This document shows positions 1 to 64,000 of a stretch of 64,000 bases of DNA, piece after piece. Under the pieces are notes generated by a model. The model was not told where the DNA came from. It made no database searches and was given only the letters and a program-made list of their open reading frames with translations. The DNA lies in the NCBI GenBank assembly GCA_905618945.1, contig CAJQTF010000011.1, positions 62,001 to 126,000 on the forward strand, read 5' to 3'. Origin of the DNA: an uncultured Methylophilaceae bacterium. GTDB taxonomy: Bacteria; Pseudomonadota; Gammaproteobacteria; Burkholderiales; Methylophilaceae. The translations under genes and the position numbers were made by a program. Position 1 is the first letter of the stretch. Each line of letters begins with the position of its first letter.

Positions 1-1007
1 GCATATTTGTCTGCCATCATGAAAAGTTTACTAAATAAGATTGTTCCATCTACTTCTTTTATAATTTTAAAGTTTTTTGAATTATTTATTTTTTTATTCC
101 AAGCGCTTCTTACCTCTTTCCAAAAAATATGGGTGGTCTTCCAATAATTTTTCCCTGCACTCCAATCAAAATCTTTGATTCTTTCATATCTTGCAATTCC
201 TATTTCTTTAGCAAGTACTTTATTATTTTGGTTGAGCACTACCTTCTTATTATTTTGTTCATGAACCCAGCCCGTTGGAGTAATTGTTTGGATATTCACA
301 CCCACTAGAACATCGTAATCGTCCCTTATTGAAAATTCTCTTCTTGGTAATGGCCGCCATGTTTCTTTGCTTGTCCATGAAGAAAAATTTTCGGAATGAT
401 TCCAATTCCCATAACTTTGATATCTTGGGGTATCATCAACTTGATAAGCTGATTGAGACCATGTGCCTCTCTTTAAACTCCATGGAATTAAAGTTTTCAC
501 CCATGTTTCATTACCAACAAAAGTATTAATTACGCTATCCTCATATTTCCAATCTTGTCTCCAATGTTTCATTACAACTGAGTCTGAAACAGATCCGTCA
601 ACTTGTTTAAAATACATAACAATTATGTGTTGCAAGCTAATAAAGTCTTTTTTTTCTTCTACTACTTCAACAAACTCAGTCGCCCATGATTGATAAGGTT
701 GTTTAGGTTGATAATCTTCTACAAATCCCATTGTTTCCATAAAATCAAAATATACTCTGTATTTTCCTTGCATTGCTAAGATTGCCAATTTATCTTTTTC
801 AAACTTAGTTAAATTTGGATTTTGAAGTTGGTTCCAATAATCACTAGCCTGAGTATCTATATTTACTTCTGGGCCAGTTGTTGTTCCACCTCTTGGAGTC
901 TTTAAATTAGAATCTTCTAAATGAGTCCAACCAAAAATATAATTTGATTCATTACTAAATGTAATGATTGGAATTGATATTAGAATTAAGAATAAGATAT
1001 TTTTCAT
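1..1007 (-). CDS. Exported protein of unknown function (DUF6607-like), partial, C-terminus outside window
   Basis: Open frame read by hand on the minus strand from ATG at 1007 to the window edge (MKNILFLILISIPIITFSNESNYIFGWTHLEDSNLKTPRGGTTTGPEV...); N-terminal signal peptide. Family name from memory. Absent from the ORF track, probably because it runs off the edge. Confidence 0.7.
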   Translation of the reverse strand, partial: MKNILFLILISIPIITFSNESNYIFGWTHLEDSNLKTPRGGTTTGPEVNIDTQASDYWNQLQNPNLTKFEKDKLAILAMQGKYRVYFDFMETMGFVEDYQPKQPYQSWATEFVEVVEEKKDFISLQHIIVMYFKQVDGSVSDSVVMKHWRQDWKYEDSVINTFVGNETWVKTLIPWSLKRGTWSQSAYQVDDTPRYQSYGNWNHSENFSSWTSKETWRPLPRREFSIRDDYDVLVGVNIQTITPTGWVHEQNNKKVVLNQNNKVLAKEIGIARYERIKDFDWSAGKNYWKTTHIFWKEVRSAWNKKINNSKNFKIIKEVDGTILFSKLFMMADKY

Positions 1008-1114
1008 AGTTTTTTGACTTAGTCTATATCGGAAAGTTTCTTAAGTATCTTAATCAAGGATTGGAGATTTATATAAATTTACAATAGTAACTGCAATAAC
1101 AATTAAAAATAATT

Positions 1115-2947
1115 TCATTCTACGGTTACAGATTTTGCTAAATTTCTTGGTTTATCTACATCAGTACCCTTTCTTAGAGCAACATGATATGCCAGTAACT
1201 GAATAGGAATTGAATGAATTATTGGAGATAGCACCCCTGTATGTCTCGGTGCTCTTATTACTTTAATACCTTTCTCCTCAAGAAAATGGCTATCTGCATC
1301 TGCAAAAACAAATAATATCCCTCCACGTGCTTTTACTTCTTGCATATTTGATTTTACTTTTTCAAGTAATGAGTCATTAGGGGCTATTACAACAACTGGC
1401 ATATTTTTATCAACTAAAGCTAACGGCCCATGTTTTAGTTCTCCAGCAGGGTAAGCTTCTGCATGGACATATGAAACCTCTTTTAATTTTAATGCGCCTT
1501 CTAATGCTATTGGGTAATGAATACCACGTCCTAAGAATAATGCATGTTCCTTGTTAGAAAAATGTTTAGCCCATTGCTTAATTTGTGGCTCTAAATTTAA
1601 TGCAGATTGAATTCCACCAACCAAAGACCTCAAATCCTCTAAATAATTTTTTTCTTTTTTAAGGCCTATAAGTTTCTTATTTTTTGCTAATGTGACCGTT
1701 AGAATAAATAAAGAAATTAATTGAGTTGTAAATGCTTTTGTAGAGGCTACTCCTATTTCTATGCCCGCCCGTGTATAAAAAACCAAACTTGATGCCCTTA
1801 CAATCGCACTTTCTTGCACATTACAAATCGCTAATGTTTTCTTATGCCCAATTTTTTTTGCGTGCTTTAATGCTTCAATAGTATCAAGCGTCTCACCTGA
1901 TTGAGAAATGGTTATAACCAACTGATTTCTGTTGGGGACAGAGTCCCTATATCTATATTCACTTGAAATTTCTATGGTTGTTGGAATTTGAGCAATACTT
2001 TCAAACCAATATTTGGCGGTGAGGCCTGCATAATAACTTGTACCTGCAGCAAGAATCAAAATACTATCTATATTCTTAAATACATCCTTTGCTTTATTTC
2101 CAAACAATGAATTATCAAATGTATTATTATCTATTACAGCTTCAATAGTGTCTCCCAATGCTCTTGGTTGCTCATAAATCTCTTTTTGCATGAAATGATC
2201 ATGGGGGCCTAAATCCATAGATGATAGTTTGACTTTACTATGGTGAACTTTTCTTATTTTTTTCTTTAAATTATTTCCAAAAATCTCTAATGAATCGGTT
2301 GTTAACCTAGCCAAGTCTTCATCTTCAAGATATATAATTTTTCTTGTCACTTCTAATAAAGCAGTAATATCTGACGCAATAAAGTATTCTGATTTACCTT
2401 GGCCAATGATTAATGGACACCCAAGTCTTGCACAAATTAACTCATCTTTATTTTCAACCGAAATTACTGCTATTGCATATGCTCCTACTAAATCTTTAGT
2501 AGCTAAATGTGTTGCCCTTAATAAGTCTTTTTTATTTTTATTATAATAATAATGAATTAGGTGTGCAATTACTTCTGTGTCTGTTTCAGATTCGAATTTA
2601 TATCCTATTTTCTTTAATCGGCTACATTGATCTTCATGATTTTCAATAATACCATTATGAACAACAGCAATTTGATTGTTAGATACATGTGGGTGAGCAT
2701 TATCTTCAGTGACCCCACCATGCGTTGCCCAACGAGTATGTCCTATACCTAGGCATCCGTGTAATTTTGTTTTTTTAGCTTTATTTTTTAATGAGGCAAC
2801 TCGGCCAATAGATCGAATACGCTGTATTTTATCATTCAAAATAGCAATCCCTGCAGAGTCATATCCTCGATATTCTAGACGCCCTAATCCTTCGATTAAA
2901 ACAGGTAAAACGTTCTTATTAGATATGCCTGCAACTATTCCACACAT
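1115..2947 (-). CDS. glmS: Glutamine--fructose-6-phosphate aminotransferase (isomerizing)
   Basis: 610 aa; [10 protein letters not shown]-terminal Cys amidotransferase; SIS domains; C-terminal [11 protein letters not shown]. Confidence 0.98.
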
Positions 2948-2950
2948 AAT

Positions 2951-4303
2951 TTAATTCTTCTTTGGCTTTTCCCAGCCAGGAATACTGGTTTGTTTTGCTC
3001 TAGATAACGAAAGTTCGTTGACTGGTGTATTTTTTGTGATTGTTGATCCAGCTCCAATTGTTGATCCAGCTCCAATTGTTACTGGAGCTACAAGTTGAGA
3101 ATTTGAACCAATAAAAACATTATCTTCAATAACAGTTTGATGTTTTGTTACTCCATCATAGTTACAAGTTATCGTCCCCGCTCCTACGTTGACGTTCTTT
3201 CCAACAATGCTATCGCCTACGTAACTTAAATGATTTATTTTAGTATCTGCCCCAATTTTTGAATTTTTTATTTCGACAAAATTACCAATATGGACATTAT
3301 CATTTGTTTCTGTACCTGGTCTCAACCTAGCATAAGGTCCTATTATATTTTTCTTTCCTACTTTCACATTTTCTAAATGTGAATATGGTTTTATAATTGA
3401 ATCATTTAAAATTTCACAATCATTTAATATTGAATAAGCACCTATTGTTACATTTTTTCCAATTTTGACTTTACCCTCAAAAATACATCCAACATCAATA
3501 ACTACATCTTTCCCACAATCAACATTCCCCCTTATATCAGTTCTATTGGGATCTAATAGAGTCACTCCTTGCTCCATTAATGCATTAGTTTTTTTCAATT
3601 GTATTGCTCTCTCCATTTTTGCTAATTCTATTTTAGAATTAACTCCAGAAATAGTAATTTCTGAATCAGCTTCAATCGTATTAATTTCAATATTATCTTT
3701 TTTTGCTAAAGCTACTATATCAGTTAAATAATATTCCTTTTGAGAATTTATATTTGAAATTAAGGATAGCCAATTTATTAAATGTTTTGTATCAGCCACC
3801 ATAATTCCAGTATTAACCTCATTGATTTCTTTTTGGACATCACTACAATCTTTTTCCTCCACTATTGCTTCAACGCCATTAAGCCCTCTAACAATTCGTC
3901 CGTAACCTGTTGGATTAATTTTATTGAAAGTTAATATGCTTAATCCCTTTTCTCCCGTTTTTATTAATTTTTTTAATTCATTTATTTTTACTAATGGGAC
4001 ATCTCCATATAAAATTAGTGTTTGTTGTCCTATTAAATTTGGTATTGCGTATTTAACTGCATCCCCAGTCCCTAATTGTTTTTCTTGCAAAATCCAATTA
4101 ACTCCCTCATGGGACAAAGCGTGCTTAACTTCTTTGGCCTTGTATCCTACAATAACATTAGTATTTTTTGGGTTTAATTCATTTGCAATATCAATAACAT
4201 ATTGCAACATCGGTTGATCCGCTAGCTTGTGAAGAACTTTCGGTTGTTCAGAGAACATTCGTGTGCCTTTACCGGCAGCTAGAATAACCACACTTAATGA
4301 CAT
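2951..4303 (-). CDS. glmU: Bifunctional UDP-GlcNAc pyrophosphorylase / glucosamine-1-phosphate acetyltransferase
   Basis: 450 aa; LAAGKGTRM motif and C-terminal left-handed beta-helix hexapeptide repeats. Confidence 0.98.
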   Translation of the reverse strand: MSLSVVILAAGKGTRMFSEQPKVLHKLADQPMLQYVIDIANELNPKNTNVIVGYKAKEVKHALSHEGVNWILQEKQLGTGDAVKYAIPNLIGQQTLILYGDVPLVKINELKKLIKTGEKGLSILTFNKINPTGYGRIVRGLNGVEAIVEEKDCSDVQKEINEVNTGIMVADTKHLINWLSLISNINSQKEYYLTDIVALAKKDNIEINTIEADSEITISGVNSKIELAKMERAIQLKKTNALMEQGVTLLDPNRTDIRGNVDCGKDVVIDVGCIFEGKVKIGKNVTIGAYSILNDCEILNDSIIKPYSHLENVKVGKKNIIGPYARLRPGTETNDNVHIGNFVEIKNSKIGADTKINHLSYVGDSIVGKNVNVGAGTITCNYDGVTKHQTVIEDNVFIGSNSQLVAPVTIGAGSTIGAGSTITKNTPVNELSLSRAKQTSIPGWEKPKKN

Positions 4304-4337
4304 TTAATTATCCTTTTTATTTAAGTATAAACAAAAA

Positions 4338-4356
4338 AAGCAGCAAACTGCTGCTT
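4338..4356 (-). terminator. Rho-independent terminator of the atp operon
   Basis: AAGCAGC-AAACT-GCTGCTT hairpin followed by a T-run on the minus strand. Confidence 0.8.
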
Positions 4357-4379
4357 ATTCAATATACTAAAATTTAATA

Positions 4380-4799
4380 CTATTTTTTTCTTAATCTTTG
4401 AATCGCTTGAATCTGTGCAACTGCTTCTGCTAGCTCTGCTTCTGCTAATGCAAAGTCAATGTCGTTACCTTTTTTAGCTAGAGATTCTTCAGCTGCTTTT
4501 TTTGAAGCTTTTGCTTTCGTTTCATCTAAATCTTTACCACGAATAGCAGTATCAGAAAGAATAGTAATATGTCCTGGCTGAACCTCTAATATTCCACCAG
4601 AAATATAAATTAAATCTTCGTTAGATTTATCAATCAATTTTATTCTAACTGAACCAGCTTTTAATAAGGTTATCATTGAAGCATGATTTGGATAAATCCC
4701 TACTTCCCCCATTTGGGCTGGCGCTACAACAAACTCAGCTAGCTCAGAAAAGATAGACTCTTCTGCACTTACTACATCAACTTGAATTGTATTTGCCAT
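4380..4799 (-). CDS. atpC: F1 ATP synthase epsilon subunit
   Basis: 139 aa, position in atp operon, VVAPAQMGEVGIYPNHA. Confidence 0.97.
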   Translation of the reverse strand: MANTIQVDVVSAEESIFSELAEFVVAPAQMGEVGIYPNHASMITLLKAGSVRIKLIDKSNEDLIYISGGILEVQPGHITILSDTAIRGKDLDETKAKASKKAAEESLAKKGNDIDFALAEAELAEAVAQIQAIQRLRKK

Positions 4800-4813
4800 T
4801 AGTTACCTTAATT

Positions 4814-6238
<1,425 letters not shown>

Positions 6239-6285
6239 TTATTTATCCTTACTCAACTTAATTAATTAATATAAATCCAAAAATT

Positions 6286-7152
6286 TTACGATACTGCAGC
6301 TGCTCCGCCAACAATTTCTGAAATTTCTTTAGTTATCGCTGCTTGTCTTGCTTTGTTATAAACCAATGTTAATTCATCAATAACACTTCCAGCATTATCA
6401 GATGCTGCCTTCATTGCGACCATTCGAGATGACTGTTCTGATGCCATATTTTCTGCCACCCCATGATAAATCAAAGTTTCTATATAGCGAGATAGTAATG
6501 CATCTATTACTAAAGTTGCATCTGGCTCATAAATATAATCCCATGAGCTATCCGGAGTCTCACTTTTATCTCCTGACAGTGGCAATAGTTGTTCCATATT
6601 TGGCTCTTGCTTCATAGTATTAATAAATTTCGTATAGCAAATATAAAGCTGATCTATTTCTCCAGCAATATAGCTATCTAACATAACTTTAATTGCCCCA
6701 AGCAAATCTTCCATGTGAGGAGTATCACCCATACCTGACACTTGCGATTTTATATCTGCCCCAACTCTACCCATAAAGCTAATTGCTTTGTTGCCAATTG
6801 CACCAATCTGTACTTTTTTTCCCTCTTTTTCCCAATCTTTAATTTGAGATATTGATGCCCTTAAAACATTTGTATTCAGCCCTCCACATAAGCCTTTATC
6901 TGAAGTCACTACAATAAGACCAATATTTTTTATACTGTCCCTTTGAATAATAAAAGGATGTTTATACTCAGATTGTGCGTGAGATAAATGGGCGGCAACT
7001 GTTCTAATTTTTTCAGCATATGGTCTAGCTGCTGTCATCCTATCTTGCGCTTTACGCATTTTAGAAGCAGCTACCATCTCCATAGCTTTAGTGATTTTTC
7101 GTGTATTTTCTACACTCTTAATCTTAGTTCGTATTTCTTTACTTCCTGCCAT
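6286..7152 (-). CDS. atpG: F1 ATP synthase gamma subunit
   Basis: 288 aa; [36 protein letters not shown]. Confidence 0.98.
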
Positions 7153-7166
7153 TTAAAATCCTTATA

Positions 7167-8708
7167 TTAATAAGTATTTGTAGCTTTAAAATCTTCTATT
7201 GCTTTTATAGCCTTCTTTTCCCCATCTTCATCAAGCGTCAATGTTTTTTCAATTCCATCCATCAGTGATTTATATTTAGAAGACATAAACCCATGAAGTG
7301 CAGATTCAAAAGATAAAACTTTTTCTGTTGGAACATCATCTAAGTATCCATTATTAGCAGCTAGTAAAGTCACGGCCATATTTGATACTGTTAATGGAGC
7401 ATACTGTGCCTGTTTCATCAACTCAGTAAACATTTTTCCTCGATCCAGTTGTTTTCTTGTCGCCTCATCAAGATCTGAAGCAAATTGTGCAAAGGCTGCT
7501 AATTCTCGATATTGAGCTAAAGCTAATCGAACTCCGCCACCTAATTTTTTAATTACTTTGGTTTGTGCTGCGCCACCCACCCGAGAAACTGAAATCCCAG
7601 CATTAATTGCGGGGCGAATTCCGGCATTAAACAAATCACTTTCCAAGAAAATCTGTCCATCAGTAATAGAAATAACATTTGTTGGAACAAAAGCAGAAAC
7701 ATCGCCCGCGGCTGTTTCAATTACTGGCAAAGCAGTTAATGATCCTGTTTTTCCTTTAACTTTACCCTTTGTAAATTTTTCTACATACTTCGCATTAACT
7801 CGAGCCGCTCTTTCCAATAACCTTGAGTGAATATAAAACACATCACCTGGATAAGCTTCTCGGCCTGGAGGTCTTCGAAGTAATAATGAAATTTGTCTGT
7901 AGGCAATCGCTTGCTTAGTAAGATCATCATAAACAATCAGTGCATCCTCGCCGCGATCTCTATAATATTCACCCATTGTACAACCTGCATATGGTGCTAA
8001 AAATTGCAAAGCTGCTGAATCAGATGCAGAAGCGCTTACCACAGTGGTATATTCCATTGCCCCATGTTCTTCAAGCTTTTTAACCACATTCATAATTGTT
8101 GATGCTTTTTGGCCTATAGCAACATAAACACATTTCATGTCTTGGCCTTTTTGATTAATTATTGCATCAACAGCAACTGCCGTTTTTCCCGTTTGACGAT
8201 CGCCAATAATTAATTCTCTTTGTCCCCTGCCAATTGGCACCATAGAATCAACTGATTTAAGGCCAGTCTGTACTGGCTGTGACACAGATTGTCTATCAAT
8301 AACGCCAGGAGCAACTTTCTCTAATTTATCTGTTAATTTAGTTTTTATTGGGCCTTTTCCATCAATCGGAACTCCTAATGCATCTACAACTCTTCCCATT
8401 AACTCTGGTCCCACAGGAACTTCTAAAATTTTCCCTGTACATTTACATACATCCCCTTCAGAAATATGTTCATAATCACCGAGCACAACCGCACCAACTG
8501 AATCTCTCTCTAAATTAAGTGCTAAACCAAAAGTGTTACCTGGAAATTCAATCATTTCTCCAGACATTACATTAGATAAACCATGAATACGCACAATGCC
8601 ATCTGTTACAGAGACAACTGTCCCCTGTGTTCTAGCTTCTGAACTAGTAGAAAAATCTTTAATCCTATTCTTAATTAGTTCACTTATTTCTGATGTTGAT
8701 AACTGCAT
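7167..8708 (-). CDS. atpA: F1 ATP synthase alpha subunit
   Basis: 513 aa; GDRQTGKT. Confidence 0.99.
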
Positions 8709-8723
8709 TAATATCTCCTGATT

Positions 8724-9260
8724 TTATGCTTTTAATGTGTAAGCTAAATTATCTAATTGTCCTCGAACTGAAGCATCAATAACGGTATCACCGACTATTA
8801 TCTTGGTACCGCCAACAATGCTTTTATCAATAACTACTTTTCCCTCAATCTTTTTGTCAAATCTTTTTTCTAAACTTTGCAGTAAGTTATTAACCAATTT
8901 TTTATCTGGTTGATCAGCCATAATGATTTCAGCCTCTATAACTCCTTCATCTTTATCTTTAAGCTCTTCAAAAAGAGATGTTATTACAGACAAAATCAAT
9001 AATCTTTTATTCTCGACTAAAAGCTTAATTAAATTCTTACCAGAAGTATTTATTTTATCTCCACAAATATCCAAAAGAATTTTTTCTCTATCTGTATCTA
9101 ATACTTTAGAGTCACTAATAAAAGAATTTACGTCTGCATTCTCAACAACGCCGCTAATAAGAGATAACATATCTGACCAAACAGAAAGAGTTTTCTCCTC
9201 CTTAGCTAAATTAAAGATAGCAACAGCATATGGTCTTCCAATTGTCGAAATTTCAGCCAT
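8724..9260 (-). CDS. atpH: F1 ATP synthase delta subunit
   Basis: 178 aa, operon position. Confidence 0.96.
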   Translation of the reverse strand: MAEISTIGRPYAVAIFNLAKEEKTLSVWSDMLSLISGVVENADVNSFISDSKVLDTDREKILLDICGDKINTSGKNLIKLLVENKRLLILSVITSLFEELKDKDEGVIEAEIIMADQPDKKLVNNLLQSLEKRFDKKIEGKVVIDKSIVGGTKIIVGDTVIDASVRGQLDNLAYTLKA

Positions 9261-9265
9261 AGCTT

Positions 9266-9736
9266 TTATAAATCCTTTGCTAATTTAGTTAGCATATCTG
9301 CATGGACTGTCTTATCAATTTCTTTATCCAAAATCTTTTCTGCACCCTGAATTGCAAGTGTTGATATTTGACCGCGGAGCTCTTCTTTAGCTCTATTTAT
9401 TTCTTGATCAATCTCAGATTTTGCACTCGCGATAATTCTATCGCCTTCATCCTTAGCAACTTTTTTAGCTTGTTCAACAATTTCAGAAGCTCTTTTTTCT
9501 GCTTGGCTTACAATTTCTGCACCTTTTTGCTTAACTTCATTAAGAGTTTCAGCATTTTTTTTAGCTGCCACTTCAAGTGATAACTTACCTTCTTGCGCTG
9601 CAGCTAAACCATCAGCAATTTCTTTCTGTCTTTTCTCAATTGCATTTAGCAAAGGCGGCCATATAAATTTAACCGTAAACCAAATTAATATTGCAAAAGC
9701 AATAGCTTGAGCAATCATTGTAAAATTAATATTCAT
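9266..9736 (-). CDS. atpF: F0 ATP synthase b subunit
   Basis: 156 aa, [29 protein letters not shown]. Confidence 0.98.
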
Positions 9737-9786
9737 CTTTACCCCGTCTTATATTCCAAATATTGGAATCAAAAACAATATTTAAA

Positions 9787-10062
<276 letters not shown>

Positions 10063-10085
10063 TTACTTCCTTTTAGTTTAAAAAA

Positions 10086-10904
<819 letters not shown>

Positions 10905-10915
10905 TTAATTTTCCT

Positions 10916-11323
10916 TTAATTTTTTGTATCTAATTTGGTTAATCCAATTCCTGAAAAAATTGCCGCCACTGCTAAGCCAAAAATAATAGCGAGCGGAACT
11001 TTGTCTTCATAAAAATTAAATATTGCCCAAAGCAATAATATTATAATTAAAATCTTTACCCCTTCAGCTTTTAAAGCATCCATCACGATACTTGATGCTT
11101 TAGTTGTATCTCGAGATTTATTAGCAATTGGAGTTGAAACTATTAGTCCAATAATAACTACAAAAGCCCCAGATAAAACTGAGATGCCTGCATGTAGGCC
11201 AAAAAAACCTAAAACAATTAGTGCTGAAATGGTAGAAATAGTGCCTAATTTTATAAGCATATTCTTAACGTAAGGAGGAAATAATCCTTTTTTTTTATTG
11301 ACTTGCTGTTGCTTATCAATCAA
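10916..11323 (-). CDS. atpI: ATP synthase I-like protein
   Basis: 135 aa membrane protein at head of the atp operon. Confidence 0.8.
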   Translation of the reverse strand: MIDKQQQVNKKKGLFPPYVKNMLIKLGTISTISALIVLGFFGLHAGISVLSGAFVVIIGLIVSTPIANKSRDTTKASSIVMDALKAEGVKILIIILLLWAIFNFYEDKVPLAIIFGLAVAAIFSGIGLTKLDTKN

Positions 11324-11406
11324 ACCTTTACGCCCTTAAATACTATTTGTATCAAAGTCCGCAATTTTGGCGGTATTTTTTCCTCGAGTCAAGTTTTACG
11401 TCCGAT

Positions 11407-12246
11407 TTATTCTATTTTTTTTAAAATAGAATCTAACTGATCTAAATTACTATAATTAATCTTCAAAACGCCTGATCCATTAGATTTATGTGAGATTTTT
11501 ACTGATGTCCCCAATTTGTCAGATATATTTTCTTCAAAATTTACAATATCAGCTGTTTTTTGTTTTTTTATCTTTCTCTTTGCAGGACTTAGTTGCCCAA
11601 TTAGCGCCTCTACATCCCTTACTGATAAGTTGTTACTGATTACTTTTTGACAAACCATCACTTGCTCACTAGCAGCTAAAGAGAGCATTGCTCTTGCATG
11701 TCCCATTTCAATTTTTCCTTCAAGTAATGCTTTTTGAACATGCTCGGACAAATTCAATAATCTTAATAAATTTGTCACTGTTGTTCTTGATTTTCCTAAT
11801 GTATGAGATGCTGATTCATGTGTCATTCCAAACTCGTCGATCAATCGTTGAATACCTTTCGCTTCTTCTATTGCGTTTAGGTCTTCTCGTTGAATATTTT
11901 CGATAAGAGCCATTGCTAGTGCTGACTTATCAGGAATATTTTTAATCAGAATTGGAACTTCACTTAAATTGGCCAACTTAGCTGCGCGCCATCTTCTTTC
12001 ACCTGCAACAATTTCATATTTCATATTGTCAATAGGGCGGACTACTATAGGCTGCATAATTCCTTGCATCTTAATTGATTCTGCAAGCTCATTTAATGCT
12101 ATTTGATTCATATGACTTCTAGGTTGATATTTTCCCGTTACAAGGTTATCAATTTGACAGCTCTCTAAACTGTTATCGTCATTACTTGCCTTATCGTTGC
12201 TCAATAAGGCATCCAAACCCCTACCTAAACCTTTATTTGTTCCCAT
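11407..12246 (-). CDS. parB: Chromosome partitioning protein ParB
   Basis: 279 aa; GLGRGLDALLS, GERRWRAAKLA. Confidence 0.98.
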   Translation of the reverse strand: MGTNKGLGRGLDALLSNDKASNDDNSLESCQIDNLVTGKYQPRSHMNQIALNELAESIKMQGIMQPIVVRPIDNMKYEIVAGERRWRAAKLANLSEVPILIKNIPDKSALAMALIENIQREDLNAIEEAKGIQRLIDEFGMTHESASHTLGKSRTTVTNLLRLLNLSEHVQKALLEGKIEMGHARAMLSLAASEQVMVCQKVISNNLSVRDVEALIGQLSPAKRKIKKQKTADIVNFEENISDKLGTSVKISHKSNGSGVLKINYSNLDQLDSILKKIE

Positions 12247-13012
12247 CTTTATTCCTCTTTAAAATTTCATCGGCTAGATCTAAATATGCCCTTGCTCCCT
12301 TGGACGATTTATCATAGAAAAGAGCGGGTTTACCATGGCTGGGAGCCTCAGCTAATCTGACATTTCTTGGAATTATTGTGTTGTAAACCTTATCTCCAAA
12401 ATGAGCAGACAATTGGTCAGAGACCTGTTTTCCTAATGTATTTCGCCTATCAAAAAGTGTCCTAAGCAAACCTTCAATCTCAATTTTTGGGTTTAAATGT
12501 TTTTTTACTCTTTTAATTGTATTCACTAAATCGGACAACCCCTCTAAAGCATAATATTCACATTGCATTGGTATTAGAACTGAATCAGAAGCGACTAGTG
12601 CATTTACAGTCAACAAGCTTAAGGCTGGTGGGCAATCAATTAAAATATAGTCATAATCCCTAAGCTTGCTTAATTGTTTCTTTAAAATATATTCTCGCTC
12701 TTCAATATTAACTAATTCAACCTCTGCCCCCGCTAAGGACTGAGTTGCTGGGACAACATCAAAAAAACTTTCTGCTGACTTTTGGATAACGCTTTTTATG
12801 TCTGCTTGGCCGATTAAAACATCGTATATAGATTTTGTAATATTTTTTTTGTTTAATCCCGAACCAGATGTGGCGTTACCTTGAGGATCTAAATCGATTA
12901 AGAGCACTTTTTTCTTTCTATCCATCAAGCTTGCAGCTAGATTAACAGTTGTTGTTGTCTTCCCAACTCCGCCTTTTTGATTTGATATTGCAAATATACG
13001 CATAAAATCCAC
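12233..13012 (-). CDS. parA: Chromosome partitioning ATPase ParA
   Basis: 259 aa; ISNQKGGVGKTTTTVNLAA. Confidence 0.98.
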   Translation of the reverse strand: MDFMRIFAISNQKGGVGKTTTTVNLAASLMDRKKKVLLIDLDPQGNATSGSGLNKKNITKSIYDVLIGQADIKSVIQKSAESFFDVVPATQSLAGAEVELVNIEEREYILKKQLSKLRDYDYILIDCPPALSLLTVNALVASDSVLIPMQCEYYALEGLSDLVNTIKRVKKHLNPKIEIEGLLRTLFDRRNTLGKQVSDQLSAHFGDKVYNTIIPRNVRLAEAPSHGKPALFYDKSSKGARAYLDLADEILKRNKDGNK

Positions 13013-13036
13013 TTAAAAAATGATTAAAATAATAGT

Positions 13037-13654
13037 CTATTGATTATTAATTTTTACTAAATAACGTTCAGCATCGAGATAAGGAACCACAATATCTCTT
13101 TTTTCTACTACAAAATTTGTACCGATTTCTTCTTCATTGAATTTTTTACTTTTCATGCCATACCAAGCCCCTTTATCTTCTATTAAATGCCTTGTAAGAT
13201 CAATAAGTACTTGCATTTCTGCAAATGCTCTAGCAATAATAGAATCAAACAATTTATTTGTTGTGATGTCTTCAACTCGCTTATTTATAATTGTAATATT
13301 ACTTAAATTTAATTCTGCACATGTTTGTTTTAAAAAAGTAGTCTTCTTGCCAACTGAATCCACTAAAGTAATATTTTTTTCTGGGTAACATAAACCAATT
13401 ATAATACCTGGCAGTCCCGCACCACTCCCAACATCTAAGATATTCTTACCCTCAATAAATGGCACTACTGCCAAACAGTCCAAAAAATGATGTGTCACTA
13501 TTTCATCAATACCTTTAACTGAAATTAAATTAAATACTTTATTCCACTTTATCAATAAATCCTTATAAATCAATAATTTAGTATATATATAATGCTTATT
13601 ATCTAACTCTAATTTCTCTATTCCTGCCTTTAAAGTTTCTTCTAAATCAAACAA
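13037..13654 (-). CDS. rsmG: 16S rRNA (guanine-N7) methyltransferase
   Basis: 205 aa; [17 protein letters not shown]. Confidence 0.97.
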
Positions 13655-15551
13655 GTTGTTCAGCGGCCTTAGACTCTAATTTCCGATGTTTAGATTTAAG
13701 ATAAACTAATAAAATTGATATTGTCGCTGAGGTTACGCCAGCTATTCTAGTTGCTTGATAAATAGTCTCTGGTCGGGATTCTTTTAGCTTTTCTTTTGCT
13801 TCGTTACTCAGACCATGAATTTCATCATAGCTTACTTCTTTTGGTATTTTTTTATCAAATTGTGCCTTTTGTTTATTAATTTCGTCTTGTTGCCGAATAA
13901 TATAGCCAGAATACTTAGCTAAAATTTCTATTTGATTGCTAATTAATAGATCACTCACGCCTGAGCTGCCAGATAAGCCTATTACTTTTTGGTAGTTAAC
14001 TTCAGGGCGTCTTAAAAGATCAAAAGCTGAATATTCTCTCTCCATTGTTTGCCCTAAATATTTTTTCTGAGTTTTTTTATCAATTTTAGATGGGCTTAAT
14101 ATTAACTTTTTAAGTCGTTTCTCTTCTTTTTGAATGCCCTCCCTTTTCTTACTAAAATTAGCCCAATGATGATCACAAATTAAACCCAATTGTCTCGCTT
14201 GTTCAGTTAGACGTTCATCAGCATTATCTTCTCTTAACAATAGTCTATATTCAGCTCGACTAGTAAACATTCTGTAGGGCTCATTTACACCTCTTGTTAT
14301 TAAATCATCTATTAAAACTCCTATGTAGGCTTGGTCACGGGTCGGAGCCCAACTTTCTTTATCTTGAGCTCTTAATGCCGCATTCATTCCTGCAATTAAA
14401 CCTTGTGCAGCAGCTTCTTCATAACCTGTAGTTCCGTTAATTTGTCCTGCAAAAAATAAACCATTAATTGCTTTAGTCTCTAAGCTCATTTTTAAAGCTC
14501 TTGGATCATAATAATCATATTCTATTGCATATCCAGGTCTTAAAATATGAGCATTCTCTAAGCCTTTTATCGATCTCACTAAATCATTTTGTACATCAAA
14601 TGGTAGGCTTGTTGAGATACCATTAGGGTAAATTTCATTGGTCTCTAAACCTTCTGGCTCTATAAAAATCTGATGGGAATCTTTATCTGCAAAGCGGTGA
14701 ATTTTATCTTCCACAGAAGGACAATAACGTGGACCCACACCTTCTATTTTGCCTGTATACATTGGCGATCGATCTAAGCCTTTACGAATTATTTCATGTG
14801 TTTTTTTATTGGTGCGCGTTATCCAGCAGGATATTTGTTTTGGATGCTTAATAGCGGGATTGATAAATGAAAAATGTGGCGCTGGGACATCCCCAGGTTG
14901 CTCTATCATTTTTGTAAAGTCAACAGATCTACCATCAATTCGTGGTGGTGTGCCTGTTTTAAGCCTACCAACAGGTAAATCTAATTCTTTTAATTTTTGT
15001 GCAAGAATTGAAGCTGATGGGTCGCCTGCTCTACCTGCTTCATAATTTTGTAAGCCAATATGTACTAATCCGCCTAAAAATGTTCCCGCTGTCAAAACAA
15101 CATTACGTGCATAAAAAGATAATCCTATTTTTGTAATAACTCCCTCTATACAATTATCTTTTAAAATAAAATCGTCTACTGATTGTTGGAAAAGCCATAG
15201 ATTAGATTGATTTTCAATTGTTCGGCGAACTACCGCCTTATACAATATGCGATCAGCTTGTGCCCTTGTTGCTCTAACTGCAGGACCTTTGCTTTGATTA
15301 AGAATTCGAAATTGTATGCCAGCTTCATCTGTTGCTCTGGCCATAATGCCGCCCATAGCGTCAATTTCTTTAACTAAATGGCCCTTGCCAATGCCGCCAA
15401 TTGAAGGATTACATGACATTTGTCCTAATGTCTCAATATTATGCGTCAATAATAATGTTTTTTGTCCCATACGAGCAGAAGCTAGGGCTGCTTCTGTACC
15501 TGCATGCCCGCCACCAACAACTATCACATCAAACTTATTTGGAAATTTCAT
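13647..15551 (-). CDS. mnmG: tRNA uridine-5-carboxymethylaminomethyl modification enzyme MnmG
   Basis: 634 aa; [21 protein letters not shown]. Confidence 0.99.
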
Positions 15552-15607
15552 ATTGATTGAATTATATTTAAAATTGAAATTTTACTTTATTTGTCTTGAT
15601 ATTGATA

Positions 15608-15623
15608 TGTTTCACGTGAAACA
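15608..15623. promoter_or_regulatory. parS centromere site 1
   Basis: Perfect TGTTTCACGTGAAACA, inside a longer palindrome GATATGTTTCACGTGAAACATATC (15604-15627). Confidence 0.95.
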
Positions 15624-15648
15624 TATCAAATTTATTGATTAACTAAAT

Positions 15649-15664
15649 TGTTTCACGTGAAACA
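15649..15664. promoter_or_regulatory. parS centromere site 2
   Basis: Perfect TGTTTCACGTGAAACA, inside AATTGTTTCACGTGAAACAATT (15646-15667). Confidence 0.95.
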
Positions 15665-15665
15665 A

Positions 15666-17018
15666 TTATTTTCCTATACAAAACTGGCTAAATATCTCTC
15701 CTAATAAATCATCAGAAGAAAATTCACCTGTTATAGAAGATAAATACTTTTGCGCAATAGTTAACTCTTCTGCAACCAACTCTGCTGATGCAATGTTGAG
15801 TTGAGCGTTTTGTAAAGAATGGTGAACGTTTTCTAAAGCTTCTAAATGTCTTTTTCGTGCGATAAATTTATTTTCACTTCCTTCTGAATTTTCCTTAAAC
15901 CCCACTTCATTAAGAATTGCTTGTTTTAATAAATCTAACCCCTCTCCTGTTTTGGCCGACATATAGACTATTTGATCATTGTTTAATTGCTGTAATTTAG
16001 CTTTGCTATTAAGTAAATCAATTTTGTTAAAAATCCAAATCTGTTTAATATCTTTTGGTAAACGACCAAGAATCGATTGTTCGTAATCTGTAATACCTTT
16101 ACTTGCTTCCACCAAAAATAAGGCGACGTGGCCCTTTTCTAGCGACGACCATGTTTTTTCAATTCCAAATTTTTCAATAGGATCGTCTGTTTCTCTCAAT
16201 CCAGCAGTATCTATTATATTAAGAGGCATCCCATTTAAATTAATGTCGCTAGTAATAGCATCCCGAGTTGTTCCAGGGATGTCTGTCACAATTGCCTTAT
16301 CTTCTCCAGATAATTGATTCAGCAAGCTTGACTTACCAACATTGGGCTGTCCAACCAGCACTAAACTTATTCCGTCTCTTAATAGCTGGCCCTGCGAAGC
16401 AGCTTGCATAATGTGCATCATAGTCTCAGATAAATGTTGTAATTTATCTTTGACATTTCCTTCGCTAATAAAATCAATATCTTCTTCTGGGAAATCCAAA
16501 CAAGCTTCCACATACATTCTTAATTCTATTAAATTTTTTAATAAGTTATTGATTTCTAAGGAGAATTTTCCAGATAGAGAATTTACTGCGCCTAAGGCTG
16601 CCTCTTCAGTGGAAGCATTAATCAAGTCCGCTACCGATTCCGCTTGAGCTAAATCAATCTTATTATTTAAGTACGCCCTCTTTGTAAAATCTCCAGGCTC
16701 AGCTAATTTAGCGCCATTTTTGAGGCATAAATTTAAAATCGATTGCGTAACCACTGTGCCGCCATGACATTGCAACTCAATAATATCCTCTCCTGTAAAA
16801 GAATGAGGGCCAGAAAAAAATAAAATGAGGCCTTGATCAATTAAGGTACCGTTTAGATCTTTAAAATTATGAAAATTAGCAACACGAGGAACTAAAGTGG
16901 CTCCAGAAATTTTTTGCCCTATCTCTAAAGCGAGCGGCCCTGAAACACGAACAACTCCAATGCCTCCAGCCCCAGGGGCTGTTGATATTGCAGCAATTGT
17001 ATTTGAGCCGTTAAGCAT
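15666..17018 (-). CDS. mnmE: tRNA modification GTPase MnmE
   Basis: 450 aa; GQPNVGKSSLLN, C-terminal FCIGK. Confidence 0.99.
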   Translation of the reverse strand: MLNGSNTIAAISTAPGAGGIGVVRVSGPLALEIGQKISGATLVPRVANFHNFKDLNGTLIDQGLILFFSGPHSFTGEDIIELQCHGGTVVTQSILNLCLKNGAKLAEPGDFTKRAYLNNKIDLAQAESVADLINASTEEAALGAVNSLSGKFSLEINNLLKNLIELRMYVEACLDFPEEDIDFISEGNVKDKLQHLSETMMHIMQAASQGQLLRDGISLVLVGQPNVGKSSLLNQLSGEDKAIVTDIPGTTRDAITSDINLNGMPLNIIDTAGLRETDDPIEKFGIEKTWSSLEKGHVALFLVEASKGITDYEQSILGRLPKDIKQIWIFNKIDLLNSKAKLQQLNNDQIVYMSAKTGEGLDLLKQAILNEVGFKENSEGSENKFIARKRHLEALENVHHSLQNAQLNIASAELVAEELTIAQKYLSSITGEFSSDDLLGEIFSQFCIGK

Positions 17019-18669
17019 TACCTTTCTTTTTTAACGCTTCAGCATGTATTTTTTTATTGACATACCACTGTTGAGCAATAGATAAAATATTATTCACTAG
17101 CCAATATAAAACTAAGCCGGCTGGAAAGAAGAAAAAGAAGAAACTAAATATTATAGGCATCATCATCATTAACCTAGCTTGCATGGGATCAGTTGGCTTT
17201 GGATTTAATTTAGTTTGTAAAAACATGGAAGCCGCCATTAAGATTGGAAGTGGACCTATACCAGCAGCCCATAAACTACCAAATAGCGTATCTGGTTTGG
17301 ATAAATCATCTAACCACATAAACGATGCACCTCTTAGTTCAACTGAGCCAAGTAAGACCCAATATAGAGCAATAAAAACTGGTATTTGAACCAAAATCGG
17401 CAAACAGCCCCCCAATGGATTAATTTTTTCAGTTTTATAAAGCGCCATCATTGCTTGTTGCATTTTTTGTTTATCGTCACCAAATTTTTCTTTCATGCTT
17501 TGCAATCTAGGAGCTAACTCTCTCATTTGCCCCATCGATTTATAGCTTGCAGCTGATAAGGGATAAAACATAAGCTTAATTAAAACTGTTAAAAGAATTA
17601 TTGAAAGTCCCCAATTGCTAACAATTTTATGAATACCAGTTAGCACAGAAAATAAGGGGGACGCTATAAAGTGAAGTATTCCGTAATCAACTACGTAATT
17701 CATGCCAGTTGCTGCTTGATTAAGCGCCTCTTTGGCCTGTGGACCTGCAAATAAAGAAGTTGAAAAATTTATCGTTTCACCTTCTAGAATATTTGGCAAT
17801 TTCGCAATCAACCCAACTGAATACATATTCTCTGATATTTTTTTCGTATAAAACTCTCGTTCCGAATCTCCAGATAAAATCCATGAAGCTGCGAAATAAC
17901 GCTGAATAATTCCAATCCAACCATTATTCGATATTTTAGAAAAAGATTTTTTATCCACATCAGAAAAATCTAATTTTTCAAACTTTTCTTTTTCTGTAAA
18001 AAAAGCCGGGCCTGTAAAGGTTGGCATCATTGCCGAGCCTTGGCTTGAAACACCATCATGGACAAATTGAAAATATGCAGAAGGGTTTATAATATTATTT
18101 GATTTGTTTTTTATTTCAAATTTTGTACTTATTAAGTAACTGTCTCGATTGAATTCATATATTTTTTTTACCCTTACTTCAGAATTTTCATATATCAATG
18201 GCACGATTAATTTATCAGAATCCATTTGATATGATTGTTGAGCAGACGTAAATTTTGATTTATGAGTGGGAAGTCCCTCGCCAAGCAACCCAGATTGAGC
18301 AACATAAAATAAAGGGTTTCCGACATCAGTCATTAAAATATACTTACCCTGGGAATCTTCGGATTGATGATTATTAAATTTAAGTTCACGAATATCGCCA
18401 CCAGAAGTATTGATAGTTAATGATAATAAATCAGTATTGACCTTTATTGGCAAGCCAGCACTGAGTGAAAATTTTGCTGTTGACTGGGGTAAATTATTTT
18501 TGGCAATTAAGCTCGTTGAGGGCTTAGGAAGGCTTGCGTCAACATTGACAAGTTGATCGTCAACATTGGCAGATTGTTCTATATCAACACTTTGTTTTGT
18601 AAATGAATCCCAAAGCAACATCAAAGAAAAAGAGAAAATAACAAATAAAATTAAACGTTTCGTATCCAT
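17011..18669 (-). CDS. yidC: Membrane protein insertase YidC
   Basis: 552 aa; MDTKRLILFVIFSFSLMLLWD and conserved C-terminal membrane core. Confidence 0.98.
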   Translation of the reverse strand: MDTKRLILFVIFSFSLMLLWDSFTKQSVDIEQSANVDDQLVNVDASLPKPSTSLIAKNNLPQSTAKFSLSAGLPIKVNTDLLSLTINTSGGDIRELKFNNHQSEDSQGKYILMTDVGNPLFYVAQSGLLGEGLPTHKSKFTSAQQSYQMDSDKLIVPLIYENSEVRVKKIYEFNRDSYLISTKFEIKNKSNNIINPSAYFQFVHDGVSSQGSAMMPTFTGPAFFTEKEKFEKLDFSDVDKKSFSKISNNGWIGIIQRYFAASWILSGDSEREFYTKKISENMYSVGLIAKLPNILEGETINFSTSLFAGPQAKEALNQAATGMNYVVDYGILHFIASPLFSVLTGIHKIVSNWGLSIILLTVLIKLMFYPLSAASYKSMGQMRELAPRLQSMKEKFGDDKQKMQQAMMALYKTEKINPLGGCLPILVQIPVFIALYWVLLGSVELRGASFMWLDDLSKPDTLFGSLWAAGIGPLPILMAASMFLQTKLNPKPTDPMQARLMMMMPIIFSFFFFFFPAGLVLYWLVNNILSIAQQWYVNKKIHAEALKKKGNA

Positions 18670-18687
18670 ACTGTCCTTAAATTAATA

Positions 18688-18897
18688 TTATGGTGTTGGG
18701 TCAAAGCCGCCATTTGAGCCAGGCCGACATTTACTTATTCTTTTAATACCTAGCCAAAATCCTTTTAAAACACCATGTTTTTCTAAACATTCAATTGTAT
18801 ACATCGAACAGGTAGGTGTATACCTACATCTTGAAACAAAAAAAGGGCTTAAACATAGTTGATAAAATTTAATAAAGAAAATTAATAAAAATCTCAT
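18688..18897 (-). CDS. yidD: Membrane protein insertion efficiency factor YidD
   Basis: 69 aa; YQLCLSPFF...CRYTPTCSMYTIECLEKHG. Confidence 0.96.
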   Translation of the reverse strand: MRFLLIFFIKFYQLCLSPFFVSRCRYTPTCSMYTIECLEKHGVLKGFWLGIKRISKCRPGSNGGFDPTP

Positions 18898-19232
18898 AAT
18901 GGGAGGCCTTTAATCAAATTTGAAATCTCAAGCTCAATTTGTTTCAAATTTTTTTTAGAAAAAGTTTTATGGACCCTTACAACTATATCGAATGGAGCCT
19001 TAAAAGGAAGTTGTTTTTTTAAGGCCTCTCTCAATAAGCGCCGCATATAATTTCTTCTTACTGATAATTTTTGAATTTTACTGCTTATAACGTAGCCTAA
19101 TCGATGATGTGCTTTAGAATTGGGAGCATAATGAAAGTATATATGGGAAGATGACAATCTCTTTCTAAAATTAAAAACAGAAGAAAAATCTTCTGAATTT
19201 CGTAACTTTATTAATTTATACTTTGATAGAAT
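18894..19232 (-). CDS. rnpA: Ribonuclease P protein component; N-terminus extended upstream of the track's TTG start
   Basis: RnpA core SVRRNYMRRLLREA; upstream in-frame LRNSEDFSSVFNFRKRL matches the expected RnpA N-terminus. Best-placed start is ATT at 19232 with an AGGA 9 nt upstream. Confidence 0.85.
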   Translation of the reverse strand: MLSKYKLIKLRNSEDFSSVFNFRKRLSSSHIYFHYAPNSKAHHRLGYVISSKIQKLSVRRNYMRRLLREALKKQLPFKAPFDIVVRVHKTFSKKNLKQIELEISNLIKGLPL

Positions 19233-19235
19233 AAA

Positions 19236-19370
19236 TTAAATTCCTAAACGAACTCTTCCTTTGGCTCTTCTAGAGGCAATAACATTACGCCCTCCCCTTG
19301 TTTTCATTCTAACTAAAAAACCATGGGTCCTTGCGCGTTTAACTTTTGATGGTTGATAAGTACGTTTCAT
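19236..19370 (-). CDS. rpmH: Ribosomal protein bL34
   Basis: 44 aa read by hand: [44 protein letters not shown]; too short for the ORF track. Confidence 0.98.
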
Positions 19371-19464
19371 ATCAGTGTTCCAGTCCTTTAATTGAAGCCG
19401 AAGAATACTCTTCCAGCCAACTTATGTCAATAATTATACCCTATAATTTAATTTCAAAAGCCTG

Positions 19465-19473
19465 TGGATAACT
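19465..19473 (-). promoter_or_regulatory. DnaA box upstream of dnaA
   Basis: TGTGGATAA, i.e. perfect TTATCCACA on the minus strand. Confidence 0.8.
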
Positions 19474-19516
19474 TTAGAAAATTAGGCTAATATAAGTAAA
19501 AAAAAAGTATTCTATT

Positions 19517-20854
19517 TTGACGATAAACGAAAAACAATTTTGGCCACTATGTTTAGAGCAATTTGCTAAAGACTTAACCAAGCAACAATTAAACACATGG
19601 ATCAAACCCTTAGAATTTAAAATTCAAGGTAATAAAGCACAAATTATTGCACCCAACCAATTTGTTTTACAGTGGGTAAAAGAAAAATTTTCGAATAAAA
19701 TTCAAGTCTTAACTAAAGAACATTTAAATGTTGTTGTAGTTGAATATATTGTTAATGGTAAAACAAAAACTAAAATTCCATCTGAGATTCAGCCAAAACT
19801 AAATAATATTGCTTTAAAAATCCCCGGAAATAAATCTACTGGACTAAATACAGCCTTCCATTTTGAAAATTTTGTTACTGGTAAAGCAAATCAACTAGCG
19901 ACGGCGGCTGCAAAACAAATTGCAGAAAATCCAGGTACAGCCTATAACCCATTATTTATATATGGTGGTGTTGGCTTAGGGAAAACGCACTTAATGCACG
20001 CGATAGGTAATCATCTTAAAGGCTTACAGCCAGAAGCAAAAATTAAATACCTACATGCCGAAAGATATGTGCACGATGTTGTAAAAGCTTATGAAAATAA
20101 AGCCTTTGATAGTTTTAAAAAAATTTACCACTCTTTAGATTTATTATTAATAGATGACATACAATTTATTGGGAAAAAAAATAGAACCCAAGAAGAGTTT
20201 TTTTATGCATTTAATACACTTATTGAAAATAAAAAACAGATTATTATTACTTGTGACCATTACCCAAAAGAAATTCCAGGTGTTGACGAACGTTTAAGAA
20301 CTCGTTTTAGTTGGGGCCTTACTGTAGCAATAGATCCACCAGAACTTGAAATGCGAGTGGCTATTTTATTAAAAAAAGCAGAAGAAAATAAGATTTCACT
20401 ACCGGAAGATGTTGCTTTTTTTGTCGCAAAACAAATCCGCTCAAATGTTAGAGAATTGGAAGGCGCTCTGAATAGAATTGTAGCAATGTCTAATTTTACA
20501 GGCCGCATTATTGATACAACTCTAGCAAAAGAATCATTACGTGATTTAATAGCGGTAAGGGGTAGACAGGTAAGCGTTGAAAATATTCAGAAAACTGTTG
20601 CAGAATACTATAAAATTAAGATAGTTGATATTTTAAGCAAGAAACGTTCAAGAAACTTTTCTCGCCCAAGACAATTAGCTATGTGCCTAACAAGAGAATT
20701 AACAAATTTAAGCTTTCCAGAGATTGGGGCAGCTTTTGGTGGAAGACACCACACAACAATAATGCATGCTTGTGATGAAATTGAAAATTTGAGACTAAAC
20801 GATCAGAATATTGGGCAAGATTTAGGTTTTTTAACTCAGGTTTTAAGAGGATAA
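19517..20854 (+). CDS. dnaA: Chromosomal replication initiator DnaA (TTG start)
   Basis: 445 aa; GGVGLGKTHLMHAIGN; C-terminal FGGRHHTTIMHA DnaA-box-binding motif. Confidence 0.99.
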   Translation: MTINEKQFWPLCLEQFAKDLTKQQLNTWIKPLEFKIQGNKAQIIAPNQFVLQWVKEKFSNKIQVLTKEHLNVVVVEYIVNGKTKTKIPSEIQPKLNNIALKIPGNKSTGLNTAFHFENFVTGKANQLATAAAKQIAENPGTAYNPLFIYGGVGLGKTHLMHAIGNHLKGLQPEAKIKYLHAERYVHDVVKAYENKAFDSFKKIYHSLDLLLIDDIQFIGKKNRTQEEFFYAFNTLIENKKQIIITCDHYPKEIPGVDERLRTRFSWGLTVAIDPPELEMRVAILLKKAEENKISLPEDVAFFVAKQIRSNVRELEGALNRIVAMSNFTGRIIDTTLAKESLRDLIAVRGRQVSVENIQKTVAEYYKIKIVDILSKKRSRNFSRPRQLAMCLTRELTNLSFPEIGAAFGGRHHTTIMHACDEIENLRLNDQNIGQDLGFLTQVLRG

Positions 20855-21073
20855 TGTATATCGTGTGAATTACTTGTGGACAAAAAAAGAGTAACGCAAA
20901 ATATAATGGTAAAAAAAAAGTTACCCACAATACGTGCACAGTAAAAAACATATGAATACATAGGAATCAAAGTCTGTTAACTGTTTCTTTTTAATAGGGA
21001 AATTTAACAAAACTAGTAAAACAGAGGCTATTATTATTATTATTATTTTATATAAAGAAAAAACTATAAAACC
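20855..21073. other. Probable oriC (dnaA-dnaN intergenic)
   Basis: Near-consensus DnaA boxes TGTGGACAA (20875-20883) and TTACCCACA (20921-20929); AT-rich CTA(TTA)5TTTTATATAAA tract at 21028-21054; flanked by strand switch. Confidence 0.7.
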
Positions 21074-22174
21074 ATGAATATAAAAATCGATAGAGAATTA
21101 CTACTCAAACCACTTGGAAATGTATCAGGCATAGTCGAAAAAAGGCATGCATTACCAATACTTTCAAATCTATTATTAGAGAGCAATCAAGGAACATTAA
21201 AATTTACAGCTACAGATCTTGAAATGCAAATCTCTACACACATTAAAACAGAACTATCAGATGATTTTCAAATAACTGTATCAGCAAAAAAATTATTCGA
21301 CATTACAAGGGCTCTCCCGAATGATAGTAAAATTGATATTCAAATTGAAGAAAATAAAGTAGTGGTTAAAGCAAAAAAAAGTCGATTTAATTTACAAACA
21401 TTGCCACCTCAAGACTACCCTGTAATGAAAAAAGACGAAAACGATACTGTGGAACTACAAATACCCCAGAAAGATTTTAAAGCTTTATTAAAACAAGTTG
21501 ATTTTTCTATGGCACAACAAGATATTAGATATTATCTTAATGGTTTATTAATAGAGGTTAAAGAAAATAATATAAACATTGTGGGCACAGATGGACACAG
21601 ATTAAGCTTTACATCTTTAGCGTTGAAAGTACCGACCCAAGCCTCACAAGTTATTGTTCCTAGAAAAACCATTGTAGAATTAGTGAAGTTATTAAAAGAT
21701 ACGGACGATCCTTTAGAGATAAGCTTTTCTGGCAACCAAGTACACTTCAAATTTAATGATATTGATATGATAACTAAAATAATTGACGGTAAATTTCCAG
21801 ATTACAGCCGAGTTATTCCAGAGGGGCATATTAATTCGTTTAATATAAATCGCACATTGTTATTAGACTCAATGTTGAGGGCCTCTATCTTATCAAATGA
21901 TAAATATAGGGGAATAAGAATGGTTGTAGAAGAAAACAATTTAAAACTAGTAAGCAACAACAGCGAACAAGAACAAGCCGAAGAGGAGCTAGAGATCGAT
22001 TACAAGGGCGAGAAAATTGATATCGGTTTTAATGTTACTTACTTAATTGATGTTTTAACAAATATTCAATCCGATCAATTAAATATTGCGTTCAAAGATT
22101 CTGCAAGCAGTTGTTTGGTAACAATTCCAAACGACGAAAAATATAAGTATGTTGTAATGCCAATGCGCATTTAA
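21074..22174 (+). CDS. dnaN: DNA polymerase III beta clamp
   Basis: 366 aa, C-terminal YVVMPMRI. Confidence 0.99.
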   Translation: MNIKIDRELLLKPLGNVSGIVEKRHALPILSNLLLESNQGTLKFTATDLEMQISTHIKTELSDDFQITVSAKKLFDITRALPNDSKIDIQIEENKVVVKAKKSRFNLQTLPPQDYPVMKKDENDTVELQIPQKDFKALLKQVDFSMAQQDIRYYLNGLLIEVKENNINIVGTDGHRLSFTSLALKVPTQASQVIVPRKTIVELVKLLKDTDDPLEISFSGNQVHFKFNDIDMITKIIDGKFPDYSRVIPEGHINSFNINRTLLLDSMLRASILSNDKYRGIRMVVEENNLKLVSNNSEQEQAEEELEIDYKGEKIDIGFNVTYLIDVLTNIQSDQLNIAFKDSASSCLVTIPNDEKYKYVVMPMRI

Positions 22175-24607
<2,433 letters not shown>

Positions 24608-24615
24608 GATAATAA

Positions 24616-25521
24616 ATGACCCTTAGTGAATTGAGATTTATCGTTGCTTTAGCCCGCGAAAAAAATTTTCGTAAGGCGGCTGAAAAATCGTTTGTCAGCC
24701 AGCCAGCGCTTAGTTTAGGAATAAAAAAAATAGAAGAGGAGTTAAGTGTATCTTTATTTGAGAGAAGTGTTGGGGCAGGCGGCGACGTTAAAATTACCCC
24801 AATCGGTCAAAAAATAATTGACCAGGCAATAATTGTGTTAAATGAAGCCTCAAAAATAAAAGACTTGTCTGCCAATGGCGATAAACAACTTGATCTCCCA
24901 TTTAAGCTGGGTTTAATTTATTCTATCGCACCCTATTTATTGCCATTAATAATTCCAGAACTAAGAAAATATGCACCCAATATGCCACTCCAAGCTCACG
25001 AAAACATTACAAAAAATATAGAAACTGAATTAAAGTCAGGAAGTATTGACGCAGCTGTGATTGCTCTCCCATTCGATATTCCAGGCATTGAAATTGAAAT
25101 ATTATATGATGAACCATTTGTTGTTATAGTGCCCTTAAGCCATCGTTGGAACGTACAAAACAAAATTAAAGCTAAAGACTTAGCCCAAGAAAAAGTTTTA
25201 TTATTAGATAAAACACATTGTTTTAGCAATCAAGTAACTGAGGCTTGCCCCGGTCTTTCAAAAAATAGTGAGATTCAATTAGGAAATTCTTTAGAATATA
25301 TTAGAAGTATGGTCGCTTCAGATTTAGGTATTTCGGTATTACCTCAAAGTGCAACCACAGTGAAACATAATAACCCACTAGTTAAAATAATCTCTTTTGA
25401 GGACCCTATCCCTTTTAGAAGAGTTGCATTGGCTTACAGAAAAAGTGGGGTAAAAACAGAAGCAGTAACAAAAATTGTGGAGGTTATTAAATCTTTAGAT
25501 TTTCCTAAGTTACATATTTAA
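24616..25521 (+). CDS. oxyR: LysR-family regulator, OxyR-like peroxide sensor
   Basis: 301 aa; LysR HTH N-terminus; LLLDKTHCFSNQVTEAC matches OxyR Cys199/Cys208 spacing. Confidence 0.8.
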   Translation: MTLSELRFIVALAREKNFRKAAEKSFVSQPALSLGIKKIEEELSVSLFERSVGAGGDVKITPIGQKIIDQAIIVLNEASKIKDLSANGDKQLDLPFKLGLIYSIAPYLLPLIIPELRKYAPNMPLQAHENITKNIETELKSGSIDAAVIALPFDIPGIEIEILYDEPFVVIVPLSHRWNVQNKIKAKDLAQEKVLLLDKTHCFSNQVTEACPGLSKNSEIQLGNSLEYIRSMVASDLGISVLPQSATTVKHNNPLVKIISFEDPIPFRRVALAYRKSGVKTEAVTKIVEVIKSLDFPKLHI

Positions 25522-26432
25522 GATAAGAGTTTGCTTATAATTATTTCAGATTGATTCAAAATAAAGTCTTTTAATAGGTCTACGGATCGATTGATTGACA
25601 TAGGGTTTAAAGTAACAACGTGCCATTTGCGATTAATAGGTGTATCTATTACATCCAGTACTTTAAGTTGCCCATTTTTCAGCTCGTTTGAAATGGTATG
25701 CTGTGAAACAAAAGAAATGCCTAGTTCTGCTATTACTGCTTGTTTTATACTTTCATTGCTCGACATTTCCATAATAATATTAGGCTGAATATCATGATCG
25801 TTAATGAAGGTTTCCATGTGTGCTCTTGTACCAGAGCCCTTTTCTCGACTTATAAAATCAAAATCTTTTAATACTTCAGGCTGAATTTTTCTTAGCTTTG
25901 TTAATGGATGATTAAGATTTGCAATAAAGACATGAGGGTGATTGGTGATTGTATAAACTTTAGTGTCAATTTCTTTTGGTACTAAGCCCATTATGGCGAT
26001 GTCAATGTCTCCATCCCTTAGAAGATTAACGAGTTGCTCCCGATTTCTTATCTCTAGTATTATTTTATATTCTGAATGCCTCTCTCTGAATTGCTTAAGA
26101 ACTTGGGGTAAAAAATATTGAGCTGTACTTATAATACCAACCTTTATGATTTCAACACGATTTCCTTTAAGCTGTTTAATAACCTTTTCACTTTCGTTTA
26201 ATGTTTGCAAAATATGGCGAGCATGATTTAAGAAATATTCCCCTGCAGAAGAAAGCTTTAACTTCCTCCCTTCTTTTATAAACAAAGGGGCATCTACTTG
26301 TAATTCAATCTCTTTAATTTGCATAGATATTGCTGGCGGTGAAATATGTACCTCTTCAGCTGCGCGGGTAAAATTCAGATGTTTTGCAGCAGATACAAAG
26401 ATACGGAGTTGTCGAGAAGAAATATTTAACAT
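25518..26432 (-). CDS. cbbR: LysR-family regulator, CbbR-like
   Basis: 304 aa; LysR HTH; divergent from FBPase/PRK genes. Confidence 0.8.
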   Translation of the reverse strand: MLNISSRQLRIFVSAAKHLNFTRAAEEVHISPPAISMQIKEIELQVDAPLFIKEGRKLKLSSAGEYFLNHARHILQTLNESEKVIKQLKGNRVEIIKVGIISTAQYFLPQVLKQFRERHSEYKIILEIRNREQLVNLLRDGDIDIAIMGLVPKEIDTKVYTITNHPHVFIANLNHPLTKLRKIQPEVLKDFDFISREKGSGTRAHMETFINDHDIQPNIIMEMSSNESIKQAVIAELGISFVSQHTISNELKNGQLKVLDVIDTPINRKWHVVTLNPMSINRSVDLLKDFILNQSEIIISKLLS

Positions 26433-26573
26433 TAAGAATATCTTATAATTAAAGTAATTAAATTAAAGTTTACCTTAATATAAAAATTGACTAAAGTAAA
26501 TTTTTTAATTTAATTAAAATTAAAGCTAAAACATTAAAGCTTTCAGATTGTTTAACAATAAAGAAGACAATAA

Positions 26574-27566
26574 ATGAATTTAGATGAATTTTTAGTAAGT
26601 CAAAATACGCCAAATGCCTTAGTTGAAACAATTAAGTGTTTTGCTGGACTTATTATAAAAACAAGTAAATTAATTGAAGAAGCCCCTCTCAATAACAAAC
26701 TTGGAAAGCTAGAGCAAGAAAATATTCAGGGCGAACAACAAACAATATTAGATGTAGAAATTAATACGCTTTTTGTTAAAGATTTAAAAAAAACAGAAAA
26801 TGTTATTGGATTAGTATCAGAAGAATTGGAAATGCCGATTTATTTTAATAAGAAAAGAACGAAGGAACAACATATAGTATTCTTTGATCCTTTAGACGGA
26901 TCTTCTAATGTCTCGTCAAATGTTTCAGTAGGTTCAATATTCTCAGTTTATAAAATTAATCACGAGAGGCCAATTGAGATAAAAGATTTTTTACAAAAAG
27001 GAAAAAATCAAATTGCTGCAGGATATAGTGTGTTTGGACCATCAACGATATTGATATTAACCCTGGGTGCAGGTACATTTAAGTTCTGTTATGATTCAAT
27101 ACTCAATGAATTTATATGCACTCAAGAAAATATTTTAATACCTGAAGAGACTGAAGAATTCTCAATAAATATGAGTAATAAACGGTTTTGGTCTGACTCA
27201 ACTAAGATTTATATTAGTGATTGCCAATATGGAGCAGAAGGGCCTAGAAAGAAAAATTTTAATATGAGGTGGATTGCTTCACTAGTAGCAGATATTAATA
27301 GAATCATAGTTAAGGGGGGGATTTATTTGTATCCATTAGATAAAAAAAATCTGCAAATTGGTGGGCGCTTAAGATTGATGTACGAGATTAATCCTATGGC
27401 GATGATTATCGAACAATGTAATGGAGCTTGTTCAGACGGAGTTGGTAGAATTTTAGAGATAACCCCTAAAGATATTCATCAAAGAGTAGCAGTTTGTGCA
27501 GGAGCAAAAAATGAAGTTGACGTAGTAAAAAATTATAATTTAAGACACAAAAATTTAAAGAATTAA
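26574..27566 (+). CDS. fbp: Class I fructose-1,6-bisphosphatase
   Basis: 330 aa; FFDPLDGSSNV, GGIYLYPLDKKN. Confidence 0.95.
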   Translation: MNLDEFLVSQNTPNALVETIKCFAGLIIKTSKLIEEAPLNNKLGKLEQENIQGEQQTILDVEINTLFVKDLKKTENVIGLVSEELEMPIYFNKKRTKEQHIVFFDPLDGSSNVSSNVSVGSIFSVYKINHERPIEIKDFLQKGKNQIAAGYSVFGPSTILILTLGAGTFKFCYDSILNEFICTQENILIPEETEEFSINMSNKRFWSDSTKIYISDCQYGAEGPRKKNFNMRWIASLVADINRIIVKGGIYLYPLDKKNLQIGGRLRLMYEINPMAMIIEQCNGACSDGVGRILEITPKDIHQRVAVCAGAKNEVDVVKNYNLRHKNLKN

Positions 27567-27577
27567 AAGGAGATACT

Positions 27578-28453
27578 ATGTCTAAAAAATTTCCAGTTAT
27601 ATCAATCACAGGATCTTCAGGAGCAGGAACTTCAACAGTTCGAGACAGTTTCCAACATATTTTTACGAGAGATAATATCGATGCTAGCATTATTGATGGC
27701 GATGCATTCCACAAATATGAACGTCAAGAAATGGATGACTTAATTAAAAAAAATTCAAAGAATTGCGATGTTAATTTTAGTCATTTTAGTCCAGATGCAA
27801 ATCTTCTTGGAGATTTAGCAAATACATTTAAAAGATTTGGTGCTACAGGAAAGTACAAAACACGTCGATACATTCATACTGATGAAGAATCTAGAATCTA
27901 TAAAAAAGAGACAGGTACTATGACGTCTTGGTCAGACGCAAAATCAGACCTATTATTTTACGAAGGTTTGCACGGTGCGTATGTTGGCCCTAATGTTGAT
28001 GTAGCTAAACATGTTGATTTGTTGGTAGGTGTAGTACCAATTATTAATCTTGAGTGGATTCAAAAATTACACCGTGATAATCGAATCAGGGGTTATTCGC
28101 AAGAAGCAGTTATGGATACGATTTTAAATCGTATGCCAGATTATATGCATTATATTGCACCACAGTTTTCAAGAACGCATATAAATTTTCAAAGAGTACC
28201 TATGGTGGATACTTCTAACCCTTTTATTGCTAGGGATATTCCAAGTGCTGACGAGAGTTTTGTTGTTATTAGATTTGATGATCCTACCGGTGTAGATTTT
28301 GCATATTTACTAAGAATGTTGCACGGATCAATGATGACTCGTCCAAATACTATTGTTGTTCCTGGAGGAAAAATGGGATTAGCTATGCAGTTTATTTTTA
28401 CTCCTCTCATTCATGAACTTAATAAAAAGAGGAAAAAAAGTTGGCGCTTATAA
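27578..28453 (+). CDS. prk: Phosphoribulokinase (proteobacterial type)
   Basis: 291 aa; ISITGSSGAGTSTV P-loop; EGDAFHKYER-like; EGLHG. Confidence 0.95.
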   Translation: MSKKFPVISITGSSGAGTSTVRDSFQHIFTRDNIDASIIDGDAFHKYERQEMDDLIKKNSKNCDVNFSHFSPDANLLGDLANTFKRFGATGKYKTRRYIHTDEESRIYKKETGTMTSWSDAKSDLLFYEGLHGAYVGPNVDVAKHVDLLVGVVPIINLEWIQKLHRDNRIRGYSQEAVMDTILNRMPDYMHYIAPQFSRTHINFQRVPMVDTSNPFIARDIPSADESFVVIRFDDPTGVDFAYLLRMLHGSMMTRPNTIVVPGGKMGLAMQFIFTPLIHELNKKRKKSWRL

Positions 28454-28710
28454 CTTTAAAAATATTACTTGATTATGCTGCAGAAGAAATGCATCAGATG
28501 ACCATAAAATTAATTTCAGAAAAAAATTCAAATTATGTGAAACAAGTTAAAATTATCCGTGGTAGTACTTTAACGACTGAAAATTCTGATGCATTATTTA
28601 GTAGGGAAAATATAGACGTAGGATTAGTCGGCCGTTGCTCTATTGACCCAAAATCATTTATAAAGTTATGCCATGTAGCTGATCAATTGAATTGCGGAGA
28701 GAGAGAATAA
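28441..28710 (+). CDS. Truncated triosephosphate isomerase-like protein (C-terminal about 75 aa; first ATG at 28489)
   Basis: VKIIRGSTLTTENSDALFSRENIDVGLVGRCSIDPKSFIKLCHVADQL aligns by eye with TpiA C-terminus ([45 protein letters not shown]). Confidence 0.7.
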   Translation: MALITLKILLDYAAEEMHQMTIKLISEKNSNYVKQVKIIRGSTLTTENSDALFSRENIDVGLVGRCSIDPKSFIKLCHVADQLNCGERE

Positions 28711-29834
28711 TGATTATAGGTGTATTAAAAGAAGTATTAGAAGGTGAGTTTAGAGTCGCAGCAACACCAGAGACCGTAAAAAAATTAATTACTTTAAACC
28801 ATATGGTTTATATAGAATCGGATGCTGGGATTGGAGCATCAATTACTAATCAAATGTTTATTGATGCAGGTGGATCAATCAAAAGTAATGCTGAAGTTTT
28901 TAAGGCGGACTTATTGTTAAAGGTGAGAGCTCCAAATATTAATGAAATTAAAAAATTACATACAAGTCAATTTATTGTTGGATTATTAGAGCCATTTAAT
29001 AAAGCGTTAACTGCACAATTGGCCACAAAAAAAGTAACTGCATTTTCACTTGAATCTTTACCTAGGAATACACGGGCACAATCAATGGATGTTTTATCTT
29101 CACAAGCAAATATTGCTGGATATAAAGCAGTAATTTTAGCGGCCGATTATTTTAAAAAGTTTTTTCCTATGTTAATGACAGCCGCAGGAACCGTAAAGGC
29201 AGCACGTATTATTATTTTAGGTGCCGGAGTTGCTGGTTTGCAAGCAATTGCAACTGCAAAAAGACTAGGAGCCGTTGTAGAAGCTTCCGATGTTCGTCCT
29301 GCTGTGAAAGAACAAATTGAATCCTTGGGCGCAAAATATATTGATGTTCCATATGAAACAGAAGAAGAAAAAAATAATGCTTCCGGTGAAGGGGGTTATG
29401 CAAAACCAATGCCAAAATCTTGGTTAGACAGACAGTCCAAATTGGTTGCCGAGAAAGCAATTGCTGCAGATATCATTATTACATCAGCATTAATACCTGG
29501 AAAAGAACCACCAAAATTAATTTCTAAAGAAACTATCCAACAAATGAAAGAAGGATCAGTTATTGTAGATATGGCAGCTGGTTTAGCTATAGACGGTTCA
29601 GGTAACTGCCCATTGTCTAAAGGAAATAAAATAGTGAATATTGGAGGGGTAACTATTATTGGCTTAAATAACTTGCCAAGCTTACTAAGCACAGATGCAT
29701 CAGCGCTTTATTCAAGAAATATATTTGAATTCATAAAATTATTGATTAATGATAAAGGTAGCTTATACATAAACAGAGAAGACGAGCTCGTAGCAGGCGC
29801 TTTATTAACAACCGAAGGTAACTTAATTAATTAA
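28710..29834 (+). CDS. pntAA: NAD(P) transhydrogenase alpha subunit, part 1
   Basis: [55 protein letters not shown] overlaps upstream stop (TAATG). Confidence 0.97.
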
Positions 29835-29839
29835 AAGGA

Positions 29840-30151
29840 ATGGTTATGAGCGAATTAATGACAATTCAGAATATTAGTATTTTTGTATTAGCAATTTTTG
29901 TCGGTTATCACGTGGTATGGAACGTAACATCTGCGTTGCATACACCACTTATGTCGGTAACAAACGCTATTTCAGGCATTGTAATCGTAGGAGCAATATT
30001 ACAAGTTGTAGAGATTAACGGGGAGATAGTAACATTTAGCAGCATTTTAGGCGCAATTGCTATATTTTTCGCTGCAATTAATATATTCGGTGGGTTTTTC
30101 GTTACACAGCGCATGTTAGAGATGTTTAAAAATAAAAAAGAGAAAAAATAA
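29840..30151 (+). CDS. pntAB: NAD(P) transhydrogenase alpha subunit, part 2
   Basis: 103 aa; [35 protein letters not shown]. Confidence 0.97.
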
Positions 30152-31518
30152 TGTCAGTACAAACTTTGTCAATGTCTGCTTATCTGCTATCTGCGATATT
30201 CTTTATATTAGCTTTAAAAGGGCTATCGTCACCAACATCTGCTAGACAAGGTAATTTGTTTGGCATGATCGGTATGGCTATTGCTGTTGGAGCTACTTTA
30301 TGGGTTGGGCAGCACTTAATAATTTTATTTATATTTGTACCATTAGTACTTGGTGCTTGTATTGGTATATTTGCAGCCAAGACAGTTCAGATGACCAAGA
30401 TGCCAGAATTAGTAGCATTAATGCATTCATTTGTAGGTTTAGCAGCAGTATTAATTGCAATTGCAGCAGTATTAAATAGTGGGGAGACTCACTCTACCGT
30501 TCAAAGGTTTGAACTATTTATCGGTGCGTTTATCGGTGCGATTACGTTTACTGCATCTGTAATTGCGTTTGGAAAATTATCAGGAAAGTTTGGTGCAAAA
30601 GCGATTGTATTTAAAGCCCAACACTGGATTAATTTGCTGCTAGCTTTAGGCATGATTTTGTTTGGCACAATTTTCTTTCAGACAGAATCGCTAAGTGCAT
30701 TTTTTATTATGGTTACAATTGCACTCATTCTTGGAATAACATTAATTATTCCAATAGGCGGGGCAGACATGCCAGTTGTTGTTTCAATGCTAAATAGTTA
30801 TTCTGGTTGGGCGGCTGCAGGTATTGGATTTACTTTAAATAATTCAGTATTAATTATTGCAGGAGCATGCGTAGGTTCTTCTGGAGCAATCTTGTCTTAC
30901 ATAATGTGTAAAGCAATGAATCGATCAATCATTTCTGTAATGTTAGGCGGCTTTGGGTCAGATGTTGTAAGAGATACAATATCTCAGAATGAAAAGCCAG
31001 TAAAGTCTGGATCTGCTGACGACGCATCTTTTTTACTAACGAATGCAGATACAGTGATTATAGTGCCAGGTTATGGTTTGGCAGTCGCTAGGGCACAACA
31101 TGCCTTACAAGAATTAACATCAAAATTACTTTCAAAGGGTATTGATGTTAAATATGCAATTCACCCAGTTGCTGGAAGGATGCCTGGCCATATGAATGTC
31201 CTATTGGCAGAGGCAGATGTTCCTTACGAACAGGTTGTAGAAATGGATGATATTAATAGTGAATTTGGGCAAACAGATGTTGTTCTTGTAATTGGAGCAA
31301 ATGATGTAGTCAATCCAGCAGCTAAGACACCAGGAAGTGTTATTTACGGGATGCCTATTCTAGAAGCAGAAAAAGCAAAAATGATTATAGTTAATAAAAG
31401 ATCAATGGCTCCAGGATATGCAGGCCTAGATAATGAACTTTTCTATTTAGATAAAACTATGATGGTTTTTGGCGACGCAAAGAAAGTTGTAGAGGATTTA
31501 ATTAAATCAATCGAATAA
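30151..31518 (+). CDS. pntB: NAD(P) transhydrogenase beta subunit
   Basis: 455 aa; GADMPVVVSMLNSYSGWAAAGIGF; PGYGLAVARAQH. Confidence 0.98.
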   Translation: MSVQTLSMSAYLLSAIFFILALKGLSSPTSARQGNLFGMIGMAIAVGATLWVGQHLIILFIFVPLVLGACIGIFAAKTVQMTKMPELVALMHSFVGLAAVLIAIAAVLNSGETHSTVQRFELFIGAFIGAITFTASVIAFGKLSGKFGAKAIVFKAQHWINLLLALGMILFGTIFFQTESLSAFFIMVTIALILGITLIIPIGGADMPVVVSMLNSYSGWAAAGIGFTLNNSVLIIAGACVGSSGAILSYIMCKAMNRSIISVMLGGFGSDVVRDTISQNEKPVKSGSADDASFLLTNADTVIIVPGYGLAVARAQHALQELTSKLLSKGIDVKYAIHPVAGRMPGHMNVLLAEADVPYEQVVEMDDINSEFGQTDVVLVIGANDVVNPAAKTPGSVIYGMPILEAEKAKMIIVNKRSMAPGYAGLDNELFYLDKTMMVFGDAKKVVEDLIKSIE

Positions 31519-31520
31519 AA

Positions 31521-31547
31521 AAAAGGGCTAATTAAATAAGCCCTTTT
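31521..31547. terminator. Bidirectional intrinsic terminator after pntB
   Basis: AAAAGGGCT-AATTAAATA-AGCCCTTTT. Confidence 0.85.
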
Positions 31548-31560
31548 CAAATTAATTTCT

Positions 31561-31689
31561 TTACTCAGACGTCAGTGGTGGTAACTCAGAAGAAACTGTT
31601 GGAGCTATTCCATCGCCACCTTGATAAAAGGAATAAGCATAATACCCAGCTAAAAAGATTATGACTAAAACAACAATATTCTTTAACAT
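31561..31689 (-). CDS. Small single-TM protein (42 aa)
   Basis: Read by hand: MLKNIVVLVIIFLAGYYAYSFYQGGDGIAPTVSSELPPLTSE*; abuts the terminator; not in ORF track. Confidence 0.55.
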   Translation of the reverse strand: MLKNIVVLVIIFLAGYYAYSFYQGGDGIAPTVSSELPPLTSE

Positions 31690-31767
31690 AATTTAACCCT
31701 TAAAATAATTAATCACAGAACTACACTAACACACTATAATTAAAACATACATTAAAAACAAGACTCT

Positions 31768-32034
31768 ATGGCTAGCTTTATTCAAACTTACTTTAATATT
31801 TACTTTACAGAAATTATTGTAGGGGTACTTGTAATTTCAATTGCAATTGTAATAGTTTCAATATTTTATGTAATATTTAGCCCATCAGAATATGAAGTAA
31901 TTAAGAAATCGATACGAAAAAATACGAAAAATACGAAAAACATAAAGCGAATAAAATATACGAAACAATTTATAAAAGGCGTTGATGGCATTGATTTAGA
32001 TTTAAAAATTAACACTCCGCCAAATAAAAATTAA
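31768..32034 (+). CDS. Small membrane protein of unknown function
   Basis: 88 aa; one strong TM (IIVGVLVISIAIVIVSIFYVIF) then basic tail. Confidence 0.5.
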   Translation: MASFIQTYFNIYFTEIIVGVLVISIAIVIVSIFYVIFSPSEYEVIKKSIRKNTKNTKNIKRIKYTKQFIKGVDGIDLDLKINTPPNKN

Positions 32035-32171
32035 TGATAAAGGTGGCCCGCATATCGCTCGGGCCAGGCGGTAATAGTACTTCAACAGGAGGAATAAGAA
32101 CTATTACAATGAATAGACGTATAAAACAAACAAAAGGTCAGTTTATTTTTAGTATTAAAATAAATTAATGA

Positions 32172-32208
32172 TTATCCTGACTTTTATAATTGAACTTGCG
32201 TCTATAGG
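32172..32208 (+). promoter_or_regulatory. Candidate ECF-type promoter upstream of the sigma factor gene
   Basis: TTATCCTGACTTTT ... CGTCTATAGG, 17 nt between TGAC and CGTC; motif recurs at 33525-33562. Confidence 0.6.
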
Positions 32209-32222
32209 ACACAGGAGAGTTT

Positions 32223-32819
32223 ATGGAGTTTGAAAATACCTTAAAGCTTTTACAAAGCAAAGAGCATCTAATGAGAGAGAAAGGTGCTAATGAGCTATAT
32301 AAAATGCTGTATCAACCATTAATGGGATTTTGTAGACAAAGAAGATTGAATAAGTTTGAGGCTGAAGAAGTAATACTTGAAAGCTTGTTTAAGATTTGTA
32401 CAAAAATAGATACTGTTAAGGAGCCAAAAAAATTTAGAGCATGGTGTTGGACTATTGCAAGAAACACTTTGCTAGATCATTTCAGAAAATATAAAAAATA
32501 TGAAAACGAAATAGCTGAAGTTTACATTGATGAATCTGGAAGGGAATCTTCTAGGCTAGATAAGATTGAGGTAGTTACAAGAATGAATAAAGAGACAGAA
32601 AAAAAAGATACAGATCAATGCGTTCATTTAGGATTACAAGAATTTGCTAAAGCAATGCCTGAAAGAGCATTTGTTATTCAAATGAAATTAGAGAATCTAA
32701 CTAATTTAAAAATAAGTGAAAGAATTGGAAGAACGCTCGCCGCAACAAAAGAGTATGTAAGTCAAAGCTATAAACAGTTAGGACCATTTATAAAACACTG
32801 TGTAGAAGGTAGTGAATAA
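32223..32819 (+). CDS. ECF-type RNA polymerase sigma factor
   Basis: 198 aa; region 2-like (EAEEVILESLFKICTKIDTVKEPKKFRAWCWTIARNTLLDHFRK) and region 4-like HTH. Confidence 0.85.
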   Translation: MEFENTLKLLQSKEHLMREKGANELYKMLYQPLMGFCRQRRLNKFEAEEVILESLFKICTKIDTVKEPKKFRAWCWTIARNTLLDHFRKYKKYENEIAEVYIDESGRESSRLDKIEVVTRMNKETEKKDTDQCVHLGLQEFAKAMPERAFVIQMKLENLTNLKISERIGRTLAATKEYVSQSYKQLGPFIKHCVEGSE

Positions 32820-33520
32820 TGTCTAAAAATGAAAAAGATTGGTTTGCAACCCTGGCAGGAGAAAGAGTTGTTGGTATGGATAGCAAGACTAGATTAGAAG
32901 CTAGATTAGTACGTACGATATTAAAAGAAAGAGCTGATGAGATAAATAAAGAGATAAATAAAGAGATAAATAAAGATGATGGCCAACTTCGTAAAGCACT
33001 TATCAGTAAATTAGAAAAAGTAGGTTATTTAAAAAAAGAATCAACAAATTTAGAACAAAAAATTAAAGATAATATTAAATGGCTATTAGCATTATTTATG
33101 GGAGGTAGTTTTTTCGCATATGCTATAAAAGATGGGATTCATATTACAGATATCCAAGAAGTCCCAAGCACACGGATTGAAGTAACGGAAACATTTTGGG
33201 ATATTGTGATGGATGAAACGGGTAATAGATTAACTGCTTTTTGGCCAAAACAAAAAAAACCAATTACATCAAAAAAAATAAAAATTGTTAATGCAGCTGA
33301 TTGTTCTTCAGAACTGTTAACCCTAAATGGATGCCTAAAAGTACAAAACAAGCACCAAGCACAATTTAATATAGGTCTAATTTATGAACAAGGATTAAGC
33401 GGGGTAGAAAAAAATCCAGAGAAGGCTTACGAGTGGTATAAAAAATCGGCTGCTCAAGGTAATCAAAGAGCAAAATTTAATATTGAATATATGATAAGTA
33501 AGAAAATAATAAATAAATAG
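32819..33520 (+). CDS. Putative membrane-anchored anti-sigma factor with C-terminal Sel1 repeat
   Basis: 233 aa; coupled to sigma gene (TAATG); cytoplasmic N-domain, TM WLLALFMGGSFFAYAI, C-terminal Sel1 repeat AQFNIGLIYEQGLSGVEKNPEKAYEWYKKSAAQGNQRAKFN. Confidence 0.7.
   Translation: MSKNEKDWFATLAGERVVGMDSKTRLEARLVRTILKERADEINKEINKEINKDDGQLRKALISKLEKVGYLKKESTNLEQKIKDNIKWLLALFMGGSFFAYAIKDGIHITDIQEVPSTRIEVTETFWDIVMDETGNRLTAFWPKQKKPITSKKIKIVNAADCSSELLTLNGCLKVQNKHQAQFNIGLIYEQGLSGVEKNPEKAYEWYKKSAAQGNQRAKFNIEYMISKKIINK
32939..32974 (+). repeat. 12-bp in-frame tandem repeat (GAGATAAATAAA)x3
   Basis: Direct reading; encodes (EINK)x3 in the putative anti-sigma N-domain. Confidence 0.9.
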
Positions 33521-33524
33521 TTTA

Positions 33525-33562
33525 TTATCCTGACTTTTTTAAAAATGGTTACGTCTTATAGG
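33525..33562 (+). promoter_or_regulatory. Candidate ECF-type promoter upstream of the exported Sel1-repeat gene
   Basis: TTATCCTGACTTTT ... CGTCTTATAGG, same 17-nt spacing as at 32172-32208. Confidence 0.6.
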
Positions 33563-33578
33563 TGTAACCATTTTTTTT
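33541..33578 (+). terminator. Intrinsic terminator after the sigma/anti-sigma pair; loop overlaps candidate -10
   Basis: AAAAATGGTTAC-GTCTTATAGGT-GTAACCATTTTT plus T-run; 12-bp stem, 11-nt loop. Confidence 0.75.
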
Positions 33579-33589
33579 AAGGAATAATA

Positions 33590-34897
33590 ATGCAACTCAA
33601 AAGAATAATATTAGTATTAGCACAGCTTGGACTAGTTTCTGCAATTGGAGTGACTGTAGCCAAACAAACCGATGAACCAATTAAAAAAATTGATGAAATA
33701 AGTAGCCTTAGTGAAGAAAGCTGTACACAAGAAACTTTTTGGACTACTTGGTTTGATAACTCAAATCAATTTAAAGGATTTGGAGTGCCACCTAGCCAGA
33801 AAGAAATTTCAAAAGCGCAGTATAGATTTGCAGAGAATTATCATAATGGCAAAGTATTAACAAAAGATTATCAACGTGCATTAGATTTATTTACGCGTGC
33901 GGCTGACTCAGGGCTGACTCAGGCAAATTTCAAATTAGGCCTAATTAATCATTATGGGCAAGGTAAGGCAAAAGATTTATCAGAGGCATATACATATTAT
34001 GAAAAAGCCGCTGTGCATAATAGCCCTGAGGCTCAATTCAACTTAGGGTTAATGAATCGATATGGACTAGGTCGCAATAAAGATCAATATAAAGCTTACG
34101 AATGGTTTTCAAAATCAGCAAAAGATCAAACAACTTTAGATATCAATCAATGCCAAATTAAAGCTGCTGGAGTTACTGAGGCACAATTTAACCTAGCTCA
34201 AATGCATCACTATGGGATTGGAACGATTAAAGATATGACTTTAGCTGCCAAATGGTATGAAAAATCAGCGGCAAATAATATGAAAGAAGCACAATTTAAC
34301 TTAGCAAAATTATTGCTATCTGGAGAGGGGATTAACTATGATTTTGATCGAGCCATGGAAAATTATAAGCTTGCAGCAGAACAGGGGCTTGCTGAAGCAC
34401 AACTTAACTTGGCTCAAATGTATCACTATGGACCAAGCCACATCCAAAATTATTTTGAAGCGTATGCGTGGTATAAAAAATCAGCTAAACAAGGAATGCA
34501 TGAAGCAGAGTTTAATTTAGGTTTAATGGCACACTATGGCCGAGGCACAAATAAAGATTATGTTGAAGCTATGAATCACTATCTTAAAGCATCTACTAAT
34601 TCTATCCCAGAAGCAGATTTAAATATTGCATTTTTGCATCACTATGGATTAGGTACATCAATAGATCTTGATAAATCTTTTGAATATTTTACAAAAGCTG
34701 CAAAGCATAACTTTCCACAAGCACAGTATCACTTAGGACTTCTATATAAGAATGGGCAGAGTGTAGAAAAAGATTTAGATCAAGCAAATTATTGGTTTGA
34801 AAAGGCTGCTGTACAAAATTTAGACGAAGCAAAGTTAATGACAGCAGCTTTAGCTCTAAGAGAGCCAAACGACGTTGACCTTTATATAGTTAACTAA
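33590..34897 (+). CDS. Exported Sel1-like (TPR-like) repeat protein
   Basis: 435 aa; N-terminal signal-like segment; multiple repeats of the form A.FNLG.M..YG.G..KD...A..WY.KSA. Confidence 0.9.
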   Translation: MQLKRIILVLAQLGLVSAIGVTVAKQTDEPIKKIDEISSLSEESCTQETFWTTWFDNSNQFKGFGVPPSQKEISKAQYRFAENYHNGKVLTKDYQRALDLFTRAADSGLTQANFKLGLINHYGQGKAKDLSEAYTYYEKAAVHNSPEAQFNLGLMNRYGLGRNKDQYKAYEWFSKSAKDQTTLDINQCQIKAAGVTEAQFNLAQMHHYGIGTIKDMTLAAKWYEKSAANNMKEAQFNLAKLLLSGEGINYDFDRAMENYKLAAEQGLAEAQLNLAQMYHYGPSHIQNYFEAYAWYKKSAKQGMHEAEFNLGLMAHYGRGTNKDYVEAMNHYLKASTNSIPEADLNIAFLHHYGLGTSIDLDKSFEYFTKAAKHNFPQAQYHLGLLYKNGQSVEKDLDQANYWFEKAAVQNLDEAKLMTAALALREPNDVDLYIVN

Positions 34898-34905
34898 GGA
34901 AGATT

Positions 34906-35028
34906 ATGTATACACGTAAAAATTTTTATATGGTTATTTTAATTATATTAGCAATGTCTTTTTTAGTAGAAGCAGTTGAGAGTGGAAACCAAAAAATAAT
35001 TGATAAGATTAATGTTTCAGTACAGTAG
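34906..35028 (+). CDS. Small exported or membrane peptide (40 aa)
   Basis: Read by hand: MYTRKNFYMVILIILAMSFLVEAVESGNQKIIDKINVSVQ*; begins 9 nt after the Sel1 gene, AAGGA upstream; not in ORF track. Confidence 0.55.
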   Translation: MYTRKNFYMVILIILAMSFLVEAVESGNQKIIDKINVSVQ

Positions 35029-35046
35029 ATTTCTCCGTGAGGATTT

Positions 35047-35077
35047 GGAAGGCTTTGGCCTTCCCTTTCTTTTTTTA
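35047..35077 (+). terminator. Intrinsic terminator
   Basis: GGAAGGC-TTTG-GCCTTCC followed by CTTTCTTTTTTT. Confidence 0.8.
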
Positions 35078-35203
35078 GTGGAATTATTAGTAATACTAAT
35101 TCTATTTATGATGATTGGTTGTTCAACACCTACAGTTGAAGTTGGAAAGGTAACAGTTGAAATCCAAGAACAAATTAAAATTGCTCATAAAGGAGAAGAG
35201 TAA
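35078..35203 (+). CDS. Small lipoprotein (41 aa; GTG start preferred over track start at 35000)
   Basis: VELLVILILFMMIGCSTPTVEVGKVTVEIQEQIKIAHKGEE; lipobox MIGC; upstream part of the track ORF is occupied by a terminator. Confidence 0.5.
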   Translation: MELLVILILFMMIGCSTPTVEVGKVTVEIQEQIKIAHKGEE

Positions 35204-35802
35204 TGAAGTTAGAGAAAGTATTTGTGTTAATACTTATTGTGTTTATGTTCGCTCTGCCATTCAGCTACGCTAAAGCTGGCGACTCCCAAGAAATTAAATA
35301 TAAAAATTGGACTGTTGATTTTTTTATTGATGACATCATAAGATATTCTACAAATGGATCTAATGTTAATGGGCATGTATTCGGATGGCTTATTAGGCCA
35401 GGGGCATGTGATGTCGACGTTTTATATTTAGCAATATCTACTTATAAGGCTAATGCTGTTTCTCTTAAAAATAAATTAAATGGGAAAATTTTTCCTTTAA
35501 AAGTATCTTTTCCTGAAATAACTAAAATCCCTGAAACAGTAAGAATTAAAACAGATTTTCTATCTGCGATGGACTATACCCCTTCATTAACCGTTGCAAA
35601 TTTTTCTCATTTTCATATGGGCCGTACTCTTGATTTAAGAATGAGGGAATTAAAAAAGATCAAAATTGAAGTAGATAGACCCTACTCAGACTTATTCGAT
35701 ATTACTTGGGATGAATATGATTTAAATGGATATATTGCAGCTAAAGAAAAAGCTCATGATATATGTGAACAACATAGTATTAAGCTAATGGCATCAAATT
35801 AG
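35203..35802 (+). CDS. Exported protein of unknown function
   Basis: 199 aa; signal peptide VFVLILIVFMFALPFSYAKAG; starts at the stop of the upstream small lipoprotein. Confidence 0.65.
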   Translation: MKLEKVFVLILIVFMFALPFSYAKAGDSQEIKYKNWTVDFFIDDIIRYSTNGSNVNGHVFGWLIRPGACDVDVLYLAISTYKANAVSLKNKLNGKIFPLKVSFPEITKIPETVRIKTDFLSAMDYTPSLTVANFSHFHMGRTLDLRMRELKKIKIEVDRPYSDLFDITWDEYDLNGYIAAKEKAHDICEQHSIKLMASN

Positions 35803-35875
35803 TATACTTTGCGATATAGGGCTCATATATTTTATAAGTTAGTAATAATAAGAAAATTTCTAGTAAGATGCATAT

Positions 35876-36499
35876 ATGAATGCTCCCCAAGGTACAGAAG
35901 AATGGCTTAAAAAAAGACTAGGTAAGATTACTGGATCAACTATTCATAAAATAATGTCACTTAAAGAGAATTCATCAACAAGATTAAAATTATTGCAAGA
36001 TTTAACTCTGGAGCGTATATCCGGCTCACCAACAAAAAATATTGTGACAGGGCCTATGGCAAGAGGTTTAGAGCTTGAATCAGAAGCAAGAAATGCTTAC
36101 GAACTAAAAAATCAAAAAGTAATTTTAACTGGATTTATTGATCACCCTACAATAAAAGAAGCTGGAGCAAGTCCTGATGGCTTAGTCGGAGAAGACGGTT
36201 TAATCGAGATTAAATGTCTTAATATAAAAAATCATAATGATATTGTAATGAAACAAACTTTACCCAAGCAATATAATCTTCAAATTCAATTTCAATTGGC
36301 ATGCACAAATAGAGCATGGTGTGATTTTGTAGCTTACCATCCTGAATCCGATCATTCACTGTATGTAAAAAGGGTTTTACCTGAATATGACCTAATAAAA
36401 GAGATTCATGAAAAAGCAATTATTTTTGTAGGCGAAGTAGAAGAAAAATATAGAGCAATGAAGGAAAGAAATTCAGAAGAGGTTTATAAATACTTATAA
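35876..36499 (+). CDS. YqaJ / lambda-exonuclease-like PD-(D/E)XK nuclease
   Basis: 207 aa; GTEEWLKKRLGKITGS, GASPDGLVGEDGLIEIKCLN catalytic core, YNLQIQFQLACT. Confidence 0.9.
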   Translation: MNAPQGTEEWLKKRLGKITGSTIHKIMSLKENSSTRLKLLQDLTLERISGSPTKNIVTGPMARGLELESEARNAYELKNQKVILTGFIDHPTIKEAGASPDGLVGEDGLIEIKCLNIKNHNDIVMKQTLPKQYNLQIQFQLACTNRAWCDFVAYHPESDHSLYVKRVLPEYDLIKEIHEKAIIFVGEVEEKYRAMKERNSEEVYKYL

Positions 36500-36511
36500 A
36501 TAAAATTTTTT

Positions 36512-37318
36512 ATGATCAATTTAAAGAGAAATAGTAAATTAGAATTAGTAGAAGCAAAAGGGATTCGTAGTCGCTCCTCCTCAATATATAGTCCAAATCA
36601 ATTAGAAGATTTTAAGATTAGCCGTGGTAAATTTAATGATTTTTTAACCTGCCAGCGATGTTTTTATTTAGATCGTGTTAAAGGCTTTCAAAGTCCTGGT
36701 ATGCCAGGATGGTCATTAAACGAAACTACAGATATCTTGCTGAAAAAAGAATTTGATATTTGTAGAGCAGAACAAACGCCCCATAGAATATTTATTGAAA
36801 ATGGATTAAACCATCTTGTACCTTTTAAACATCCAGAGATGGATAATTGGAGAAACTCTCTAAGTAAGGGGCTAATGTCTCGCTTTAAAGAGACTAATAT
36901 AATTTTATCTGGCGGCATTGATGATATCTGGCAAGATACTAAGACAAAAGATTTAATCGTTGTTGACTATAAGTCTCAAGCTAGTAATTATGAGGTAAGA
37001 ACAAATTATTATTTAGAATCCCCTTATCATCAAGGCTACAAAATTCAGATGGATTTTTATAATTACTTATTAACTGTTATGGGTTTTCAGGTAGGTTCAC
37101 TATCATATTTCTTAGTCGTAAATGCGGACCGTGGGGCAGAGGGCTTTCATGGGAAGTTAGATTTTAGCGAGACATTAGTGCCGTATTCCCATAATATTAC
37201 TTGGATAACGTCTAAAGTAGATGAAATGATCGAGCTAATAAATCAAAAGACAGTACCAGAATCTAATCCTAGTTGTGAAAACTGTGCATACTCTAGGCAT
37301 AGAGCTAAAGTAGATTAG
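36512..37318 (+). CDS. PD-(D/E)XK nuclease, Cas4/RecB-C-like with four cysteines
   Basis: 268 aa; LTCQRCFYLDRVKG, GGIDDIW...LIVVDYKS, QMDFYNYLL, C-terminal CENCAYSRHR. Confidence 0.8.
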   Translation: MINLKRNSKLELVEAKGIRSRSSSIYSPNQLEDFKISRGKFNDFLTCQRCFYLDRVKGFQSPGMPGWSLNETTDILLKKEFDICRAEQTPHRIFIENGLNHLVPFKHPEMDNWRNSLSKGLMSRFKETNIILSGGIDDIWQDTKTKDLIVVDYKSQASNYEVRTNYYLESPYHQGYKIQMDFYNYLLTVMGFQVGSLSYFLVVNADRGAEGFHGKLDFSETLVPYSHNITWITSKVDEMIELINQKTVPESNPSCENCAYSRHRAKVD

Positions 37319-37321
37319 ATA

Positions 37322-37969
37322 TTATTTTTTTAAAGAATCTTGATCTAATGTGTCGGCAAGACCATGGTTTACGACTGAATGGCCCCTTTCATCTTCTCGA
37401 ACGACTTTTATGACATCAATTAATTTTGCGTCACTTTTTAATTTCCAATAATCAATTGCTATTTGAGGCGCTGGTATATTCAGCTCCGGATTCTTTTCAA
37501 CCTCTTCTAAATAACCAGTATAACTAATGACAGCCTCTTCCTCAAAGTAACCTACTAATCTGTGAGCAGTTCGTGGAAAGAATACATATAAAATAAAATA
37601 GAAATGCCAGAATAATGCTTGGGCGAACAAAATCATTGCTCTTTCGATCCAGTTAGGTTTTGCAATCTCAATAAAAGTCATGAGGTGCATCCGTTCGTTT
37701 TCTGCTTCATCAAGTAGTAATTTTATCCAGCCACGATCATTTTGCATCTTTCTTAAACACTTTAAATGTATCCACATTCCAGCTACCATCCCTGGAACAC
37801 CGGCTATAGTTTCTAAGACTACAGCTCTATGCCCATATCTTTTAGCAAAGAAAGTATCAGCAAAAAATCGTAAGAATCTAGTAATACTTAAGGCAATAAA
37901 ATCGCTAAATGTTTCAGGTCGTCTATGCTCAATCATAAGGTTATTTTTTAGCTTTATCTTTTCTAACAT
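37322..37969 (-). CDS. aox: Alternative oxidase (di-iron ubiquinol oxidase)
   Basis: 215 aa; VLETIAGVPG, DEAENERMHLM, YFEEEAV, REDERGHSVVNH. Confidence 0.92.
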   Translation of the reverse strand: MLEKIKLKNNLMIEHRRPETFSDFIALSITRFLRFFADTFFAKRYGHRAVVLETIAGVPGMVAGMWIHLKCLRKMQNDRGWIKLLLDEAENERMHLMTFIEIAKPNWIERAMILFAQALFWHFYFILYVFFPRTAHRLVGYFEEEAVISYTGYLEEVEKNPELNIPAPQIAIDYWKLKSDAKLIDVIKVVREDERGHSVVNHGLADTLDQDSLKK

Positions 37970-38579
37970 TTTTGATAATAAAATTCATTATGTCGATAGC
38001 ATTTTTTTCGCCACCCGCCATTGTGCTAGAGGTAAAATATTTTCCATCTATGATCATTGTTGGAACTCCAGTTGCACCGGCCGCCTTAAATATTTTAAAT
38101 GAGCGGGATAGTTTTGATTTCATCGAAAATGAATTAAAGGCTGCTTCTACATCTTTTTTATCAAGTTTTCCATTAAGGGTAATCCAATTAATAAGTGCTT
38201 TTGTATCATTATGTTTGAATATTTTTTCTTTATGTATAGCATCAAATAATTTTTCATGTAATTTGTTTACAAGCCCTAAAGACTCCAAAGCATAATATGC
38301 TTTTGCAGATGGAACCCAATCTTTTCTTGGGATTGCTGGAATTCTTTTAAAGATAACGTCTTTAGGTAAATTATCTGCCCATTTGTCTAGATAAGGATCC
38401 ATAGTGTAGCAATGACCACAGCCGTACCAAAATAATTCAACTACTTCGATTTTGTCTTTTGATTCAGTAGGAATGACTTCTTTAGTGGGTTTAAAATTGA
38501 TGCCAGGCTCAGGCTGGACAGCAAAAACAAAGTTTGAAATTGCAATTAAAATTATAAATATTATTTTTTTCATATACAC
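37941..38579 (-). CDS. dsbA: Thiol:disulfide interchange protein DsbA
   Basis: 212 aa; signal peptide, FWYGCGHCYTMDP. Confidence 0.95.
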   Translation of the reverse strand: MYMKKIIFIILIAISNFVFAVQPEPGINFKPTKEVIPTESKDKIEVVELFWYGCGHCYTMDPYLDKWADNLPKDVIFKRIPAIPRKDWVPSAKAYYALESLGLVNKLHEKLFDAIHKEKIFKHNDTKALINWITLNGKLDKKDVEAAFNSFSMKSKLSRSFKIFKAAGATGVPTMIIDGKYFTSSTMAGGEKNAIDIMNFIIKNVRKDKAKK

Positions 38580-38594
38580 CCTCTTTTAAATTTT

Positions 38595-39152
38595 TTAGTT
38601 AGATTTAGGCTTAGTAAGTTTGATTAAGTTCGCCTTAAATCCCTCTTTAATTAGTTTTTCACGCATATCTCTTGTTTTTACAAGCTCACTATATGGCCCA
38701 ACACAAACGCGGTGAAAAGCATTATCACCAATTTTGGCAGACATAATGACTGATTCGAAACCCATTAAAGCTAATTTAGCTTTTAAATTGTCTGCTGGAC
38801 TAACTTCTGAAAAAGCACCAACTTGTAAGTAGTAATTTACATCTCTATTTTGATCTGGATCAGCTGGTATATTATCATTTGCATAGTTTGAATTATCGAG
38901 AGGCAGGGCATCATAAAAATCAAACCCAGTGTCTGCATCAATGTTAATAACATCTTCATCTCCCAGTGCAGAATTAATTTCTATGCAAGCCCCCGCAGTA
39001 TCTTTTGATACAAATGGACTTTTGCCGCTTGTAATAAAAAGAGTAACAGCAATAGAAACAAGAATACCAAAAAGTAAACCAACAAATACCCCATTAGTAA
39101 AAGGAGTGCCTTCAGCTTTTTTTGCATGTTTAGTTCTATAATCATCTGCCAT
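38595..39152 (-). CDS. SPOR-domain protein
   Basis: 185 aa; one TM; C-terminal YLQVGAFSEVSPADNLKAKLALMGF...VGPYS. Confidence 0.92.
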   Translation of the reverse strand: MADDYRTKHAKKAEGTPFTNGVFVGLLFGILVSIAVTLFITSGKSPFVSKDTAGACIEINSALGDEDVINIDADTGFDFYDALPLDNSNYANDNIPADPDQNRDVNYYLQVGAFSEVSPADNLKAKLALMGFESVIMSAKIGDNAFHRVCVGPYSELVKTRDMREKLIKEGFKANLIKLTKPKSN

Positions 39153-39164
39153 AATTTCTTCCTT

Positions 39165-40823
39165 TTACATTTTTTGGGGGGCTTCAATGCCTAATAAGTG
39201 CAAACCATTTCTTAAAACATACTTTGCACTATTGATTAATGATAATCTTGCAATTTTAATTTTTTCGTCTTCTACTAAGAATTTACTATCATTATAGTAG
39301 CTATGGAGTTCTGCTGCACAATCTTTGAGAAAATTAGCTATTTGATGAGGGGCAAGCTCATTAGTAGCTTGTAAAACAATCTCAGGATAAATTCCAATGC
39401 TTTTAATTAATTTTAGTTCAGCTTGGCTATCAAAAGTAAAAGAATCATCAAGTTTGAGTGTGGAAATATCACCCCCCCATTGCTCGAGTACTTTAGATAT
39501 TCTTGCATGAGCATATTGAATGTAAAAAACAGGGTTATTATTATTTTGACTTTTAGCTAAATCAACATCAAAGACTAATTGTGAATCAGGCCTTCTTGCC
39601 ACTAAAAAATATCGTGTGGCATCGCAGCCCACCTCATTAATTAATTCTCTTAAAGTTAAATAACTGCCTGCTCTTTTTGAGATTTTAATCTCTTTATTTC
39701 CTTTAATGACAGTAATCATTTGATGAAGTACATATTCTGGCCAATCTTTTGGTATATTTTTATTTAGTCCTTGAAGTCCAGCCCGAACCCGACTAATTGT
39801 ACTGTGATGATCTGCTCCTTGCTCATTAATAACTTTCTTAAATCCTCTTTCCCATTTGTCTAAATGATAAGTTACATCAGGTATAAAATAAGTATAGCTT
39901 CCATCTGTTTTTTGCATCACACGATCTTTATCATCTCCAAAGTTTGTAGTTTTTAACCATAGTGCACCATCTTTTTCATATGTGTGCCCTTCTTTAATAA
40001 GGGTATTAACAACTTTTTCAACTTTGCCATTTTCATAAAAAGAAGATTCTAAACTATAGACATCGAATTTAGTTCTAAAAGCTATGAGATCTTGATCTTG
40101 CTCGTTTCTGAGATAGGCGACACTAAATTCTTGCATCGATTTAGTATCTTTAATTTTACCAGAGGCCTTAATGCTTTCTCCCTGGCATTCTATTGTTTCC
40201 ATTGATAAAAAATCTTTTGCAATCTCATTTATATACTCTCCATGATAGCCATCAGAAGGAAATTTGGGATCATCGGTCGGAATATTTTGGCAAGATGCTT
40301 TTACAGAACGCGCCAAATTATTAATTTGTTCGCCAGCATCATTGTAATAAAACTCACGTGTAACAATCCAACCAGATGCTTCAAAAAGCCGAGCTAAACA
40401 GTCACCAATTGCTGCCCCTCTTCCATGGCCAATATGGAGAGGCCCTGTTGGATTTGCAGAAACAAATTCAATTTGTATTTTTTGATGATTACCGGTTTGG
40501 TTTTTCCCATAATCATTTTTTAAGTTTAAGGCGCTATTAATGATTACATTATTAGCTTTACTACTTAAAAAGAAATTTAGGAAGCCTGCACCTGCTATTT
40601 CAATTTTAGTAATAAGATCAGAAGGAGGTATTTTGTCTAAAATTATTGCTGCGACATCACGCGGGGACTTTTTTAATTTTTTAGATAATATTAGACATAA
40701 GTTTGTAGAGAAATCGCCATGGCTGATTATTTTTGGCCTGTCAATAATAATAATAGACGAATCAGTGTAATCAGTGATTTGTTTAACTACTGAAAAAAGT
40801 AATTCGGTCAGGTGTGCTTTCAC
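39165..40823 (-). CDS. argS: Arginyl-tRNA synthetase
   Basis: 552 aa; SANPTGPLHIGHGRGAAIGD. Confidence 0.98.
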   Translation of the reverse strand: MKAHLTELLFSVVKQITDYTDSSIIIIDRPKIISHGDFSTNLCLILSKKLKKSPRDVAAIILDKIPPSDLITKIEIAGAGFLNFFLSSKANNVIINSALNLKNDYGKNQTGNHQKIQIEFVSANPTGPLHIGHGRGAAIGDCLARLFEASGWIVTREFYYNDAGEQINNLARSVKASCQNIPTDDPKFPSDGYHGEYINEIAKDFLSMETIECQGESIKASGKIKDTKSMQEFSVAYLRNEQDQDLIAFRTKFDVYSLESSFYENGKVEKVVNTLIKEGHTYEKDGALWLKTTNFGDDKDRVMQKTDGSYTYFIPDVTYHLDKWERGFKKVINEQGADHHSTISRVRAGLQGLNKNIPKDWPEYVLHQMITVIKGNKEIKISKRAGSYLTLRELINEVGCDATRYFLVARRPDSQLVFDVDLAKSQNNNNPVFYIQYAHARISKVLEQWGGDISTLKLDDSFTFDSQAELKLIKSIGIYPEIVLQATNELAPHQIANFLKDCAAELHSYYNDSKFLVEDEKIKIARLSLINSAKYVLRNGLHLLGIEAPQKM

Positions 40824-40901
40824 AAGGTTACAATAATAGTTAAAAGAGTTATTTTACCCTATCCATTGAGATATTTTTAAGGAATAAATTGCAAATAGGT
40901 A

Positions 40902-43091
40902 ATGAGTGATAAACAAAAATTTTTAAAAGTTGCTATTAATGTTCCTATTGATCAATTGTTTGATTATTTGCCAAATGGAGAGCCTTTTTCTATTGGGCAG
41001 TATGTAACGATTCCTTTTGGAAGAAGAAAATTGATCGGGGTTATTTATGGGATTTCTTTACATTCTCATATTCATCCATCTAAATTAAAATCAGTAATAA
41101 AAGTGGACCCAGAAGTAATTTTTGATACGCAAATGTTGAAATTGCTAACATTTGTTTCGGAATATTATCATTATCCAATTGGTCAAACGATAATGTCTGT
41201 TGTCCCTAGCCGTTTAAAAAATAATTTAAATCAATTGCGTCAGTATGAATTAATTTATCAAGCAACCGAGAAATTAACTAAAGAATTCATTAATCAATTA
41301 CCAGCACGCCAACTGAGAATAAGAAAAGTTGCAGAAGCAATACTTATAAGTGATATGAGGCAGACAGATGTTATGAAATTAGTTTCTAACTGGTCAGATT
41401 GTGTTCACAAGTTGGAAATATATGGGTGCTTGAAATCAAAAATATATGAGCCTAAAGAAGAGGTTTCAAAAGTTGAAATACCATCATTAAACGATGAACA
41501 AAAAGCAGTAATTAATGCTATTAAAAATAAAAAAGGATATCAAGCATCTTTAATTTTTGGCATTACTGGAAGTGGCAAAACAGAAGTTTATATGCAACTA
41601 ATCGAGCAGATTTTAAAAGAATCTAACGCCCAAGCTTTAATTCTAGTCCCTGAGATTAATTTGACCCCACAATTAGAAAATAGATTTCGTACACGATTCC
41701 CTACTAAAAAGTTAGTCAGTTTGCATAGTCATTTAACTGATATTGAGCGATTGGACAATTGGAGAAAAGCAAAGTCAGGTGAAGCTAGGATCATTATTGG
41801 GACAAGATTGGCGATTTTTACACCGATGCCTTTTATTAAGATAATTATTATTGATGAAGAACATGACATGTCTTTTAAACAACAAGATGGATTGAGATAT
41901 CATGCAAGAGATGTTGCAATGGTTCGTGCGAAAAATAGTAATATACCTATTGTATTAGGCACTGCAACGCCCTCTTTGGAGAGCTGGCACAATGCTACAC
42001 GCTTAGATAATAAATATAATTTCTTGAAGTTAAGTTTTCGAGCAGTTAAAGAAGCGTCTCTTCCAAAAATACAAACAATCTTAGTAAATGATAAAACTAA
42101 AAACGGAATTTCTAGGGCATTAGTGGATGCGATAAATGATCGACTAAAACGTAAAGAGCAATCATTAATTTTTATTAACCGAAGAGGTTTTGCCCCCACT
42201 CTCTTTTGCTCTTCCTGCAGCTGGACTGCGGAATGTAAAAGATGTAGCTCTAAATTGGTAGTTCATCAGAAAACAAATAGATTGAAATGCCATCATTGTG
42301 GACATGATCAGAATATAATTAATCAATGCCCTATATGCGCTAGCATGGGTTTACGCCCACTTGGCTCAGGAACACAAAAAGTAGAAGAGGCTTTAAACAA
42401 ATTATTTCCTAATGCATCTATTTTAAGGGTCGACAAAGATACTACAAGGACTAAAAAATCTTTAACTTTGCTTCACGATAGAATGAACAATCGAGAAATT
42501 GACATACTAGTTGGAACTCAAATGTTAGCTAAAGGGCACGATTTCCCTTTTTTAACTTTGGTTGGAATTCTTGATGCAGACAATGCTTTATATAGTCCAG
42601 ATTATCGTGCCCCAGAAAAATTATTTTCACAATTAATGCAAGTATCTGGACGTGCAGGACGTTCCAATATAGCAGGAGAAGTTCTTATTCAAACCGTATT
42701 TCCACACAATCCAGTATTTGAGGGGGTTAAAAAACATAACTATGAAATTTTTGCTCAAACACTTCTTCAGGAAAGAGAGCAAATGGGCCTTCCCCCCTTT
42801 AGTTTTACTGCTATTTTGAGGGTTGAATCTAAACAATTAAAGTACTGCGAACAATTTATCAATGATGCAGCCAAATATGCTGAATCTTTATCAAATAAAG
42901 TTGTAATTTATGACCCTGTAAGGCCCTCAATAGAAAGATTAAAAGGTTACGAAAGATTTCAGTTATTTATTCAAGCTAATGCACGTAAAGATTTGCAAAA
43001 TCTATTAAAACAATGGACTGCTTATTTAAGACAATATCATTTAGCTAATAGAGTTAAGTGGTCTATTGATGTCGACCCTTTAGAATTTTAA
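40902..43091 (+). CDS. priA: Primosomal protein N' (helicase)
   Basis: 729 aa; FGITGSGKTEVYMQLI, IDEEHD, zinc-binding Cys pairs. Confidence 0.98.
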   Translation: MSDKQKFLKVAINVPIDQLFDYLPNGEPFSIGQYVTIPFGRRKLIGVIYGISLHSHIHPSKLKSVIKVDPEVIFDTQMLKLLTFVSEYYHYPIGQTIMSVVPSRLKNNLNQLRQYELIYQATEKLTKEFINQLPARQLRIRKVAEAILISDMRQTDVMKLVSNWSDCVHKLEIYGCLKSKIYEPKEEVSKVEIPSLNDEQKAVINAIKNKKGYQASLIFGITGSGKTEVYMQLIEQILKESNAQALILVPEINLTPQLENRFRTRFPTKKLVSLHSHLTDIERLDNWRKAKSGEARIIIGTRLAIFTPMPFIKIIIIDEEHDMSFKQQDGLRYHARDVAMVRAKNSNIPIVLGTATPSLESWHNATRLDNKYNFLKLSFRAVKEASLPKIQTILVNDKTKNGISRALVDAINDRLKRKEQSLIFINRRGFAPTLFCSSCSWTAECKRCSSKLVVHQKTNRLKCHHCGHDQNIINQCPICASMGLRPLGSGTQKVEEALNKLFPNASILRVDKDTTRTKKSLTLLHDRMNNREIDILVGTQMLAKGHDFPFLTLVGILDADNALYSPDYRAPEKLFSQLMQVSGRAGRSNIAGEVLIQTVFPHNPVFEGVKKHNYEIFAQTLLQEREQMGLPPFSFTAILRVESKQLKYCEQFINDAAKYAESLSNKVVIYDPVRPSIERLKGYERFQLFIQANARKDLQNLLKQWTAYLRQYHLANRVKWSIDVDPLEF

Positions 43092-43123
43092 CTGGTTTAT
43101 TTAATTCACTATACAATAACAAT

Positions 43124-43957
43124 ATGATCAAATCACCTCCGAAAGTTATGACTTTTTCTGCAACAGATCCTACTGGTGGTGCTGGGTTGCAAGCTGATAT
43201 TTTAACTATTGCAAGCTTAGGTTGTCACCCAGTTTCAATTGCGACAGGGTTTACTATTCAAGACACCATTGGCGTTAACAAATTAATTCCTATTGATTCT
43301 GATATGGTAAATAATCAAGCCCGACTTATATTAGAGGATATGGAAGTGGAAATATTTAAATTGGGATTATTGGGAAGCAAAGAAAATATTACTACTATTG
43401 CTGAAATTATTTCGGATTATCCAGAAATCCCTCTAATTATAGACCCTGTTCTGGCTTCTGGGCGCGGAGATGAATTTTCTGATATCGAAGCTAGGAATAT
43501 GATGATGGAATTATTATTTCCTGAATCGTTATTAATAACCCCAAATAGCTTAGAAGCAAGGCAGCTGGTAAGTAATGAAGATGAACCTTCTGACTTATCC
43601 ATTGAGTTATGTGCGAGCCGTTTAAAAGAAATGGGATGTGAAAATATTTTAATAACAGGGACTCATGAGAATACAGAGAATGTGATTAATACTTTATATA
43701 GCTCATCAAATCAAATTATCCCATATCATTGGGATCGACTTCCTGGAAGTTACCATGGGTCAGGTTGTACGTTGACTTCTGCCATCTCTGCTTATTATGC
43801 ATTAGGATTGTCAATTGAAGAGGCCGTAGAAGAGGCTCAACATTTCACATGGCAAGCATTAAAAAATGGTTTTAAACCTGGTATGGGACAATTGATTCCA
43901 AACCGATTTTTTCAGGATAATGGTCTTGAAGACGATGGAAAATTTACACATCATTAA
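43124..43957 (+). CDS. thiD: Hydroxymethylpyrimidine (phosphomethylpyrimidine) kinase
   Basis: 277 aa; SATDPTGGAGLQADI. Confidence 0.95.
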   Translation: MIKSPPKVMTFSATDPTGGAGLQADILTIASLGCHPVSIATGFTIQDTIGVNKLIPIDSDMVNNQARLILEDMEVEIFKLGLLGSKENITTIAEIISDYPEIPLIIDPVLASGRGDEFSDIEARNMMMELLFPESLLITPNSLEARQLVSNEDEPSDLSIELCASRLKEMGCENILITGTHENTENVINTLYSSSNQIIPYHWDRLPGSYHGSGCTLTSAISAYYALGLSIEEAVEEAQHFTWQALKNGFKPGMGQLIPNRFFQDNGLEDDGKFTHH

Positions 43958-44573
43958 AGGTCTTTATGCTATAACGCCTGAAGAAAGGGATTTATTTGTA
44001 TTAATCTCAAAAGTAGAATCTTGTATTAAAGGCGGGGCAAGACTGATCCAATATCGATCTAAAAGCCTTTCTAAGATTGAGCAGGAGAAACAAGCAAGAA
44101 AAATTAAAATTGTATGTGATTACTATAAAGTACCATTAATTATAAACGACGATATTGAATTATGCCGTATTTTAGATGCAGATGGAGTGCATTTAGGTGA
44201 AAATGACGACAGTTTAGAAAAAGCACGTTTAATTCTGGGGCCTTCAAAGATAATAGGAGTTTCTTGTTACAACTCTATTGATAGAGTCAAAAACGCAGTA
44301 GATAATGGCGTAACGTATATAGCATTAGGGGCATGTTTTTCAACGACAACAAAGCCAAATGCACCAATAGCTTCATTAGATTTCATAGCTTTAGTTTTAA
44401 AAAAATTTAAAATACCTATAGTTGCAATTGGGGGAATTAATCTTGAGAATATAGAATTACTAACTAATGAGGGAATTAGTTGTATTGCAGTGATTAATAG
44501 TTTATTTAAAAAAAAAGACATAGAAGGAACGGCTAGGCAATTTTCAAGTCTTATAAAAAATGAGAAATTATGA
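43935..44573 (+). CDS. thiE: Thiamine-phosphate synthase
   Basis: [28 protein letters not shown]. Confidence 0.95.
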
Positions 44574-45856
44574 CAGACAAAAATAAAAACCTATTTGAAT
44601 TATCTCAGAAATTTATTCCTGGAGGAGTTAATTCACCAGTTCGAGCGTTTTCTTCAGTTGGAGGCACGCCAATTTTCTTTAAAAAAGGATTGGGAAGTCG
44701 GCTTTGGGATGAGAATAATAAAGAATATATTGATTATATTAATTCATGGGGGCCAATGATTTTAGGCCACGCTCACCCAGAAGTAATTGAAGTGGTAAAA
44801 GAGATTGCAAAAAATAGCCTATCTTTTGGAGCACCAACTTCAAAAGAGTTAGATATGGCTGAAATGTTAGTTAGATTGGTGCCAAGTATGGAGCAGGTTA
44901 GGTTGGTAAGTAGTGGAACTGAAGCAACTATGAGTGCAATCCGGGTTGCAAGAGGGTTTACGTCAAGAGACCGTATTGTTAAATTTGAAGGTTGCTATCA
45001 TGGACATGCAGATGCATTATTAGTAAAAGCTGGATCAGGTGCTTTAACCTTTGGTCAGCCGAGTTCTGCTGGCGTACCTGCAGATGTAGCAAAGCACACC
45101 CACACACTTCCATTTAACGATACTGAGGCTTTAGAAAAATGCTTTACTGAGATGGGGAATGAGATTGCATGTGTCATTATTGAACCAATTGTGGGGAATA
45201 TGAATTTAATTTTACCTGACATTAAATTTTTAAAAAAATTGAGACAGCTTTGTACGCAACATAGCACCATTTTAATTTTTGATGAAGTAATGACTGGGTT
45301 TAGAGTCGCATTAGGAGGAGCTCAGGAGCTATATGGGGTAACTCCAGATATGACAACATTAGGAAAGGTAATCGGCGGTGGATTGCCGGTTGGTGCTTTT
45401 GGGGGCAAAAAAGAGATTATGCAAAAGTTAGCACCATTAGGACCAGTTTATCAAGCGGGTACTTTATCTGGAAATCCAGTTGCAGTTGCGGCTGGCTTAA
45501 AAACACTCGAACTAATTCAAAAACCAAATTTTTATCAACAATTGAGTTTAACGACAAAAAATCTAGTTGATGGAATGACAGAGGCTGCAAGTAAAAATGG
45601 TATTAAATTCTCTGCTAGAAGCGTAGGGGGGATGTTTGGTCTTTATTTTAGAGAATCACCCCCAAATAGCTTTGATGAAATCATGGAAAGTGATCGTGCA
45701 AAATTTAATAAGTTTTTTCATTCTATGTTGAAACAGGGTATTTATTTTGGCCCATCTGCATTTGAGGCTGGGTTTGTTTCGGCAGCACATACAGAAAAGG
45801 ATATTAATGAAACAATCAAAGCATCTCACAAGGCATTCGAAAGCTTAAATGATTAA
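44570..45856 (+). CDS. hemL: Glutamate-1-semialdehyde 2,1-aminomutase
   Basis: 428 aa; [24 protein letters not shown]. Confidence 0.98.
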
Positions 45857-45950
45857 ATTAATTTTTTTCAAATCATTGAGTAAATAGACAAATAAGCATA
45901 AAATTATCGGTTCCGTTTAGAAGAGTAAAAATATAAAGAATAAAAGTTTA

Positions 45951-48900
45951 ATGGCAAATCAAAAAAATTTAAAACAAGGCTTATATAACCCAAAAAATGA
46001 ACACGATTCTTGTGGTGTGGGGTTTATTACTAATATACATGGTAGGAAAAGTCATCGTATTGTTCAGCAAGGCCTAGAAATCCTCACAAATCTTACGCAT
46101 CGAGGTGCAACTGGATATGATCCGAAGCTTGGGGATGGTGCTGGATTATTGATACAGATGCCTGACAGTTTTTTTCGAGAAGAAATCAAAAATTTAAAAA
46201 CAGAACTGCCTGAAGCGGGGCATTATGGTGTTGGAATGATTTTTTTACCTCAGTCAAAGTCTGCAAGAGAAAAATGTGAGGCAATTATATCAAGGATGAT
46301 TGCAGAAGAAGGTCAAGTTGAAATAGGATGGAGGGAAGTTCCGGTTAATAATAAAAATATTGCTGCGGCAGCTCGAGATGTTGAACCAGTCATCAAGCAA
46401 ATTATTATCAGTAGAAATAAGAATTGTGCTTCACAAGATGATTTCGAAAGAAAATTATTTGTTATCCGTAAAAGAATTGAAATTGAAGTCAATAAGCTAG
46501 ATATTGATGACCCAGCAAAATTTTATATAACTTCAATGTCTTCAAGAACAATAGTTTATAAAGGCATGCTACTTGCATGTGAGGTCGGTATTTACTTTGA
46601 AGATTTATTAAATGAATTAATGCAGTCAGCGTTAGCTCTAGTTCATCAAAGATTTTCTACAAATACTTTCCCTTCATGGGAGCTTGCTCACCCTTACAGA
46701 ATGGTGGCTCATAATGGTGAAATTAATACTGTTCAAGGCAATGTGAATTGGATGAATGCTCGTCGTGAAAAAATGCATTCTTTGCTTCTTGGGAGAGATT
46801 TAGAAAAGTTATGGCCATTAATTGAGAATGGACAGTCAGATACAGCTTGCTTTGATAATTGTTTAGAGCTTTTAGTTGCTGGCGGGTACAGCCTTTCTCA
46901 TGCAATGATGATGTTAATCCCCGAGCCATGGGCAGGAAATTCACTCATGAGTGAAGAAAGAAAAGCATTTTATGAATACCATGCAGCCTTAATGGAGCCT
47001 TGGGATGGCCCTGCAGCTGTTGCTTTTACTGATGGAAAAATGATTGGAGCAACATTAGATAGAAATGGATTGCGACCTGCTAGATATTTACTGACTGACG
47101 ATGGCGATTTAATGATGGCCTCAGAAATGGGTGTTCTAAAGTTTCCTGAAGATAAAATTATAAAAAAATGGCGACTTGAGCCAGGGAAAATGTTACTTAT
47201 TGATCTCGAAGAAGGAAAATTAATTGAAGATGATGAGATTAAAGAATTGTTATCTTCAGAAAAACCATATCAAGACTGGATAAAAAAATCCCGTTATTTT
47301 TTAGGGGATTTAAAAGTTATCGATGTTAAATTTAAACACAAAGAAAGTCTGTTAGATTTACAGCAAAGTTTTGGGTATAGCCAAGAAGATCTCTCATTTA
47401 TTTTAAGCCCAATGATTGAAACAGGGCAAGAAAATTCCGGATCCATGGGCAATGATTCCGCATTGCCAGTTTTGTCAAACCGCCCTAAAATTTTATACAA
47501 TTATTTTAAACAATTATTTGCACAAGTTACTAATCCGCCAATAGATCCAATTCGTGAAAGCATAGTGATGTCATTAGTAACATTTATTGGACCTAAACCT
47601 AATCTTCTTGGAATTGAGGATAAAGAGCCACCTTTTAGATTGGAAGCTAGTCAGCCAGTTTTAAGTATCGACGAATTGGAGCAACTAAAAAAAATTGACT
47701 CATTGACAGAAAATAAATTTAAATCAAAAGTAATAGATATTACTTTTGTCACAGATTCGGATGAAGACTCTGCTGTTGCAATGAGAAATGCTTTAGAAGA
47801 TATTTGTAAAAATGCAGATCAGGCAATTAATGATGGATTTAATATAATAATTCTTTCCGATAGGGCTACATCTTCTGCTAGATTGGCAATTCCAGCCTTA
47901 CTTGCTTGCTCGTCAACGCATCAATTTTTAGTTAAATCTGGCAATAGAACAAATGCAGGATTAGTTATAGATACTGGCTCAGCAAGAGAAGTACACCATT
48001 TTGCTTTACTAGCAGGTTATGGTGCTGAAGCTATTTGCCCATGGTTAACATATGAAACAATAAAAACTCTCACCGATGATTTTATTATGGCTCAGGAAAA
48101 TTATATTAAGGCCATAGGCAAAGGTTTATTTAAGGTTATGTCAAAGATGGGAATATCAACCTATCAATCATATTGTGGGGCTCAAGTTTTCGAGGCAATT
48201 GGATTGAATGAGAATTTCATCGAAAAATATTTTACTGGGACTGTGTCTAATGTCGACGGAATTGGTATGGATCAAGTTGCTATGGAGGCCGTGAGAATTC
48301 ATCAATTAGCTTATGGTAATGACCCAGTATTAAGCAATGCTCTGGATGCTGGAGGAGAATATGCATTTAGGATTAGAGGTGAAGAGCATATGTGGACCCC
48401 TGAATCTATAGCTAAACTTCAACATTCAACTAAAAAAAATAATTATGAGACCTATAAAGAGTATGCAGAACTTATAAATAATCAAGCCCATAGACATATG
48501 ACATTGAGGGGCTTATTTGCATTTAAAATAAAAGAATCAATTCCTTTAGATGAAGTTGAGTCAGCAAAAGAGATTGTTAAAAGATTTACAACAGGAGCAA
48601 TGTCTTTAGGTTCTATATCAACTGAAGCACATTCAACTTTAGCTATTGCAATGAACCGAATAGGCGGTAAATCAAACACTGGCGAAGGTGGTGAAGATAT
48701 TCGAAGAAGTTTTCCAATTTTAAAAGACACTACAATTTCTGACCATTTAGATTCCGATATTATAATGAGAAATATTAATTTAAAAGCAGGAGATTCATTA
48801 CGATCTAGAATTAAGCAAGTAGCGTCTGGAAGGTTTGGAGTAACTGCAGAATATTTAGCATCTGCAGATCAAATTCAAATTAAAATGGCACAAGGGGCTA

Positions 48901-50570
48901 AACCCGGTGAGGGAGGGCAGTTACCCGGACATAAAGTTAGTGATTATATAGCTAAGCTTAGATTTTCTGTACCTGGAGTAGGTTTAATTTCACCACCACC
49001 ACATCATGATATTTATTCTATTGAGGACTTAGCTCAATTAATACATGATTTAAAAAATGCGAATCCAAAAGCTAGTATCTCAGTTAAATTAGTTGCAGAA
49101 ACAGGTGTAGGAACTGTAGCAGCTGGAGTAACCAAAGCCAAAGCAGATCATATTGTTATAGCAGGCCATGATGGCGGCACTGGAGCATCACCATTAACTT
49201 CGATTAAGCATGCAGGCGGGCCTTGGGAAATTGGATTAGCAGAAACCCAGCAAACTTTAATATTAAATCAATTAAGAAGCAGAGTCATACTCCAGGTTGA
49301 CGGCCAATTAAAAACAGGCAGAGACGTGGTTGTAGGGGCGATGTTAGGAGCTGATGAATTTGGTTTTGCGACTGCGCCACTTGTAGTTGAAGGTTGCATA
49401 ATGATGAGAAAATGTCATTTAAATACTTGTCCAGTTGGAATTGCTACACAAGATCCAGAATTAAGAAAAAGATTTTCTGGTCAGCCAGAACATGTAGTTA
49501 ACTTCTTTTTCTTTGTCGCTGAAGAGGCAAGGGAAATAATGGCATCTCTAGGTATCAGGAAATTTAATGATTTAATTGGGCGATCTGATTTATTAGATAA
49601 GCAAAAAGGTATCGAGCATTGGAAGATAAATGGACTTGATTTTAGTAAAATATTTTATCAACCTAAAATAGAGAATGATACTGCAAAATATAATACTGAA
49701 AGCCAAGATCATGGACTACAAAATGCTCTTGATAATGAATTAATTAAAAATACGATTTCTGCAATTAAAGATAAATCAAACATTACGTTTGATATATCAA
49801 TTACTAATGTTAATAGAACTGTCGGCACTATGCTTTCTCATGAAGTAGCAAAAAGATATGGAAATACAGGCTTGCCAGAAGATTCTATAAAGATAAACTT
49901 GAATGGAACTGCCGGACAAAGTTTCGGTGCATTTTTAGCTAAAGGGATAACTTTTAATCTTAGTGGTGAAGGTAATGATTACGTCGGTAAAGGACTTTGT
50001 GGAGGGAAGATTATTATACAACCACCCAAGAAATTTAGAGGGCTAGCTGAAGAGAATATTATTGTTGGAAACACGACTATGTATGGGGCAACATCTGGGG
50101 AAACTTATTTCAACGGGATTGGTGGCGAGCGGTTTTGTGTAAGAAACTCAGGAGCCTCTGCTGTGATAGAAGGCGTCGGCAATCATGGCTGTGAATATAT
50201 GACTGGCGGAACTGTAGTAATTTTAGGTAAAACAGGTCAAAATTTTGCAGCCGGAATGTCTGGTGGGGTTGCTTATGTTTATAATCCAAATAAGACATTT
50301 AAAAACTATTGTAATTTATCCATGGTAACACTCGATAAAGTGGAAAAAGAAAATATCGAATCTGATATACCTCAACATTTAAATTTGGCAGATGAGATAA
50401 TTTTGAAAACTCTTATTGAAAACCATTGTCAATATACTAAAAGCAATATTGCGAAAAAGATACTAAACCAATGGGATGTTGAATTAGAAAATTTTGTGAA
50501 AGTTATGCCAATTGAGTATAAAAGAGCATTGAACGAAATGAAAGAAACTAAAAAAAAGGAAGTGGCTTAA
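45951..50570 (+). CDS. gltB: Glutamate synthase large subunit
   Basis: 1539 aa; CGVGFITN amidotransferase; FMN/Fe-S region [18 protein letters not shown]. Confidence 0.99.
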
Positions 50571-51997
50571 TGGGAAAAGTTACAGGATTTTTAGATTTTG
50601 CACGACAAAATGAGAGAAATCTTCCAACTGAAGAACGTGTAAAAAATTATAAAGAATTTATTTTGCATTTGACAGATGAAGAAGCAAAGGTCCAAGGGGC
50701 TCGCTGCATGGATTGCGGAATTCCATTTTGTAATAATGGATGTCCAGTAAATAATATCATCCCAGATTGGAATGATTTAGTTTTTAAGCAGGACTGGGAA
50801 GCAGCAATTGATGTACTTCATTCTACAAATAATTTTCCAGAGTTTACTGGGCGTATATGTCCAGCTCCTTGTGAGGCAGCATGTACCTTAAATATTAATT
50901 CAGATCCTGTAGGTATTAAATCAATAGAACATGCAATTATAGATAAAGCTTGGGAAAATAATTGGGTGCTTCCTCAAATATCAAAAATTAAAACTAAAAA
51001 GAAAATAGCTGTTGTTGGATCAGGTCCAGCCGGTCTTGCTGCAGCGCAACAGCTGGCAAGAGTTGGTCATGATGTAGAAGTTTATGAAAAAAATGATCGT
51101 GTTGGAGGCCTTCTTCGATACGGAATACCAGATTTTAAAATGGAGAAAATTCATATAGATCGAAGAGTTAATCAAATGGAAGCTGAGGGCGTAAAATTTA
51201 AGACAAATCAAAATGTGGGGGAAACTGTTGACCCTGAAAAATTAATAGAAGATTATGATGCGGTTATTTTAACCGGTGGAGCAGAGTGGCCAAGAGATCT
51301 TCCTGTACCAGGACGGGAGTTAGAAGGTGTTCATTTTGCAATGGATTTTTTACCATTTCAAAATAAAATCATAGCAGGTGATAAAGTTTCTGACCAAATT
51401 AAGGCAACCGGAAAGCATGTCGTGGTTATTGGTGGTGGAGATACTGGGTCCGATTGTGTAGGAACTTCAAATAGGCACGGTGCTTCTTCAATAACGCAAT
51501 TTGAATTAATGCCTCAGCCACCGGAGCAAGAAAATAAATCTATGATTTGGCCATATTGGCCATTAAAGATGAGAACATCTAGCTCACACGAAGAAGGATG
51601 CGATAGAGATTGGTCAATTGCTACCAAATCATTTGTTGGTGAAGATGGAAAAGTTAAAGAATTAATTGGTGTAAAAGTAGAATGGCGTGATGGAAAAATG
51701 CAGGAAATCCCTAATACAGAATTTAAATTAAAAGCAGATTTAGTTTTGTTGGCGATGGGATTTATGGGTCCACAACAAACAATGCTGGATAAATTCTTAA
51801 TTGAGAAAGACAAACGAGGCAATGCTAAAGCTTCTACAGAGGGAGATAAGGCTTATTTTACCTCAAGAGGAAAAGTTTTTGCAGCAGGGGACATGCGCCG
51901 TGGCCAATCTCTAGTTGTTTGGGCTATTAGAGAAGGTCGACAATGCGCACGCGCCGTAGATGAGTTCTTAATGGGCTCTTCAGTTCTTCCAAGATAA
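50570..51997 (+). CDS. gltD: Glutamate synthase small subunit
   Basis: 475 aa; [29 protein letters not shown]. Confidence 0.99.
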
Positions 51998-52012
51998 ACT
52001 ACTCAACTTAAT

Positions 52013-53080
52013 ATGACCTCTATTATTAATGATGTTTTTTTAAAAACACTTTTAAGAGAAAGAACACCTTACACTCCAGTTTGGATAATGAGGCAAGCCG
52101 GGCGCTATCTCCCAGAATATAGAAAAACTAGAAAGCAAGCAGGAAGTTTTTTAGATCTTTGTAAAAATAAAGATTTTGCTACTGAGGTAACGATGCAGCC
52201 CCTAGAAAGATACCCCAATTTAGATGCAGCAATCTTATTTTCAGATATTTTGACTGTGCCTGACGCAATGGGGTTAGGTCTTTATTTCGAAGAAGGTGAA
52301 GGCCCAAAATTTAAAAACCCATTACAAGATGAGAAAGCAGTTCAAAAGCTAGACATACCAGATGTTGAAGAAAAATTATCATATGTTTTTAATGCGGTTA
52401 AATCAATCAAGGAAGCCCTTAAAAACAGAGTCCCATTAATTGGATTTTCAGGAAGTCCGTGGACACTCGCAACTTATATGGTTGAAGGCAAAGGAAGAAC
52501 AGATTTTTTAAAAATAAAGCAAATGTTATATAGTCGGCCAGATTTGATTAATCATATTCTTAAAATAAATACTGAAACTGTAACTAAATATTTAGCCTGT
52601 CAAATTGATGCAGGTGCAGATGTAGTTATGATTTTTGATTCATGGGGGGGTGCTTTAGCACATAGCGAATATGAAAGTCATTCGTTAAATTATATGAAGG
52701 TAATTATTTCAAACTTAAATTTATTAGGTTATCAAGATGTCCCAAAAATTATATTTACAAAAGGCGGCGGACAGTGGATAGAGGCGCAAGCTAATAGTGG
52801 TGCAGATGCTCTCGGCGTTGATTGGCAGACAGACCTCGGCCCTGCTAGAAAACTAGTAAACAATAAAGTTGCTTTACAGGGAAATCTGGACCCTGCAATT
52901 TTGTTATCGAATCCCAAGTCAATTGAAGCAGCAGTTAAAAGAGTTCTTGATGACTATGGTTATGGCGAAGGACATATTTTTAATTTAGGCCATGGAATTA
53001 CACAGTTCACGCCACCTGAAAACCTTCAAGCATTATTAGAAACCGTTCGCAATTATAGTGCCAAGTATCATCAGGAATAG
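52013..53080 (+). CDS. hemE: Uroporphyrinogen decarboxylase
   Basis: 355 aa; [16 protein letters not shown]. Confidence 0.99.
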
Positions 53081-53081
53081 A

Positions 53082-53825
53082 TTATTTAGAAAAGTTATTT
53101 TTTTCAGTAAACTTCCATCTACGAGTTATATTAATAATATCAACATTTTTAAGAATTTCTGCAGGAAATCTTGCATAAGGCTCCCCAAGTTTAACAATAT
53201 TAAGTGCTGCTAGATCGAGTTCTTTATGTCCAGAAGATTTATTAATAAATAAATTTTTAATTGTGCCATCTGAGTTAAGTGATACAGTTAATCTAAGTGA
53301 CCCAAACATACCTAATTCAGATGCTTCTTTGGGATAATTCATTGCACCAATTTTCTCTATTTTTTGCCTCCATGCATCAAAGTAAAGTTTATAAATATAA
53401 TCCGTAGTATTGGCTGAAATAGTCCTGACTCTTTGTCGCCCCTTAAGATTATCCCTCTTGGCTAAAAAGTCTATATTTTTTATTTCAGATAAAATTTTTG
53501 ATGTATCGATTGATTTACTATTAGATTTTGAATTTTGTTTTTTATATTTGATTATTTTTTGATTGTTAATAACAACCTTATTTGTAACATCACTTTGATT
53601 ATCTATAATAGTTAAAGAGTTCTTCGGAGGCAATTTTTTTTTATTAGATAAGCTTTTTCCGTCTTCAGAAGGCAACGGCTTAACTAAAGTCACTTGCATA
53701 TTATCAAAACCATCTTGAATAGTGGATTTAATAATTGAAAAAGAAAAATTTTTTATAATAACAAGGTGAAGTAAAACTGAAAAAATAATAGCGATTAGTA
53801 GGCCATATTTTTGAAAATTATTCAT
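53082..53825 (-). CDS. TonB-family / energy-transducer C-terminal domain protein
   Basis: 247 aa; N-terminal TM; C-terminal YPKEASELGMFGSLRLTVSLNSDGTIKNLFINKSSGHKELDLAAL. Confidence 0.85.
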   Translation of the reverse strand: MNNFQKYGLLIAIIFSVLLHLVIIKNFSFSIIKSTIQDGFDNMQVTLVKPLPSEDGKSLSNKKKLPPKNSLTIIDNQSDVTNKVVINNQKIIKYKKQNSKSNSKSIDTSKILSEIKNIDFLAKRDNLKGRQRVRTISANTTDYIYKLYFDAWRQKIEKIGAMNYPKEASELGMFGSLRLTVSLNSDGTIKNLFINKSSGHKELDLAALNIVKLGEPYARFPAEILKNVDIINITRRWKFTEKNNFSK

Positions 53826-55179
53826 TTTTTAATAGTTGAATCACTTTATTTTGTAGCCCTGAGAATCCACCGTTACTCATAAAAATTATGTTGTCATTAG
53901 GCTGACAAGAATCAATAATTTTATTTGCCAATATATCTATATCCTTCATGATAGTTACATTGGGAATATTTTTAAATAATATTTTAGGGTCCCATGATAA
54001 ATTTTTTGAAAAACAGAAAATAATATCTGCCTCCTTTAGGCTTATAAGTAAAGCATCCTTCATTTTTCCTAATTGCATTGTGTTTGATCTTGGTTCAATT
54101 ATTGCAACTATTCGATCCGTACCTATTTTACTCCTTAAGCCCTCTAATGTAGTTTTTATAGCTGTTGGATGATGAGCAAAATCATCATAAATATTTATCC
54201 CTCTAGTGGACTCTAAAAGCTCCATTCTTTTTTTTACATTTTTAAATTTACCCAAAGCGCTGATTGACTTATCTGAAGGTATGCCGACATGTTTGGATGC
54301 AGCAATTGCAGCTAAAGCATTCTGCGCATTATGATGTCCAATTAAATCCCATTTGACGATGCCTTGAGATTTTTCTTGAAAGTACACTTCAAATTCATTT
54401 TCATTTATTTTTTGATAAGTCCATTTACCCATAGACCCAAAATCTTCAATCTCTGACCAACAGCCTTGCTCCAATACTTTTTTAAGTGATAAGCTATCAT
54501 TATTGAAAATAATTTTACCGATGTTTGGAATAGTTCTAATTAAATGATGAAAATGTTTTTCAATATTTTCAATATTTTCAAAAATATCTGCATGATCAAA
54601 TTCAAGATTGTTTAAAATTAATGTATTTGGGTGATAGTGAACAAACTTTGATCTTTTATCAAAGAATGCAGTGTCATACTCGTCTGCCTCAATGACAAAA
54701 AAAGTAGAAGAGTTTTTATTACTATTGATTGGTAATCTTGCTGAAACATTAAAGTTATTTGGGATACCACCAATCAAAAAACCTGGCGCTAAACCATTAG
54801 CTTCTAGAATCCAAGCTAGCATGGCAGTAGTTGAAGTTTTGCCATGTGTTCCAGCTACTGCAAGAACCCACTTGTCATGTAAAATATTCTCATAAAGCCA
54901 TTGAGGTCCTGATTGATATTTAAGCTTTTGATTTAATATTGATTCAATTAAAGGATTACCTCGGGTAATAACGTTTCCAATAATAAATATATCTGGTTTT
55001 ATCTCAACTTGTTTTACATCGTAGCCTTCAGTAATTTTTATGTCTAATTGTTCAAGTTGATTTGACATAGGCGGGTAAACATTTAGATCGCACCCCGTTA
55101 CTTTATGTCCTTGGGCTTTTGCTATAGCAGCAATTCCCGCCATAAATGTTCCACATATACCCAGTATATGAATATGCAT
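53818..55179 (-). CDS. mpl: UDP-N-acetylmuramate:L-alanyl-gamma-D-glutamyl-meso-diaminopimelate ligase
   Basis: 453 aa; MHIHILGICGTFMAGIAAIAKAQGHKVTGCD, AGTHGKTSTTAML. Confidence 0.97.
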   Translation of the reverse strand: MHIHILGICGTFMAGIAAIAKAQGHKVTGCDLNVYPPMSNQLEQLDIKITEGYDVKQVEIKPDIFIIGNVITRGNPLIESILNQKLKYQSGPQWLYENILHDKWVLAVAGTHGKTSTTAMLAWILEANGLAPGFLIGGIPNNFNVSARLPINSNKNSSTFFVIEADEYDTAFFDKRSKFVHYHPNTLILNNLEFDHADIFENIENIEKHFHHLIRTIPNIGKIIFNNDSLSLKKVLEQGCWSEIEDFGSMGKWTYQKINENEFEVYFQEKSQGIVKWDLIGHHNAQNALAAIAASKHVGIPSDKSISALGKFKNVKKRMELLESTRGINIYDDFAHHPTAIKTTLEGLRSKIGTDRIVAIIEPRSNTMQLGKMKDALLISLKEADIIFCFSKNLSWDPKILFKNIPNVTIMKDIDILANKIIDSCQPNDNIIFMSNGGFSGLQNKVIQLLKNE

Positions 55180-55184
55180 ACTTC

Positions 55185-58100
55185 CTACCTTAAATTAGAA
55201 GCTAACCATTTTTTAATCACATCAACAGAAATATCTCTGCGTTTTGCCATATCGTTGACTTGGTCTTCATCAATATTTCCAACACTAAAATATTTAGAGT
55301 TAGGATGGGAGAAGTAAAAGCCACTTACTGAAGAAGCTGGCAGCATAGCCATACTCTCTGTTAATTCCATTCCAATTTCATTTGTTTTTAGTAGCTCAAA
55401 TATATCTTTTTTTACAGTATGTTCAGGGCAGGCTGGATATCCAGGAGCAGGCCTAATTCCCTCATATTTCTCTTTTATCATATCTTCTGTTGATATTTCA
55501 TTAGCAGTTTGGTATCCCCATAAATCCTGTCTTATTCTATCATGCATATATTCAGCAAAAGCTTCAGCCAATCTGTCAGTAATAGCTTTAATCATAATTG
55601 AGCTATAGTCATCTTCCGCTTCTTCAAATATTTTTTCATAAATTTCAGCATTGATACCAGAAGTTACAGCAAACATTCCAATATAATCTTTTACGCCGGT
55701 CGACTTCGGAGCAATATAATCAGACAAGCATTGGTTAGGGTTTAGTGTTCCTTTAATGCTTGGCTTCTCAGTTTGTTGTCTTAGGCAATAATAGGTAAAA
55801 ATAGGTTTAGCTCTGTCTTCATTTTCATATATTTCTATATCATCGTTAACCGAGTTTGCAGGGTAAAAACCAATCACACCATTTGCTTTTAATTTTTTTT
55901 CATTGATTATTTTATTGAGCATTGTTTTAGCTTCAATAAAGAGTTGAGAGGCGCTTTCCCCAACAACTTTATCTTTAAGGATAGCTGGATACTTACCATG
56001 TAAATCCCATGTTTGGAAAAAAGGAGTCCAGTCTATGAATTCAGCAAGTAGTTTGAGATCAATATTCTCAAAAACTCTACGACCAATGAATTTAGGTTTT
56101 TTTGGTTCAAATTTTAGGTGCAGTTTATTTTCTCTAGCAGATTCGAGTGAAATATATTTAGCACCTTTTTTATTTAGGTGCAGCATCCTAACATTTTCAT
56201 AATCCTTAGACAGCCCTATAAGATATTCAACTTTTTTTACAGGGTCCATGAGTGATTGCATCATTGAGACCGATCGGGAGGCGTCTGGAACATGAATAAC
56301 TGGCCCTTCATAGCTAGGGGCAATTTTTACGGCTGTGTGGGCTCTGGAGGTTGTCGCTCCACCAATTAAAAGAGGGACATTATTATTTTTAAAGTATGGA
56401 TCTCGTTGCATTTCACTTGCAACATGGGTCATCTCCTCAAGTGAAGGAGTTATGAGCCCAGACAGGCCAATAATATCTACGTTTTCTTCTTTGGCTTTGG
56501 CTAATATTTCTGAACAAGGCACCATAACGCCCATATTAACAACTTCAAAGTTGTTACATTGTAATACGACTGAAACAATATTTTTACCTATATCGTGAAC
56601 ATCACCTTTAACAGTTGCAATTAGCATTTTCCCTTTTGGCTTTGCTTTAATGCCAGTTCTTTTTTCTTCAGCTTCTTTTTCTTTTTCAATAAAAGGGACA
56701 AGGTGTGCTACAGCTTGTTTCATTACTCGAGCAGATTTAACTACTTGGGGTAAAAACATTTTCCCTTGGCCAAACAAATCACCAACTACATTCATGCCGT
56801 CCATTAAAGGACCTTCAATTACTTTGATTGGGCGTCCATCTTCTTCTTTCATTATCTTTGATCGTGCTTCTTCAGTATCTTCAACAATATAATCAGTTAC
56901 GCCATGAACTAATGCGTACTCAATTCTTTTTTCCACAGGGATTAGGGTTTCTTCATCCCCACGCCAATTTAACTTAAGTTCTTCTTTTTTGCTTCCCTTT
57001 AGAGTCCCTGCTATTTCAATCATTTTTTCAGTAGAATCAGGACTCCTGTTAAGTATTACATCTTCAACTGCTTTTTTTAGATTATCATCTAAGTCATCGT
57101 ACAAACCTAACATGCCCGCATTTACAATCCCCATCGTAAGACCTGCTTTTGCTGCATGATATAAAAATACGGTATGAATAGCCTCCCGAGCTAAGTCATT
57201 TCCTCTAAAGCTAAAACTAACATTGGATACCCCACCTGAAACTTTCGCGTGAGGAAGATTCTCCGTAATCCATTTCGTTGCATTGATGAAATCTACAGCA
57301 TAGTTGTTATGTTCTTCAATTCCAGTTGCGACTGCAAAAATATTTGGGTCAAATATAATATCCTCAGGGGGGAAGTCTAATTTTGTGATTAGAGTGTCAT
57401 AGGCTCGCTTACATATTTCTATTTTTCTTTCATATGTATCTGCTTGGCCTTTTTCATCAAACGCCATCACAATTACTGCTGCACCATAATTAAGACAAAG
57501 TTGTGCTTGTTGAAGAAAGATTGCCTCACCCTCCTTTAATGATATTGAATTTACAACAGATTTACCTTGTACACATTTTAATCCTGCTTCAATCACTTCC
57601 CATTTTGACGAATCAATCATTATTGGAATTCTTGATATATCTGGTTCAGAGGCAATTAAATTGAGAAAGTGCTTCATTGCACTTAGCGAGTCAAGCATAC
57701 CTTCATCCATATTAATATCGATGATTTGCGCTCCGCTTTCTACTTGTTGTCTTGCAACAGATACTGCTTCTTCATATTTTTCATTAATAATCAAATTAGA
57801 AAAAGCTTTCGAGCCAGTGACATTAGTTCTTTCGCCTACATTAATGAATAGCGAGTCATCATTAATTACTAAAGGCTCTAAACCTGATAATTGCGTATAT
57901 ATTTGTTGGGGCGGAATTTCTCTTGGTTTTAAACCTTTCATTTCATTTGCAATGGCTGCAATATGTGCTGGCGTAGTTCCACAACAACCACCTGCAATAT
58001 TTACAAATCCACTATCGGCAAATTCTTTTAGGAGTGAAGACGTATCTTCAGGCTTTTCATCAAAGCCAGTATCGGACATTGGGTTTGGTAACCCTGCATT

Positions 58101-58934
58101 TGGGTAGATACAAATATAAGTGTTTGAAATTTTTGATAACTCTTCAGCATAAGGCCGCATTAATGCTGCACCTAAAGCACAATTTAGGCCAATGGTTAAA
58201 GGTTTTGCATGGCGAACAGAATTCCAAAATGCACTGACAGTTTGCCCTGATAGTATTCTTCCAGAAGCATCTGTAACTGTTCCAGAAATCATAAGAGGAA
58301 GGCGGATTGATTGTTCTTCAAAAATAGAATTAATAGCAAAAAGTGCAGCTTTACAATTAAGAGTATCAAAAACAGTCTCTACTAATAATATGTCAACACC
58401 TCCCTTTATTAAGGCTTTTGTTTGTTCTTGATAGCTTGAAACTAACTGGTCAAAGTTGATATTTCGCGCCCCAGGATCATTAACATCTGGAGATATAGAA
58501 GCGGTCTTGGGGGTGGGCCCAATAGCCCCCGCAACAAATCTTGGTTTTTCAGGAGTTGAGAATTTCGCGGCAGCTGCTTTTGCAAGTTTAGCTGCATTAA
58601 TATTCATCTCATTTACGAGGTGGGGCATATGATAATCATCCTGTGCAATGGAATTTGCACCAAATGTATTTGTCTCGATAATATCAGCACCGGCAGCAAG
58701 ATAATCTTCATGTATATCTTGGATTATTGTGGGCTGAGTAATATTTAGTAATTCATTATTGCCTTTTAAAAATATTTCTCTTTGACCTTTAGGGGCAGAA
58801 AAGTCTAAAAATTCAGACCCTCTGTAATCCTCTTCGGATAAGTGATGTTGTTGGATCATAGTGCCTGTTGCACCATCCATCAATAAAATTCTCTCTGCGA
58901 GTAATTTCTTAAGAATTTTTTCGGTGGTTACCAA
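55185..58934 (-). CDS. metH: Cobalamin-dependent methionine synthase
   Basis: 1249 aa; DGATGTMIQ, Zn site GGCCGTTP, B12 motif [10 protein letters not shown]. Confidence 0.99.
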
Positions 58935-59239
58935 TTTAATAGCCCTATTATAAAATTGATACGAAATTTTTTAAATATTAGATAAGCCACTGTGCGTTTT
59001 TTCCCTAAAACAATGTGGCCAGATGGAATTTGGTTCACCAAACATTCCGCTTCTGACACGGTTAAAATATGGCGAACGCAGTTTACAAAATAAATTGCAA
59101 TCCGAGCCTGGGATTTTTCTTGCAGCGTTCCTCGAATATGGTGATTCTAGTGTAATAGTTAGAACAAATCAAGAAATGAAGACAGGTTATGTATGTTTAA
59201 AAACATATATTTAATTTAAAGAATAAGTTTTTAATCTAG

Positions 59240-59476
59240 TTATTTTGATTTGTGTTCTAAGTCTATAATTTTTGCTTCTAAAGTTTCTAGTTTGGACCTC
59301 GTTCTTTTTAAGACTTCAGTTTGCACATCAAACTCTTCCCTGTTGACCAGGTCCATCTTGGTGAAAGTGCCCTTTAATAGTGCATTTAAATTATCTTCCA
59401 TGTCACTTACTGGAGAATCTTTAATTATATTTTTTATTTTATTTGATAAATTTTGTATTTTTTCTTTATTAAGCAT
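59240..59476 (-). CDS. ubiK: UbiK-like BMFP-domain accessory factor
   Basis: 78 aa; coiled-coil C-terminus; locus context. Confidence 0.75.
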   Translation of the reverse strand: MLNKEKIQNLSNKIKNIIKDSPVSDMEDNLNALLKGTFTKMDLVNREEFDVQTEVLKRTRSKLETLEAKIIDLEHKSK

Positions 59477-59589
59477 AAGATTAATCCTTATTAAGCATTG
59501 ATTCTAACAGGAATTAATACTTTATATCTTAGTAGTATAAATATTTTATTATTCCCCAACATAAAATATTTAATTGTTAAATAAAAGTT

Positions 59590-59605
59590 TGGCACGAAAA
59601 TTGCT
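59590..59605 (+). promoter_or_regulatory. Sigma-54 (RpoN) promoter upstream of the TorF-glnK-amtB locus
   Basis: TGGCACGAAAATTGCT; GG-N10-GC spacing, matches TGGCACG-N4-TTGCW. Confidence 0.9.
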
Positions 59606-59671
59606 TTAACTATTATGTAGGAGAAACAAAACGCGTATGAGTTCATACGTTTTAATTTAGGAGAAGTTGTA

Positions 59672-60457
59672 ATGAAAGTAGATAAACTAAAGTTTGCAGT
59701 GTTAGGAGCACTAATGCTCCCTTTATCTGCAGTTGTAGTTGCTGAGGAAGCTAAGTCAGCTTTTAGTGTTAGCGGAAACGTTGGGCTATATTCTGATTAT
59801 ATATTCCGAGGGTACACACAAACAAAAAATGACCCAGCTTTACAAGGCGGGTTTGATATAGAACATGAAAGCGGAGCATATGCTGGTGTTTGGGCATCCA
59901 ATGTAAATTGGACTACCGAAGGCGGGTATATGGATGATAACAGTATGGAAATAGATGGCTATTTTGGTTTTGCTGGTGGCTTAGGTGAAACTGGTATTGG
60001 ATACGATATTGGTGTCTTAAAATTCTATTATCCAGGGACAAACACTACAGCTGGTGCTGGCGGTGCAGATACAGATGCAACAGAAGTTTACGCAAGTCTA
60101 AGTAAAGACCTTGGTAAGTTTAGCGCAAGTCTGGGTATTTACTATGTAGTTTCTGATGATGCATGGGGCTTTGCCAATGCAGATGGCAGTAAATACTATA
60201 CCGCTGATGTAGACGTTCCAATTGGTGAAACACCTTTGACTGCATCAGTGCATTTAGGACGTCAAACATTCGAAGGCGTAGGCAATGATCCATATGACTA
60301 CACAGATTGGAAAGTAAATTTAGAGTATTCAATAAATGATACTTTTGCTCTCGGTGGTTTTTATTCAGACACAAACCAGAAAGTCGATAAATGGACAGTT
60401 AAGAACGTTTATTTAGGTGACGGTACGGGGGGTGTTTATTTATCTGCAGGATTTTGA
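59672..60457 (+). CDS. TorF-family putative porin (TIGR02001-like)
   Basis: 261 aa; signal peptide; SGNVGLYSDYIFRGYTQTKNDPALQGGFDIEHESGAYAGVWASNV. Confidence 0.9.
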   Translation: MKVDKLKFAVLGALMLPLSAVVVAEEAKSAFSVSGNVGLYSDYIFRGYTQTKNDPALQGGFDIEHESGAYAGVWASNVNWTTEGGYMDDNSMEIDGYFGFAGGLGETGIGYDIGVLKFYYPGTNTTAGAGGADTDATEVYASLSKDLGKFSASLGIYYVVSDDAWGFANADGSKYYTADVDVPIGETPLTASVHLGRQTFEGVGNDPYDYTDWKVNLEYSINDTFALGGFYSDTNQKVDKWTVKNVYLGDGTGGVYLSAGF

Positions 60458-60473
60458 TAGGTAATTTTGTATA

Positions 60474-60492
60474 GGGAGATTGAAATTCTCCC
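60474..60492 (+). terminator. Hairpin / possible attenuator between porin gene and glnK
   Basis: GGGAGA-TTGAAAT-TCTCCC. Confidence 0.5.
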
Positions 60493-60514
60493 TTCAATTT
60501 TTAAAGTAATTTAG

Positions 60515-60862
<348 letters not shown>

Positions 60863-60871
60863 GAGACTGAC

Positions 60872-62263
60872 ATGAAAAAATTATTTTCTAAACTTGGGAT
60901 GGTTGGCTTATTAAGCTTTCTCTTAATTGGGTTTTCACAAGTCGGTATGTCAAATGAAGTATTTGATCTATCGAACGGAACAATGCTACTTGCTGATAAT
61001 CATGCAGAAATAGTACCCGCAGTTGAAGCGGTAGAGCAAGCACCTACTTTAGATACAGGTGATACAGCATGGATGATTATTGCAACAATCCTTGTGATTG
61101 TGATGGCGATTCCAGGATTAGCATTATTTTATGGGGGCTTAGTTAGATCCAAGAATATGCTTTCGGTCTTGATGCAAGTCTTTGTTACTTTCTCGTTAAT
61201 GTCAGTTCTATGGGTTATTTATGGTTACAGTTTGGCATTCACAGAGGGTCCATACAATAATTGGATTGGTGGTTTGGGAGCAGCATTTTTAGGGGGGGTC
61301 TCAGGAGATTCAATTTCCGGAACGATTCCTGAATATGTATTTGTTACTTTCCAGTTAACTTTTGCGGCCTTAACCCCTGCTCTTATTGTGGGTGGGTTTG
61401 CTGAGAGAATTAAGTTTCCCGGCATGCTGGTATTTTTAACACTCTGGCTAACTACTGTTTACCTTCCAATTTGCCATATGGTATGGGGGGGCGGGTTAAT
61501 TAGTTCATGGGGCGCAATTGATTTTGCTGGTGGTACCGTAGTTCATATTAATGCCGGTGTTGCAGCACTTGTTCTCGCAATCGGTCTTGGTAAGCGACTT
61601 GGTTACGGGAAAGAAGTTATGGCTCCACATAATATGCCAATGACTATGATTGGCGCCTCATTACTTTGGGCTGGCTGGTTTGGTTTTAATGTAGGTAGTG
61701 AACTTGCTGCTGATAGCACCGCTGGTTTGGTTATGATTAATACACAAGTTGCAGCTGCAGCAGGGGTATTAGGCTGGATAACAATGGAATGGATGGCTCG
61801 TGGGAAACCTTCAATGTTAGGGGGTGCTTCAGGAGCAATTTCAGGGTTAGTTGCTATTACTCCTGCGTGTGCAGTAGTTGGACCAATGGGGGCAATTGCC
61901 TTAGGGTTTTTAGCTAGCATGATTGCATATTGGGCTTGTACTAGCCTTAAAAAATCTTTGGGGTACGATGATTCACTAGACGTATTTGGTATTCATGGTG
62001 TTGCAGGGATAGTAGGTGCAGTTGGGTTAGCGATCCTTATGGCGCCGAAATTTGGCGGTGTTGGGTACGATGAAGGTGTAACTATGATGAGTCAGTTCAT
62101 GGTTCAGGCTAAATCAGTTGGATTTACTATTATCTGGTGCGGTGTAATTAGCTTCATTTTATTTAAAATTGTTGATGTCACTGTTGGTCTTCGTGTTTCA
62201 GAAGAAGATGAAAGAGCCGGTTTAGATACTACTTCACACGGTGAAACAGCGTACCACTCTTAA
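60872..62263 (+). CDS. amtB: Ammonium transporter
   Basis: 463 aa; signal peptide; DTAWMIIATILVIVMAIPGLALFYGGLVR. Confidence 0.98.
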   Translation: MKKLFSKLGMVGLLSFLLIGFSQVGMSNEVFDLSNGTMLLADNHAEIVPAVEAVEQAPTLDTGDTAWMIIATILVIVMAIPGLALFYGGLVRSKNMLSVLMQVFVTFSLMSVLWVIYGYSLAFTEGPYNNWIGGLGAAFLGGVSGDSISGTIPEYVFVTFQLTFAALTPALIVGGFAERIKFPGMLVFLTLWLTTVYLPICHMVWGGGLISSWGAIDFAGGTVVHINAGVAALVLAIGLGKRLGYGKEVMAPHNMPMTMIGASLLWAGWFGFNVGSELAADSTAGLVMINTQVAAAAGVLGWITMEWMARGKPSMLGGASGAISGLVAITPACAVVGPMGAIALGFLASMIAYWACTSLKKSLGYDDSLDVFGIHGVAGIVGAVGLAILMAPKFGGVGYDEGVTMMSQFMVQAKSVGFTIIWCGVISFILFKIVDVTVGLRVSEEDERAGLDTTSHGETAYHS

Positions 62264-62294
62264 TTACTTCCTCCTGTTGTAATTTGAGTAATTT

Positions 62295-62320
62295 AAAAGG
62301 CCCATAGAAATGGGCCTTTT
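62295..62320 (+). terminator. Intrinsic terminator after amtB
   Basis: AAAAGGCCCA-TAGAAA-TGGGCCTTTT plus T-run. Confidence 0.9.
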
Positions 62321-62557
62321 TTATATGCTAATATTTTATTTTAAATAATAATAAAGTAGAAATGTAATGTCTTTTGCTTTGTTAAAAAATATAACTTGTT
62401 CCATGGTGTAGAAAAATTAAGTAATCTTAATCATGATTATACTTAGCATAATTTCATAACTTAAGTCGATGGATAACAACTGTTTTTAAATTATAGTATG
62501 TCTTCTAGATGCAAAATAATTTGCATTAGAATTTGAAAAATATAAGGAGACTTAATT

Positions 62558-62629
62558 ATGTGGACAACACCAGCTGCAACAGAAATGCGTTTTGGTTTTG
62601 AAGTAACAATGTACGTAATGAACAAGTAA
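62558..62629 (+). CDS. pqqA: PQQ precursor peptide PqqA
   Basis: 23 aa read by hand: MWTTPAATEMRFGFEVTMYVMNK; contains the E-x3-Y crosslink motif (FEVTMY); AAGGAG RBS upstream; too short for the ORF track. Confidence 0.93.
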   Translation: MWTTPAATEMRFGFEVTMYVMNK

Positions 62630-62646
62630 TTGTTTATTTAATATAT

Positions 62647-62677
62647 AAAAAAGGGGAGCTATTGCTTCCTTTTTTTT
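62647..62677. terminator. Intrinsic terminator between convergent pqqA and mltA
   Basis: AAAAAGGGGAGC-TATT-GCTTCCTTTTTT. Confidence 0.8.
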
Positions 62678-62679
62678 AT

Positions 62680-63927
62680 TTAATTTTGGGTGGGGAAAGA
62701 GAAATTTTTAGGAAGCATTACCCATATTCTTCCTGATTGTTTCATTGAACCAGCTTTAGACCCTGGAACTTTTCCTTGCCCCCAATAAAAATCTGCTCTT
62801 ACCCCACCTTTAATTGCACCACCTGTATCTTGAGCCATCATAAGCTTATCTAAAGAAATATTTGAGTTAGGCTCAGTTGTTGATAAAAAGATAGGAGCTC
62901 CTAAAGGTATAAATTTTCTATCAATGGCCACAGTTCTTGCAGATGAGATAGGAACACCTAGAGCACCAATTGGCCCAGGGAGCCCTTGAGGTAGCTCTCG
63001 GAAGAAAACAGTGCTAGGGTTAGCATTTAAAAATTTTTGTAGTTTTCTTTTATTTTTTTTGGCCCAGGCTTTGATGCTTTGCATAGAGACTTTGTGCCTT
63101 TTTAACTCACCTTGTCTAATTAAAGCTAATCCCATTGAGCGATATGGGTGTCCATTTTGATCAGCATACCCAACTTGAGTTGTTGAACCATCTTCAAACT
63201 TGATAACGCCAGAGCCTTGAATTTCTAGAAAAAAAGATTCCACAGAATTTTCTACCCATAATAATTCATTGCCTTGCAATGGATAATCTTTTTTTGATAT
63301 TTCTTCTCTTGTGAAATAGGGAATTAATTTATTGCCCTCTACCCGACCTCTTAGTCTTTTATATTTTAAATCTGGATAGACCTCACTAAGGTCGACTGTA
63401 ATTAAATCATGTGGAGGAGTGTAGAGGGGTATTTTATATTTTTTTGTTTTAGTCCTACTTCCGTTTAATACAGGCTGATAATAACCTGTAACCAATCCTT
63501 TTTGAGACCCATCTTCATTTTTTGCTTTATAAAGATCAAAATGCGTATGTAAATATTCTACAACTTGTATATTTGTTGGAGTGGATAAATTCTTTGCAGC
63601 TTCGCAAGCGATCTTCCAATCGTTTATGTTAATTAATTTCTTGCATCCATGCATCCATGCTGACCATGCATGGCTAACTTGGTCTTGTTGAAGTTTCTCT
63701 TCAATTTCTGTCCATTGTGCTTTAACTAATAAGCCATATTGAGGAATTTTTTTTGATGATATATTTATGGTCGGGGGTTGAAGTCTTTTTAGCTTAGCAA
63801 GCTCAGACTTTGCTTCTGCCAACGCATTTTTTTCTAGTTCACAATTGCATGAATTTTGCACGTTTAACTGCCCACAGCTAGTTAACAGAGTAAACAGTAA
63901 AATTAATAAAAAATATTTTTTTTTCAA
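62680..63927 (-). CDS. mltA: Membrane-bound lytic murein transglycosylase A (TTG start)
   Basis: 415 aa; lipobox LLTSCGQ; VTGYYQP, C-terminal 3D domain (AQDTGGAIKG..RADFYWG). Confidence 0.95.
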   Translation of the reverse strand: MKKKYFLLILLFTLLTSCGQLNVQNSCNCELEKNALAEAKSELAKLKRLQPPTINISSKKIPQYGLLVKAQWTEIEEKLQQDQVSHAWSAWMHGCKKLININDWKIACEAAKNLSTPTNIQVVEYLHTHFDLYKAKNEDGSQKGLVTGYYQPVLNGSRTKTKKYKIPLYTPPHDLITVDLSEVYPDLKYKRLRGRVEGNKLIPYFTREEISKKDYPLQGNELLWVENSVESFFLEIQGSGVIKFEDGSTTQVGYADQNGHPYRSMGLALIRQGELKRHKVSMQSIKAWAKKNKRKLQKFLNANPSTVFFRELPQGLPGPIGALGVPISSARTVAIDRKFIPLGAPIFLSTTEPNSNISLDKLMMAQDTGGAIKGGVRADFYWGQGKVPGSKAGSMKQSGRIWVMLPKNFSFPTQN

Positions 63928-64000
63928 TGAAGCGTCCTTGGCATATTTAATTCAAATTTAGGAATTTTTGCATTAAACTCAATTCCTTCCTCAGTAACCA
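63924..64000 (-). CDS. apaG: ApaG, C-terminal part only
   Basis: Minus-strand ...VTEEGIEFNAKIPKFELNMPRTLH*; typical ApaG ending; TGA overlaps the mltA TTG start; runs off window. Confidence 0.75.
   Translation of the reverse strand, partial: VTEEGIEFNAKIPKFELNMPRTLH

Follow-up and report, generated by a model that had tools for sequence, protein, structure and literature searches.

Hairpins that form only in a longer transcript, and that are cut away when transcription starts inside them, are known from bacteriophages. In phage T4 the long RNAs of genes e, soc, 49 and I-TevI carry hairpins that mask the ribosome-binding site, late promoters of e and I-TevI yield RNA without the 5' arm, and the long RNA of gene e gives about 100-fold less lysozyme (PMC3014915, PMC2988022). 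In phage phiX174 an overlapping promoter–terminator element appears, from the part of the published account drawn on here, to decouple neighbouring genes (PMC9135205). Where an operon has an internal promoter, transcripts that read through must be distinguished from those that begin there, and here we describe one short stretch of about 40 bases on a bacterial chromosome that seems to do so without a protein or extra DNA.

The window, by which we mean the whole 64,000-nt stretch of DNA analysed, comes from a streamlined Methylophilaceae genome that, by its size and family, we read as OM43-like and so as one of the small-genome marine bacteria that live on methanol. Its genes of interest run in the order pntA/pntB-like genes (which we take, from their sequence, to encode transhydrogenase subunits), a small membrane protein, the promoter P1, an extracytoplasmic function (ECF) sigma factor, an anti-sigma candidate, the promoter P2 and a gene for a Sel1-repeat protein (Table 1). 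The sigma protein scores 42.1 bits with PF04542 and 47.1 with TIGR02937 (cut-off 42.9), as an ECF sigma factor should, and its closest named match, at 80% identity, lies on contig JAOLWQ010000001.1 ('Methylophilaceae bacterium'). The start of the following gene overlaps the sigma stop codon, and its position, membrane segment and co-conservation make its product a likely anti-sigma factor. Its own stop codon (33518-33520) is separated from the Sel1 ATG by 69 nt. In several relatives, most clearly in genomes G019, G026 and G018, the anti-sigma candidate and the Sel1 protein have in common a motif resembling FW..WF...G.F.GF, and this sensor and secreted protein may bind the same thing. The small membrane protein (31768-32034) has a conserved KYTK-F--GV-GIDLDLK-like tail and, in most relatives too, is flanked by pntB on one side and the sigma operon on the other. 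The Sel1 cluster is followed by an adjacent pair of nuclease-fold genes (YqaJ-like and PDDEXK_1, 35876-37318), the YqaJ-like gene being present likewise in G017 and G002.

Table 1. Features of the sigma operon and the intergenic stretch before the Sel1 gene (positions in the window)
Feature	Position	Strand	Basis or remark
P1, ECF promoter twin CCTGAC-N17-CGTC of the sigma operon, no hairpin	32176..32202	+	sequence match
ECF sigma factor	32223..32819	+	Sigma70_r2; NCBIfam sigma70-ECF above cut-off
Putative membrane anti-sigma factor	32819..33520	+	one hydrophobic segment; C-terminal part with one Sel1 repeat
P2 -35 CCTGAC	33529..33534	+	8 nt 3' of the anti-sigma stop
Hairpin 5' arm AAAAATGGTTACGTCT, holds the -10	33541..33556	+	fold prediction and covariation
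P2 -10 CGTC	33552..33555	+	within the hairpin stem
Loop, 3 nt	33557..33559	+	fold prediction
Hairpin 3' arm AGGTGTAACCATTTTT	33560..33575	+	fold prediction; P2-born RNA would keep only (most of) this arm
T8 tract of the intrinsic terminator	33571..33578	+	sequence; partly within the stem
Shine-Dalgarno AAGGA of the Sel1 gene	33579..33583	+	sequence
Secreted Sel1-repeat protein, proposed insulated gene	33590..34897	+	signal-like N-terminus; 9 Sel1 repeats

An ECF-type promoter, CCTGAC-N17-CGTC, stands before both the sigma gene (P1) and its presumed Sel1 target (P2), and in relatives its spacing is 15–17. P1 and P2 have CCTGACTTTT-N13-CGTC in common, are its only two mismatch-free copies in the whole assembly (1.0 Mb, about 78% complete) and appear to answer to the same sigma factor. 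ECF-dependent transcription usually starts about 7 nt 3' of the -10, and by this spacing a P2 transcript is expected to begin near 33561-33566. Further copies of CCTGAC-N17-CGTC without a hairpin are found before another small Sel1-type protein at G000:C26 near 5708 (L137, - strand) and at G017:C2:34927 (L139), and this gene is a likely third member of the regulon. In G026 the sigma gene is immediately preceded by a back-to-back pair of ECF motif matches, one on each strand (L064 113-164).

The hairpin over P2 was first described in a sequence-only reading of this stretch, in which the -10 was placed in the 11-nt loop of a 12-bp terminator stem. The letters it gave for the -35, -10, arms, T8 and Sel1 ATG are indeed found at those positions, and the 12-bp stem holds for the core arms, AAAAATGGTTAC (33541-33552) and GTAACCATTTTT (33564-33575), which pair perfectly by Watson–Crick rules. 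However, four further pairs, two of them wobble, form between GTCT (33553-33556) and AGGT (33560-33563), so that the stem has 16 bp, the loop 3 nt, and the -10 belongs to the upper stem. The stem is stable, contains G–C pairs and is directly followed by an uninterrupted T8, as in an intrinsic terminator, and its fold has a z of -4.0, with none of 200 shuffles as good. By a hairpin-plus-T-run score, the formula of which we take to be that of d'Aubenton-Carafa, it ranks fifth among the terminator-like sites of both strands in the 64-kb window, six of which score above zero; a generic terminator scan does not list the site at 33541-33578. RNA born at P2 is predicted to be almost structureless, at about -2 to -3 kcal/mol.

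We propose, with a probability of roughly 0.7, that the intergenic stretch is a compact insulator in which the DNA of an ECF promoter doubles as the RNA arm that silences read-through, the Sel1 gene being switched on only via P2. A polymerase arriving from upstream would copy the -10 region into the 5' arm, the hairpin and its eight U would form, and transcription would be expected to stop. When sigma is active, polymerase would start from P2, either inside the 3' arm or immediately ahead of it, and the resulting RNA, lacking the 5' arm, would be unable to form the terminator and would leave AAGGA open. Expression of Sel1 would then depend on sigma activity via P2 and not on whatever transcription of the upstream operon is basal or leaky. 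The promoter, hairpin and T-run, their joint conservation, the covariation and the predicted difference between long and short RNA can be read from the sequences; what we infer is the use of P2, its start position, the termination and a physiological purpose, namely to keep sigma and anti-sigma always at a basal level and to hold back the secreted protein until sigma is free. As P1 and P2 appear to answer to the same sigma, insulation would be needed only if the operon has the basal transcription that we assume. It is a speculation, drawn from the motif common to the two proteins, that leaked Sel1 protein might disturb sensing.

The genus set comprised 31 genomes, 24 with a Sel1 match, from which 22 P2 regions were analysed; the sample amounts to some eight independent lineages. 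The P2 promoter, as [CT]CTGAC-N15-17-C[GA]TC, is found in 21 of the 22 regions, G026 having CCTTAC instead. The terminator form, hairpin plus unbroken T-run, occurs in seven (G000, G017, G028, G009, G002 and the distant pair G014 and G024). Conservation of stem and -10 in relatives, which the sequence-only reading had named as a check, is thus borne out, the hairpin recurring in six relatives with compensatory changes around a fixed -10. When the seven are aligned, 92% of pair cells pair, against 36–50% with partners slid by one to three columns, and both sides have changed at three pairs (A–U to G–C, U–A to G–C and A–U to U–A); 2 to 5 of 500 shuffles do as well on these measures. Two of the positions facing the fixed CGTC vary, as G–U/G–C and U–A/U–G, and always still pair, wobble included, and G–U pairs are present in the stems of all seven. 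Their mean fold energy over P2 is -26.6 kcal/mol against -14.8 (sd 1.0) for shuffles, a difference of 12 sd. Taken together, the co-conserved promoter and stem, the covarying arms, the kept T-run and the nearly structureless predicted P2 RNA support, across the 22 genomes, the earlier suggestion that read-through would stop here while P2-born RNA would escape.

A covariance model built from the terminator genomes and run over 187 genomes of the family recovered the seven and otherwise only weak matches, of which those in G174 (E 0.008 per genome, 187 genomes) and at G019:C1 (E 0.012) were taken as noise. The model places the element at a single locus in seven genomes, and a mobile or repeated element was rejected on this ground; its antisense matches at the element loci are the inverted repeat read backwards. 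On the Sel1 protein tree the terminator trait needs two changes, and the covariation comes from few events within two clades whose single origin is neither shown nor rejected (p-AU 0.095 for a single clade). The G015 group varies too little within the element for covariation to register. Two of the terminator genomes, G028 (L062 2586-3323, -) and G009 (L141), have a different gene at the sigma position, of 245 and 263 aa, which in G028 gave no match in a Pfam search; their anti-sigma N-terminus also differs, yet they retain the C-terminal part of the anti-sigma protein, the Sel1 gene and the P2 hairpin, as if the sigma half of the module had been exchanged. G029 (L151) has no clear P2, its sigma and anti-sigma genes are frameshifted, through either real decay or assembly errors, and an unrelated short terminator-like hairpin lies 5' of its Sel1 gene.

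The other 15 regions have a different structure. Against shuffles that keep the -35, -10 and ribosome site fixed, their P2 stretch folds as a group at a mean of -18.3 against -13.0 (sd 0.6). Masking, measured as the mean unpaired probability of the G bases in the ribosome-site zone, is likewise beyond chance, at 0.021 against a null of 0.171 (sd 0.038; lowest of 200 nulls 0.076), and remains so after thinning to eight genomes (0.019 against 0.149). The masking partner lies almost entirely in the part of the RNA that P2-born RNA would lack, and is mainly the -35 region in the G015 group and G004/G027 and the -10 region in G030, G019 and the G018 group. The clade of G018, G022, G016, G021 and G023 has weak excess structure only, with no sense bias, and G026 has no excess P2 structure by fold energy. 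Among control promoters, structure and masking at P1 (14 sites) equal the null (-13.5 against -13.5; 0.334 against 0.337), and nine other regulon promoters are nearly null (unpaired 0.343 against 0.308; fold -12.2 against -10.9, 1.7 sd), the exceptions that mask their site being P1 of G029 and the leading promoters of G004 and G027. These last two genomes carry an extra regulon promoter before a gene of 83–85 aa (L067 1118-1143 +; L068 - strand), its ribosome site masked in the long RNA.

Because the seven fold strongly unmasked and the 15 mask, terminator and ribosome-site masking look like alternative outputs of one arrangement. The comparison across 22 genomes favours the earlier claim of insulation in very little DNA, but the terminator is not its universal means, as 15 relatives seem to rely on concealing the ribosome-binding site. 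We lean slightly towards a wider reading, in which the promoter elements would be under double selection throughout the genus, as DNA for sigma and as RNA for silencing, lineages having swapped the output between termination and masking, via the -35 or the -10, with promoter and logic kept.

The excess masking in the 15 genomes could also mean that the structure is mainly translational, a promoter-derived segment masking the Sel1 ribosome site in read-through RNA and the T-run hairpin being a stronger version with little termination, and partial pairing of AAGGA with the -35 region is indeed predicted in several terminator-form genomes. We consider this unlikely, though the best placed of the alternatives, given that ribosome-site masking in the seven terminator genomes does not exceed that of shuffles (0.121 against 0.144), whereas their hairpin is far stronger, with an unbroken T-run after it in every one. 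Coupling instead of insulation would follow if a ribosome finishing the anti-sigma gene melted the structure and Sel1 were translated from the long RNA; the anti-sigma stop is only 2–12 nt before the -35 where the -35 masks (G015 group, G004 and G027), but the 5' arm in the window begins 21 nt after the stop, the -10 that masks in the G018 clade lies about 35–40 nt after it, and a terminated RNA would be beyond rescue, which makes coupling quite improbable. Marginally less probable again is an ordinary terminator and an ordinary promoter overlapping for want of space, without selected interplay. A streamlined genome and so small a gap would invite such an overlap, which by itself would already give the proposed effect; against it, two clades with Sel1 proteins no more than 55–58% identical both retain the overlap, and relatives with a gap of similar size keep structure over P2 without the terminator. 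Chance overlap is also disfavoured by the conservation across relatives and the shuffle tests.

The strand on which the structure folds also bears on its nature. At P2 the sense RNA folds better than the antisense by a mean of 5 kcal/mol (22 genomes, p 7e-5), the bias at P1 is weaker (about 2 kcal/mol, p 0.03), kinship inflating the independence of the genomes in both tests, and the nine other regulon promoters show no sense-strand folding bias. This sense bias points to an RNA structure rather than a DNA palindrome, and the least probable of the readings, that the inverted repeat, centred as it is on the -10, binds a dimeric regulator of P2 as its DNA operator, is further disfavoured by the G–U pairs in all seven stems, by arms that change with pairing kept and by the conserved T-run, even with some sense bias at P1 too. 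An attenuator or riboswitch was considered, and no alternative antiterminator was noticed in a non-systematic look.

The insulator reading, under which the long RNA would be silenced and the P2-born RNA used, offers a testable compact device and a reason why some promoters look conserved beyond the needs of polymerase; the relatives supply natural variants with two outputs, and the comparison of long and short RNA by fold energy and ribosome-site access is applicable to other internal promoters. Compared with an ordinary intrinsic (Rho-independent) terminator, the element has the same A-tract, stem, short loop and T8, but its stem holds the fixed -10 of the next gene, the partner bases of which vary only within pairing rules. 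As in other autoregulated ECF operons with a membrane anti-sigma factor, the sigma gene stands behind a twin of the target promoter, with a membrane protein next and the target downstream; the anti-sigma candidate differs in carrying a Sel1 repeat and the motif also found in the target protein. The likeness to T4 is that an internal promoter, on the predicted start, lies in the 5' arm of a hairpin that only the longer RNA would contain, and would cut this arm off, the short RNA then being translated. T4 uses ribosome-site masking and a phage late sigma, whereas the window has a bacterial ECF operon and an intrinsic terminator; masking beyond chance is found in the 15 other relatives as a group, which T4 resembles, and not in the window or terminator-form genomes, so the window element is not counted as a T4-type member. 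With phiX174 it has in common a promoter and terminator that overlap between two gene blocks with apparent decoupling, but that element belongs to a phage and not to an ECF operon, and the portion of the account used here describes neither arm covariation with a fixed -10 nor a switch to masking (PMC9135205). The open-licence literature on promoter–terminator overlap yielded little beyond phiX174, and an earlier bacterial report may have been missed; within that literature, phages T4 and phiX174 already show this logic, and a chromosomal ECF operon with two forms of it is new.
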